DNA of 64,000 nt from Rhizophagus irregularis (Eukaryota > Glomeromycota > Glomeromycetes > Glomerales > Glomeraceae), in assembly GCF_026210795.1 (NCBI RefSeq), contig NC_089430.1, positions 1 through 64,000 on the forward strand. The letters are read 5' to 3'. Position 1 is the stretch's first letter, and each line of letters begins with the position of its first letter. A program made the position numbers and the translations under genes. This document shows, one piece after another, positions 1 to 64,000 of this stretch. Below the pieces are notes generated by a model. That model did not search any database and had not been told where the DNA came from. It saw only the letters and a list, made by a program, of their open reading frames with translations.

Positions 1-378
1 TAACCCTAACCCTAACCCTAACCCTAACCCTAACCCTAACCCTAACCCTAACCCTAACCCTAACCCTAACCCTAACCCTAACCCTAACCCTAACCCTAAC
101 TCCTAACCCTAACCCTAACCCTAACCCTAACCCTAACCCTAACCCTAACTCCTAACCCTAACCCTAACCCTAACCCTAACCCTAACCCTAACCCTAACCC
201 TAACCCCAACCCTAACCCTAACCCTAACCCTAACCCTAACCCCAACCCTAACCCTAACCTCAACTCAACCCTAACCCCAACCCCAACCCTAACCCTAACC
301 CTAACCCCAACCCCATCCCAACTCCTAACCCTAACCCTAACCCTAACCCTAACCCTAACCCTAACCCTAACCCTAACC

Positions 379-419
<41 letters not shown>

Positions 420-949
420 CCCTAACCCTAACCCTAACCCTAACCCTAACCCCAACCCTAACCCTAACCCTAACCCTAACCCTAACCCTAACCCTAACCC
501 TACCCTCCTAACCCTAACCCTAACCCTAACCCTAACCCTAACCCTAACCCCAACCCCAACCCTAACCCTAACCCTAACCCTAACCCCTAACCCTCAACCC
601 CAACCCCAACCCTAACCCTAACCCTAACCCTAACCCTAACCCCAACCCTCCCTAACCCTAACCCTAACCCCAACCCTAACCCTAACCCTAACCCTAACCC
701 TAACCCCAACCCTAACCCTAACCCTAACCCTCAACCCTAACCCTAACCCTAACCCTAACCCTAACCCTAACCCTAACCCTAACCTCCTAACCCTAACCCC
801 TAACCCTAACCCTAACCCTAACCCTCCTAACCCTAACCCTAACCCTAACCCTAACCCTAACCCTAACCCTAACCCTAACCCTAACCCTAACCCTAACCCT
901 AACCCTAACCCTAACCCTAACCCTAACCCTAACCCTAACCCTAACCCTA
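1..949. repeat. Telomeric CCCTAA repeat array (chromosome end)
   Basis: About 950 bp of CCCTAA hexamers start at base 1. The C-rich strand read 5' to 3' from the left edge is the orientation expected for a left chromosome end with a TTAGGG overhang. The array is near perfect at both ends. Between about 100 and 840 it carries variants such as CCCCAA, CTCCTAA and CCTCAA. It ends abruptly at 949 where unique sequence begins. Reading frames inside it are repeat artefacts. Confidence 0.97.
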
Positions 950-2110
950 TATGTAATTTCTTTACGATTACATAATGCGGTCCCTATGTGCATTTATAAC
1001 ACAGTTACAAAGTCAACCTCTTTCTTTATAGTCACCCATTTGGGGACAGTGCCCATACTTGGTAATTATTTTACCAATCGTTTTCTTTAATGTTTAATGC
1101 CCACTACTTTCCGCACCCTCTATTAAAAGCTATAGTTAAGTAAGCCTTCACTTGCTTCATCCCTCACCAAGCCTGGCCTTTACGTAACCATCCCCGCCAC
1201 CTTTTAACAGGACAATTCAACACCACAACCGAAATGCAAGGACATATCCCTGCATAATCCTAAAGGCCTTCGAATCCTGCCGAATCAACCTACTTACCCT
1301 CATTCTTTAATCCGCTTGTATGATACCTCATAATTGACTACTATTATAAACCCCTCACCACTACTACTGTCCACTATGAACTTTCATCAGATAACCTTCA
1401 ATCATCTAGACCCCTTCCATACCACCATATTAGGTACCAGGTTCACTCAAAGACCACTACAGCCCGCAATTACCATCACCGATAAGAGCGGCTGTAATCC
1501 CCAAAGTGGTATACTTTGTAGCCGACCACCTGACAGTAAAAGCTTGTAAATGCTACCTTAAAATATCCTTGCTGCAAGTATCAACCACCAGGAATCACCA
1601 ACCAGGTGACCCATCTTGATGGGCGGAAATCGAACCCAATCACCAAGCTCATCCTGTTCCGCGCACGAACACCGTGGTTATTCTAAACATCTAACAGAAG
1701 GTCAACTCACCACTAAGACATCAGACCCTCCTCGCCTTTACCATCTGGTACTCAATTCATCTACCATTATCGACCCTGGTGCTGGTATCGTAGGAACACC
1801 ACCCGATATGTTCTTGCGATAGTAGCCGACCTCAAAGGACAGGACTGACAGCACATACCAACCCGCCCCATAGGCCTCATTAAGGACACCAAGGACACTT
1901 GCGACTTAATGTGCTACGAATTAACCGTACACACTAATTCACCATATGCAGTAACTACACTAATCCCTGTACCTTCACGCTATTCGGTTGTAGCGTGGCC
2001 CGTAGTAAAATTCTTTTATTTCCGCGTCACTTCTAATCCGAACTTTCCCGTAACCTCACCATACTCTAGCCTTGTAGTTCCAATCCATCATCCCATCTAC
2101 GGATGATCAA
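950..2110. other. Subtelomeric segment, GC-richer, no convincing gene
   Basis: This 1.2-kb stretch is clearly richer in G and C than the sequence that follows. It holds only short unrelated open frames of 65-71 codons with stops between them, and none resembles a family I know. There is no tandem structure. It may be an old subtelomeric repeat shared with other chromosome ends, but one copy cannot show that. Confidence 0.5.
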
Positions 2111-2414
2111 TTTCTTCCTCATTTATTTTTGGAAAAGAGACATTTATGTTTCATAATTTATAATTTAAACTGCATTCGACGTAAAGGTGAGAATCGAACG
2201 TGCATTATTTAATTAATTGGAACATAAAATAAATGGGAAATCTTGCGGATTGAAATTTTCATCCGTCGATGATATTTTAATCCGTTCCTAATTTCTCCTC
2301 ACTTTCATTTTTTGAAAAAAAGTTTATTTATTAAATTATATACTGTATTATGCTCTTAGGATATCCTTAAAAAAAATGCTCTTTTATATTAATTAAATGA
2401 GCCGTACAACTGTC

Positions 2415-2515
2415 AAATGTGATTATCCGTCGGATGACGGATTGGAACTCTATCAGAGCTTAAGGTATGAGGTCTCAGTGACTAACCACTGAGATAGGGT
2501 ATGACTAACCCATAT
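2415..2515 (-). repeat. tRNA-like (A-box/B-box) decayed sequence
   Basis: On the minus strand the motif ATCTCAGTGGTTAG resembles a tRNA D-arm/A box. About 45 bases later GAGTTCCAATCC resembles a T-arm/B box. The arms do not fold into an intact cloverleaf. The best reading is a tRNA-derived SINE head or a decayed tRNA gene, not a functional tRNA. Confidence 0.35.
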
Positions 2516-2609
2516 TATAAAGAGATGACTATATAAAAAATTTCTTATATTAAAGATATCATAATTCCGGCCAAAATTAACATAATTTTAATTTTAAAAT
2601 TATACTCAA

Positions 2610-3235
2610 AACTTTATTGTAACGTAACTTCGCCAATATTAATCGTAGAGAGATGATCTCACTGCCATTCAATTCATCTTGATGAGACGGTTCTAATGGT
2701 ATAAAATACGTCAAAATCCAATCACTAGATTAATTTCCGAAATTAAAAAAATATTAATGGTTTTTGTGTAATAACTCTGCCAATATTGATCCTAGAAAGA
2801 CGATCTTACTACCATTCGATTCTGTCTTGATGAGACGAATCTAATGGTATAGGATACATCGAAATCCAATTACTAGATCAATTTCCGAAATTAAAAAATA
2901 TTAAATAGTTTTTAAGTAATAACCCGTCAATATTGATCACAGAGAGATGAGCTTACCACCATTCGATTCGTCTCGATGAGGCGATTCCAACGAGCTATAA
3001 ATCGTCTTTTCACAATCACTAGGTACTGAGAAATCTAGCAAAATGTTAAATGGCGCAGTAAACGTAAATTAAGAAATATTATAATGCTGATGCTTTAATA
3101 TTTTGTTGAATAACTCGTCAGCCAAGCGATCGGAAAAGCGATAAAACTACCACCATTCGGATTCGTCTCAGTGAGACGATTCTAACAAGCTACGATACAT
3201 CTTTGTACGATTATTAGATGCCAAGTTATTTAATA
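2610..3235. repeat. Four ~150-bp tandem repeats, each with a hairpin core
   Basis: Copies begin near 2631, 2780, 2929 and 3115. Each has a recognisable palindromic core in which GATTCGTCT pairs with AGACGAATC, flanked by CCATT and AATGG arms, around a TGATG or similar loop. The spacers hold a conserved 'aatcactagat...ttccgaaatt' block. Divergence grows towards the last copy. No coding frame fits the repeat period. A related single hairpin lies at 26103-26139. Confidence 0.75.
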
Positions 3236-4787
3236 TATTCTTTATATAACTGTAATTATAAACGGTTCTTTTTAATATAAGATTTTTGGAAAGAATAGGT
3301 GCGATAGCGACTATAGATAGATTGCGACTATATAGGATAGATTTTAATAATAAAGTATTTTTAACATTCAATGGTGTGACTATATAGTAGAATATGACTA
3401 TAACGGAGCGACTATAAAGGAAATAGACTGAAAATACATCCAAATAACCCAATCAAACCTTACTCATATGTAACTGATTACTAAATTTGCTAAAAGACAA
3501 TGCAACTCCTTAACATATGATTTTTGTATATTATTGTACAATTACGAAAAGAAAGTCGTGGAGCAGTTTATAGAATATTATGTAAAGCTACAAAATTCAA
3601 AATATTTAGAGTTGGTAACGAATTTACATTTCAATAAGACCATTAAATAGAAATTTATAAACTTAATGCTAAAGGAAGAGAAATTTTTAAACGATAAATG
3701 GATGAAACATAGTACAGTTTGATGGTTGCAGAATATCAAAATAATTTTCTATGATTAATTATGGAGGTTATAATTAAAATATTCCAATTGAAATAATACA
3801 TGACGATCTCGCTTATTTTCGTTTATTTAATGATGCAAGATATTTTATTATTTTAATGTGAAGAAAAGTAAATAGTATTTTTTTCCAAATTAATGAAAGA
3901 TATATCGTTCAGAAAATAAAAAAATTGAATGTCAAGTATACAATATAATATTAAGCAAAAAATTGAACGTTATACAGCAATATAATATTCGCAAAATCAA
4001 CAAGCCAGACAGACATCATGATAACAAAATAGTAATTATGATTCGAAAGATTTACAATTTCATATTATGAAATGGAATAAGAACAAAGAAAGGAATTATT
4101 CAATTTCAATGATTTACAATATGAAGGGGCGAGCCTCAGTCAGTAAAGCGGAAAGGGATGTTACCGAGAAGAAAATAGAAATGATGAACATTTCTTGAAA
4201 TAAGAAAGGACATTGATGAAGAACGAGAGGTGATATGCGCGAGCATATTGCGAATGTAAGTATGAGGATGACGGAGTTGTCATATGGCTTCATGCGTTAG
4301 TAATACTACAAATTGTTTCTAAATAAATAATCAGATTAATTTACGAATTAAATAAAAAATAAAATATTTACGTGGTTTTCTAATATTTACGTCGTTTTTT
4401 CCCAAAAACGTTCACCGAATTCCTCATAATACTTCGTTCCTAGAGCACTTTTCCTTCCCTTTAGCTTACCCTTGATATATAATTGCATTTTCTAATAAAA
4501 TTATAAAATTATATTTTTATTTAATATGCCAAAAATAGTAGTTCGAACTCGAAATAACAAATAGTATACTTTATGTTCATACGTTCGTTAAATTTTTCTT
4601 TACATTGCCTCCCAATATACGTAAATTCGAATTCAAGGTTTATTTTACTGCTAAAATTTTCCAAAAATTATGCTTCATATTACCACTAAGTTCATGAAAA
4701 TTATCGTTTTCTGTTTTTCTATTAATTAAAACTCGCAATTGTCTATCAGTCCACATGTTATTAAAGAATTAATGAAATATTAATGAA
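3236..4787. other. AT-rich intergenic stretch, nothing recognised
   Basis: I see no gene, RNA or tandem structure here beyond low-complexity AT runs. Short open frames have no recognisable motif. Confidence 0.5.
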
Positions 4788-5093
4788 AACGAAAGAGAAA
4801 GAATTTTGTAAAAGGAGTGGGAAAATAAAAAAAATCTGTAAAAAAAAAAAATCTGTGTAAAAAAAAATAAAATCAAATTATTATGCCTACAATCTATGAA
4901 CACAAGAATTAATGAAATATTAATGAAGACGAAAGAATTAATGAAATGAAGAATTATATTAATGAAAACGAAAGAATTAATAAAACGAAAGAATTTTGTA
5001 AAAGGAGTGGAAAAATAAAAAAAAATCTGTGTAAAAAAAAATCCTTGTAAAAAAATAAAATCAAATTATTATGCTTACAATCTATGAACACAA
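4788..5093. repeat. Tandem duplication, period about 190 bp
   Basis: A block starting 'gaattttgtaaaaggagtgg' at 4801 recurs at 4991. Both copies end in 'caatctatgaacacaa' (about 4905 and 5093). The copies differ mainly in A-run length and in an 'aattaatgaaatattaatga' repeat between them. Confidence 0.7.
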
Positions 5094-5785
5094 TAAGAAA
5101 TTGCAATGATGTGGAATAAATAGTTTAAACAAATTTGTTAAACAAATTTGGATAAGCCATGGGTATACCGCGGGTGTGTCGTGGGTATGTCGCGATATCT
5201 TTATGGTAAATTAAAGCATTTACCGTGGGTGAGTCGCAGACTCGCGGGTCAATTTGAGGACTTACTATGGAATAATAAAGATGTTTTTATACACGTAATT
5301 ATCTTCTATGGTGGTCAATTTAGAGGTTCAATCGGGGAAGTTTTACCACAACATTTATTTTATTTTGATAATGGCTTAAAATTAACAAAAATTAATTAAC
5401 AAAATTGATTTAATTGGTCTGCTAATAACAATCATGGTGTTTAACGAATTCGCTTCGTTAGTTTTGATGTTTGAAAAATATAATCGTAAATTAAATATAT
5501 AATCGTAAATTAAATCATACTTTATCTATTATTTTATTAAATCGTAAACTTTAATACTCTACTACTAAATTAACTAAATTATTGTTTTGCGAAAGCATTT
5601 TCTATTTATTAAGTATGATTTTTAACCACTATTTTTTATAATCCTGCATATGAATTTACAGGTCAAAAACTTCACAATTCAATTAGTTTAATTTTTGAGT
5701 TTTTTGACGCATTCGTGAGATTTAAGCAAGTATGAAATAAATTTTTTTTATACTAATTGAATTTTTATGTATTGATTAACGATAA
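5094..5785. other. Intergenic; one weak open frame
   Basis: An 83-codon frame lies at 5148-5399 (+) with a repetitive start (GTGGGTATG-like repeats at 5155-5240). It shows no known domain, signal peptide or splice context, so I do not call it a gene. The rest is AT-rich. Confidence 0.3.
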
Positions 5786-5899
5786 ATTGTGTTCCAAAAC
5801 TTGACGATTGTGTTACTTTTAAAACTCCAATGTGCTACTTGATTTTGTATACGATTGTGTTCCAAAACTTGACGATTGTGTTACTTTTAAAACTCCAAT
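5786..5899. repeat. 46-bp direct repeat, period 68
   Basis: A 46-base block is present identically at 5786-5831 and 5854-5899. Within each copy 'gattgtgtt' is itself repeated. It is a short local duplication just upstream of the transposase-like gene. Confidence 0.8.
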
Positions 5900-6068
5900 C
5901 AGAATCTATAGCAAATCGGTAATAATTTTAACCGAATTGATTTTGGTTTTTTTGTCGATACGCTAAACAATATAAAAGTTATTAAGGTATTTAATAAATA
6001 ATTTTTATAAAGATTTATTGAATTTTATAAAAATTCTAAATTAAGTTAAGGATTTAAATTGTCAAAAG

Positions 6069-9000
6069 ATGAGAAGACGATATAGTCACAATAAACCAAT
6101 AGAGCCAATTCGAATTCGAAATCGGTTTTCTTACAGCAAACCTAATGAGACAACAGATTCTGACGAGAGAGTTGCAATTCGTTCGCCTGTACATTCACCT
6201 GATAATGATAACAATGACATAGACTTTCAGTATGATCATAAAGATGATTTAAGTTTTCAAGACATTAATGATGACGATAATGCATATGGATCAATTAATC
6301 CTCAAGACTACAATGATGAGATGATATTTTCGCAAGATAATGTCAATTCATCTGATACTAAAGAGGAAGAAGAAAGTGATAACAAATACAATTATGAAGA
6401 GGAGGAAGAGGAGGAAGATAATAATGAAAACAATGACGAAGAGGAAGAGGAGGAAGGTAATAATGATGATAATAATAATCAAGTGGAAGAGGAACGTAAT
6501 AACGATGAAGAGGAACATAATAATGATGAAGAGGAACGTAATAATGATGAAAAGGAACGTAATAATGAAGAGAAAGAAATAGATCAAATCGTTGAAGCGT
6601 TAGATGAAGACAAGATACCGTTCTGCAATGGTGAGTTTACACCGTACTTTAATAATTATACAAATACGGCATTATTTTGCTGGCTTCAGAAGCATAATGT
6701 TTCTACGAAAGCATATGAAGATCTTGTCGATATCATTCACAATTCTCAATTTGAACCTACCCATGTGGTAAAAAATATCCGAAGATTCCAATCATGGAGA
6801 AAATGTCTTCCTCTTCTACCAATAATAACAAAGTCTATTAAAATTTCACCAAAAAAAACTCCATCAACCTCACGAGGATCAAAACTTTCGTAACAACTCT
6901 CAATCAGTGAAATTATATGGCATGTTCTTAATAATCCGATGCTAATGAAGCATATGTATTTTAGACCCAGTATTAATTCTGAAGAAAAATCAGAATTTTG
7001 GTATGGAAATTTATGGGGGGAATCCCCACTTTTTGGACAACACAAAATATTAATATCAGAAGGTTATAAAATAATACACTTTGATACAATTATAATTTAT
7101 TATCATTGATAATATTTATTAAAGTTATTTTTAATAAATAGTATTGTACTGATCTGGTGATTTTGTTTACTATTATGATGATAATGGTCAAAAAAAACTT
7201 GGAAGATTAAGATCAATTTTAAAAAATCATGATGGATATTATCAGTTACGAATTCAAAAAATTTTGGAATATAGAGATTTACCCGGAAATTTAAAAGGGT
7301 TACCAAGACAACGTCATTCTATTACCGGTGAAGTATAGTTACAAGATAAACTATTTTTAATTATAATGACTTCTCAAATTTTAGAAAAAGTACCTATATT
7401 GATGATATTTCAACATCAAAATATTCCTGATGGTTCATTGCAGATTAGTGAAATAATTTATAAATGTAATGACCGTTGGCATGTTCGTAATGTAAAGCTT
7501 TTATACCTACATCCATCTGATTACATTTCTATCAGAAATCCACCATCATCATCTATGCCAATCTATAAGCTATTTTTAGATCTTTATTATGATGATTTTG
7601 GTACATTTAGAAATGTATACCATTCTCTAGGTGGTGTTTATGTACAGTTTGGAAATATGCCAGCACATAGAAAGCTAATAAAGAACCATTTTGTTATTGG
7701 GTTTATCCCATTTGGAGGAAAATTTGACGAATTTATGATACCATTCATTTCAGAAATGAAGGAATTAGAGAAAGGAAAGGTGATGACTGTCCAAGGACAA
7801 GATGCATGGATAATTGCTGGTTTAAGGGTTGTTATGGCAGATTTACCTCAAGGTAACGATTTGACAGGAGTATTAAGGTATTTTTTCAATTTAGTTAATA
7901 ATATAATAATATAATTTTATGACAACTATTAAAATTTTTTAAAAAATAAATTTAGACATAATGCAAATAAGGGTTGTCGTACTTGTAAAACTACTAAAGA
8001 ATCATTGAGTGCTCACAATCAGGATATCGTAACAACATTACGTTATCATCATATTACAGACGAAGAAATCTTAAAAATTTCTTATGAGACTATAATGTCA
8101 AAAAGAGATCAACTTTGTACGGAATATGGTTTACGATCATTACCTAGTATTTTAGATAAATTAAAAAGGGAAAGATATTTACAGATGCTGCAAGATGTTT
8201 ATCATGCGACTGCAGGAAAGATTGGACGGCTACTAAAATTAACTTGTGAATTATTTTCACAAGAAGGAGAAGATAATTTTATCGAAATTTGGAAAAATTT
8301 TGAAATCCCAAAAAGATGGTCTCGCTTACCAAATCTGATTACTTACTACAATAGTTTTATGATGTCAGATTTACTTAGATTAGCTATGATTATGCTATTT
8401 TTGTTAAACCAGTTTTTAAAAGAATCAAGTATCAAACGTAATGAAACAGCCATGATTCAACAAAGAATTGATGCATTTCGAGTTAATTCAGTTCCAAAAA
8501 TTATTATATTTTGTTGGATACATGTTGCAAAAACTATGAAAGCGGTTTTTAACAAGAAATTTACATCAGATAGCTATGAGGAATTGCAACAATGTTTTGA
8601 AGAAGAGTTTTCAATCCTTCCAAAGGTATAGTTACAAATTTGATATTGAAATATGGAATAATTTCAAATAATTAACAATATTTTACTTTTTATAGGTTTT
8701 TGTAAATTTTGTTAATTTACCAAATATACACATTAATATGCATGCTAAAACCTTTGGAACACTTATTAATACCCAAGTTGGTATAAAAGAAATGGTCTAT
8801 CGTATTTTTAAGGGGATGGTACCAAAGACTAATTGCAAAAACATAGATTTGGATTTATTAAAGCGTTACAATACTTTATTTGCAATTCGATATTTAGCAG
8901 ATGGTGGTATTGATCCAAGATTTAATAGATCTTGTACTGGATTTACAAATTCAAATTTTGGACAGTTATTTTTAAATTGGTATGTTACAGAAGATAAATA

Positions 9001-9663
9001 TTCAACTGAAGCAACTGAACAAGTTCAAGACGATGATGATGATACAAAAAGTAAGTATTTTATTGCATATAGTAGTACATATTTGATATTTATATTTACT
9101 AATCTTTTAATTTAGTTATATCTCCAGTAAACTTTATTTCCAATATTTCATTAAAAAAAAGAATGTCAAAGCAGGGAACGTGATAAACTTCTTTTAACTT
9201 TACATAATTTTAAAACTGAATTGTTTTTATCTTATGTGGATATGAAGTTTGAGGCGGCACTTATAAACTCTTCAATTAGTTGGTACAAATTTGCATCATA
9301 TATGATTGAAGAAGAAAATGGTATCCTTTCAAAACTGAAGTTCACCTACATCTCGATGATTTTATCACAATTTATGAAAAAGATCATGAAGAATCTTATG
9401 CAATAATCAAAGGTATCTTTCAACATAAGGGTAATAATAACAAATATTATGCATTTATTATTGTAGATTGTTTTGAAGATACTATGGTTGAACATTCAGT
9501 ATTAAAATGTCCACTTTACCGTCTTCAAGCAACAGGAGATAAATGGAGACGTATTTTTCCAATTACTGTAATAAATAATGTTCAAAAGTACACTTTATTC
9601 ATAATTGTAATTCAGAAAGGTGCCAACTACCAAATCATGATACTACAAATAGAATTTGGATAA
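6069..9663 (+). pseudogene. Broken multi-exon transposase gene, TNP2/Plavaka-like
   Basis: The first frame (6069-6893) has a basic start, a long Glu/Asn-rich acidic tract (about residues 90-165) and a conserved-looking segment ending in TPSTSRGSKLS. Homologous-looking coding then continues in other frames: 6900-7060 (LNNPMLMKHMYF..NLWGESPLFG), 7150-7335, 7366-7876 (LFLDLYYDDFGTFRNVYH, then ADLPQGNDLTGV), 7957-8628, 8696-9050 and 9120-9600. Canonical introns are clear at 7877-7956, 8629-8695 and about 9051-9115, each restoring frame. A TAA at 6891, a stop near 7335 and a frame change near 9345 are not explained by introns, so this copy is broken. The DDF/LGG and DLPxGNDL..GC.TC layout matches TNP2/Plavaka-type transposases as I know them. 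The exact superfamily (CACTA, Plavaka or KDZ) is uncertain. Confidence 0.65.
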
Positions 9664-10267
9664 AAAATAATTTTTATTTTACAGCTATATAATTATATTA
9701 ATTATATAAATATAATAAAATAATTATTTTAATTTGTATCGTATAAAATTTTAGTTAAAATTAACCAATAAAATCATATGCATGATGTAATAATAAATTA
9801 AAATTAACCAATTAAAATCACTTTAATTACATGCATGTGATATCTAAAAATAGCTAAAATTCGCATTTATTAATGAGATTTTTTTTGTTTATTTTCAAAA
9901 ATACGCTTTTCTCTTGTCTTTTATGTTAACACTTTACGATATTTTAGTTCGTCTCTTCTTTTCTCTTTTTAAAGTATATTTTAATTATCTCTTTACAATA
10001 TTAACAATACTTTATTAGTTTATATATTCAACATAGTAAGACATCCACATATGAAAAGCAAGAATAAAAGCAAGAATAAAGAAAAGAAAATGTACTTGTC
10101 ACTCATATACGAAAGAAAAGAATAAAAGAAAGGAAAAATGTACCCACTACCCACATACAAAAGAGAGAAAAGCCGCTTTTAAATAAATAGTGAAGCTGTT
10201 AAGCAAGGTATGAAAATAGGATATACGTGTATTTTTCATATTTTTTTTACAATATGTTGTGGTTTGA
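9664..10267. other. AT-rich spacer with purine-rich tracts
   Basis: No gene is visible. Around 10050-10180 there are runs of 'aagaataaaag' with 'acttgtcactcatatacgaaagaaaag'. A related block recurs at 10845-10935, so this is a small dispersed repeat. Confidence 0.5.
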
Positions 10268-10451
10268 GTCTTTCTTTGTTAGACTGTGGTATAAATGTGA
10301 ATATATTTTTCAACGGCCATGTATCTATTGCTTGTTAAATATATTTGCAATTTTTTGTCTTTCTTTGTTAGACTGTGATATTACAATATAAAGTGTAAAT
10401 ATATTTTTCAACGGCCATGTATCTATTGCTTGTTAAATATATTTGCAATTT
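10268..10451. repeat. ~90-bp tandem duplication
   Basis: Two copies of a block run from 'gtctttctttgttagactgtg' to 'cttgttaaatatatttgcaa', starting at 10268 and 10357. They differ by a short insertion (attacaatataaag) in the second copy. Confidence 0.8.
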
Positions 10452-10783
10452 CTTTTGTAATATTTGCTTTAGCCTGGAGGAAAATGTTATGAAATAGGGC
10501 TGGATATTTTATGACATTTTCTGCCTTCCAATTATTTTGTCTGGGGGTAGCCTGACAATTTGTCATTATCCGTCAGTCGTAGCAACCAGCATTTTTTTAC
10601 AATATTATGATTTTAAGAAACAAAACACTTTCAAAAAAATTTAAAGAAAGAACTAACTTAAAAATATTATCATTTTTATTATTCTTTACAAAATCCCAGA
10701 ATTACCTGCTCTAACTATTATCTCAAGGTTATGTATTAAATTTTAAATATATTTTACAAAGAGTACATTTTATTAATCATGAT

Positions 10784-10820
<37 letters not shown>

Positions 10821-10969
10821 AAAATTGAAAATAACGTATCCATCCACTTACATACGAAAGAAAAGAATAAAAAAGAGAAGAAAAGAATAAAAAAAAGGAA
10901 GAAAAGAAACGTACTCCACTCACCCATAATAATCCACTAATAAAAAATTATTATTATTAATGTATAATA
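10452..10969. other. Spacer with (TA)n microsatellite
   Basis: The stretch contains a TA dinucleotide run at about 10788-10817 and a purine-rich repeat at 10845-10915. No coding or RNA feature is recognised. Confidence 0.5.
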
Positions 10970-11780
10970 AATAAATGTAAAACATTTTTTGTAATATTAA
11001 TTCGATATTAATATGATATTATTATGATGTAGTTAATAAAATGTCAAATATTTTGTAATATTAATTCAATGTTAATACAACATCACTATGATGTGGTTAC
11101 GATATCAAATAGGTGTAAAATATTTTTGCAATATTAATTTGATGTTAATATGATATCACTATGATGTGATTACGATATCAAATAAAATGTCAAATATTTT
11201 GTAATATTAATTCAATATTAATACGACATCACTACGATGTGGTTACGATATCAAATAGATAAAATATTTTTGAATATTAATTCAATGTTAATATGATATC
11301 AATACGATGTGATTATGATATCAAATAAAATGTCAAATATTTTGTAATATTAATTCAATGTTAATACGACATCACTACGATGTGGTTACGATATCAAATA
11401 GATATAAAATATTTTTGCAATATTAATTTGATGTTAATATGATATCACTACGATGTGGTTACGATATCAAATAAAATGTCAAATATTTTGTAATATTAAT
11501 TCAATGTTAATACGACATGGTTACGATATCAAATAAATGTCAAATATTTTTGTAATATTAATTCAATGTTAATATGACATCACTACAATGTGATTACGTA
11601 ATAATATTTACATTGCATAATGATCGCTACGATATCGCAAAGATATCGAACTAATCAATGTCGAATAAATATAGTTACGACTAACTTAACGATGTCGAAT
11701 CTATTTTTTATCAAAATATCGTAATGATATCATAATGATATCATTGCAATATCTAATCAATATCGATTGTAAACTCCAAG
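10970..11780. repeat. GATATC-rich satellite array A (~75-85 bp monomer)
   Basis: The array repeats the theme 'aatattaattcaatgttaatacgacatcactacgatgtggttacgatatcaaat' about eight times. Two alternating subtypes appear, one with 'aaatgtcaaatattttg' and one with 'agataaaatatttttgc'. It decays into scattered GATATC/ATATCG words to 11780, where hAT coding begins at once. A related array lies at 57750-58640, also next to a hAT fragment. Confidence 0.8.
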
Positions 11781-14145
11781 TTTCAGCAAAGTATATTTTG
11801 CCTTCTTGTAACAAATTATCAGGAATGATTCTTTCTCATTTGGCTATTAAAATCAAAAATAAAATAGATTTTATTCTTGAAAATGCAATGAATTTAACGC
11901 TAGGTAATTGATTTTCAATATTCTATATTCTGAATTTTTGATGTAAAATATAATAATAAACTTTATAACTTTAGGTCTAGATGACTGGACAAATCCCGCA
12001 GGCCATTCTATTTATAATTTTATAGTAATAACTTATGATCATCAAGAATTTTTGTATAAACTTTGGAATCTTTCAATTATAAGATATACAGCTGAAAATT
12101 TAGCAGAGAAAATTAAAACTGTGCTTAAAAAAATTGGACCTGGCAAGTTTGCTGCTATTGTCACTGATAATGCTGCCAATTGTGCTGCTGCCAATATTAT
12201 TAGTGAAAAATATACTTTTATTTTCAATACTTATTGTATTGCACATTGCGTTAATCTAATTACTAAAGATGTGATTGGTAGTATGTTTATTGTTGTTAAA
12301 TTTTTATTTTAAAATACTCACATACAGTATTATTTAAAACAGAACATGATTTTCCAAAATGAATTCTAAAAGCATGTAATGAAGTAGTAAAGTTTTTTAA
12401 AAAATCACATCAAGGGAAAGCACTTTTAGAAAAATATACCAAAGAATTTAACATTGAAGGTGAAGGACTCAAAACCTAGGTTAAAACACGTTGGACAACA
12501 ATATTTGACTCTGTTAATTCTATTTAACGTTTAAGGTCAGCATTAGAAAAGGTATTTATAGACTCTATTGATTTATAAGAAAATTAAAAAAGAATTTCTA
12601 CTAATTTCTTAAATAATGATTTAATAGATTGTAAATAAATATGGCAGTATTGTTACTAATAAAACTATGGTGCCGGAAGTCTATACTCAACAATAAAAAT
12701 GTAACACTTAAAAATCTTTCAACTCCTTAAAAAAAATACAATTTAAAAAAAATAAACTGGTAATTTTATTCTTTGAAGTAAGCTCTATCAAATTACCGGT
12801 CACATTTTTAAAAGAAGATCTACGTAAAAAGTTATAAGCATTTGAAATTGCATGATTTTCATATGATCAGCCCAAATTTGAAACAAAATATATTGGCCAG
12901 AACTTACGATAATTTGGGTTGATTCCATGCATTGTGATAATGCCAGCCTGAATTATCATAATATGAATCAAATGTAATTTTTTTTAAAAAAAAATTTTTT
13001 TATCAATATATAACTTTTATGAAATGGTAGTTGCAATTTACTACTGAAATCTACTTTTTCTTATATTTTATCTTGTTTGTAATAAAAAAATTTTCAAAAA
13101 CCGCATTTTATTAGTATTTTACACAAGAAATTCTGGTTTTTTATTGGCTGAATTCTGGATCACATGATATAGAATCAGCTCAGAAAATTGAAACAAAATC
13201 ACGTGATTGTCGAGTATAGACTTCCGGCACCATATAACAAAAATCATTACAGCTCAAGAATTTTTCCATGATACTAACTTGGTATTAAAAGTGCTAGAGC
13301 TATTAAAGAAGGCAATTTTATCTGTTGAAGCTTCTAATACCAATTATACCAATTGTTTTATTGCTTTAGTTCGCCTAGCAGATGTTATTAAAAAAATTTC
13401 AATTGAATGGAGCTTAATTTTTGAACTCATACAATTAATTCTATTAATGAACAGTAGGATTCCTTTAATATTATGCCACTTGTATTAATATACTTTTTTT
13501 ATCCTGGTTATCGTGGTACTTGTTTAATTATGAATAAGTATACATATTTTTTAGCTAATAAAGTTCATTTCTATTTTATATTAAATGCAGGATTAAAGCT
13601 AGGTATGTGGATGAAAATTTCTAATTACATGCAAAGTATATGGAAAAATATGGGATATAGTGTAGAAGATCAAGAAATTTTAGTGGTTTAGATGTTAAAT
13701 TTTAAAGAAAAATAAGGTACCTATGCAACACCTTTTACCAAAACATACTGTATTACACTATGTACGTGATGGATGTCTTGTGAAGATATGCCTTCTTTTG
13801 TAAAGAATTTAGCATTAAAGATATTTGCGGTAATACCACATAGTGCTTTATGTGAAAGGATGTTCTCAGCTTTAGATTGGTTATATGGAAAAAGAAGAAC
13901 TTCTTTGGATATTACTACAATTAAGTCAATGGCAAAAATCTGACATTTTTATTAGAATAGTTCTAAACATAAAGAAAATAACCAAATAAATAGTGAAATC
14001 CAAAACTTGGTTAACGAATTTTTCTATTTTAAAGATTCAGATGATAATTATAATGACGATAATAATGAAAATGAAAGTAGCTATAAAGAGATTATTGAAA
14101 ACCAAATACCGAATCATGAAGTTTATGTTCATCTTTCTTATTTCT
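11780..14145 (+). pseudogene. Broken hAT transposase (catalytic and C-terminal parts)
   Basis: Coding pieces in order: ..KLSGMILSHLAIKIKNK (from about 11797); an intron at about 11904-11974; LDDWTNPAGHSIYNF; then VTDNAANCAAANII..CIAHCVNLI (12052-12280), the RNase H-like core. An intron follows (about 12280-12330). The segment around 12380-12600 has stop codons (near 12478 and 12524). After a 565-bp MITE the frame resumes as ITKIITAQEFFHD..NCFIALVRLADVIK. Further on come a WMKISNYMQSIWKNMGY-like piece and, at about 13840-13950, IPHSALCERMFSALDWLYGK, the hAT dimerisation motif. The BED finger expected upstream is missing; the satellite occupies that place. It is a dead copy. Confidence 0.85.
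12668..13232. mobile_element. 565-bp MITE with TA target duplication, inside the hAT gene
   Basis: The termini are perfect inverted repeats of at least 21 bp, starting TGGTGCCGGAAGTCTATACTC and ending in its complement. TA dinucleotides flank it at 12666-12667 and 13233-13234, as expected for Tc1/mariner-type insertion. Removing the element with one TA rejoins the hAT reading frame without a shift. The interior is AT-rich and shows no transposase. Confidence 0.92.
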
Positions 14146-15585
14146 TATTTCTTTCATTTTTTTTTCTTTTATCTTTTCTTTTCTTTTATCTTTTTTTTTA
14201 ATAAATATTACATCATCTTTAATCTATAAATAGATATCATATTACGTGATATATTATCACGTGACTTATTATCATTCCACTATATAACGTAATTTCTATC
14301 ATATGACTTTTATCACGTGATTTAATCTATTCAGTATATTATTTATCTATGCTTAGTATTCAGCTGTTTACAGCGGCAGTTTTATTCTCTTTTAAGTTAG
14401 TCTTTTTCTTCTATAAATTGGTTTTCCTATGCACTTATCTGTGGCTGCCTACCTAAACTTTTTATTGACTTATTTGTTAAATTATCCATTCCAAGAGCTT
14501 CTACGATGAAGGTTGTCACTGCTATTCATAACAATTTTGTTCATAAATTCAGAAAATGAATTTGAAATCTGCATTTTTATGAAAAAGGAAGATGGGAAGA
14601 CATAATGAACATTACTTACAAGTTGAAAACTACTTTTCAACTATCCAATTTGCTAAAGTTTATGTACTTGCCCTACTCATATTTACCACCTTTAACCCTA
14701 CACGATTTACATGACTTTAGAACCAATTGGTTGAAGAACTCAATGAAATATGGTTTGCCTTGGTTTAATCACTTTTCAGGTTTTATAAGTCATCTAACAG
14801 TGCTACTTAATAACAGCTTTTGCAGGATGGAGTATCAATTTTTATAGTGGACATGCTATTCGTTATTTTGTTAGCATAGTTGCTTCTACTTCGGTTGGAA
14901 TATATCAAGGGGAAAGATCTGGAAAAATTTAGTGTAATATTATTTTTCTTTTTAGATTAATTTTTTTACTTTATTTTTTCTTAGAAGACTATATAGCTTT
15001 GTTTTTAGTTAGTTTTATTTTATATTTTTCTTTTTATTGTTTGTAAATTGTAAAGTTCGAATAAATTTAATAAAGATAAGGGCTACTATGCCATGTTTGC
15101 CTTAATTTTGACCAGTGATTGACTAACTAACAGTACACATATGAATTTCAATATGATGAGTGGTTTGTTAATTAATAATATTAAATTTATTTCTTTACTT
15201 ATAATTTTTACTATCTTATATAACTTTTGAATTTAATAAATTAGAGAATGCACTGCAATAATAAAAAAAAAAATTTCTTATATTTTTGACAATATTTATT
15301 GTAATTATAATTTACATTTTTTGAAAATTTGGGCAAAATTGAAAATTATATAATTATATAAAATTTACTAGTGGGTTAAATTATTCAGGCTGGATTAAAA
15401 TTAGTCTTATACTTGAATTTATTATTTTATAAAAAAATCCGATAAAAAAATAATAAAAATTCATGTAAATATGTTATATTTCACTGAAAATACATAAAAT
15501 AAACATTTTTGTTACCAACTTTTTGCAAAATATTTTTGATAAAATAAGGTATAAATTATTTGAAAAATTATATTTCTTATTGAAC
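14146..15585. other. Intergenic stretch without a confident gene
   Basis: At 14230-14330 there are repeated ATCACGTGA-like words. Around 14600-14930 short open frames occur. A piece near 14825-14930 reads GWSINFYSGHAIRYF on the plus strand, faintly like the C-terminal box of tyrosine recombinases, but too short to call. I recognise nothing else. Confidence 0.35.
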
Positions 15586-16728
15586 ATGCCAAAACAAAAT
15601 AGCAAAGATTTTAAATGGAATGACAGTTATTCTTTGAAACAAATATCTAAATTGCTTTATATAAGCAGAAGAATGATATATAGAATTTTGAATTATTATA
15701 TATTGTGAAAAGATGTTAAGAATCCTATACAGTGACTGAAAGGACACAATAATTCGGATTTGAAAGTTTGTATTTAATTATTAAATATTTCTTATAATTT
15801 TAACACATTGTTAAAGTTTTCTTGTTTTTAAGATTTTGATAGGAATGGTTAAAGAACATCCTAATATGTATTTGGATGAAATGGTTGTTGAAATGGCAAG
15901 AAGAATTGGAAAAGATGTCTCAATTACTACAATATGGTGTTCATGGAATTACACGTAAAAAGGTATACTAATTTTGATTTAAAATCTAATATTAATTTAA
16001 TACTAATAATACTACTGAACTCATTATACAATGACTATTGGGTCACATTTTTGACCTGAACAACTTATCTTTTTGGATGAGAGTGCAAAGGATGAGCGTA
16101 CAACTTGTAGACAATATGGTTACCCTCCACGAAATAAAAGAGCAGTAAAAAAGGTTGTATATATTAGAGGAACACAGTACACTTTACTTTCAGCAATGTC
16201 ATTAGACAATATCATTACATTAGATATTATGCAAGGAAGTTGTAATAAGGAACGATTTTTTAAATTTATTTTGGCTAAAGTGGTAAGTTTAATAAGCTAA
16301 ATAGCTAAATTTTATATTTAAAAATTTGAATTATAAAAAGGAACTAACATACACGCGTTAAACATTTATGTTACGTATATACACATATATAATTCTTACA
16401 ATAGCTTCCAAATATGAATCTATTTCCTCGGATAAACATTGTGTTAGCGATGGATAACGCTCAAATCCATCATAGTGAATTGTTAGTCAATTTTACAGAA
16501 TCTGTTGGATATAAAATTTATTTCTTTCACCGTACTCACCCGATTTAAATCCTATAGAAACTGCATTTCCTTCAATCAAAAATTGGTTAAAAAAAATAAT
16601 AGGAATTATATAGAAAATTGTTTGATCCTTATTTTGCTTTAACAATAGCATGTGCACAAGTTACTCCCGCTAAATCTTATTCATTTTTCGAAAATCATTG
16701 TATCTTTGATTTACTTTTTAAGAGATAA
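15586..16728 (+). pseudogene. Tc1/mariner-like transposase remnant
   Basis: An N-terminal segment from the ATG at 15586 reads WNDSYSLKQISKLLYISRRMIYRILN, a helix-turn-helix. After probable introns, LDESAKDERTTCRQYGY (from about 16064) carries the first catalytic Asp. AMDNAQIHHSELLVNF (about 16447) carries the second Asp. PYSPDLNPIE (about 16530) carries the final Glu. The three motifs lie in different frames or behind introns (about 15710-15830, 15960-16060, 16283-16405). At least one frameshift near 16525 and in-frame stops near 16611 show it is dead. DDE order and motif wording match the Tc1/mariner superfamily. I could not define the terminal repeats. Confidence 0.8.
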
Positions 16729-16814
16729 TATATAGGCTATTATAAAATGAACTATATTTGCTTATTACTATTATGGACTATAATATTACAAAAAAAAAAG
16801 AAAAATTCGTATAA

Positions 16815-18606
16815 CTATCTTCTATATTTTTCAGCTTCTCTAATAATTTTGGTTTTTAAACCAATCTTTATTCCTAAATCCTGCCAATCAGTTTCTTTGA
16901 GATCAAATTATCTAAAACATCAATTGTTTCCTGTATAAATTTATCCTTAACTCCCTCAAAAGTATCTTCACCAAATTCTTTTTCTAAATTGAAAAAATTC
17001 ATCAATTGATGGAACAGGAATTATGACAATTATTTTGAGGTGTTTGTGAAAAGTTATTTGACGCGTAAGTTGGTTGAGGTGGTTGTGAATTTTGTTGATT
17101 AAACATACCTGGATAATAAACTGGAAAGGCATAGCAATAAAAGATGATGACGTAGTAGTAGAAGGATAAAAGGAATTACATTTGAATTTTGTAAATTACT
17201 ACTTGTTCTTTTTACCGAATATGCAGCATCAAAATAATGGTAATGTTGGAAGCTCTTCTAAAGAAGCCAAATTTTGATTCTACAAAATAAATTAAAATAA
17301 AAATAAGTTATCTGTAAATAAAATTTTCAAAATATTGTGATCATGAACGTTAGATGATCGTTAATGGTATGTTATGCGTTAATAAATGTCATATTGACTT
17401 ACGATTGATTTAGCCCATGTAGATAAATGATCTGTTGTAAGAGTAATATGCCTTGTCAAACCAACATAGCGTGTTCAATACAATACCATCTAGAATGCAA
17501 CTCCATAACAATTTTTGCAATTTGAGCATCAGTTTCATTAATACTTTTTTCTTTTGGAATTTGATTTGAAGAAAATTTTTTCTTTTTATCGTCGCAGTTT
17601 GATTTTTTCTTTTTGTTTGTTTATTTCTTCGTCATCATCAATTTGATAGTTAATATTATTAATATGAATAAATTTTTAGTTGATTTTTTTTTCGGAAAAA
17701 AAAAAATAATAATTACCTGGATTGAGTTCTCTTGTTGGTCTTTTTTTTTCATTGTGATAATAATTACCATTATTTTTTATTATTATTATTATATTCCTTA
17801 AAAATTCTGCCCAATCTCTCGTACTTACTAATTGAGTTCCTAATCCCCCTTCTTTTTCATATTATATGATGTAATATAATATTCTTGAAAAATGACTTGA
17901 ACTTCAAGTTGTGATTGCACTAAAATTTCCAAATTATCTTTAAAACTATAAACATCTTCATCTTCTATAACAATACGTTCCCATTTAGCTGGATAAGATT
18001 TCCCATCTAATAATTAGTTTTAAATTTCAATTCAAGTATGGAAGATTCACTTGTTGATGAATCTAGCGATGATTCATCGGGAGGAACATGATTCTACAAT
18101 GTATTTGTATCTGCGGTTAATGTTGAGATGTGATACCGTATCAGCAGTTGGTGTTGCATTAGCATCAGCATCAGCAGCTGTGTCGCATCAACAATCGGTG
18201 CCGCATCAGCAGATGGCGTTGCAGTTGGTATATTAATAGACTGTGTTTTAGGCAAGGAAGTATGTTCTATGTCTCCAACTTCAATTGATTCCTCTTGAGT
18301 TTAAATTTTTTTCTACCTAGACGATTGAATTTGTTATGGCATTTAGGGCACAAAGAAAAGTCAAACTCTTCAGAAAAGTTTATGTTATATCCATAATATT
18401 CACTTTACATTTAATTGCCAAGAGTTATATGGTTTTTTGTTAAGGTCACTTGAGTTAAAAGTGCGTGTATAATATTTCTTGAAACACCTTTTTCTAATTT
18501 CTGATGTTTTTATTTTCTTTTTGCATTTACGTACTGCAGTTTTTATTACAGTGTAAACACTCTAGCATAAACCTATAGTATATATTCTTGCCTTTATACT
18601 AGACAT
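16815..18606 (-). pseudogene. Broken gene of a probable Glomeromycotina-specific family (CxxC motif + SAM-like C-terminus)
   Basis: On the minus strand an ATG at 18606 begins MSSIKARIYTIGLC (then a stop), followed by a Lys/Arg-rich region. An exon near 18370 reads FDFSLCPKCHNKFNRLGRKK (a CxxC motif). Next come a segment of low-complexity Thr/Ala, one reading DGKSYPAKWERIVIEDED (near 18008), and a Pro/Gln/Asn-rich linker. The 3' end reads LKETDWQDLGIKIGLKTK and stops at 16815, resembling the C-terminal SAM-like helices of a multicopy Rhizophagus protein family as I remember it. Several stops and frame changes interrupt it. Function is unknown. The family assignment rests on motif memory only. 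Confidence 0.5.
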
Positions 18607-18868
18607 TGTTACTAAAGATATATTTTGTATTCGCGTCAAAATATGACATTTTATCAGTTTCGCGGTACTTTATAATATTATAATAAATTGTTGGTACAAC
18701 ATTTTCGTGTTCTACAGAATCATTAATATAGTTGTACAATATTGAAACCTGAAATTGGTATCTGCATTTTGCATTTACACAAATAGCTATATATACTCGA
18801 ACAAAGACGTTTAATTATATTTATCCTATTTTTTAGGAAGAATTCCAATAAAATTAATTATTCAGTAA

Positions 18869-21800
18869 TGGCTCAAAGTAACAATGAAGGTAAAAGCATA
18901 TAGCATCAAATACAAATTGAAATTATTCTAAAATTTTTCTAAACAAATTTGCAATATAATAAAACTAGTTTCAAGAATTGAGAAAGATAAAGGTAAAATT
19001 ATAAACATGTGATTTAAATTTTTAAACTAATCATTAAAAATTATTTTAATATGTTAGCTCGTAAGTAATAAGATATCTTGTTGGAATGATAATTAAATTA
19101 TATTTTATATAACCAAATAATTTATTTTATTATTAACGTTATTATAGTTAGTAAGTTAATAGTTATTTATTTTTTATTGTATTTTTTACATGACATTTCA
19201 AATAACTAAATTTTTCATTATTATAATTGTTTAATAATCACTTATATTATAGCAAGTAAGTATTTAATTTTATATTAATTTAAAAATATTTGTATAATTC
19301 AAACTAATAATATTATTTATTTAAATAATTAGATTGTAAGTTACTGTGTATATTTTAATTTTTATATATAATATATAATTGATTATAATTACTTTACTAC
19401 AAAATTATTATTAATTAATAATATTACAGGGTGTAAGTTATTTATTTAATTCTATTATATTTATATAATATTTATATGTATAATTTAAACTAACTAAATT
19501 ATTTAAAATTATTTATTTAATAATATAGGGAGTAAGTTATTTATTTAATTCTATTATATTTATATAATATTTACATATAATTTAAACTAACTAAATTCTT
19601 TATTAAAAAATTATTTATTTAATAATATAGTTCGTAAGTTATTTATATTTATATAATATTTACATATAATTTAAATTAACTAAATTCTTTATTTAAAAAA
19701 TTAATTTAATAATATAGGAAGTAAGTTATTTATTTAATTTTACCATATTTATATAATATTTATATATAATTTAAACTAACTAAATTCTTTATTTAAAAAA
19801 TTATTTATTTAATAATATAGTTTGTAAGTTTTTTATTTAATTCTATTATATTTAGTATATAATATTTACATATAATTTAAACTAACTAAATTCTTTATTT
19901 AAAAAATTATTCAAATATTTTAGATGGTAAATTTCTATTATTTATATATATAATATTTACATATAACTTAAACTAATTAATTCTTTATTTAAAAAATTAT
20001 TCAAATATTTTAGAAGGTAAATTTTTATTATATTTATATAATATTTACATATAATTTAACTAAATTTTTTATTTAAAAAATTATTCAAATATTTTAGAAG
20101 GTAAATTTCTATTATATTTATATAATAATATTTACATATAATTGAAATTAACTAAATTTTTTATTTTAAAAAATTATTTATTTAATAATATAGCTTGTAA
20201 GTTATTTATTTAATTTTACCATATTTATATAATATTTATATATAATTTAAACTAACTAAATTCTTTATTTAAAAATTATTTATTTAATAATATAGCTTGT
20301 AAGTTATTATTTAATTTTATTATATTTATAATATTTACATTATAATTTAAATTAATTAAATTCTTTATTTAAAAAATTATTTATTTAATAATATAGTTTG
20401 TAAGTTATTTATTTAATTTTATTATATTTATATAATATTTATATATAATTTAAACTAACTAAATTTTTTTATTTAAAAAATTATTTATTTAATAATATAG
20501 GGAGTATGTTATTTAATTTTATTATATTTATATAATATTTACATATAATTCAAACTAACTAAATTTTTTATTTAAAAAATTATTCAAATATTTTAGAAGG
20601 TAAATTTCTATTATATTTATATAATATTTACTATAATTACAATTAATTAAATTCTTTATTCAAAAAATTATTTAATAATATAGGAAGTAAGTTATTTATT
20701 TAATTTTATTATATTTATATAATATTTACATATAATTCAAACTAACTAAATTTTTTATTTAAAAAACTATTCAAATATTTTAGAAGGTAAATTTCTATTA
20801 TATTTATATAATATTTATATATAATTTAAATTAACTAAATTCTTTACTTAAAAAATTATTCAAATATTTTAGATGGTAAATTTCTATTATATTTATATAA
20901 TATTTATTATATATAATTTTTAAACTAATTAAATTCTTTATTTAAAAAATTATTTATTTAATAATATAGTTTGTAAGTTATTATTTAATTTTTTTTTATA
21001 TTTATATAATATTTATATATAATTTAACTAATAAAATTTTTTTATTTAAAAAATTATTTATTTAATAATATAGTTTGTAAGTTATTTATCTAATTTTTTA
21101 TTATATTTATATTATTTACATATAATTTAAACTAATTAAATTCCTTATTTAAAAAATTATTTATTTAATAATATAGTTTGTAAGTTATTATTTAATTTTA
21201 TTATATTTATATAATATTAATATATAATTCAAACTAACTAAATTTTTTATTTAAAAAATTATTTATTTAATAATATAGGGAGTAATAAATTATTTAATTT
21301 TATTATACTTATTATAATATTTATATATAATTTAAACTAACTAAATTCTTTATTTAAAAAATTATTAAATATTTTAGAAGGTAAATTTTTATTATATTTA
21401 AATAATATTTACATATAATTTAAACTAACTAAATTTTTTATTTTAAAAATTATTTATTTAATAATATAGGAAGTAAGTTATTTATATAATTCTATTATGT
21501 TTATATAATATTTACATATAATTTAAATTAATAATTTTTTATTTAAAAAATTATTTATTTAATAATATAGGAAGTAAGTTATTTATTTAATTTTATTATA
21601 TTTATATAGTAATATTTATATATAATTCAAACTAACTAAATTCTTTATTTAAAAAATTATTTATTTAATAATATAGTTTGTAAGTTATTTATCTAATTCT
21701 ATTATATTTATATAATATTTACATATAATTTAAACTAATTAAATTCTTTATTTAAAAAATTATTCAAATATTTTAGATGGTAAATTTTTATTATATTTAT

Positions 21801-24800
21801 ATAATATTTACATACAATTTAAACTAATTAAAATTCTTTTATTTAACAAATATTTTAGAAGGTAAATTTTTATTATATTTATATAATATTTATATATAAT
21901 TTAAACTAATTAAATTTTTTATTTAAAAAATTATTCAAATATTTTAGATGGTAAATTTATATTATATTTATTATAATATTTCCATATAATTTAAATTAAC
22001 TAAATTCTTTATTTAAAAAATTATTCAAATATTTTAGAAGGTAAATTTATATTATATTTATAATATTTTCATATAATTTAAACTAATTAAATTCTTTATT
22101 TAAAAAATTATTCAAATATTTCAGAAGGTAAATTTCTATTATATTTATATAATATTTATATATAATTTAAACTAATTAAATTTTTTATTTAAAAAATTAT
22201 TCAAATATTTTAGAAGGTAAATTTATATTATATTTATATAATAGTTATATATAATTTAAATTAATTAAATTCTTTATTTAAAAATTATTTATTTAATAAT
22301 ATAGGGAGTAAGTTATTTATTTAATTCTATTATATTTATATAATATTTATATATAATTTAAATTAACTAAATTTTTTATTTAAAAAAATTATTCAAATAT
22401 TTTAGAAGGTAAATTTATATTATATTTATATAATATTATATAATATTTAAATTAACTAAATTCTTTATTTAAAAAATTATTCAAATATTAGATGGTAAAT
22501 TTCTATTGTATTTATATAATATTTTCATATAATTTAAACTAACTAAATTCTTTATTTAAATAATTATTTATTTAATAATATAGCTCGTAAGTTTTTTATT
22601 TAATTCTATTATATTTATATAATATTTATATATAATTTAAACTAATTAAATTCTTTATTTAAAAAATTATTTATTTAATAATATAGAAAGTAAGTTTTAT
22701 TTAATTTTATTATATTTATATAATATTTATATATAATTAATTTAAACTAATTAAATTATTATTTAATAATATAGCTCGTAAGTTTTTTATTTAATTCTAT
22801 TATATTATATAATTTTATATATAATTTAAATTACTAAATTTTTTATTTAAAAAATTATTTATTTAATAATTATAGTTTGTAAGTTATTTATTTAAATTAT
22901 TATATTTATATATAATTTAAATTAACTAAATTTTTTATTTAAAAAATTATTTATTTGATAATATAGGGAGTAAGTTATTTATTTAATTCTATTATATTTA
23001 TATAATATTTTCATATAATTTAAACTAATTAAATTCTTTATTTAAAAAATTATTCAAATATTTTAGATGGTAAATTTCTATTATATTTATATAATATTTA
23101 TATACAGTATAATTTAAACTAATTAAATTCTTTATTAAAAAATTATTTATTTAATAATATAGGAAGTAAGTTATTTATTTAATTTTATAATATTTATATA
23201 TAATTTAAATTAACTAAATTTTTTATTTAAAAAATTATTTATTTAATAACATAGAAAGTAAGTTATTTATTTAATTTTATTATATTTATATAATGTTTAC
23301 ATATAATTTAAACTAATTAAATTCTTTATTAAAATATTTTAGCTTGTAAGTATATATTATATTTTTTTAATTTAATATAATTAATTTATTATAATTATAT
23401 TATACTTACTTATAATCTTTTTAAATTTTATTTTAGTTGGTAAGTTATAAATTATTATATATAATAAAATTTATATAAAAATTAAATATTATTGTATTAA
23501 AATTTTATAATTTTATTTAGAGTAAGTATAATTTATATTATTCAATATTAAATTTTTAATTGTAAATTATATTTTAAATTTAAATATAATTTTATTTTTT
23601 ATATTTAAAGATTTGGTAATAGTGGAAGTAAAATAATGGATCAATTTATTTTTAAAAATAAATTAAAATGGATTTCTTATGATAAATTTGAAAATATTAA
23701 TAAATATTCTGATAAAGAAGGATTTGGTACTATATATAAAGCTAAATATAAAAGGATTAAAGTAATTCTTAAAGATTTTAATCATCTTAATAATTCAGAT
23801 GAATGTTTAAATGAATTTTTAAATGAAGTATGATTAAGTATTTTTTTTTTTATGTTAATTATTATTTATTTATATTAATTTACTAAATATTATTTTTTTT
23901 ATAGTGGAAAATTATTGATTCAAATAAAATTATTAAGATATATGGATTTACAAAAAATCCAGATACTTTGAATTATATATTAATAATGGAATATATAGAT
24001 AAAGGTAATTTAAGAAAATGTTTGACAGAAATAACAAATACTTGGAAACAAAAATTATTTAATTTATATAAAATTATTGATGGTCTTAATGATATTCATA
24101 AAAAAAATCTTATTCATTATAACTTTCATGATGGCAATATTTTATGTAATGAATATAAAGAAAATATATATGGAATTTATATTAGTGATTATTTGGAATT
24201 ACACCAACTTACAAAATTTTTTTTTAAAAAAAATAATATTTATGGTGTTATACCATTTATGGCACCTGAAATTTTAAAAGGTCAACCTTATACTCAAGCT
24301 AGTAATATATATAGTTTTTCTATGATTATGTGGGAATTTACATCTGGAATTCCACCATTTAATGATAAAGCACATAATCTTCAACTTGCTTTAAATATTT
24401 GTAAAGGTGAACGTCCTGAAATTATTAAAAATACTCCACAATGTTATATAAATTTAATGGAAAAATGTTGGAATGAAGATCCATTAAAAAGACCATCTGC
24501 ATCAACAATTTTAAATATTATTAAAAATTGGATTTCTTTTCCTTTAGAAAAGAAAATTGAAGATATTAATGAAGAATTAAGAAGCAATATTATGGAATTT
24601 ATAAATGCATCTAATAATAATTACATTAATCATACTGTAAAATTTCATCCACAAGCATACTATACAAGTCGTTTACTTGATTTTACTAGTATAAATTTAA
24701 ATGAAATTTTATTTCTTAAATTAAAACAAGAGCTTTTTAAATTAGAAAAGATTATTGAAACTAATGATCAAAGTTCTTACCAAATGGAAAAAAATGATTT

Positions 24801-24882
24801 GCAAGCTCAATTAATTCAATTAAAAGCTAATATTCAAGAATCAAAATTTCAGCAAGATCAATTTAAAAATCTATTAATTTAA
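18869..24882 (+). CDS. Kinase-like gene with a chain of ~47 three-nucleotide micro-exons
   Basis: Proposed exons: 18869-18890 (MAQSNNE..), 18969-18992, 47 exons of 3 nt between 19058 and 23439, a 1-nt exon at 23521, then 23611-23827 and 23905-24882. The sum is 1383 nt (461 codons including stop), and phase 1 is held through all 3-nt exons. The kinase part resembles the expanded TKL-like kinases of Rhizophagus: WISYDKFENI, glycine loop EGFGTIYKA, lysine in VILKDF, then HYNFHDGNIL, SDYLEL, MAPEIL and a C-terminal coiled coil. The HRD Asp position holds Asn and DFG reads DYL, so catalysis is doubtful. The last intron (23828-23904) is an ordinary GT-AG intron. An alternative is a shorter gene starting at the Met at 23636, with the array as upstream satellite. 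Transcript evidence would decide. Confidence 0.7.
18993..23610 (+). repeat. Tandem array of ~75-105-bp intron-like units
   Basis: Each unit begins GTAAGT or GTAAAT, carries 'tatttatataatatttatatataattt', has a branch-like CTAAC or CTAAT, and ends in AATATAG or ATTTTAG. Three bases then precede the next GTAAGT. Positions of the triplets: AAG at 20014, 20098, 20597, 20784, 21378, 21859, 22038, 22125, 22214, 22406; ATG at 19924, 20873, 21777, 21948, 22492, 23067; TTT at 19821, 20397, 20970, 21074, 21177, 21677, 22876; GGA at 19529, 20501, 21279, 22305, 22967; GAA at 19718, 20684, 21470, 21571, 23163; CTT at 20194, 20296, 23343; CTC at 19058, 22584, 22775; AAA at 22687, 23255; singles TTA 19148, CAA 19253, ATT 19333, GGT 19430, TTC 19631, TTG 23437. 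A one-base unit (A) is at 23521. Unit bodies are near identical while the triplets differ. Confidence 0.9.
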
Positions 24883-25080
24883 TTTCTCAAATTTCTTAAA
24901 TTAATTATAAGTAAATAGAAGAAAAAAAATTTTAGGTTAGAAAGATTGCTAATATTATTTAAATTTTTAGAAAATTTTTATATAAAAAAGGTTCTAAAAA
25001 TACTTTTATTAATAGAGATTTTTGTTATGCATTAGTATTTATATTTAATTTCAAAATTAATATATAAAACAAATAGGCAA
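24883..25080. other. 3' flank of the kinase-like gene
   Basis: AT-rich sequence after the stop codon, with no feature recognised. Confidence 0.4.
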
Positions 25081-25190
25081 TTTCTATTTGTACACGGGGT
25101 ATTTGAACTCAGGTCATGTGATTATTGCCATTTTGACTAATAGTATAAACTTCAAAATTAGTAGATAAATGGATTTTTGCCTGCTCTACA
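25081..25190 (-). repeat. tRNA-like decayed sequence
   Basis: The minus strand contains CATGACCTGAGTTCAAATACC, a B-box-like T-arm, preceded by degenerate D-arm-like sequence. It mirrors the block at 25655-25720 on the plus strand, so the two form imperfect inverted repeats around the MITE at 25390-25633. It looks like a tRNA-derived SINE relic. Confidence 0.35.
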
Positions 25191-25389
25191 AGTTTATCTA
25201 AGGAATCAAAGGTGCTTTTGAATGTCAGTTTTGACTTTACCTATGAATAATTGATTTTGCCGATCGCTCTTAAAAAAATTTAGGAAATGATCAGCAAAGA
25301 CAGTTTTTCATATATTAGTCAAAAACAGCATTCAAAACCCCCTTTAATGCCTTAAGTAAACTTGCAGAGTAGTCAAAAATATATATATT

Positions 25390-25633
25390 TAAGATTGCTT
25401 GTTTAAATCTCTTCAAAATCCTATGATTAGTTTCGTCAAAATTTTACTATAGATTTATTATAGTTTCGGCAGAGTTTCAGCAGTTTCGGCATTTATAATA
25501 AGTTTCAGCAGTTTTGCCTTTCTCCAAAGTTTTGCCAGTTTTTTAATATAACTTTAATGTAGTTTCAGCAGAATTTCACTTTTCGGCGAAATGCCATCTT
25601 GCCTAAACCCCTAGGTTTCGGCAAGCAACCTTA
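25390..25633 (+). mobile_element. 244-bp hAT-type MITE, copy 1
   Basis: The ends are inverted repeats, TAAGATTGCTTG at the left and CAAGCAACCTTA at the right. Flanking octamers TATATATT (25382-25389) and CATATATT (25634-25641) match at 7 of 8 positions, an 8-bp duplication typical of hAT insertions. The interior is rich in 'gtttcggcag' words. The same 244-bp element occurs in opposite orientation at 42230-42473. Confidence 0.9.
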
Positions 25634-25654
25634 CATATATTGCATAAAAAAAGT

Positions 25655-25720
25655 AAAATGGTGTGACATTGGTGTCATTATATTTCATATGATCCGTGTT
25701 CAAACACCCTGTGTAAACTT
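25655..25720 (+). repeat. tRNA-like decayed sequence
   Basis: The segment 'ggtgtgacattggtgtcatta' is followed by 'gatccgtgttcaaacaccc', an A-box-like and B-box-like pair in tRNA order. No cloverleaf closes. It is the inverted partner of 25081-25190. Confidence 0.35.
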
Positions 25721-26102
25721 TGAAATTTTCAAATAAATAAATTAATTCTTTATTTTTATTTTTAAATTTCTTTTATTTATAATTAGTTTTATTTTTTAAA
25801 ATCAATCATTTTATTAAATAAAAAATAAAATATTATATTAACTGTTAATAATTTATAAATTATTAATATTTTAAAATAATTACAGTTAATTCTTTTTATA
25901 GTTATTTCTATTATAATTATATTTTATTATATAATCATACTAGGATCCTAAATAATACTGATACAATTTACATTTGAGTTTGTGTAGAATTTATATTAAA
26001 ATTTTTCAAAAGTTGCATATTACAGATGTGTTTTCAAAATTTTATTATCATACATACCTCTGTTTTTAACATAACCAGTGATTTGATTTTAATAAAATTT
26101 AT

Positions 26103-26139
26103 ATCATTAGATTTGTTTTGATGGGAGGATTCTAATGAT
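26103..26139. repeat. Hairpin motif related to the 2610-3235 repeats
   Basis: The arms ATCATTAGA and TCTAATGAT surround 'tttgttttgatgggaggat'. Arm and loop words match the cores of the left-end tandem repeats, so this is a dispersed copy. Confidence 0.55.
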
Positions 26140-26859
26140 AGTAAAATTGAATTTCTAGCTTCAATATCGACAGAATTATATCATAAAATGCATTTTTACT
26201 TTAGTATTTAAAGTTTATTTGTGAGTTATATTAGTATTATTTGGGTTCTATTATATTAGTTAAATGATTAAAATAAAATTTAGGGTTAGGGTTAAAGTTA
26301 CGGTTTTCTGGTATGAAAAAAGTTATAATAAAAGTTCATCAAACAATATCTACCAACAAATAAAAGTATTTAAACTAAGTAAGTGTCTGCACGCCATTTT
26401 AATTCCTCTTAAATAACTTTTTCATCCAGCTCCTTATGCGTAATAAAGGAGCAGCACATTAATACAACTTTCCTAATTATTGATTACAGCAGTTGTAACG
26501 CCAATTAGTAATCAATAAACTCCTTATATTCTTTTTTAATCAAAAATAATAAAAAATTAAATTAAAAAAGAGATGAAATCAGAGGAATTTGTTTCATCAA
26601 AGTTTCATCTAGCCTTATTAAACTAATAAGGTAAAATGAATTAAAAATTAGCAATTAAAATTAATAATTAAAATGGCATAAAAATGGAACAAATAAATGA
26701 AAATCCAAAATGCCAAAAAAAACTGCAGCATGTGTATGCGGTAATGAATCCTATTGGTTCATGTCGATCTTTGTGATGTAGTAAAAAATTTGAAAAAATT
26801 TTTTCTAAGTTAAAAGTTACATGACTTCAGTTAAACTTATACATAAAGCTCTGCATGAG
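26140..26859. other. AT-rich intergenic stretch
   Basis: No gene is seen. Two telomere-like hexamers (TTAGGG) occur at about 26280-26293. A stretch near 26400-26530 has weak inverted repeats around 'cctaattattgattacagc'. Confidence 0.4.
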
Positions 26860-27062
26860 CCGAGCCAGCTTGTGAGCTGGTTCAAGCTTTTCAAGCTGAA
26901 CTGAACTGAGTCATAATTAAATTGGCTTAGTGGTTTGTGAGCCAGCTCGAAAAGAGCTCGAGCTGGTAATAGGCTTGGCTCAAAAAGCTCAAGCCGATAA
27001 TAGGCTCAGCTTAAAAAGCTTAAGCTGATAATAAGCTCAGCTCAAAAGGCTCAAGCTGGCTT
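26860..27062. repeat. AGCT-rich tandem repeat (~33-bp unit)
   Basis: Repeated 'ggctcagcttaaaaagcttaagctgataata' type units follow a more degenerate part with GAGCCAGCTTGTGAGCTGG. Most units are self-complementary around AGCT. No coding frame is conserved. Confidence 0.75.
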
Positions 27063-27080
27063 GTAAGTTATCATACAAAA

Positions 27081-27135
27081 AACGTTGCAAAACGTTTTTG
27101 TATTATAATATATTAAAAAAACGTTTTGCAACGTT
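27081..27135. repeat. Perfect 19-bp inverted repeat
   Basis: AACGTTGCAAAACGTTTTT at 27081-27099 is exactly complementary to 27117-27135, with a 17-base AT loop. A degenerate second hairpin of the same theme follows to about 27225. It could be the relic of a palindromic element. Confidence 0.8.
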
Positions 27136-27613
27136 TTTTTTCAATATTTTAATAAAAAATGGTGCGAAACGTTTTTCATAATAATATATTTAAAAAAAAA
27201 TATTTCACAACATTTTTTTTCAATATTTTAATAAAAGGATAAACTTATTCGTAACATCCTATTACACATCTTATCTGTAACTACCTCGAAAAGTTAGGTC
27301 GGATAAAATAATTTATATGTATTTTTATTTCGTTTTTTTTGTTTTTTTTAATAAATTTATTATAAATTTTATTATTGTAAAAAATCATATGACTGAACAT
27401 GGGTGGCTTAGAATTATACGGTAATGATCATCCACGCAAAAATAAAATAAGCAGTACAAGTATTAACACACAATTGTTTAAACTTCATCCTTTATCTAAA
27501 GAAACTTAACTCTTCTATAAACGTCAACGATTTCTGCAAATATGATATATACAGTATCATTATATAAGTGTCAAAAATGAATCAAGATAAAGAAATACAA
27601 TGAAAAGATAATA
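27136..27613. other. 3' flank of the MULE gene
   Basis: AT-rich sequence with no gene. It probably includes the downstream part of the MULE element, whose terminal repeat I could not define. Confidence 0.35.
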
Positions 27614-28231
27614 TTACCGATTCTGACATCTCGCACTATTATGTCCTGCTTGACCGCACGTTTTGCAGGTATATTTTGCGCGAGACTTTTTTTCGGTTGA
27701 TGATTTAAACCACTTTGTTTCTGGGCATCCTTTATACCGCAAATCTAATGGATTTTCAACTTGTTGAAGTTCATTTTCTTTATTATCATCAACTTGGACT
27801 TCAGAACGTTCCATAAGTTCTTGGTTTCGCGTAATTATTATTTCCTTGTGTCGAATAATAAACTGTTTTAACCAACTAACCATTTCATTATGACTGTCAA
27901 GTTCAACAGAAAGTTGAGCTGCCTGTCGTGCAAGTCCCCATACTTCTCCATATTTGACCTTTTTCTTTGCCGCACAACGTAAAGCATCATCAGCAAGTTT
28001 GAAAAGTGTTGATTCACACCAGTATACGCGTTGATCAACACCAGCTAGTTGTTCAACGCGTTTTACAATATTAATCAACACCCGTATACTGGAGTATATC
28101 AACGCTTAATGTTAATATACGCGTCATTCAACTCTAATGTGTAGTTCAACACATTATGCATTGTTGTTCAACGCACTGTATATTAACACAACTATATATA
28201 TAATATATTAATTAAATTATATTTATTTTGC

Positions 28232-28312
28232 TCACCTTAGGAACCGAACCGATTACCTCAATTACACTATTAATACGTCAAATCTCACGACCTAACCATT
28301 GTACCATTTAAT
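28232..28312 (-). repeat. tRNA-like decayed sequence
   Basis: On the minus strand TGGTACAATGGTTAGG matches an A box well, and GGTTCGGTTCC matches a B box with one change, at tRNA-like spacing. The acceptor and T stems do not pair, so it is a tRNA pseudogene or SINE head, not a working tRNA. Confidence 0.5.
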
Positions 28313-28549
28313 TTAAGTATATATATACATATATTATAATTAATATTTAAAAAAAAATTTTATTGCATCACGTGTTTTATGTAATGTAAGCTTAATATGC
28401 GTTTTTCACTGCCAGTGAACGCGAAGTATAATTATACTATAATTATCATATCATTTTAACTTTACTAAACAACATATTAATTATCTCTACTAACTAAATA
28501 CTTGCAAGTATAATATACTGTATTTATTGTTTTACGCAATTTATCGAAA

Positions 28550-31500
28550 TTAAAACATAAATGTATTAACAAAATATTCATTTTGTCGTTCGGCACGTTG
28601 AACTACTTGTACCAATTCTATAATTGATTCAATAGGCACAAAGTTATACGTGTTTATAATCTTCAACCAAGGACAATCATATTTGTATAATTGTCTTGAA
28701 TTACAAAAATCGTACCATTGTACAAGGGCAAGATCAAACGACAAATCTTTTTCGATAATTTTAACGTTAATCAACATAAGAACCTAAATATAAAATAAGT
28801 AAGTTATTGCTTGGATTATCATTCGTTAGTAGTTCAATATTAAATAAAATTCTGTACCTTGCCAAAACATGCACCACCTTCGGCTGTATTATAATCTTTA
28901 GACTCTTCCTCGCTCATGCTGATTGACACATCACTAAATGACGGTTCGTTATAATACAAGCTTTTTGCTCTAATGTAATCCCCGCTTGAAGAAATATTAG
29001 CATAACTATACCAACTAATATTAATAGTTTCATTATCGGTTAACCCTTCACATAAATCTAAAAACTCGTTTAACGATTCCAGAAAATATTCTAGAGCCGT
29101 TAGAGCTTCACGGGCCAAGCTATTGTTTGATCGGTAATTATTGAAAAACGCATCAAAATCTTGCAAATTAAATGTGCCTAACAAACTATTCATTAGAGTT
29201 TTTTGTTTGCGTCTATTAACATTTGTACGCTGAAGTAAGTATTTAATTATCCCTTTTCGGTAAACCTATATATAATATAACAATATTAATTTGTGATAAT
29301 GCATTGAATATCGTACTAGCTGTAATACCAACCGATTTAATCATTTGATCTGTTGGGTCACGCTTATTACTAGACCTATAGGGTATTTTTACGGCTTCTT
29401 TATGTAAAAATTCATACGTTTCCATCGTAAACCCGTTGATTGCTCCATATTCTCTAATTGTCTTAATGATATGATAGCACCAATTATGCAGCTTTGGTAA
29501 TCGAAGTTCTGATAGAGAATATTCTTTAAATAGTTTTATAAAGCTCTTTGCCCATTGTTTGATTAGATTCTTTAAACAAAATAAAATATAATCATGTTAA
29601 TTGCAATATTCATAAAAAACTAATCATCATATTATCTCGCTATCATACATCAAAAATCACCAGCTCTGATTCCTTAAAATACTCCCGTCGGCTGTATAAA
29701 TACATCTTATTCCAATAATAATACACGTTAACCAATGCTTCATCAGATCGTTTGGCTCGGGATGTACTTATCGATGATTTGTGGTGGTTTATGACTATTC
29801 CTTCTATGACGAAAACAAATACCTTCATCATATTCCGAAATTCATTGGCAGTAAACCGCTTAATATTTTCCAGGCCATTCTTGAATATCTTAAGGCCAGG
29901 AAATCGTGGGATTTTAGCCAAACGATTATCAAGTTCGTCAACCGCTATTTGACCACACAATTCTTTTAACAACACCCTTGTGTAGGTCACTTGATAATTA
30001 AACAATCCCAAGTCGAGATGATGCATTCGGTCAGGTATTGTTGACAAATAAATATTTAACTGACTATCGTTTATTTTTGAGTAAATATATTAGAAAATAA
30101 TTGGCAAAATAAACACACTTTCTTTAAAAATCACGTGATACGTACGGATAATTCCAAAAGATGTTTTTCATATCGTGTAGAGAATATTGTTGTGCAGAAT
30201 TTTGTTCAACAAGACATCTCATATTTTCTGGTGTTCTTAAGATAATTTGATCGTTTGTTAACTCCACATTGTTCAGCTTCTCACGCTCCACCAAACATTT
30301 ATGACAAGGGTGGTGACAATTAACAGAGTTAAATGTTAAAGTTACCGCAGCATTTTCTGGTAAATCTCCTAACATTACGGAAATAAACGGAAAACACCAC
30401 TTTATACCATTATCTGTTTGAAGATCAAATCCACCATTATAGTCAAGTAACGATCGTGTCAATATATTTAAAGCATATTGATAAAGGACTCGCTTGGCTA
30501 ACCGAAAACTCTTTGACCTCTTTTGTGAAATATCTTTTGCCTTTAGGATCGGCAGATAACCCAAAAGTATTTTGGCATCAGGCCTATTTCTGCGCCAACT
30601 AACTATATTACCAAGTGTCAAATAAATGGGATGTTCGCTGGTCTTTCCTAAGTGATCACGTGTCGTAGCATCCGAATATAAAATTACTGACAATACATTT
30701 GCACCATTAGGAAGTGATTTTTGGACTCTTTCCCACCATTGTCCATTATATTGTTCGTTATATATTCTTTCTCCGTTATGATTTAATAGTGTAAATTTAA
30801 AAGTACAATGGGCAAATATATCCTTATTGCTCAACAATTCCTTTATAACGTCAAAAATCGGACGATAATGAAGATAATACGTTTCTTGTTTATATGTCAT
30901 GATAGGCGCTTTTTTAAAAGAAATATGTGGTACAACAATTTGATCCAACAATTGATGACCTTTTTTTACCGACGTAGGTAAAATTACATTATCGCGGCAA
31001 ATCTTTTTTGAAAATTTAAGTATATCGTTACCACATGCATCAGACAAATTCCATTTAGTAAGCAACTCCATAAAATTTCCAAACTCTTCGCTTGGAAATT
31101 CTGGTATATTTGTTACTCTAATATCAAGAGATTCGAAGGTTAGGATTGGTTCAACGTCAATTAGCGAATATTCGATTTCAATGTCTCTTGATTCGTCAAT
31201 CACTTCCTATATATGGATGTTAATAGACAATAAATACTTGATAAATATGTCGATCGCTTTCTATATATAGACATATATAGACGCACACAAAAGTATAAAT
31301 TATTTTAATTTCATTTAACGTTGATTTCTCACCTCCTCTTTCTCTTCCTCTTCCTCTTCATAGCTCACCTCTTCTAGTTGTTCATCATTATCGCTCCCTT
31401 CCTCTTCTTCTTCCCCTTCGTCTTCCCCTTCCCCTTCGTAGTTCACATCCTCTAGTACTTCATCATTATCTTCCCTTTCTTCTTCGTAGTTCACATCCTC

Positions 31501-31773
31501 TAGTACTTCATCATTATCTTCACTTTCTTCTTCGTAGCTCACCTCCTCTTGTACTTCATCATTATTAGTACTCCCCCTCTCTTCCTCTCCCTCTTCGTAG
31601 CTCGCCTCCTCAAGTCGTTCGTCGTCACCCACTTCCTCTTGTTCATGTTCTACTTCTTCAGCAATTTCTCTAAGAACTTTATCAATTATATCATCGTGAG
31701 TTTTCACATGATTTCGTAGAGAAGCACGACGACTGAAGACTCTTTCACAATGTGGACACGAGTATATAGCCAT
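28550..31773 (-). CDS. Plavaka-type transposase with C2H2 finger
   Basis: Exon 1 (31773 to about 31333) encodes a C2H2 finger, YSCPHCERVFSRRASLRNHVKTH, then a long Glu/Asp-rich repeat (YEEEREDNDEVLEDVN). A GTGAGA..TATATAG intron leads to exon 2 (about 31206-30137). This holds the Plavaka core: NVLSVILYSDATTRDHLGKTS, IYLTLGNIVSWRRNRPDAKI, LLGYLP, FPFISVMLGDLPE and CHKCL. An intron with phase-0 donor GTATCA follows, then STIPDRMHHLDLGLFNYQV (to about 29665) and further exons near 29580-29290, 29190-28860 and 28777-28550. The last carries PIESIIELVQVVQRAE..EYFVN and a stop. The frames join at recognisable splice sites and I saw no unexplained stop, so it may be intact. Exact 3' splice sites are unsure. 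Confidence 0.75.
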
Positions 31774-32309
31774 TTTTTGAAGTTGATTTATGGTGAATAA
31801 GTTTTTTATTTGACGCTAGCAAAGTAAGTTAATTTATATAAAAACATTAAGGTTTTTTACATGTTGATTTATTATATTAACTTGTTTAACAATAATTTGA
31901 CTATATGCCTCAATAATATTAACAATACTTAACAATACAGTATTGCTTGACGTATTGCACGGTTTACACAATGTTAACAGTTAGTGTTACTGATTACGAT
32001 CAATCAAGAAATACATACATTAAATTAATCAATCATCGTGTCGTTTAAATATTTAGGTGAGGATATCAAATGATACCATCAGTTAACTGCGTAATGATAC
32101 TGATGAAAATATTCACATTTAAGGTGTCAACAAACACAACAAACATCATAGAAATTAACGCATAATTATTATTATTAGTACTTTTACGACGAATAAAATA
32201 AAGGATTAATTAATACAGTAAACTGGAACGTCCAAAAGCAAAACCGAGCGTTGGATGAAGGTAATTATATTTTGTTGGAAATTTCACTTGTTTTAATTTA
32301 CATCCTCGA

Positions 32310-32665
32310 TATTTACAATTTCCCGTTAAAATTTTCTCTCTTCTTCAGATTTAATCTCTTCCTTCTCTTTATTGCTCACCTCTACTACTAGTTGTTCTGT
32401 TCATCGTTAAACGCTTTCATTTCTAGCTGTCCATAGTTACTCATCACGTCTACTTCATCAGCAGAAATTCAATTTGAAACATCACATGATTTCGTAAGGA
32501 TGAACAACGATTAACAATGTGATGAACAACGACTAATACTTTTTTGCAATGTGGGCGTTGAAATTCGAAGTGAAGAAATGAATCAGATTTGTCGTTGCAA
32601 CACGTGACATGACTAATACTTTTTTGCGATGTGGGCGTTGAAATTCGAATGAATCGTTGTAACAC
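32310..32665 (-). pseudogene. Degenerate duplicate of the zinc-finger/acidic 5' exon
   Basis: The minus strand has FEFQRPHCKKVLVVVHH and RCSSLRNHVMFQ, then a broken Glu-rich stretch. This repeats the finger and acidic tract of the exon at 31333-31773 with frameshifts. A 38-base block at about 32530 is also duplicated near 32612. Confidence 0.55.
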
Positions 32666-32932
32666 GTGACATTGCGCCGCAATTTAGTCTTAAAGTAACA
32701 TCTAGTTAAGTAATTACATTAATTATGTTTGTTACAAGTTACACTGGACACTAAGTAAGTATACTAATCATTAGTATACTTGAGTATACTTACGTATAGG
32801 TAAATCAAGTAGATCATCACACATAAGAGTTAAAAAATGATTGCTTTTTTTTCTCACATTCTAATATTTTTTTTTCTCATTCTCACATTCTAATAATCAA
32901 TTAATTCTCTCTTGTCAGTCATCTTTTTATCA

Positions 32933-35918
32933 ATGGATAACGACGACAACAAAAATAATAATAATAAAACCAGCGGCAAACGCTCTTTAGATTTTAATAA
33001 TTTAAAACGCCCAAAACCTACTACTAGATCTAGTACTAGGTCTACTAGATCTACTAGATCGTCAACGAGTATGAATATAGAAGTAATTATTTTAACTTTA
33101 AATTATTATATATATTTGGTTGTAAATTATTATGATTGTATAAATATACTTATATAATTAATATCTTTTAGATCAACGAACAAAATAATTTGAAAGGTTT
33201 TATTTTAGTTTTTTTTTGAACTTGTGTGAACGAATATCTAAAAATACATTATAATTAACAGATACCGAAGCCAATCATCAAACAATTTCAGACGCTTCAC
33301 AAATAGAGACTCCAAAAAAGACGAAAATTGCAAGGTTAGATTTGTTTCGTGATAGAGATATTGATGAGATTATTATCGGTACCAATAAAACTACCAAAGG
33401 ATCTTCTCAAGTAATATCAGTTATCAATTTTGTTATTGTTTATATTATTCATTATTAGTTTATTAAATACATTTTATTGTTTTCATCAGGCAATAAATGA
33501 ATCATCAACAATATCCTCTTATATCCCTTCGGTGGTAATTTCTCCTCCTTCCTTCTCTCCTCCTTCCTCTATTAAAACAACGATATCTGATAAAGCAGCA
33601 TCTGGTGGTAAAGCAGCATCTGATAAAGCAGCATCTGGTGGTAAAGCAGCGTCTGATAAAGCAGCATCTGGTGGTAAAGCAGCGTCTGGTAAAGCAGCGT
33701 CTGGTAAAGCAGCATCTGGTGGTAAAGCAGCGTCTGGTAAAGCAGCATCTGGTGGTAAAGCAGCATCCGGTTCTAGTAAATCATCATCATCCAGCGTTAA
33801 GGCAGTGATTAGTAAAGAATCGCCATCAAATAATAATGTGACAACATCATCATCTAAAGTAACGGATCAAGGTTAGATACGATATATACTGTTTGTTCAT
33901 TGTTGTTTTGTTAATAAATTATCAAATTGGTTCTTATTATTCTTATTAACGATAATTTATAGCAGTTAGTTCTGGTGAATTTGCCAAATTAATACAAATT
34001 AATCAAAAAACAGCATCAAAACTCAACACGATTATTAATAATCAAGAAAGGTTTGAAGCTATGTTAAACGAACAAAAAGACCAGATTTCAAATATAATGT
34101 CGGTATTAGATTCTCATCGCAACGTTGAAACTGAAGTCGAGGTTAAAAAAAGGGTAAAACGAAAAAGAAAGACAAAAACTCAGATGAATTTTATCACGTT
34201 GTCACCGGCACCTGCCACGTACCGATAGACGAAATCTTAACATTTATAAATATATATATGTCCGTGCTTGGTTTAGATTTTATCATTTTAATTTATTCAA
34301 AATTTCAAACTTCGATAATTTCCCTTAGTGTTATCATAACATTATTAATTATCATTATATTTTCCTAAGTTCCCAATATTATTTTCAATTTCAAGTCAAA
34401 ACTCCCTTTTTTCACTTAAGTCCAAAATCTCGATCTTAAATAACTTTTCTTATCTTGAATATCTTTTCTTATCTCTTGATCATCTATCTAAAACTTAACA
34501 TTCCCCAACAATTTACTTGTTATTCCATTATACATTCTCCAACTTAACATTTTCATTATAAATCTGTATCCATGAATTATTTCCCCAACAATTGATTTGT
34601 CTGATTCCCTTTTAATTTATCATTTATAATTTTCCCATTCCATCATAATTTATATGATCCATAATTTTCTCATTCCATCAATTAAACTATCAAAGTCCTC
34701 CCAACGAAATAATAATCTATTTATGCTAGACTACTAATAACTAATCTAATAATATAAATAATTATAAATAACTGAATTATAAATAAATATTATTATAAAT
34801 AACTAACTATTGTACAACTATAATAATGTATTTCTAATTATTTCAGTTAAATATTCTTTCATCGGTTAAATGTTTATCCATATTCCATTCGGTATTTCAT
34901 TCAGCCTTCGGATAATTATTCCTCTGTTCACGTGATTATTTCGATATCTAGGGTTACAACGTAAATATATGGTTTAAAGTTATGTATTTCTTTATATTAT
35001 TTACTAAATATAACAATTTGTATGTATTAAGGATGCGATTAAAGATCTTTCTTATGAATTATTTCATGAGCATCGACGAGTAACCGACCGACAAATGAAA
35101 AATCGCCTTAAAGAAAAATTAGAAAATGATGAAACATCCGCCAAAATACTCATGAAGTTGTCCGGAAAAGGAGTTTCGTTCGATTATTTGTGGGATGATA
35201 GAATGCATTCACAAGTAAGTAGTATTTGTATTATATATTAGTCATTAATTGCCAAATTTATAACAACTTGTTTATTTTATTAAATATAGTTACTTGCTGC
35301 AAATCGCGTTAAAAAAGGTTACTACATTAGAAAATTGAAAGAAAGTTTGTGGAGTACTTTCGGTATTAATAGAATAACGCCATTCAAAGATAATTTCAGC
35401 AAACAACAGATGCGAACATGGAAAGCAAGTAAAAACGTTCAACAGGTCCATGAAGATTTATACAAACCGAGCGACTCAGATGATCCATCGTCTGATACTT
35501 ATATTTCGTTAATAATTAAATCGGTTTTTGCATCTGATAAAGAGCGTACAAATGAAAACGCCATTTGGGTTCAGTCGGTATTAGAAGTTATATTTGACGA
35601 GGAACATCTTTCGTCAAAAAGCGATGCAGACATTGTCGATTCATGGACCGGAAATATAACAGATACAGACGTGGTAAGTACTCAACTGAATTGTATGTAA
35701 TGTTTTAAATTAAATTACTAGTAATATTGTATTTCTTTATTTAGGATTCTGAAGAATGTGAATGTGAGTCTTCGCCCAAAACACCTATAACACCTATTGA
35801 CGATGATGATGAAATCATTGGAGTTGATAATCGTGTTGATGATGTTTATGATGAGCATACGACGGACGATAATCAAGCAGCTGATTTAGAAGTTGCTGAT
35901 TTAGAAGAAGAGCAATAA
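32933..35918 (+). CDS. Second gene of the Plavaka-type element, unknown function
   Basis: The gene starts MDNDDNKNNNNKTSGKRS with a basic Ser/Thr/Arg-rich tail. Exons: 32933-33082, about 33172-33196, 33262-33410, about 33490-33873, from about 33962, then 35032-35214, 35290-35673 and 35745-35918. Products include a KAASGG repeat region, a coiled-coil-like stretch (LIQINQKTASKLNTIINNQ), a Lys/Arg cluster, a conserved-looking block (LWSTFGINRITPF) and an acidic C-terminus. The exon from 33962 has a stop at 34228, but a phase-0 donor GTAAAA at 34154 would join it to 35032, making the 737-bp solo LTR intronic. It may be two genes. It could be the DNA-binding partner often paired with CACTA-like transposases; that role is inferred from position only. 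Confidence 0.55.
33580..33775 (+). repeat. Coding minisatellite, KAASGG/KAASD units
   Basis: In-frame 15- to 33-nt units on the theme 'aaagcagcatctggtggt' repeat about eleven times. GCG/GCA variants are confined to the Ala codon. The units give an Ala/Ser/Gly/Lys-rich linker in the gene at 32933-35918. Confidence 0.85.
34222..34958 (-). mobile_element. Solo LTR of a Ty3-like family (737 bp)
   Basis: The 5-bp sequence ACGTA is present at 34217-34221 and 34959-34963. On the minus strand the LTR starts TGTAACCCTAG and ends CTATCGG. It shares blocks with the LTR at 56958-57654 (TGTAACC.., AACCGAT, ATAAAATCTAAACCAAGC). No internal region remains, so it arose by LTR-LTR recombination. Confidence 0.85.
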
Positions 35919-36330
35919 AAGTTCACGTGACTTTTATAATTTGATATTATTCGTTGTTGTCATTTTTTGTCTTCTAATCTATATGTATTATTCTAGTATG
36001 CATTATATTATGTATCAATTGCAATTTAGCAATATCATTCAGTTAATAATATTAATATAATTATCGCGTTTCAGTTTGTAGAAAGATCAATCAAGTGATT
36101 CAGTTGTACAAATCACATTCCCACCTTGTTATGGTTGTGTCACCAGGGGCGCTATGTCAACGGAAATTTAGTACGTTGATCGCTTAAAAATCCGCGGCAA
36201 TCCAATTATAACAAGAGGAATTTACATTAGATAATGTATTTGAATTGATACGTATTTTATCATAAATAAATTTACATATTTTATATAATATATATATTAA
36301 TAATATACAATAAAATCATTGCTTTACGCA
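35919..36330. other. 3' flank of the plus-strand gene in the Plavaka-type element
   Basis: AT-rich non-coding sequence. I see nothing beyond the subterminal motif field that begins near 36330. Confidence 0.35.
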
Positions 36331-36684
36331 TTTTTAATATCAATATACGCGTTTTTATACATTGTATACACGTTTTTAAACTATCGTTGTTTTACTGTAT
36401 GTTGTTTTACATTTAAATTGGTGTTGTTTTACGCGTTTTTCAACGTTTTTAGGTGGCGTTGATTGACAAAGGGTTCGTTTCCCTACGTTTTTTGGCGTTG
36501 AGCAACACATGGCGTTTTTCAACACTTTATACGCCTGTTTAAAACTTGCTGATGATTAGTAATGGTTGTAGGAACAGTAGAAGGATTTGGAGTGAATACT
36601 ACACCCGAAAAATTTTGAGCAGCTTTTGTATTTACAAAACAACAAGTTTTTGCTGCTGCGTCCTTATCTTTCTGATTATCGATA

Positions 36685-36856
36685 CAGTCAAACCTTGATA
36701 TAGTGAACCCTTGATATAGTGAATTTTTCAGACAACTATAATAAATTTCCCCTCGCTATAACGAATTAACCAATCAAATCTCTTAAAATCTTCACTATAA
36801 CCTTATAGCGAAGTTGAAGTCTAGACCCTAGGGTTCGTTATAACAAGGGTTGACTG
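36685..36856. mobile_element. 172-bp MITE with TA duplication, inside the MULE gene
   Basis: The ends are CAGTCAAACCTTGATATAG and an imperfect complement ending GGGTTGACTG. TA dinucleotides flank both sides (36683-36684 and 36857-36858). Removing the element plus one TA rejoins the MULE frame as SRWYIDNQ. Internal words 'cgctataacga' repeat in inverted form. Confidence 0.9.
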
Positions 36857-38759
36857 TATACCACCTCGAAGGTATCATTTGGATTTGAAATCCTGCAACT
36901 TGTGAAGTCATCATTATTCGAAAGTAGTGGCGACATATAATGCCGCAGGATATATTAGACATGCACGAACAAAGGTAAGAAATGGAATCAATTATCACCA
37001 CGAAATATATATGCTTTTTATTTTCAGGTCGCATATCGGTAATCTTCCATACTTCTTGAATGTTTTCTTCACCAACTTCAGCAATTATTGACTTCAACAG
37101 AATTTGCTTAGCATCATATGAATCTTCAACACATCCTTCCATTACACCAGCTTCTGGATCCTATATAGCAATAGTATTAGATTTCGTTAACATTTCAATA
37201 TATAAAAAAGACACTAAATACCTCAACGATATTTGGTTCCACTTGACTTGGTACAAAGTAAAGGCATTGTGCCATTTCCATACGCTCAGCAGACAATATT
37301 TGTGGGGTTAGGTATTCAGTCATTATTTTATCGACTTTAGGAAAAAGGTCTTGACTAACCGTTATAATCCCCACGTAAGTTGATAAAATGCGGTACTCAA
37401 AAAACCGATTCCATTGAGCTTCATGTTCAAACCGTGCATCAAGAGCATCTGCGAGACCGCATAATGTACTGTTTGCTGACAACTCACGCTTGATTATATT
37501 ATTGTGACTTTTGACGCGGAAAGTAGTTTGAATTCCTGCGGTGAAAATTTTTGACGTAAATGCACGAGCTCACGCTTGACGACTAGGATAAAGAGCTCTC
37601 ATCAGGTAATCCTTTATACTAGGATATTTTTCTATAAGCTTAGACCACCTTTCATAAAAAAGTTCTTCATACAAACTGTTACGACATGAAAAAAAGCTCC
37701 GAACGAAACTTTCATATTGATCGCTGAGCTTTGATTTAACATTCTTTGGTAGATTTTCGCTGATATGGAAAATGCAATGAATCGGGTGAGTTGTCTCGTA
37801 TATTTGTGTGATCGCTGCGTTCATGGTGGGATCGGCATCTGTGATGAACACTAAAGGTTCTGTCATTGTTGCTTTTTTTGTGCACTCCAAAATCCATTTA
37901 TAAGATTCTACCGATTTGTCAGATACGAGGGCTTGAGCTACAAGTCGTGATTTAGTATTGTTATTAACGACAAGGAAAAGTGATAATGGCATTTGATAAC
38001 GGTTGGTCTTAGCAGTGTTATCGTTTAAAATAACATCATGATACTCTAACCAAAGAGTAATTTGGGACATAGACATCCAAAAAAGCTGAGTAAGTCTTTT
38101 ATCTTGATCAAACTGAAAATCAATGAACCATCTGGGATCGTTTGACTTATGCTCAATTAGTATTTTTAGTAAGCGAAATGCATCATGGATTACATCTGGC
38201 CTAACCTTATATTTTTGTATTACATTAGAGAGATCACAGTCGAGAATAGATATAGTCAGAAATTTTGCCTTCAACAACTTTTGTTGAGTGGTAATCGGTA
38301 AATTTCTATGTTCGGTGAGAAATTGGACTTCTTTAAGGACATCATCAGGAATGCAACGGTATTTTGATGAATAATTTTCAGTATCAGCAGGAAATAACGC
38401 ATAGTTGTGCAAATTATTGAAAGTGGTAAGAGATACGCCTTGAGAGTTTTGAGGGCAATTGAAATTTGCATTCCATGGACATTGCTGGCATTTTGATTTA
38501 TGATCTTGATGACTATTAATATCAACTTGTTTTTGTGGATGATAATGGCCGCCGAATTCACATCTAAAGCTATGATGTTTAATACTCCCATCTTCACGCT
38601 GACCTAATCGTTTCTTTATAATCGTAAATTCATGTCTTTTGCTATAGGCTTTTATGATTCCGTCCACATCTCCCCACGACCTAAAGGTATCGCCTATGGA
38701 AAGATTTGTTATAGTTAAATATTCAAGGTAACACAGGTCGAACAGGTGTCATTGTCGCA

Positions 38760-39780
38760 AAATTTGCCTGGAATTTTTCTGGCAAATTGAGAATTATCCC
38801 GGTAAATTGGGGTAAATTGTGTTACAATTTTGGGATAATGGAGGACTTACAATTTGGCAAATTTTGTCAAAATGGCAGAATTCCTACAGAATTCCTAATT
38901 CAAATGTTGAGAAATTTTTCAGATAAATTATCATTAAATTGTGGGAAATTCTAGGCAAATTTTTAGTAATGTGATGCAAACGAAGTGTAAATTGTGGTGA
39001 ATTTAGTTAAATTTTTAGTAATTTTATGCAAACGTAATGTAAATTGTGGTGAATTTAGTCAAATTTTTAGTAATTTTATGCAAATTGTGGTGAATTTAGT
39101 TAATGTTATGCAAACGTAATGCGAATTGTGGTGAATTTAATCAAATTTTTAGTAATTTTATGCAAACGTAATGCAAATTGTGGTGAATTTAGTCAAATTT
39201 TTAGTAATGTTATGTAAACGAAGTGCAAATTGTGGTGAATTTAGTCAAATTTTTAGTAATTTTATGCAAACGTAATGCAAATTGTGGTGAATTTAGTCAA
39301 ATTTTTAGTAATTTTATGCAAACGTAATGCAAATTGTGGTGAATTTAGTTAATGTTATGTAAACGAAATGCAAATTGTGGTGAATTTTTAGCAATATTAG
39401 GCCAATGTTATGTAAATTGTGATGAATTTTTTGTAATGATACGTAAATTGCAAATTTGAAATAAAAACTTTCCATTGTTGCACAATTTACCAGGAAAATT
39501 CTGGTAAATTGTGCATTTTTTTGTCAAATTTTGGAAAAATGGACCGTTTTACCAAAATTTAACTTTTAAATGCTAGAAAATTTTTAGCAATTTTAGACAA
39601 TTGAGTGACAATTGTTTGACAATTTTTGGACAATTGAGTGTAAATGTAATATTTTTAAGACAATTTCTGACAATTGAGTAATAATTAAGCAACAATTTTG
39701 TGTAATTTTATACAAATTTTATAACAATTTATTGATTCTAATTTTATTAACAATTTATCTAATTATTCAATTATAACGTG
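38760..39780. repeat. Subterminal minisatellite, ~50-bp units
   Basis: Units of 'aaattgtggtgaatttagtcaaatttttagtaattttatgcaaacgtaatgc' type repeat about eight times at 38975-39400. On each side they grade into degenerate 'ggcaaattgtg' and 'gacaatttttggacaattgag' words. Confidence 0.8.
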
Positions 39781-39839
39781 TAATTAAGTACAATAATGTT
39801 AAAGAAAACAAACATCAAAAAAAAACAAAAAGTTTCGAA

Positions 39840-41238
39840 GGTTAATCTTCGAAACTCACCAAGCAAGGAGCCAAAGAACTATTAACTTGTTACAATAACC
39901 TACAAAAAAAGAAAACCATTCAGTTAGAATGTTTCTTAAAGATAAAACAGAAGTTTCGTAACAAAACGTACAAAACTTACCATTTCAGAAGCCATATCCA
40001 ATACCTGAATGTAAAGTAATGGCTTATATTCAACAATGGTTTTACGAGATTCATGTTTCCTAAGTTAGCTTTCCAGATATCCCCGAACTTACAAAAAAGA
40101 GAAGGAACGTTAGTAAACGGTCCTAATAAAAAAAAATTTAAGTTTCATGATATTTGTCATGAAACTCACCATTTAAACTAAAGTTTCGAAGTTATACTTT
40201 GAAACCTACACGTTATCCAAACCCAAGTTCGAATCTGGAGGGGAGGGACCTACAAAAGAGAATAAAAAAATGTTAATAAAACATTTCTTTAAAAAACAAA
40301 CTGAAGTTTCGCAACGTTTTTTTTGTTGCGAAACTTACCAAAGTCAAGTATCCCGCTCGAACTTACAAAAAAAAAATAGAAAAGAAACATTAAAAAATGT
40401 TTCTAATAATAATAAAAAAAAACACGGTAAGTTTTGTTGCGAAACTTACCATTTTCACTTTCCAATGATACCCGAATTGGAGACCTATAAGAAATGAAAA
40501 AGTAAAAGAAACGTTAGAACGTTTTTTAATTAAAAAAAACAAAAAAGATAAGTTTCGTTGATGAAACGAAACTTACATTTTTCCGTTTCAGAATCCTGGA
40601 GCATCGGAACCTACAAAAAAAGTAGAAGAAACGTTAGAGAATGTTTCTTAATTAAAAAGAAAATAAAATATTTTAAGTTTCGTTAACGAAACTTATATGT
40701 TGACGTTTCGGAATCTTGGAGTACCGGAACCTACAAAAAAAAGTAAAAGAAACGTTAGAACGTTTCTTAATTAAAAAAAATATAATATAATAAGTTTTGT
40801 TAAAATGAAACTTACATTTTCCATTTCGGGAATCCTGGAGCACCGGAACCACCGAACCTACAAAAAAAAGTAAAAGAAACGTTATAGAACGTTTCTTAAT
40901 TAAAAAAAAATATAATATAAGTTTCGTTAAAACGAAACTTACATTTCCGTTTTGGCCATTAATGAATATTCATGCTGAAACTTGGCGTTCTTCTGGACCT
41001 ACAAAAAAAAGTAAAAGAAACGTTAGAACGTTTCTTAATTAAAAAAAATAAAAATATAAGAAGTTTCGTTAAACGAAACTTACATTTTGCCGTTTCGGAA
41101 ACCTGGAGTACCGGAACCTACAAAAATAAAGTAAAAGAAACGTTAAAACGTTTCTTAATAAAGAAAAAAAATAAAAAAAAAATAGTTTTGTAAGATAACA
41201 AACTTTACCTGACTTCCAAATGTAACGATAATTGCCAT
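39840..41238 (-). repeat. Array of hairpin-bearing intron-like units separated by short exon-like blocks
   Basis: On the minus strand units start GTAAGTTTCGTT..AACGAAACTT (hairpin over the donor), hold AAGAAACGTT..AACGTTTCTT (second hairpin) and end TTTTTTTGTAG. The blocks between are 41117-41084 (34 nt), 40998-40943 (56), 40857-40816 (42), 40730-40697 (34, donor changed to ATAAGT), 40610-40577 (34), 40484-40450 (35), 40361-40339 (23) and about 40249-40210. Most blocks share GTTCCGG.ACTCCAG.ATTC. A first exon MAIIVTFGSQ (41238-41209) ends at GTAAAG. Block lengths are not multiples of three, and the frame closes in the 56-nt block if all are joined. A protein product is therefore not established. 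Confidence 0.65.
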
Positions 41239-41240
41239 AC

Positions 41241-41540
41241 CAACGGGAAATGGGAAAGGGGAGGGGGAAGGACGAGAGAGAGGGAAGTGGGGAGAGAGAG
41301 GGAAGGAGAAACGAGAGGGAGGGTGACGGGAAAATGGTGAGAAGAAGGGAAGAGCGAAATAAACTAAATTAGTTTTTTTTTAAACTCTAAAAAAAAACTG
41401 CAGCTGCGGCTGCGGCTGCAATAGTTTATTTTTAGTATTTTTAGGTTAGTTAAAAAATGAACTGCGGCTGCGGCTGCGGCTGCAGTTTAACCAAGTTCAT
41501 GTCACGTGATACACGTGACATGTATTTTATATAAATAGGG
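41241..41540 (-). promoter_or_regulatory. Promoter-like region for the minus-strand array
   Basis: A TATA-like TATTTATATAAA lies near 41522-41538. Just inside it, at 41499-41521, is the near-perfect palindrome ATGTCACGTG-ATA-CACGTGACAT with two CACGTG cores. CTGCGG repeats (about 41397-41420 and 41462-41485) and a pyrimidine-rich tract on the minus strand (41245-41360) fill the space to the first ATG at 41238. This is inferred from layout only. Confidence 0.45.
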
Positions 41541-41574
41541 GGCTTTTTCCTGAAACTTTTTTTTTTTTTTTATA

Positions 41575-41800
41575 ATTTTTTTAATTTAATGATAGATGTA
41601 TATATATACATATATATATACATATATATATATCTATCTAATAAACTTTACGAAAAGCCCCTCCTCTGTAAACAGGTAGAGGCCATAAAGTACCTATAGG
41701 GGGAGAGCCATTGCTGCTCCCTCCGCCTGTTTATAGTGACAAAAAGAGGGAGTCTTCAGTAGTAAGGTTTAGTATTAAATTAAACAACATATCACAACAC
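41575..41800. other. (TA)n tract and unclassified segment
   Basis: A TA/CA microsatellite runs at 41597-41636. After it, 41640-41760 is GC-richer, with a small hairpin (CTGTAAACAG) and no coding sense. Confidence 0.4.
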
Positions 41801-43090
41801 ATCGTGTTGTAATTAAGTGTAATGCTACGTTATCCAATGTAATTGTAGTATTTTTTTGTGTTTTTTAGTGCAATTCCACGTTTTTTAGTGCAATTCCGCA
41901 TTTTCTAGCATAATGTTACATTTTCCAGCATAAATAAAAATTATCCTAATAATTTTAATGTAATTAAGTGTAATGCTACGTTATTCAGTGTAATTGTAGT
42001 ATTTTTTTGTGTTTTTTAGTGCAATTCTGCATTTTTTAGTGCAATTCCGCATTTTCTAGCATAATGTTACATTTTCCAGTATAATGTGAAATTTTCTAAA
42101 AAATATAATAATTGTGGTACTTTTTAGTGTAATGCTACATTGTCTAGTGTAATTGTGGTATTTTTTAGTTCAATTCCACATAATCTAGTATAGTGCTACA
42201 TTTTTCAGTATAATTTAATGTAATGTAGATAAGGTTGCTTGCCGAAACCTAGGGGTTTAGGCAAGATGGCGTTTTGCCGAAAAGCGAAATTCTGCTGAAA
42301 CTATATTAAAGTTATATTAAAAAACTGGCGAAACTTTGGAGAAAGGCGAAACTGCCAAAACTTATTATAAATGCCGAAACTGCCGAAACTCTGCCGAAAC
42401 TATAATAAATCTATAGTAAAATTTTGATGAAACTAATCGTAGGATTTTGAAGAGGTTTAGACAAGCAACCTTAAATGTAGAATTTTCCAAAAAATGTGAT
42501 AATTGTGATACTTTTTAGTGTAATTTGGTGAAATGCTACATTTTCCAGTGTAATGCTATATTATTGAGCATTTTCCAAAAAAAAATTGTAACATTTTAAC
42601 ATTCTGACGAAAATGAAACATTTGACCAAAAAAACATAAAATTTGCTGAAAATATGCAACATTTGACAAAAAATATAGAATTTTCATAAAAAATATACCA
42701 TTTGCTAGAAAATTGGAATATTTGACAAAATTTGATTTTAATTGACAATGTTATAACAATTTTATGAAATGTTGTTACAATGATATCACATTGGAAATAA
42801 AATGTGGCATTTTCATAAAAATGCACCATTTGCAAGAAAATTGGAACATTTGACAAAAAAAAGCAAAATTTGATTTTAATGACAATGTTATAACAATGTC
42901 ACGAAATGTTACGAAATGTTACATTTGAGATATAATGTAGCATTTTCCCAAAATTTCATAAAATTTGCTAAATCAAACAATGTTGTAACAATGCTATTCC
43001 AAAAAATTGCTCAGCGTAATGCAGCATTTTCCACAATTTCCCACCATTTTCCAGAAAAATGTGGAATTTGCATTTTTTGAATTTTGGACA
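41800..43090. repeat. Subterminal minisatellite, 'tagtgtaatgctacattttcc' theme
   Basis: Short units built from 'ttttctagtgtaatgctacattttcc' repeat along the segment. Blocks 41815-41945 and 41960-42090 are longer direct copies of each other. The right part shifts to 'aacatttgacaaaaaa' and 'acaatgttataacaatg' words. The hAT MITE at 42230-42473 is inserted in it. Confidence 0.7.
42230..42473 (-). mobile_element. 244-bp hAT-type MITE, copy 2
   Basis: The element starts TAAGGTTGCTTG and ends CAAGCAACCTTA. Perfect 8-bp duplications AATGTAGA flank it (42222-42229 and 42474-42481). It is the reverse orientation of the copy at 25390-25633 and has the same length. Confidence 0.95.
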
Positions 43091-43595
43091 ATGGTGCCTT
43101 TTCGACCTGTATAAAGTGATATTGTTTATTAGTGCTTTTAGCCGATTGTTATATCTTTACATGGAGAAATTAATAATCATACCTTCACTTTCTAGGTTCT
43201 GAGGTACTATATCGCTCGGCTCAACCTGTTCTATATGAGAAAATAAAAAGTATGAATATTGCAAAATAAATTAGGTATATCATAAGAAACACAACATACC
43301 CATATTAGTATCATCCTGGCATACTTTTCCTGATTCCTCTTCTGGGTTTGTATGTTCCAGAATAAGAAATGATATTGTACCTACTCAAAGTACATAAATA
43401 AAGAACTTACATACCTTCATGAGGTGTCATAAACATGATAATGAATTCTTAGATATTTAATTCAGATACGTCCATCTCGATATGATACTTCGTTTTGTAA
43501 AGGGTAAAAAAAAAGAACTTGTAAAAAAAAGACAAAGTAAATAAAGTGAGCGAAGTGTTATACCGTGAGAATAGTGTGAGAATTAATTAAAGACG

Positions 43596-44507
43596 AGTAG
43601 GGCAAACTTGGGGGTTCTGGGACAGCGGCTATCACATAGGTCTAACCATAATTTAGTGTACCCCCAGACCACCTAGCCTTGTTTTCTGATATGTTAACAC
43701 TATACCTGTTTTTCTATCCCCAGATCACCTAACCTTGATTCCCGATATGTTATTACTTGATAGCTAAAAAAGAACCCCCAAGCGTTGTAGATAAGATTAA
43801 CATCATTTATTCCTAGGCATTATTACCACGCATGGATCCATTCCAGGGTATCATAATTTTATGCTATATCAGATTGCCTTTATAAGTGCCAAAGGTATGA
43901 AGGACACGAAGTGTCTGTAATACCGATGGCACGATTCAGCAATCCATTGTGGCATACTATTTTTATGATACTCTAAAATGGATTCATTTGATGATTTAAG
44001 CCATTCATGCTCTAACCAAAAATTTTTAACAGGAAGGTAACTAGACATATTGTAAAGCTTTTCCTGCTATACGAAAAAATCTGGGACAGTGAAGTCTAAC
44101 CAAAAATCTAACCCAGGTCTAACCAAAAATGTATAGCAGGAAGGCAACTAGATATGTTTTAAAGTTTTTCCTCCTATACGAAAAAATCTGGGACAGCGAA
44201 GTCTAACCAAAAATCCAACCCAAGTCTAACCAAAAAATGTATAGCAGGAAGGCAACTAGATATATTGTAAAGCTTTCCCTGCAATACGAAAAAATCTGGG
44301 ACAACAGGTCTAACCAAAAGTCTAACCAAAAATCCGTCTGAGGTCTAACCAAAAAATATACAGCAGGAAGACAACTAGACATATTGTAAAGCTTCCCCTA
44401 CAATACGAAAAAATCTGGGACAATGAAGTCTAACCAAAATTTAACTCTAATCATAAATTGCTCTGATTCTTTGACGAAGCCTATTTTCATACCGATTTTG
44501 ATAGTAA
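43596..44507 (+). repeat. Left terminal inverted repeat
   Basis: It begins AGTAGGGCAAACTTGG and matches the complement of 54463-55373 to its inner end (..TTTTGATAGTAA). It contains four ~120-bp tandem units (about 44027-44440) with 'gtctaaccaaaaa', 'cagcaggaaggcaactaga' and 'tacgaaaaaatctgggaca'. Its inner edge includes the 3' end of the small Cys-rich gene. Confidence 0.93.
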
Positions 44508-44683
44508 CTCCCAATATGAGATTGACATCGACCACTAGATGAACCTGTAGGTTTACCACATACAGCACAAGGAAAGCGTGATTTTGTCTTCCAATGAATG
44601 CGACAACCTTCTGGCCTCACACAAGGACGACCACAAGGCTTTCCTGTGTTATGTAAATATTCACAAGTATATTCTCCAATCAT
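44447..44683 (-). CDS. Small Cys-rich putative zinc-binding protein
   Basis: From the Met at 44683 the product is about 78 residues: MIGEYTCEYLHNTGKPCGRP, then CRIHWKTK and FPCAVCGKPTGSSSGRCQSH. The Cys and His spacing suggests two small zinc sites. The last residues are encoded inside the terminal repeat. An upstream Met (44818) is in frame but would overlap the divergent gene at 44736, so I prefer 44683. Function is unknown; it may be a regulatory or nucleic-acid-binding protein of the element. Confidence 0.55.
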   Translation of the reverse strand: MIGEYTCEYLHNTGKPCGRPCVRPEGCRIHWKTKSRFPCAVCGKPTGSSSGRCQSHIGSYYQNRYENRLRQRIRAIYD

Positions 44684-44735
44684 TTTTATTAAGTATAAAT
44701 AAGTTAAATTAAAAAAAACTTTACATGATATAAAA

Positions 44736-45113
44736 ATGATGTCTACCCAAGCTATACCAGCTAAGCCAACATACCGTGAAATTGAATCAGTTCTAATTGC
44801 TGTAATTAAAGCAGGCATCCTTTACAAGAAACCAAAGGATGGTAAATTCATGTTATGTTACAAACAAAGGATAATCAAATTGCGTCAAGCAGAAGAACCA
44901 GAAAATTTTGTTCTTGAAACAGCACAATCTATTCTACCTAATGAGACAAAGTATCAGCAAATCTTGGAAAATTATAAGACCTGGTATAGCAGAGAGCCAA
45001 AACTTTTGTCTGCTATTAATAAGCTATACAGGTTATACTACGAATTGGCAAAAGACTACTTCCTTACAGACTCCCAAGCAGATGATGAGGTAGAAGACTA
45101 TCTTAATTCATAA
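44736..45113 (+). CDS. Hypothetical protein, 125 aa, element gene
   Basis: An intact frame starts MMSTQAIPAKPTYREIESVL and ends in an acidic EVEDYLNS. It is predicted mostly helical, with Lys/Tyr-rich segments and no recognised domain. It is divergent from the Cys-rich gene, with only about 50 bp between start codons, so the two probably share a promoter. Confidence 0.5.
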   Translation: MMSTQAIPAKPTYREIESVLIAVIKAGILYKKPKDGKFMLCYKQRIIKLRQAEEPENFVLETAQSILPNETKYQQILENYKTWYSREPKLLSAINKLYRLYYELAKDYFLTDSQADDEVEDYLNS

Positions 45114-45120
45114 GTACCCA

Positions 45121-46213
45121 TTATGGTGGAAGTTCTGTATCATCTGGTATAACCAAAAGTTCTTCCCTCACAAAGGATCTCTCTGATTCTTTACCATCAT
45201 CATCAATAAGCCAGTACAAAATTGGTTGATTTTTCTGTGTTAAAGACATATGGATATGATAAATCTTAGGTGACCAATTCATATCTCCTGCTCGACGTCT
45301 TCCACCTTCCAGATCATTTGGTTCAAGTAAGTACCTTACACTTATATCAGGTGGTAGTTTCTCTTCTTCATACCCAACAGGTCCATCACGAGGATAAGAA
45401 GATCTGGAAGACACTCGTGATTTTTTTATAGCTACAGCAGGAGATATACCAAGTTGTTGGGTCACTGAGTTATTTATACTTTCTACAGCAATAGGTAAGT
45501 TTTTTACCCAGACTCAAGATCTCGTTTTACCTAAAGTTAGTAAGTCAGATGCATTTTGAGAGAGAAATAGTTTCTCAACCAAGGTACGGTTATATCGCTC
45601 CACAATGCCAACAGTACGCTTAGACTTGGCCTTCTGAATCTTTACACCATGGGAAGTCATCAACTTTTCACACTCACCTTTAAACTCTGAACCCCTATCT
45701 GTAATTAATAATTTTGGCCAAGTGAGCGGACATGTTGTATCATCATATACCTTTTCAAAAGCCCAAGCAATAGTATGAGAAGTTAGGATTCTCTGTCGAT
45801 CTTTAACACTGGTTGAACCTATAGGGACACTTTCTTTATACCTCGATGCTATATCAACTATATTGAGACAGAAAAGATAAGTCACATGTCCAACCTTGTC
45901 ATATGGCATATACAAAATGTCAGCTTGATGAACTTCATTGGGAAACTTGTATAGAACTAAAACTTACACGAGAGATAAATCGGGGACGAGGTTTGTGAAC
46001 TTGATGTACTGCCTGTCTTTCAAGCCAATCCTGCACTTCATCTAAGGTGAAATCATATCCAGCATTTTGTGATGTCTCATACAATTTTTTGGCAGTTCTC
46101 TGATATCCAGATGGTTGATAAAATATTCTGCATAAAGTCGAAGTCACCTCTACATTTCGTGCTTCATCAGAATCTATTTTAATAATAGGTATCAATGGGA
46201 GTTGAACAGGCAT
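45121..46213 (-). pseudogene. Maverick-type integrase, broken
   Basis: The start at 46213 (MPVQLPLIPIIKID) leads to an N-terminal region with SGYQRTAKKLYE and QDWLERQAVHQVHKPRPRF. The frame shifts by one near 45940. The catalytic core follows with Asp in NEVHQADILYMP, Asp in LLITDRGSEFKGE and Glu in GIVERYNRTLVEKL. An in-frame TGA (45514-45516) separates the core from the C-terminal SH3-like part (SVRYLLEPNDLEGGRRRAGD, then SFVREELLVIP). The rve-type integrase would join the element ends to target DNA. The core wording matches Maverick/Polinton integrases rather than Ty3 ones. The two breaks make this copy non-functional unless recoded. Confidence 0.85.
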
Positions 46214-47970
46214 ATCTTGATCTGCTAAATAGCAACTTTGCTTTACGTAAAGAGCTGATATTAAAGGAAACAAATAATATTTCCAATAAGGAGAAAATCC
46301 GTAAACTCACAAAGGAGATAGAGGCATGTGAACGATATATCTTCTATCTTGAAAAAAATCTTGTTTCACGTGAGGATGAGATCGATCAGTTAAAGGCAGA
46401 GTGTCAGTCCACTTTAGTTGAACTTGGAAAGTATCGAGATCACTTAGAGTTAAAGGAAGAGGCACTTGTTGCCCAGGATGAACGTATCATTCAGCTTGAA
46501 GACACAGTAGATAAACTCAAAAAACGCATTCAAGAATTATTTTTATGTAAAGAAAAGATAGAAATGGATGAAGATAATGAATTATTCAATCCTATTCTAA
46601 GAATACTAGACCGCCGACGGGCAGTTGCAGATTGTGTGTCTGAAATTCGACTATTTTTTGATCGGAATAGGATTCCAATTCCACAAGACATAGATGATGT
46701 CTTTAATGCTACCACTCAAAGTCTTGATGAAATTATTCGTCAAGCTGCTCTAATGCAAGAAATTGGTGTAGACCAACTAAATCAGATAGAAGGATTGCAG
46801 ACATTACTTGGAGAATCTTTAGATCGTACAAATGCTCTTAATCAAGACTTAATAAGAGTACGTGATGATTTTACATATGAGAGAAATGCTCGTAGACACT
46901 GGGAAACTGTTGCACAACAGAATCAAGCACATATTGCAGGAATACAAATAGCCAATCTAGGTATATGTTTTCTGAATAGACGCAAAGATGCACAACTGGC
47001 AAACCAACAGAATCAGCTGGTAAATCATCAGAATCAGATAGCAAACCAACAGAATCAGATAGCTGAGCATCGAAGGAATGCACACAGGCTGATGTTACGC
47101 TATAATGCTGATACAGAACGTTGGAGAAGAAGGCATGCAGGTTGTATACGTCAGGCACAAAACTGGCAAAGACAATATAGGATTTCACAGACCCAGGTAC
47201 AAGCACAGGCCCAAAATATTTTAAATTTACAACAACAAATATTAGCGTTACAAAACAATCCTCCAAACATGGCTACAATACAAGATGTCATGCATACTAT
47301 ATCACCAGGTCTTGCACAGTTACCATTTTATGATGGACAAGAGCCGCCAGACTCTTATTATCAAAAGCTTAGAGCTGTCAATGAGATGGCTCGTCCACTA
47401 GCTTTTGCTGGTTTTAATGCTGCTATGAGGTGCAATGTCATGAAAAATAAAATGTCTGGTAGATTTATTCCTGTTCCAGTAAATAATCCATATAATGGCA
47501 ATGCTGCTATTAATACAGAACCAGAGTTTCTAAACTGGCTGCAAGGAAAATATAGAGATGTGATGGTTGGAACAAATCAAGGTGCTATAATAGCACTCAT
47601 GAATGAATCATTTTCTCCTATAGATACACCAGATACATATGCAAAAAGAATTCGATCATTAGCACAAGGACAAGTATATGCCGAAATTTTACCTTATCTA
47701 TATAATCATTTGCCTGATGCTTTAGAAATGAGAGTTAGAATTGCTGCTCCTGCTGATCTTGATGCTTTCTTTAATGAGTTGCGTAATAAATGGTATGAAA
47801 GTGGAGGGCGAAAAAATCCAACCACTATAGTAGAACAACCACAGAATAGAACTGCATTAGAAAAGCTTGCAGATATAGCAGTACGTCTTGGCTATACTGG
47901 TGACATAACAAATCCTGTAGCAATACATACTTTCATTGAGAGTGATCTTACCAGAAAGTTAGGTGGATAA
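46195..47970 (+). CDS. Gag-like structural protein, 591 aa
   Basis: The N-terminal third is coiled coil (KEKIRKLTKEIEACERYI and onward). A Gln/Asn-rich repeat follows (LANQQNQLVNHQNQIANQQ, about residues 260-285). The C-terminal half (from about residue 360) is an all-helical, retrotransposon Gag/capsid-like domain (LAQLPFYDGQEPPDSYYQKL, FLNWLQGKYRDVMVG, SFSPIDTPDTYAKRIRSLA). It ends at a TAA (47968-47970), but the same frame stays open beyond it into the CCHC knuckle. Its start overlaps the integrase start head to head by 19 bp. It is probably the capsid-forming protein of the element; that is inferred from the architecture. Confidence 0.7.
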   Translation: MGVEQAYLDLLNSNFALRKELILKETNNISNKEKIRKLTKEIEACERYIFYLEKNLVSREDEIDQLKAECQSTLVELGKYRDHLELKEEALVAQDERIIQLEDTVDKLKKRIQELFLCKEKIEMDEDNELFNPILRILDRRRAVADCVSEIRLFFDRNRIPIPQDIDDVFNATTQSLDEIIRQAALMQEIGVDQLNQIEGLQTLLGESLDRTNALNQDLIRVRDDFTYERNARRHWETVAQQNQAHIAGIQIANLGICFLNRRKDAQLANQQNQLVNHQNQIANQQNQIAEHRRNAHRLMLRYNADTERWRRRHAGCIRQAQNWQRQYRISQTQVQAQAQNILNLQQQILALQNNPPNMATIQDVMHTISPGLAQLPFYDGQEPPDSYYQKLRAVNEMARPLAFAGFNAAMRCNVMKNKMSGRFIPVPVNNPYNGNAAINTEPEFLNWLQGKYRDVMVGTNQGAIIALMNESFSPIDTPDTYAKRIRSLAQGQVYAEILPYLYNHLPDALEMRVRIAAPADLDAFFNELRNKWYESGGRKNPTTIVEQPQNRTALEKLADIAVRLGYTGDITNPVAIHTFIESDLTRKLGG

Positions 47971-48279
47971 ACACAACATCTAAGAAAAGATCACTTCGGA
48001 ACTGGTCAGATTAAAAAGGTGACAAAGACAACCAAATCTTCTCCTAAACGTCATTGCTCAAACTGTGGTAGAACAGGTCATTCCAAAAACAAGTGTCCAC
48101 GGAGTAGACGTGCTAAGAAAGTTAACAATACTCACATAGTTGACTATGAAGAATCTGAAAGTGATGAGGAAACTGATGAAGAAACTGAGGAAGAGTTAAC
48201 TGAAGAAGAAGAGGAGGAGGATGAACCTCAGAATTGCTTTAGTGTAAAAAAAAAACTCGTCAACGTGGAGTTTCGGTAA
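47971..48279 (+). CDS. CCHC zinc knuckle (nucleocapsid-like) segment
   Basis: In the same frame as Gag and directly after its stop codon, this segment holds HCSNCGRTGHSKNKCPRSRR, a C-x2-C-x4-H-x4-C knuckle, then a Glu/Asp-rich tail. There is no good start codon before the knuckle, so it must be reached by readthrough or the Gag stop is a mutation. The frame ends shortly after a run of ten A (48246-48255), where the protease frame takes over. Confidence 0.7.
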   Translation, partial: TQHLRKDHFGTGQIKKVTKTTKSSPKRHCSNCGRTGHSKNKCPRSRRAKKVNNTHIVDYEESESDEETDEETEEELTEEEEEEDEPQNCFSVKKKLVNVEFR

Positions 48280-49193
48280 AAACCAAAGGGAAAAAATCCC
48301 GTACTTCCAAATCTAAAAGAGAACCTATTCTCAAGAAAACTGATGAAGTCTTTCATGCAGCACTGAAGTCTATAATTGCTTCACTAGCAGCACAATGTCC
48401 TAAAGAAATCCTCCTACAGATTAATGCTTATACCAATCAAGCATATGAGAATCTGAAAGACCCGCTTTTAAACCATTTTGTTAGTGACTATCCAGTTAGT
48501 GAAAGAAAGAAACTCTGGGATGTTCTTTCAGCAAATATGCAAGACATTTTATCTCCTCTAGCTCATGCTGTAAATACAGCAACTCCACTATTACCAACTC
48601 CTCCTGCAGATGTACCATCTGAAGTAGAACAGAAAGAAGACAAAACACTGAACCATGCAATACGTGCCTATCAGCAGAAAAACCTATACTGGCCAAGACC
48701 CTTAGAAATCAACTTTTTCCAGTTAGATGATCCCAATGATGTAGCGACCATTTCCTGTAAAATCAAAAATGTATGCATACCCTATGCTATGATCGATACA
48801 GGGTCTGACTCTTCAGTAATCTCTGAGAATGTAGCTAAGCATCTAGGTCTCAAAATAGATCGAAAGAATATACATGCACTTAATGGTGTAGCTGGATCAA
48901 CCAAAACTCTTGGCACTATCAATGAAATTCCCATAACTATTGGTGAAGGTACAAATACAGTCACTATATCAGACGAATTCTCTGTTATACCTACCGAGAA
49001 GGATCGAAATGGTAAGGACAAATCATTGCTAATACTTGGTATACAGTGGCAGTATCATGCAGGTTGGGAACCTGTAGTAAAGGGTGAGTTCAAAGCAAAT
49101 GTAAATGGACAGGTTGTCTCAATTCCTCTCTCTGTACATAAGGCACAACGTAATGTTTTTGCAGTAGATAGCCAGCCTATAAAAAAAAACTAG
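48246..49193 (+). CDS. Retroviral-type aspartic protease
   Basis: This frame opens at the A-run and reads through a Lys-rich and then helical region into the protease: CIPYAMIDTGSDSSVISENV (active-site DTGS) and later LLILGIQWQYHAGWEPVV. It lies in the -1 frame relative to the knuckle. The A-run gives an in-frame A-AAA-AAA heptamer (48249-48255), the usual shape of a -1 slippery site. An indel in a homopolymer is the plain alternative. The enzyme would mature the Gag protein. Confidence 0.75.
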   Translation, partial: KKKTRQRGVSVKTKGKKSRTSKSKREPILKKTDEVFHAALKSIIASLAAQCPKEILLQINAYTNQAYENLKDPLLNHFVSDYPVSERKKLWDVLSANMQDILSPLAHAVNTATPLLPTPPADVPSEVEQKEDKTLNHAIRAYQQKNLYWPRPLEINFFQLDDPNDVATISCKIKNVCIPYAMIDTGSDSSVISENVAKHLGLKIDRKNIHALNGVAGSTKTLGTINEIPITIGEGTNTVTISDEFSVIPTEKDRNGKDKSLLILGIQWQYHAGWEPVVKGEFKANVNGQVVSIPLSVHKAQRNVFAVDSQPIKKN

Positions 49194-49442
49194 CTGATCG
49201 TACCTGTCAGCATTGTGGGAAGGAATTCCCATATCCTTCTAATCTTAGACAACATTTTTTACGAAAAAATCCATGTGCAGTAAAAAAGTCCCATGCAAAG
49301 CCCATGCAAAGTCCATGTGCAGTTAAAATTTCCCATGCAAAGTCCATGCAAAGTCTATGCACAGTAAAAAAATCCCATGCGCAGTCCACACAAAATTTGA
49401 GTGAAGCAACAGTACCCATTCGTCTATTTCTTGATGAATAAT
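49190..49442 (+). CDS. C-terminal zinc-finger tail after a second A-run
   Basis: After nine A (49181-49189) the next -1 frame reads LADRTCQHCGKEFPYPSNLR with a C2HC-type finger. About four copies of a CAVKKSHAKSMQ-like repeat (49272-49390) follow, then a stop. There is no start codon of its own. The finger closely resembles that at the start of the PolB gene (RTCDRCGKTFATPQKLRGH). Confidence 0.5.
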
Positions 49443-49447
49443 GGGAA

Positions 49448-49885
49448 CTACGACATGGAAGCAAGTTTTTTTTCTATTTCTCGTACTTGCTTCTTCATGG
49501 TATCAATTTCATGTCGTATCTGATGATTTGTCTTGATCAATTTCTCATGTTCTTTAGTAAGGTTCTGCATGAATCGGCCAAAAGTAACCTTATTATATTC
49601 AAGCAAGTGCTTCTGAAGTATGGAAACTTCTTCACTAATTATGTCTTGTATCATTCTGTTTCTTGGCATATATGTCTGTTTAACAGTTAGTTTCTGACGT
49701 GCTAATTTTTTCTGGTATCTTTCTACTTCATGTTTCAAAAATAACTCTACCATGGAATTTACTCCACTGGCATCAGACACAGATAGTGGATTGCGCTTCC
49801 TTGTTGTGAGACGAATCCATGCCTCATGTATTACAGAAGCTGGTAATATAACTAGTAGCTCAGTGTATACCTGGTTGAAAGACAT
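49448..49885 (-). CDS. Coiled-coil hypothetical protein, 145 aa
   Basis: An intact frame starts MSFNQVYTELLVILPASVIH. From about residue 45 it is strongly helical and charged, ending in HQIRHEIDTMKKQVREIEKK, a coiled coil. No domain is recognised. It lies convergent to the protease unit with 5 bp between stop codons, and co-directional with PolB. Confidence 0.55.
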   Translation of the reverse strand: MSFNQVYTELLVILPASVIHEAWIRLTTRKRNPLSVSDASGVNSMVELFLKHEVERYQKKLARQKLTVKQTYMPRNRMIQDIISEEVSILQKHLLEYNKVTFGRFMQNLTKEHEKLIKTNHQIRHEIDTMKKQVREIEKKLASMS

Positions 49886-49977
49886 TAGTTCTTATTACGA
49901 AAAAAAAATTTGGAATTCCAAAGAATTCTGAAGAATTCCATAGAATATCTTATCATATGACACCTCCCAGAAATCTG

Positions 49978-50247
49978 TTAGATGTCATGTGCTAATGATT
50001 GTCTTTCTCTTAGTATTGAATAATAAAATGCCTCTACTAAGTCATAAAAGGCATTTGGAATGTTTGGTACAGGGCATTTCATAAATGCATTAATACTAGT
50101 CTTAGAACTTATGACCATTTTAGCTAATGCCTTTATACTTTTTATTGCATCCTCTACATCTTTAAAGAGACCTCTCTGAATTGTGATATGTATAAGGTCA
50201 TCGATATATTCTTTACTATGTATATCATAGATTGGATCGTCTTCCAT
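49978..50247 (-). CDS. Hypothetical protein, 89 aa
   Basis: The frame from the Met at 50247 starts MEDDPIYDIHSKEYIDDLIH and is mostly helical with no known motif. The upstream Met at 50301 would add a hydrophobic stretch overlapping the PolB 3' flank; the inner start looks more natural. It lies downstream of PolB on the same strand. Confidence 0.45.
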   Translation of the reverse strand: MEDDPIYDIHSKEYIDDLIHITIQRGLFKDVEDAIKSIKALAKMVISSKTSINAFMKCPVPNIPNAFYDLVEAFYYSILRERQSLAHDI

Positions 50248-50320
50248 TTTAACTACTGAAAAAAAAATATAATTTATTATTAATATATGCCTAAGTATCA
50301 CTAAACTATTCTATATCATT

Positions 50321-53300
50321 CTAATATTTCTCTGGTAATCTGGTCCCTATAGCTATTTTTTCTGCTGCCTCATGACTTGTGCCACGCTCAAGAAGTTTCT
50401 TATATACTTGAATACGCCAGTGTCCGAATGGTAAGGAGGATATACCATCTGACCAAATCCAGCGTTTTGTATCGATTGGGGATAATGCCTTCTTCTCTGA
50501 CTCGATTAGTGATATTACATGATTTTTTGTACGCATTCCCACATTCTTGGCATAGAAGATATTATTTTCAAACAGACAGTCCCGATATACTTGAGTCATA
50601 GGATCGAAGATTTCATCTTTTTCTACTGTATCATCTAATAAAGTTCCACCTAAAGATGGGAAATATGTGTCCTTAGCCATATCACTCATACCCTTCTTGC
50701 TTACTCCTTTATGTTTGGACTTTGTAGACTTGTCTGCCAAGACATAGTGGTAGGATTTTGCACGGATGTGGTAGGATTCAGTAATTACATTTCCAGGAGT
50801 CTCATCCTTGAAAAGCCCGATAGTCTTGGTATCATTAAGGTCAAAGAGATCTGGACGCTCTGCCATATCCTTGTAAATATCTTCTGTCTCGACATGGTAG
50901 ATAAAGGAGTCAGTATCCATATATCCAAGTCGTACTTTGTTTCCATACTTCTCTTTGACAAAACCATACCAGAAGCGGTACATTAAGAGTTTACTGAGAC
51001 CAAGGACAGATGCACCGATAATGATAGGTTTATTGAGAATAACACTAGCCTTTCCCATATGTGCTCCTACAAGTGTGTTGCCAAGTTGACGAGCATACTT
51101 GAAGGAGGGCTTGCGAACTTTCTTAAGGAATTTCTTCTCATCATTTTCATTGATCATTCTCATAAGCTTGACATCCTGATACTTACGTACATTCTCCATA
51201 GTCTTGCCATAGACTGAGTTATTCATGAGTTTAAAGAAGTCTTTCTCAAATGAATTCTTGGATTGTTGACGTAAATTTGTATTTTTTGCAATATAAGGAG
51301 CTAACCAGTTATCTTGATCAAATGATAGGACTTGTGTAATCTCATCTACAACCATGCCTAACTTAATGTAATACTGGAGCTCTTGGTAATGTATGACATA
51401 ATCTTCATGTTTACCAAGATGTGGAACTAACTTTTCTGTTTCAGGAAATCGCCCTCCATCTAAGTTATCAACAAGTTTGGTTATATATGGGCTTAACCTA
51501 TCCTTTTTTACAGCTATACTATCAACTGCAGGAGGTAAATCTTATAGATAATCATGAGTCCTAAGGGGGTAGTGCGCTTTGATATTTAGGAAGTAACCAC
51601 AGGCAGCATCTGGTTTTGTATTAAGAATTACATTAAGTATCTGCTTCTGCTTATCTGGATTCTGTTTGAAATATTCTGGAGATGCTTCCCATCTGTAATT
51701 ACCAATAGGTAAGTACTGGCTCATAGCCCATCCATACAGATTGTTTGCATCTACATAGGAAATCCAGGTAGTAGGTTTAGAGGGATTAAAAGAGTCACCC
51801 ATCTTAGGGTTATTGGCTTTTAGAAAACGGTGTCCAGCCATAGCTATTCCTCCACGTTTAGCCTTTTCAGTAAAATCATGCATGGTCATGTCAGTGAATA
51901 GCTCTATTTTGACTCCAGTCATCTTAAGCATGCCATCCCATGAAAGTGCTGGTGCAGAGACATAATGACTTGGGTCAAGTCCATAATGATGCATCGCTGT
52001 CTGTTAAAACTTTGTCCAGACATCTGCTAGGAGAAGAACATCAGTCTTAAGGTAAAGGTCATGATACTCGCCCAAGTTCTTGCAGCCAAATTCCTTCCAA
52101 ACTTTTTGTGCATGTTTGTAATTATCCTGAGTGATCTTTCCTCCAAGAGTACTATGAAAGTCATGAATAGATGGGAGTTCTGTCTCCTTGAAACGATCAT
52201 GTGAATCAATATATTTATAAGGATAAACCCCTTTACGTGTGATTAAGTCAATATGTTCAGACGAGAAGTTTTTGAAGTGTCGCTTTGTGAGGGGTTTATC
52301 TGTCCCTAAATTCTTTGCAAGGTTTGCAAGACTGGAGGCCATGAACTGCATGCTATCAATGTACTTGAATTGCCCTACCTTCATGGATTTGTAACGTTCG
52401 AATGTCTCTGCAATAACTTTGATTTGATGTGCTCCAATTGATCGTCCAACAGATTCACAAACTAAATGGGAGTCATAGCCACAGAAGTTATGAAATACTA
52501 CAGGAATTGGAGTCTTCCATGCTTCGATTTGAAGCTTAAGATTGCATGCATTATGAGCAGCTCCACGAAACTTACCTGTGATGTGGCAGTGATCCCAAAC
52601 TTTTTTGTCTTGCACGCCCTGATTGAAATTCCCATTACATATCCAACAACTAACTGCTTCAGTGAATTCCTTTTTAGCTTCCTCTGTTATAATACGTTCT
52701 ACTTTTACTTCTAAAACATCATTAATCCTTCTTAATTCTTTATCAAGTCTGCAGACAAACTCTTCTGTTGCATTTGGTCCTCGGTATAAGAATGGCCCCC
52801 ATGTCTCATCAGTTTCAATCCAGTGGACCATATAGCAGAAGCTATTAGCCTTTTGCTCCATAATCTTATGCATATTTCCACCATAGTTTTCATTACACTT
52901 TCTGTTATCAGCCTCAAAGTCTGCAATAATTACACATGGAGCATACATTGTTCGGTTAAAATTCTTAAACTCCTCAAAATCATTCTTACCTTTAACTGGT
53001 AACTCAACTCTTTGTGGTGACTCACCTAATCCAAAACACCATTCCTGATGATTAGTTAGAGATTTAGACGATGGAAAGCTTTGGAAGCACCGATTGCAAA
53101 GATGCTTCTTTCCCTTGTGGGATGTATCTTTGTATATTAAAGCATCAGGATTCTTAATCCAAAGGAAGTGATTCTTCTGACCATACTTTCCTTCATCTGA
53201 TTTTGTAATATCTGTAAGGGCCATGAGGTGAATGATATGTTGACGGTTGTAATTCTTACTTGCAATAACAGGTTTTGGAATACCAGTTTTCTCCTCCCAT

Positions 53301-54392
53301 TCCCATACATTAATGGAGATCTCAGGATTGAGGTCCTCAATCTTGCTAAATATGCGTGGACAAACAGGAGTGGGCATGGGAATTGCATTGAGATTGACTT
53401 GTTCCAAGTATGGCTTAAATTTTTCTGCCCGAAAGATTCGCTCAAGTTTTTGTGTATGTCCATCTTTATATGCAAAGTAAGCACCTAAAGCCCCTTGCAA
53501 ACATTTTTCAGAGAGCAAGCCTGTGTCCGGATCTATGAGATCTTTGTTATCCGGATTGATAGTGCACTCACTTCTTATTTGCAAGTGCCTTAGGTGTAAG
53601 TATGTATGAGCCTCCTTCTGCTCGGCGGTAAGTATACGTCTCAATAGTTAATATATCTATACTAACAATTTTCCAACCAGACCCTCCTTTCATAAATTTG
53701 ACAATTTTATCTGTGATATCTACTGCTGATTTCGTTAAATGATCATCTATATCATTCTTTAAAAGAAGTACACGCATGACTCCTCTATGATAAACTTGCT
53801 TATATGTTCCACTATTATCTGTATATGTAGCCAATATAGTGATAGCTGATTTGATTTGCCCCTTTTCTTCAAGTTCACTCTCAAGAATTTCTGTTATTTT
53901 CTGACGGGTATCAGCTATTACACTTGGAAAATATGGTATATCTCTAACATTTGGTTTAAGATCAGCTTGCCATACTGTCTTATGTTTTAGAGATTTATGT
54001 GAACGTGCAGGATCATGAACTCTTTTTACAAATTGAATATCACACCATCTTCCTCTATAATCTCCTTGCATATAAGCAAACCATTCATTATCTGTTTGGG
54101 GAGCTCTTCTTTTTCGTGGAGTATATTGATTGTAATCACCAGGTCCTGCTAACCATTTTGCTAGTTCATCAATTGATAAATTAGGAGTTTTCTCTGCAGG
54201 AGCTGGGATAACTTCAGGTATGAGTTCCTGGAGTTGCTCCGGTTGTGGTTGCAATTGTACAATCTCAGGTGTGGGATCCTGAGGGTTAGCTGTAGGCTTG
54301 CATAGAAACTTTCTATTTTGATGCCCACGAAGCTTTTGTGGAGTTGCAAAAGTCTTTCCACATCTATCACAAGTTCGATTACTTGTTGCCAT
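50321..54392 (-). pseudogene. Family B DNA polymerase (protein-primed type), broken
   Basis: The first frame (54392 to about 53571) has a C2H2-like finger, CDRCGKTFATPQKLRGH, and a conserved-looking domain. A +1 shift at about 53570 leads to the polymerase frame. Exonuclease motifs: IIADFEADN, VVFHNFCGYDSHL and YHDLYLKTDVLLLADV. Polymerase motifs: SYVDANNLYGWAM (A), KLMNNSVYGKTMEN (B) and YMDTDSFIYHV (C). A second finger (CNRCFQSFPSSKSLTNHQEW) and an HNH-like WDHCHITGKFRGAAHNAC segment lie before the exonuclease. In-frame TAA codons at 52004-52006 and 51542-51544 break it. Total length is about 1350 codons. It would replicate the element DNA; this copy cannot unless stops are read through. 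Confidence 0.9.
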
Positions 54393-54462
54393 ACTGGTTG
54401 TGTACTAATAACCTAAAAATTTTTTTCTTCAATTAATAAATTCTAAAATGTTTTCCATCTTA

Positions 54463-55373
54463 TTACTATCAAAATCGGTATGAAAATAGGCTTCGTCAAA
54501 GAATCAGAGCAATTTATGATTAGGGTTAAATTTTGGTTAGACTTCATTGTCCCAGATTTTTTCGTATTGTAGGGGAAGCTTTACAATATGTCTAGTTGTC
54601 TTCCTGCTGTATATTTTTTGGTTAGACCTCGGACGGATTTTTGGTTAGACTTTTGGTTAGACCTGTTGTCCCAGATTTTTTCGTATTGCAGGGAAAGCTT
54701 TACAATATATCTAGTTGCCTTCCTGCTATACATTTTTTGGTTAGACCTGGGTTGGATTTTTGGTTAGACTTCGCTGTCCCAGATTTTTTCGTATAGGAGG
54801 AAAAGCTTTAAAACATATCTAGTTGCCTTCCTGCTATACATTTTTGGTTAGACCTGGGTTAGATTTTTGGTTAGACTTCACTGTCCCAGATTTTTTCGTA
54901 TAGCAGGAAAAGCTTTACAATATGTCTAGTTACCTTCCTGTTAAAAATTTTTGGTTAGAGCATGAATGGCTTAAATCATCAAATGAATCCATTTTAGAGT
55001 ATCATAAAAATAGTATGCCACAATGGATTGCTGAATCGTGCCATCGGTATTACAGACACTTCGTGTCCTTCATACCTTTGGCACTTATAAAGGCAATCTG
55101 ATATAGCATAAAATTATGATACCCTGGAATGGATCCATGCGTGGTAATAATGCCTAGGAATAAATGATGTTAATCTTATCTACAACGCTTGGGGGTTCTT
55201 TTTTAGCTATCAAGTAATAACATATCGGGAATCAAGGTTAGGTGATCTGGGGATAGAAAAACAGGTATAGTGTTAACATATCAGAAAATAAGGCTAGGTG
55301 GTCTGGGGTATACTAAATTATGGTTAGACCTATGTGATAGCCGCTGTCCCAGAACCTCCAAGTTTGCCCTACT
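54463..55373 (-). repeat. Right terminal inverted repeat
   Basis: Near-identical complement of 43596-44507, including the four ~120-bp internal units. Differences are scattered single bases and small indels, suggesting a fairly young insertion despite the broken genes. Confidence 0.93.
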
Positions 55374-56279
55374 AGATGATACGCCTGTAACAAGTGACAA
55401 ATAAAGGTAACAAATAAGTTTTTCAATAACGTGTCATCATGCGACTCATGTAGCGTCACAATTACTACGTAATGTCACGGATTTGATATCATTTTGACCA
55501 AAATTAACGCTAAATTTAGATTAATTGCAAGATTTAACACAAAAGTATAATTTCGGCCAGAATTAATGGCACACTCTAAATTTTCCTTTTTTGGAAATTT
55601 GTATAACACTTGTGCAGCGGGTTTCCCCAATTTTGATGGGGAAAAATATTTTCTTTTTTAGAAATTCGTGTAATGTCACGTGACAATTCCAAGGTTGTTA
55701 CAGATAAAAATGTGTAACAGGATATTACAGATACATTTTTCCTTAAGAAAATATAATTGGATAATAATAAAAAATTAATTAGAAATAATAATATAAAACG
55801 TATAGTGACATGTGGAAAATTTCTGGAGTAAGGAGAATTATTTTTAAAACAAGGGAAAATATTTTAAATAGTAAAACGTGATAGATTGAGGGGCTAAAAT
55901 AACAAATTAAGTTAATGGAATCTAAATATAGCGATCTACTAAAATTAGAGATCTATTTTTAGAAATGTTAATGAAATGATCGACAAAATTAGTCGCTAAA
56001 TTTAAGATAAATAAAATATTGACAAGCCTAAAAGATGAGAGAATAATGGTAGAAAAGCAAACAAATAAATTGAGAGAAAATATAGGATATTTTTATGAAA
56101 CATTAGAAGAAGAAGGCTAAACGAATATGAAAATATAAAGATTAAATTAATGATAGGACATGGAAAATTAATATATAATATATAATTACAAATTATCAGA
56201 ATGATTTAGAATGGATGCAACACTTTAATCTTTACAATACTTTAACCTTTACAACACCTTAACCTTTACAATATTTTAA
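55374..56279. other. AT-rich spacer
   Basis: No gene is seen in the first part. From about 56200 the words 'ctttaacctttacaacac' repeat three times just before the Ty3 integrase remnant. Confidence 0.4.
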
Positions 56280-56930
56280 ATGGAGGAAGAGGAGTTTTAT
56301 TTGCATATAGAACAAAGAAGAATGATTCGACCAAGTTAAAACCAGGATATCTAATATATGGAAGGGAAATAAAGATATTATTAAATTTAGAAGATGAAAA
56401 TGTTACGATAACACAAAGAGTTAATAGTTTAATGGAAGATCTACCGAACATTGAAAGCCAAGCTAAAGAAAATATAGAGAAATCTCAAGAAAAACAGAAG
56501 AAATATCATGATAAGAAATATAAGACGAAAAAGAATTTTCAAATAAGGAATAAAGTACTATATTATGATGCAGCAAAAGAAAAACAATGGTCTGGAATAT
56601 ACTTTTCGTCAAAATGACAAAATACTAATTAAATTTATTTTGACAGACGTAATATATTTTGATAGACGTAATTAATTCATAGTAATTTTATAATAAATAG
56701 TGAATTAGTCCGTTCACTGAAATATGACGTAATTAATTAGCGGAGAAGTATAGTCTGGAAAACTAGAAGAAAAATGGAAGGGATCGTATTATATACATGA
56801 AATAATTTCTAAAGGATCTTATAAAATTAAAACTATGGAGGGAAGAATACAGAAAATGACAATAAATGGAGAATTATTGAAGGAATATATTAACAGGTCA
56901 AGTTTCGAAGTTATAATTAGAATTTGATGG
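56280..56930 (+). pseudogene. Ty3/gypsy integrase C-terminal remnant
   Basis: The coding remnant reads GVLFAYRTKKNDSTKLKPGY, YGREIKILL, then QEKQKKYHDKKYKTKKNFQI, wording typical of the end of Ty3-type integrases. It is interrupted by a 155-bp MITE and resumes as KLEEKWKGSYYIHEIISKGS, with a stop at about 56922. A G-rich polypurine-like tract (56945-56952) and an LTR follow directly, as expected for the 3' end of such an element. Everything upstream (gag, protease, RT, integrase core) is missing. Confidence 0.8.
56598..56752. mobile_element. 155-bp MITE with 8-bp duplication
   Basis: The ends TATACTTTTC and GAGAAGTATA are inverted with one mismatch. The octamer GTCTGGAA flanks both sides (56590-56597 and 56753-56760). 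Removing it rejoins the Ty3 integrase frame. An 8-bp duplication points to a hAT-type mobiliser. Confidence 0.85.
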
Positions 56931-56957
56931 GACTCAAATTTTTCTTGGGGGGATAGC

Positions 56958-57654
56958 TGTAACCTGAGAAATCAGGATAATCACATGAGTGGATGAATAA
57001 AAGACCGAATAGAACAAGAATAAATAATTAACCAATAGATAAATAATTAGCCGAAGGATAAATAATTAACCGATAAAATAATATTTATAGTTTGGTTTAG
57101 TTTAGTCACGAGATAGTCATATGATAATATATCTTTATTTTCTTATTATTCTTAAATTTTTATTAGTAGAAAAGTTAGAAATAGTAGAAATAATTTTCTT
57201 AAAAATGTATAAATATAGGTGGGATTCGTTAGGAATTCTGCAGTCAGTTTTTGACTCAAATTTAATAAAAGAAATATTAATTATTAAAAGTTATCTTGAA
57301 TATGCTCATTGTACGCTTGAGAATTAATTAATAGTATATTATTAAGTCCAGAAAAGTAAAGAAAAAGAAGTTATTCTCGTTTTATCGAATGAAATACAAT
57401 AAGAAGTTAGGAGAACTCTCGCAGTTTATAAGAAATAAAGTGGTAATATTTGAAAGAATAAATATTACATAAAGAATAATATTTTGGGAATATTATGAAT
57501 GAGTGATAGTATTTGAAAGAATAAATATTACGAATTTATGAGAAAGCGAGAAGTTAAGAGAAAAATAAAATCTAAACCAAGCGAAATAACGAGAAATAAA
57601 GTTGTAATGTAAAAGCTGTGTTTATCCACGGGTGGCAGACGTGGGTGATACCGG
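56958..57654 (+). mobile_element. 3' LTR of the Ty3-like remnant
   Basis: It starts TGTAACCTGAG right after the polypurine-like tract and ends near GATACCGG. The 5' part repeats 'gaataaataattaacc' words. Shared blocks with the solo LTR at 34222-34958 confirm the family and suggest the right boundary. A short open frame at 57121-57327 is not a gene. Confidence 0.7.
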
Positions 57655-57749
57655 TAACTTAAATCTATTGAAATTAACTTTTAAATTAGATTACAAATTA
57701 TTAAAATATTATAAAATTGAATTTAATGATATTTGATTGATTTGATATT

Positions 57750-58640
57750 TTTAAAGGTAAATTCAATATTTATAGATAATATCATTTTGATATTATTTTG
57801 ATACTGAATTATTAAAATAATATTATATTGATATTGCATTTATTAAAAAAAAATCATTATTGTTATAACAATATCAAAATGATATCGTTTCATTATATCA
57901 AAATGATATCATATTAATATCGTATTTACTTTCTATTTTTCATTATTGTTATAACAATATCGAAATGATATCGATTTGATGTTTCATCAATATTGTTATG
58001 ATGTCAATTAGATAATTATAAAGTAATATCTTTACGATATCATATTGATATTGAATTAATGTTGGAACGATATCATATTAATATCGTATTTACTTTCTAT
58101 TTTTCATTATTGTTATAACAATATCGAAATGATATCAATTTGATGTTTCGTCAATATCATTATGATGTCGATTAGATAATTATAAAGTGATATCTTTACG
58201 ATATCATATTGATATTGAATTAATGTTAGAACGATATCATATTAATATCGTATTTACTTTCTATTTTTCATTATTGTTATAACAATATCGAAATATCGAA
58301 ATGATATCGATTTGATGTTTTGTCAATATCGTTATGATGTCGATTAGATAATTATAAAGTGATATCTTTACGATATCATATTGATATTGAATTAATGTTG
58401 GAACGATATCGTATTAATATCATATTTACTTCCCATTTTTCAAAAAATTCATTGTTGTTATAACAATATCGAAATGATATTGATCTGATATTTTTTCAAA
58501 CAAATATCTTTACGATATCATTTTGATATATTGAATTAATATTGAAATGATATCATTGCGATATTATAATAATATCATTTGCAAATCGATATCGTCACAA
58601 TATTTATTTAACATCATTATTATATCAATTCGGTATTGTT
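57750..58640. repeat. GATATC-rich satellite array B (~165-bp monomer)
   Basis: About four monomers start 'gtatttactttctatttttc' at 57921, 58086, 58250 and about 58420. Each contains 'ttgttataacaatatcgaaatgatatcgatttgatg' and 'gtgatatctttacgatatcatattgatattgaattaatg'. The edges are degenerate. The array adjoins the hAT BED-finger fragment on its right. Confidence 0.85.
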
Positions 58641-59130
58641 TAAAAATTCAAGATTTCTGTAAAGTATTCAGAACAAAGTTTTTTAAATAATTCAATAAAA
58701 GATGAATGTTCAACAATTGCGAAAAGAATGCCACAAGATACAAACACTTTAAGTAAAGATTGATCTGTTGCGTCTTATTTTAGCTTTGATAGTACATTAT
58801 TACTATCTTTATCCATAAAATCCATAATAGAGAGTTGCTCAAGTCAGGGATGTTTATTACTTTCAATATCTTTTTCTTCACCATATAATTGCAAAATACT
58901 TCATATAAAAACTCTGTTTATTTCATCATCAACTTTTAAACAGTCTTTAGCAAGATGAATCTGAAGGTCTTGTGGTCATCTTCATGCCCATTTTTGATTA
59001 CAATTGTAACATTCAGCTGCAAAGTGACCAGCTGTTGTCAAAGGTATTTGAATAAAATATACCAGACAGGATCTTGTAAGTGACCACTTTTAACTTGTCA
59101 AATAAATCCTTTAGTTCTTTTTGTTATCAT
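58641..59130 (-). pseudogene. hAT transposase N-terminal (BED finger) fragment
   Basis: On the minus strand from 59130 a BED-like finger is readable: HLQDPVWY, then in another frame GHFAAECYNCNQKW with downstream QIHLAKDC. Next come DINRVF-like helical pieces and SLLKVFVSCGI..FAIVEHSSF. There are several frameshifts and stops. The satellite replaces what should follow (the hAT core), the mirror situation of 10970-11780. Confidence 0.65.
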
Positions 59131-60599
59131 ATCAGTTTAATTTAAGAAAGTAGGAGAACGAAAAAAAAGGAAATGAAAAAAAAGAAGGGATGAAAAAAGA
59201 GAAGAAAAAAGGAGAAACAAAAAAAAGGAGAATTAGAAAAAAAGATTAATAAATGACAATCTTTTTTTTTACTGATTATCTCTAGTTAATTTCTTTCTAT
59301 AATGACTTACATTATTTAAATTAAATTTACAATTTATCAATTTTACTTATAATAAATTAATAAAGAGAATTTTTTTATACATAAAACATTCATTAAGAAA
59401 AGTTACACAGTTAACATTTTACTTTATTTATCAAACAATGCATTTTGGATAATTTTTGGAATTTCAGACTATTTTTGGCATTTTAGATTATTTTTGGCAT
59501 TTTAGATGAGTTTCGTAATTAAATTTGAAAACTGAAATAGTTTCAGAAGTTTCAGGTGGCAGCTTTAGAACAAGTGACGCTTATGTAAAGCTCAAAAAAA
59601 GAATTTATGTAAAATCTAATAAAAAGCAACAACTTTCAAATTTTGACTAACAAAAATGAAAATTTATTATTATTATTTTTAACAAATGTTAAATTTTCTA
59701 TTAACAGCCCTATAAAAAATATATATACGGTTAGTATACTGTATTTTCATATTTTATGAACAGTATATTTATAGTATTATTACCGTATAATTACAGTATT
59801 TTCACATACTGTATATATTCAGTATTCTGCACACCGTATCATATATATGGTTTGCATACAGTATATTTTTTCAGTTTCACCTGTATGTTTTATACTTGTA
59901 AACAGTAGAAAAACCGTATGTTTTATACTTGTAAACAGTATATTGTTTTATATTTTATATTGCGAACAGTATACTTTTCCAGGATAAACCGTATATTTTA
60001 TACTGATAAACAGTACTTTTTTCCAGTTTAAACTGCATATTTTGTACTAATAAATAGTATATATTATTCAATTAAATCGTATATTTTATATTTGCAAACA
60101 GAATTTAAAATGCATTTATAATCAATAAAATTTTTATTAAATAATATTAAATATACAAATATTTTTTATAAATAATATAAATAAAAAACTAGTATAAAAT
60201 AATATACTATTTGTAAAAAAAATAATATTAGCAAAATATAAACAAAAAAAAAAGAAATTTAATTAGTAATATTATCATTATTTTAAATATAAAAAAGGAA
60301 TAATAAAAGGTTAATAAAAAAAAGAAATTTAATTAGTAATATTATCATTATTTTAAATATAAAAAAGAAATAATAAAAAGTTAGTAATATTATTAATATA
60401 TTAGTTAGATATAAAAAAGTAATAAAACGATAGTAGTAATGTTAGTAATATATTAAAAAAATTAAATAAAATACATAAAAGTAAAAAAAAAAATATAATT
60501 AATATATGTTAACATATAATATTAATATAAAAAGAGCAAATGGTTAGCACGACTATAAGGAGAATAAGAAATCATTTAGAAAAAAAAAAAACACGGACA
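59131..60599. repeat. AT-rich spacer with purine tract and two minisatellites
   Basis: A purine-rich tract spans 59155-59245. At 59730-60110 'accgtatgttttatacttgtaaacagta' words repeat with drift. At 60245-60370 a 65- to 70-bp unit (gaaatttaattagtaatattatcattatt) is duplicated in tandem. No gene is seen. The last part is the 5' flank of the LINE. Confidence 0.6.
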
Positions 60600-63500
60600 A
60601 TGCCATTCAAAACAATAAAGAATTTGTTTAGCTGGTCTAAACAAAAACTCCTATCGTTGAGGACAACAAACAGAGAAACAGAAACTACACGTAAAGTAGA
60701 AACAGAAGAGGGAGATTTTGAACAACGGCCCAACACTCCCCAAAAACAAAACATTCAAGACAGAAACACGACGCGTACACAGCAGACAGAGAATAACTAC
60801 ACGCAACAAAATGCAAATGTATATAACAACAACACATACAATTTAACATTCATGGGACACAACATTAACGGCCTGGGCCCTGATCATTCCAAACTTAATT
60901 TACTAATAGAATACTGTTCAAACAAAGGAGCTGATATAATAGGTATATGCGAAACAAACAGAGATAGAAAACACGGAAAATTTTGGAACAAACAAACACT
61001 AGAATATACCTCTTTCTGGACTAACAAAGACAACAAGATAAAAGGGTCAGGAGTTTGCATAATGATTAACAAGAAATGGGAAAAACACATTGGAAAAGTC
61101 AATAGAATAGGTGCATACTACATAGAAGCTTGGTTACTCTTCAAGAATTGCACGCTCATAGTAGGTGTAATATACATACCACCATCAGACACGAAAATAC
61201 AAAGTGAACTAACAAGCTATATTAAAAAAGAATTCACTAATCACAGTAAAAAAAATAGGTATTACATTCTGATAGGAGATCTCAACTCATATTTGGACAG
61301 AACACTAGATTATAGCGGCCCATCCAAACTCGGAAAAAAACCTTCAAATATAATTACGTGGTTAGACAATGCCTTTTTTACGGACACGTACAGAAAACTA
61401 AATCCCAAAAAGAGATGCTTCACATGGAAAAACAAAAATACATCAACTAGAATTGACTACATATGGGCGGACCCTAAACTTGAAGCTAACATAAGAAAGA
61501 GTCACATATACCAGTCAATTGACATTACAGATAGTGATCACAACATCACACTCGCAGAAATCTCTTTCACTAATATAATAGTCACTAACAACAAAGGAGG
61601 TAGAAGAGCAGAAAAGAGCTCAACACGTATTGTATATGACTATGAGAACACCACAAATGAACAGTGGAACAGATATGAAAAATACCTTAATGGCCTTCTG
61701 AAGAAACATAAAGCCTTCAGATACATAGAGAACCATGGACAAAATGAGGATACACTAAATAAATTATGGGACATCATATGTAACTGCATACAACAGGCCG
61801 CGCTTAAACACATTCCACACAAGAAAATAGGCGGCGTCAAAACCAACTTTAATAGGAATTATAAAGAAATCGAAAACTCCTCTAAAGAACGTAAGGACCT
61901 ATTATATATTAGAAGTATAATGAGGAAATTATATAAAAACGAATTGAAGGGGGTAGAGTTACGCAACGCATCAAAAGGAATTAAATCGTTCAACCAATGT
62001 TACGGAACCAACATAGCAGAGATAACGGAAGACACGGACTGGCACACATGGAAATGCGAAACGAGAAACTGGCTGAAAATAGTCAGAAGAATAATTAAAA
62101 TAAAGGACAAGGCAATCAAAGAAGCATCAATAAAGAAAAGGATAGAAGAAAGAAATAGTATGATTACCAAGGATCAACGGAAAATGATTAATAGCATCCT
62201 AGACAAAACATACTCAAAAATCAATCTGGACAGAATACGTATACTCACTGATACCCAAGAAGAAATATTGCTGAACTCTAAAGAAGAAGTCCATACAGAA
62301 GCGATTAACGCGTATTCATCCCTATTCCGCTCACGAAATCATAAATTCGAGAATCTCCCAGAACAGTGGAAAGAAATATATGAACTGCGGAAAGACATAA
62401 ACCCGGAAATTTACGAACACCTAAATGATATACCGACCGAACAAGAGTGGTATGAGATGCTCGAAACTATGAACGATAAATCAGCACCAGGCATCTCTAA
62501 CATCAGCTATAAATTAATCAAGAAAGCTGGTGCAAAAGCCAATGACTTGTTCAGGCAATACACAGGACTATGTTATTTGTTACAAAACATACCTATGAAA
62601 TGGAAAATCTCTCAATTGTATCCGATCCCCAAGACTTATGATTGGGATTTCAACCTAGCAAGGACGAGACCAATTTTACTTATTGAGTGCCTGCGTAAAT
62701 GTGCAGTCAAAATTACCACAAAACGCCTAGAAAATATTCTCAGTAAACACGAAATTTTAAAAGGACCAAATTACGCGGGATTACCAGGCGAATCTACATC
62801 AGCACCACTTTCAATAATTAATGGTATTCTAGAAGACGCTCGTGAAGAGAATAAGACAGTATGGATAGTGGCTCAAGACATGGCGAAAGCCTTCGACAGC
62901 GTCGGAATGGTTCCCTTGCAAAAAGCTCTGGAGAGAATTAGATTACCACCATCCACCATTAATTTCATCATAAATATCTACAAAAACTGTAAGATCAAGA
63001 TCATCACGGCGTACGGTGTAACCGATACTTTCACAGCATGCGATGGTATAGACCAAGGGGAGGTTATATCCCCATTGATCTGGAGAATTTTTTACGATCC
63101 CCTCCTCCATAGAATACAGGAAGATGAAGCTTTAGGTTACTGCATGGAGCTAAATTGGCCGGACAACGTTTTTAATAATAATAAACGGAAAATAACAGTA
63201 CGAACCGCCGTGTCGGCATACGCAGATGACACACAATGGATCGCCAAAAGTAAAAATGAAGCAGAAGAAATTTTACTAATTGCGGACGAATTTTTTGATA
63301 TCAATGACATAAAAATTAACGGGGAAAAAACTGAAATTATCGTTGTAAATCCGGAAGAAAGCAACGAAAACGAAAGGTTCTTGGAGATAGGGAAAAATAA
63401 CGACAAAGTGTTTGTCAACAAGGGATCAGTTCCAATACGCATTCTGGGAGTATGGTTCAAAGCAGACAAAGGAGACAAACACATAGAAGCTATAGTAAAG

Positions 63501-64000
63501 AAAGAGATATCGACAATAGTAGGGGCGATTAGACACAAACACATAACACATGCGCAAGCGATCTACATTATTAACACTGTTTTACTCCCGCGACTAGAAT
63601 ATAGGCTTAAAACAACCGTGTGGGAAGACAAAAAATATGAGGAAATTTTTAAGCCGGTTATGCAAACAATTAAACATAAGACGCGACTGCCCAGCAACTG
63701 TCATGACAACATTCTTCTCCACTCAGCACAAGGCAAATTAAAGAACCTGTGGAGAAATCAAATAGCAGCGCAAATATCAGAATTCCTAGTCACCATTAAC
63801 TCGCAATCGAAACAGGCGGACGTAGTTAAAATGAGATTAAAAAAGGCGCAACTAATATTAAATATAACGTCTTGCATTTTATTGATGGAGCCGGACGTCA
63901 CAGTTCTCAACAAAATGCCTAACAATCACGCCTACAACGTAATGAGAAAAGCACACGACTACTTATTTAAATTTCAACCATTAACAGATAACGAAGAATG
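60600..64000 (+). CDS. LINE retrotransposon ORF (endonuclease + reverse transcriptase), 3' truncated by window
   Basis: An uninterrupted frame from the ATG at 60600 runs at least 1133 codons and leaves the window. A basic, Gln/Thr-rich start of about 80 residues precedes an APE-type endonuclease: FMGHNINGLG, IIGICETNRD, YYILIGDLNSYLDR, RIDYIWAD, SDHNITLAEI. The reverse transcriptase follows: NDKSAPGISNISYKLIKKAG, WKISQLYPIPK, AGLPGESTSAP, AQDMAKAFDSVG, DQGEVISPLIW and the catalytic AYADDTQW. Codon use is less AT-biased than the surroundings. The order endonuclease then RT fits the L1/Jockey-like LINEs. No stop or frameshift is seen, so it may be a recently active copy. The 3' end and poly-A lie outside. 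Confidence 0.93.
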   Translation, partial: MPFKTIKNLFSWSKQKLLSLRTTNRETETTRKVETEEGDFEQRPNTPQKQNIQDRNTTRTQQTENNYTQQNANVYNNNTYNLTFMGHNINGLGPDHSKLNLLIEYCSNKGADIIGICETNRDRKHGKFWNKQTLEYTSFWTNKDNKIKGSGVCIMINKKWEKHIGKVNRIGAYYIEAWLLFKNCTLIVGVIYIPPSDTKIQSELTSYIKKEFTNHSKKNRYYILIGDLNSYLDRTLDYSGPSKLGKKPSNIITWLDNAFFTDTYRKLNPKKRCFTWKNKNTSTRIDYIWADPKLEANIRKSHIYQSIDITDSDHNITLAEISFTNIIVTNNKGGRRAEKSSTRIVYDYENTTNEQWNRYEKYLNGLLKKHKAFRYIENHGQNEDTLNKLWDIICNCIQQAALKHIPHKKIGGVKTNFNRNYKEIENSSKERKDLLYIRSIMRKLYKNELKGVELRNASKGIKSFNQCYGTNIAEITEDTDWHTWKCETRNWLKIVRRIIKIKDKAIKEASIKKRIEERNSMITKDQRKMINSILDKTYSKINLDRIRILTDTQEEILLNSKEEVHTEAINAYSSLFRSRNHKFENLPEQWKEIYELRKDINPEIYEHLNDIPTEQEWYEMLETMNDKSAPGISNISYKLIKKAGAKANDLFRQYTGLCYLLQNIPMKWKISQLYPIPKTYDWDFNLARTRPILLIECLRKCAVKITTKRLENILSKHEILKGPNYAGLPGESTSAPLSIINGILEDAREENKTVWIVAQDMAKAFDSVGMVPLQKALERIRLPPSTINFIINIYKNCKIKIITAYGVTDTFTACDGIDQGEVISPLIWRIFYDPLLHRIQEDEALGYCMELNWPDNVFNNNKRKITVRTAVSAYADDTQWIAKSKNEAEEILLIADEFFDINDIKINGEKTEIIVVNPEESNENERFLEIGKNNDKVFVNKGSVPIRILGVWFKADKGDKHIEAIVKKEISTIVGAIRHKHITHAQAIYIINTVLLPRLEYRLKTTVWEDKKYEEIFKPVMQTIKHKTRLPSNCHDNILLHSAQGKLKNLWRNQIAAQISEFLVTINSQSKQADVVKMRLKKAQLILNITSCILLMEPDVTVLNKMPNNHAYNVMRKAHDYLFKFQPLTDNEE

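Follow-up and report, generated by a model that had tools for sequence, protein, structure and literature searches.

In the Rhizophagus irregularis sequence analysed here (the window, 64,000 nucleotides), positions 18868-24882 of the + strand hold a kinase-like gene in which 47 exons of 3 nt follow one another, with one further exon of 1 nt. At a probability of about 0.86, the best explanation of the sequence is a protein-coding gene whose N-terminal segment would be built from these 47 one-codon exons and the 1-nt exon, followed by a domain that is kinase-like and probably a pseudokinase. The array would be spliced and translated, its introns being individually recognised and removed stepwise, and arrays of this kind would diversify by exchange of units.

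Exon layout of the window gene

All exons lie on the + strand. Exon 1 (18868-18889, 22 nt) starts with the ATG at 18868, encodes MAQSNNE plus 1 nt and ends in phase 1; the first-pass annotation had its length right and its coordinates one base late (18869-18890). Exon 2 (18969-18992, 24 nt) encodes VSRIEKDK. The array of three-nucleotide exons spans 19058-23439, from the first triplet CTC (19058-19060) to the last, TTG (23437-23439), with 46 intervening introns of 77-103 nt. Its five leading triplets, CTC TTA CAA ATT GGT (19058-19432), read A-L-T-N-W across the junctions. A one-nucleotide exon (A, 23521) sets the frame for the kinase exon that follows. Exon 4 (23611-23827) begins FGNSGS and leads into the N lobe of the kinase-like domain. 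Exon 5 (23905-24882) carries the remainder of that domain and a tail, with HYN for HRD and DYL for DFG, and ends at the stop codon TAA (24880-24882). The 47 triplets, the single base and both kinase exons were located exactly as had been proposed from the letters alone, and the joined exons were confirmed to give a frame that is open down to the natural stop.

Array introns are approximately 90 nt long, with a strong GTAAGT donor, a CTAAC-like branch site and a TAG end. Modulo 3, the lengths of the 46 array introns are distributed 16/16/14, and the exons are constantly 3 nt. A tandem repeat program called the window array an 89-103 nt minisatellite. An Rfam search of 18500-25400 returned no match.

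Sister arrays and end-to-end gene models

Array-like matches were found at approximately 72 places in the R. irregularis genome, among the matches listed; places were clustered by hand, and 22 arrays were read. Pairs of consecutive 3-nt exons bordered by TTAG and GTAAGT occurred 367 times genome-wide (167 + 200), and the same bordered two-exon pattern read backwards occurred 0 times. Twenty arrays were parsed without regard to frame, using a splice-site matrix trained on introns adjoining 3-nt junctions. Internal exons were exactly 3 nt in 669 of 694 cases, and the longest unbroken run comprised 82 triplets (L013+L014). Exon 1 was matched in 14 of the 20 arrays, at 22 nt (11 arrays), 19 nt (2) or 13 nt (1), all 14 being 1 mod 3; L016 had no recognisable exon 1 start. 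Exon 2 was matched in 11 of the 20, at 24 nt in ten and 33 nt in L016. The prefix NAA ATT GGT was present in 11 of the 20 under a strict pattern, and additionally in L017 and L022 as parsed. Same-strand kinase exons followed 17 of the 20 arrays, and the 1-nt exon was kept, as AG|A|GTAAGT before exon 4, in 14 of the 17 loci shown.

Gene models depended on where the parse was anchored. With the anchor on exon 1, many loci had exon 2 wrongly placed, the array-trained matrix being unsuited to exon 2. Anchoring at exon 2 gave an open frame in 5 of 10 genes, with stops in L016, L017, L021, L025 and L027. The final parse took the first triplet as its anchor and also permitted shorter introns and introns with GC donors; it was loosened after the 5/10 result was known. 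Twelve of the 20 arrays were parsed through to kinase exon 4, and seven of these were open as parsed: the window gene, L015, L018, L019, L029, L016 and L027. The last two were open only with the looser settings, and the other five had already been open in the exon-2-anchored parse. Three further arrays (L017, L021, L025) were open once a donor site was re-read or an inserted element was left within an intron. The remaining two were not open. In L022 a stop arises between the last triplet and the 1-nt exon, at a junction not counted among the 671 pairs tested below, and in L011 an insertion or frameshift breaks the frame.

Stop codons, reading frame and divergence

The frame set by exons 1 and 2 and by kinase exon 4 is phase 1, in which a codon comprises the last base of one triplet and the first two of the next. 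In this frame stops were found at 0 of 671 adjacent triplet pairs, against 33.8 expected. For pairs 2 to 8 triplets apart, stops in the same frame were near expectation (lag 2, 36 against 32.0; lag 3, 36 against 30.1). In an identical-flank control, stops numbered 0/26 for adjacent pairs against 71/125 (Fisher p 7e-9), and in an all-units control 0/166 against 160/497 (p 3e-24). A lag-2 test with relaxed flanks gave a weak p of 0.048, and two others gave 0.20 and 0.41. Among runs of at least 15 triplets, 5 of 19 were individually significant for stop avoidance. Divergent arrays (L031+L033, L032) added little: stops were 0 of 63 at adjacent pairs with just 1.2 expected, and also 0 at lags 2-4. 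When the order of the window's 47 triplets was shuffled 20,000 times, a mean of 4.3 stops resulted, and zero stops in 0.16% of shuffles.

Since stops are absent at adjacent pairs and near expectation at lags 2-8, the sequence indicates that the triplets are translated, in order, each joined to its immediate neighbour and without selected skipping. A one-codon exon chain feeding a kinase-like domain, as the first-pass annotation had described it, is backed by the sister arrays, by an absence of stops that is confined to neighbours in one frame and by the conserved 1-nt exon. The remaining frame was rejected, with stops at 97 of 671 adjacent pairs. The idea that the triplets arose by chance or as a satellite was rejected on the basis of the shuffles, the stop-avoidance tests and the 367 forward against 0 reversed occurrences of the bordered pattern.

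Per-site divergence of the triplets was 5.3-7.4 times higher than that of the proximal intron when units were paired by the distal flank, a contrast that constraint on the introns may partly explain. This estimate replaced a nearest-neighbour exon/intron ratio of approximately 12, which was biased, its partners being picked by the very flanks measured.

Four other accounts were weighed. In the first, the array would be a minisatellite, AT-rich and non-coding, situated either in one long intron or ahead of the gene, with the kinase starting at Met 23636. This account agrees with the start of public model P0001 and with the tandem repeat call; it is very improbable, as a non-coding repeat would have no reason to avoid phase-1 stops solely between neighbouring triplets, and against it also stand the 669 of 694 exons held at 3 nt although intron length varies, an exon 1 length of 1 mod 3 in all 14 matched cases and the conserved 1-nt exon setting the kinase frame. 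Less credible still is a frame 0 reading with each triplet one codon, as public models P0008 and P0014, and probably P0083 and P0091, seem to adopt. No triplet of 700 is itself a stop, as that reading would have it, but only 12 of 700 begin with TA or TG, so that the missing stop triplets say little. Frame 0 moreover conflicts with exons 1 and 2 and, via the 1-nt exon, with exon 4, which P0008 and P0014 lack, and it leaves the phase-1 stop avoidance between neighbours unexplained.

Splicing of the triplets in varying combinations, giving many N-terminal peptides per gene, would follow what is reported for Tuber melanosporum, where excerpts of three papers describe codon-sized exons as alternatively spliced (PMC4986451, PMC3689799, PMC10197012). 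Three-nucleotide exons are frame-neutral and skipping them leaves the frame intact; routine skipping, however, predicts stop avoidance at lags 2 and 3, where the counts given above do not fall below expectation. Combinatorial splicing is therefore unlikely, though occasional skipping may occur. The by-product account has a better though still minor chance of being right. On this view the gene is structured and translated as set out above, but its intron units are multiplied through slippage or unequal exchange, and the codons so gained are merely tolerated, with no role in recognition. The units are homogenised and minisatellite-like, and selection against stops alone would explain the stop-avoidance tests; the 5.3-7.4-fold divergence, on the other hand, exceeds what tolerance alone would give unless the introns are strongly constrained.

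Kinase-like domain, known systems and significance

Pfam searches of the window gene gave kinase domains only (PF07714, E 7.3e-33; PF00069, E 3.9e-30), with no NACHT or ankyrin domains. Active kinases carry the catalytic Asp of HRD and a DFG motif, and the window gene has neither, with HYN and DYL in their places. Across 17 loci the HRD position reads HYN or HYS in 15, and the Asp is kept as HCD in two (L023, L030). A first motif search had missed 5 of these 17 kinase loci, and the reading of those five gave the two with the catalytic Asp. From these motifs the window gene's kinase-like domain is probably a pseudokinase, and the family probably consists mostly of pseudokinases.

Public models P0001 (window gene), P0002 (L026) and P0003 (L029) omit the array and start downstream, P0001 inside exon 4 at the ATG 23636-23638. 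P0008 and P0014 run directly to exon 5, exon 4 being missing; P0008 may be the public model of L016, to which it is 71.5% identical in a gapped alignment. A protein search with the phase-1 N-terminus of L027 found no database protein carrying that N-terminus, and a search with the P0014 N-terminus returned nothing besides P0014 itself. The public models examined either lack the N-termini of this kinase-like class or misread them. In published work with Nanopore cDNA of R. irregularis (Manley et al. 2023, PMC10234402), reads were mapped by minimap2 under a maximum intron of 3000.

Under the preferred reading, in which the array is spliced and translated, every array intron would be recognised as a unit of its own (intron definition). 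As two splicing complexes do not fit next to each other on a 3-nt exon, adjacent introns would not be excised simultaneously; the simplest order would be 5' to 3'. Each splicing step of such a codon ratchet would add one codon and expose the next donor site. Arrays would grow and shrink via duplication or exchange of intron-plus-codon units, with the frame never shifted, and introns would stay alike while codons diversify, giving a gene-specific hypervariable N-terminal peptide that could plausibly serve as a recognition surface. A recursive site usually contributes no nucleotides to the spliced product, whereas the R. irregularis array would keep 3 nt per step. The array sequence would permit recursive (ratchet) splicing, as the first-pass annotation had suggested, with a donor at the junction and stepwise removal; in that process, as described in excerpts of PMC5126111, the junction formed at each step can likewise provide a new donor site.

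Schistosoma microexon genes (MEGs) resemble the R. irregularis arrays in having small, symmetric exons in succession, from which variable proteins result, but are genes whose exons are mostly >3 nt and whose products are secreted. In aphids, bicycle genes are described in excerpts of PMC9168663 as having many small internal exons, nearly all of one phase (approximately 17 exons on average), and as evolving rapidly, and a megacycle gene as having >100 microexons; many small single-phase exons are shared with R. irregularis, but bicycle genes are putative gall effectors, not kinases. One-nucleotide exons appear in excerpts on plant APC11 and VPS55 (PMC8831610) and Fusarium CYP621A (PMC12940212), where they are needed for the frame as in R. 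irregularis, but as single microexons of ordinary genes with no array.

The first-pass annotation knew of no organism with such a chain. That view did not stand, as the accessible text of three papers describes tens of codon-sized microexons in the expanded NACHT-ANK (nank) family of Tuber melanosporum (PMC4986451, PMC3689799, PMC10197012, citing Iotti et al. 2012) and links that family to non-self recognition. On those descriptions, both fungi are plant-root symbionts with an expanded, diversifying family having tens of 3-nt exons per gene. The truffle host genes are NLR-like, whereas those of R. irregularis, of another fungal lineage, are kinase-like and mostly probable pseudokinases. For the truffle exons alternative splicing is reported, and in R. 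irregularis the pattern of stop avoidance suggests that all exons are included, in order. The R. irregularis array also ends in a conserved 1-nt exon. Tens of codon-sized exons per gene are thus already known from Tuber; as far as these sources describe it, the kinase-like host, the conserved 1-nt exon and the implied ordered full inclusion distinguish the R. irregularis case. By analogy, the two designs suggest convergence between unrelated fungi.

A wider proposal is put forward tentatively. The codon ratchet of R. irregularis would run through dozens of steps, one codon each and all in order, with intron-flanked codons as interchangeable cassettes and homogenised introns as recombination homology. 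The outcome would be a set of hypervariable N-termini spread across the genome and carried mostly by pseudokinases, possibly an evolved recognition system of origin independent of the truffle NLR case.

Splicing models barely accommodate exons of 3 nt, which strain accounts of how exons are recognised. Each transcript would undergo approximately fifty splice events of one codon each, none apparently dispensable, in a design found repeatedly across the genome of a much-studied symbiont. The arrays are a natural system for testing intron definition and stepwise splicing, and exon shuffling could operate at the scale of a single codon.

The window gene and its sister arrays

The first-pass annotation had described a chain of consecutive 3-nt exons (triplets) and a 1-nt exon, and these were present in the window as claimed; its exon 1 start of 18869 was one base late. 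The window gene (W, plus strand) comprised exon 1 (18868-18889), exon 2 (18969-18992), 47 triplet exons (first 19058-19060, last 23437-23439), a 1-nt exon (A, 23521) and the kinase-like domain exons 4 (23611-23827) and 5 (23905-24882). The 46 introns between triplets were 77-103 nt long and evenly distributed over the length classes modulo 3 (16/16/14); exon length was constant at 3 nt. The best database match of the kinase was the public model P0001 (R. irregularis DAOM 181602=DAOM 197198), identical over 85% of the query. The array was omitted by P0001 and by the models of sister loci L026 (P0002) and L029 (P0003), all of which started inside or after exon 4.

The window begins at the contig end, with 157 copies of telomere-like TAACCC repeats at 1-949, and the array lies about 18 kb from this probable telomere. 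Plavaka-type and MULE-type transposase ORFs were located at 30124-31203 (-) and 37570-38667 (-). A 107-nt unit formed two tandem arrays (44011-44439 and 54643-54959), which by eye ran in opposite orientation. Between them, minus-strand ORFs matched DNA polymerase B weakly, under the curated cut-off, and recombination endonuclease VII once (50321-53644); the region so bounded is possibly a large DNA-polymerase-bearing mobile element.

The genome (146.7 Mb, 32 contigs; contig C2 opens with the window) was searched with a 601-base array piece (355 matches) and with a second unit type from locus L031 (324 matches, further or overlapping with the first set). A pattern of two consecutive 3-nt exons occurred 367 times, and the backward control pattern 0 times. 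Hand-clustering among the matches listed gave at least 34 array-like places for the 601-base query, at least 27 more for the L031 unit and at least 11 more for the exon pattern, or at least about 72 in total, most known from matches alone. Twenty stretches were fetched, two of them from one array (L013+L014), making 20 arrays with the window. Within the fetched sequences, L013+L014 had the longest uninterrupted run, with 82 triplets; the exon after this array was Gln/Glu/Leu-rich by eye, and a downstream kinase exon was not found in the 16 kb fetched.

Avoidance of stops between adjacent triplets

Read in the frame that exons 1-2 impose, the window's 47 triplets contained 0 stops in their real order. 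Shuffled orders (20,000 shuffles) had a mean of 4.3 stops, and 0.16% had none. In phase 1 (last base of one triplet plus first two of the next), a junction stop can arise only where a T-ending triplet precedes a triplet that starts with AA, AG or GA. Stops were counted in 700 triplets (29 runs, 20 arrays), with expectations calculated from the composition of each run. Adjacent pairs contained 0 stops in 671 versus 33.8 expected, and the remaining frame contained 97 in the same number of pairs. For pairs 2, 3, 4 and 5 positions apart, 36, 36, 38 and 32 stops were counted versus 32.0, 30.1, 30.6 and 29.8 expected; at lags 6, 7 and 8 the counts were 25, 25 and 28 versus 28.5, 27.4 and 26.1. Triplet pairs are non-independent because of the shared ancestry of units, yet the lag 2-8 controls, which are equally affected, showed no depletion. 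Among runs of at least 15 triplets, 5 of 19 were individually significant at 0.05 (W, L013+L014, L019, L027, L028).

The same avoidance was observed among exons with identical flanks (TTCAAATATTT..GTAAGTAATT), where an AA, AG or GA start followed a T-ending triplet in 0/26 cases versus 71/125 otherwise (p 7e-9), and across all units (0/166 versus 160/497, p 3e-24). Lags 2 and 3 were non-significant in both sets; a relaxed-flank set gave p 0.048 at lag 2. We infer that the triplets are translated, each joined to its immediate neighbour in a product under selection. If skipping were routine, stops at lags 2 and 3 would be exposed.

Gene models and splicing

The 20 arrays were parsed from splice sites, ignoring reading frame and allowing internal exons of 1-60 nt. 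Internal exons were exactly 3 nt in 669 of 694 cases, from matrices built on intron bases only but partly shaped by the 3-nt spacing through which the junctions had first been found. Exon 1 was matched in 14 arrays (with lengths of 22, 19 or 13 nt that all equal 1 modulo 3) and exon 2 in 11 (24 nt in 10, 33 nt in L016). In 17 of the 20 arrays, relatives of the window's exons 4 and 5 followed downstream on the array's own strand, in some cases across a gap reaching ~2.8 kb; they were not found at L013+L014, L020 or L024. The sequence AG/A/GTAAGT preceded exon 4 in 14 of these 17 loci; L012 had G for A, L026 had lost the AG, and L028 had other sequence there. The single base of the 1-nt exon shifts the reading from phase 1 into that of exon 4.

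For twelve of the 20 arrays the parse extended as far as exon 4. Before its settings were loosened, 5 of 10 genes had an open frame (W, L015, L018, L019, L029). L016 and L027 were open too under looser settings (shorter introns, GC donors) chosen after that result, as were L017, L021 and L025 once an odd donor was reread or an inserted element kept within the intron. L022 had a stop at the junction of its last triplet with the 1-nt exon, which falls outside the tested triplet pairs, and the frame of L011 was broken by an insertion or frameshift. The L015, L019 and L027 models read on to proteins of more than 920 residues.

Several arrays carried local irregularities. L016, otherwise made of 3-nt exons, contained a single 12-nt exon (4668-4679, locus coordinates, minus strand): it lacks the usual acceptor, and a CAG lying upstream, in what was intron, yields a length that is again a multiple of three. 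The peptide it would encode in frame 0, IFMN, is contained in public model P0008. GC-AG introns (GCAAGT donors) occurred inside L021 near 4405 and 3669 (locus coordinates, minus strand). A similar MITE-like inverted-repeat insert lay within array introns of L027 (near 5437, plus strand) and L025 (near locus coordinate 3099; 6803 on the minus strand reading). Counting the insert as part of its intron kept the triplets on either side in frame.

Array introns had a strong donor, a CTAAC-like branch site and a TAG end, with a median of 91 nt (405 introns of 130 nt or less, 10 genes). Their pooled length classes modulo 3 (110/188/107) were less even than the window's, as shared ancestry of units would predict. 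Intron definition would be the most natural treatment of 3-nt exons. Neighbouring introns would leave at different times, since complexes flanking a 3-nt exon would clash; a 5'-to-3' ratchet would be the simplest removal order, and alternate removal another possibility.

Kinase domain, triplet diversity and precedent

The HRD motif of kinases carries the catalytic Asp. HRD was replaced by HYN or HYS in 15 of the 17 loci with exon 5 (L012, L025 and L026 included), and DFG by DYL in 13. Loss of the catalytic Asp suggests that this main group, including the window gene, is a pseudokinase group. The most divergent loci, L023 and L030, kept the Asp (HCD) with DLG for DFG, so arrays extend beyond the main group. 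Among 120 database relatives listed, 116 such motifs were read, HCD being commonest (84) and HYN occurring 7 times.

Triplet divergence was measured with one random partner per unit, picked by distal intron sequence only. Per-site differences between triplets were 0.15-0.23 for partners in the same array and 0.37-0.41 for partners in different arrays, or 5.3-7.4 times those of the proximal intron; the first base (codon middle) was least variable. Three flank classes were tied to their triplets (GGA in 45/54 units, TTG in 15/19, A-initial in 140/153), and in another class of 60 units the triplets were mixed. Such a pattern resembles what would result if unit types were shuffled and the remaining bases changed fast. 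The divergence may reflect diversifying selection or, alternatively, constraint on introns or local mutation.

Among the open-access PubMed Central papers listed, titles and abstract starts yielded no report of microexon or codon-sized-exon arrays in R. irregularis or arbuscular mycorrhizal fungi, and excerpts from the R. irregularis genome paper (PMC10234402) do not mention them. Single-base exons are described in plants (PMC8831610) and Fusarium (PMC12940212). By report, this kind of array is already known from one other fungus, Tuber melanosporum (NACHT-ANK genes), from which R. irregularis differs in host gene, the conserved 1-nt exon and apparently obligatory inclusion. The public protein models P0014 and P0091 (Rhizophagus diaphanus) and P0083 (R. 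irregularis) have long I/G/L/M/V-rich N-termini resembling triplet exons in frame 0, pointing to possible arrays in a second species and to their misreading in annotation. In R. irregularis the array is real and belongs to a large family, and strong evolutionary evidence argues that it is translated.
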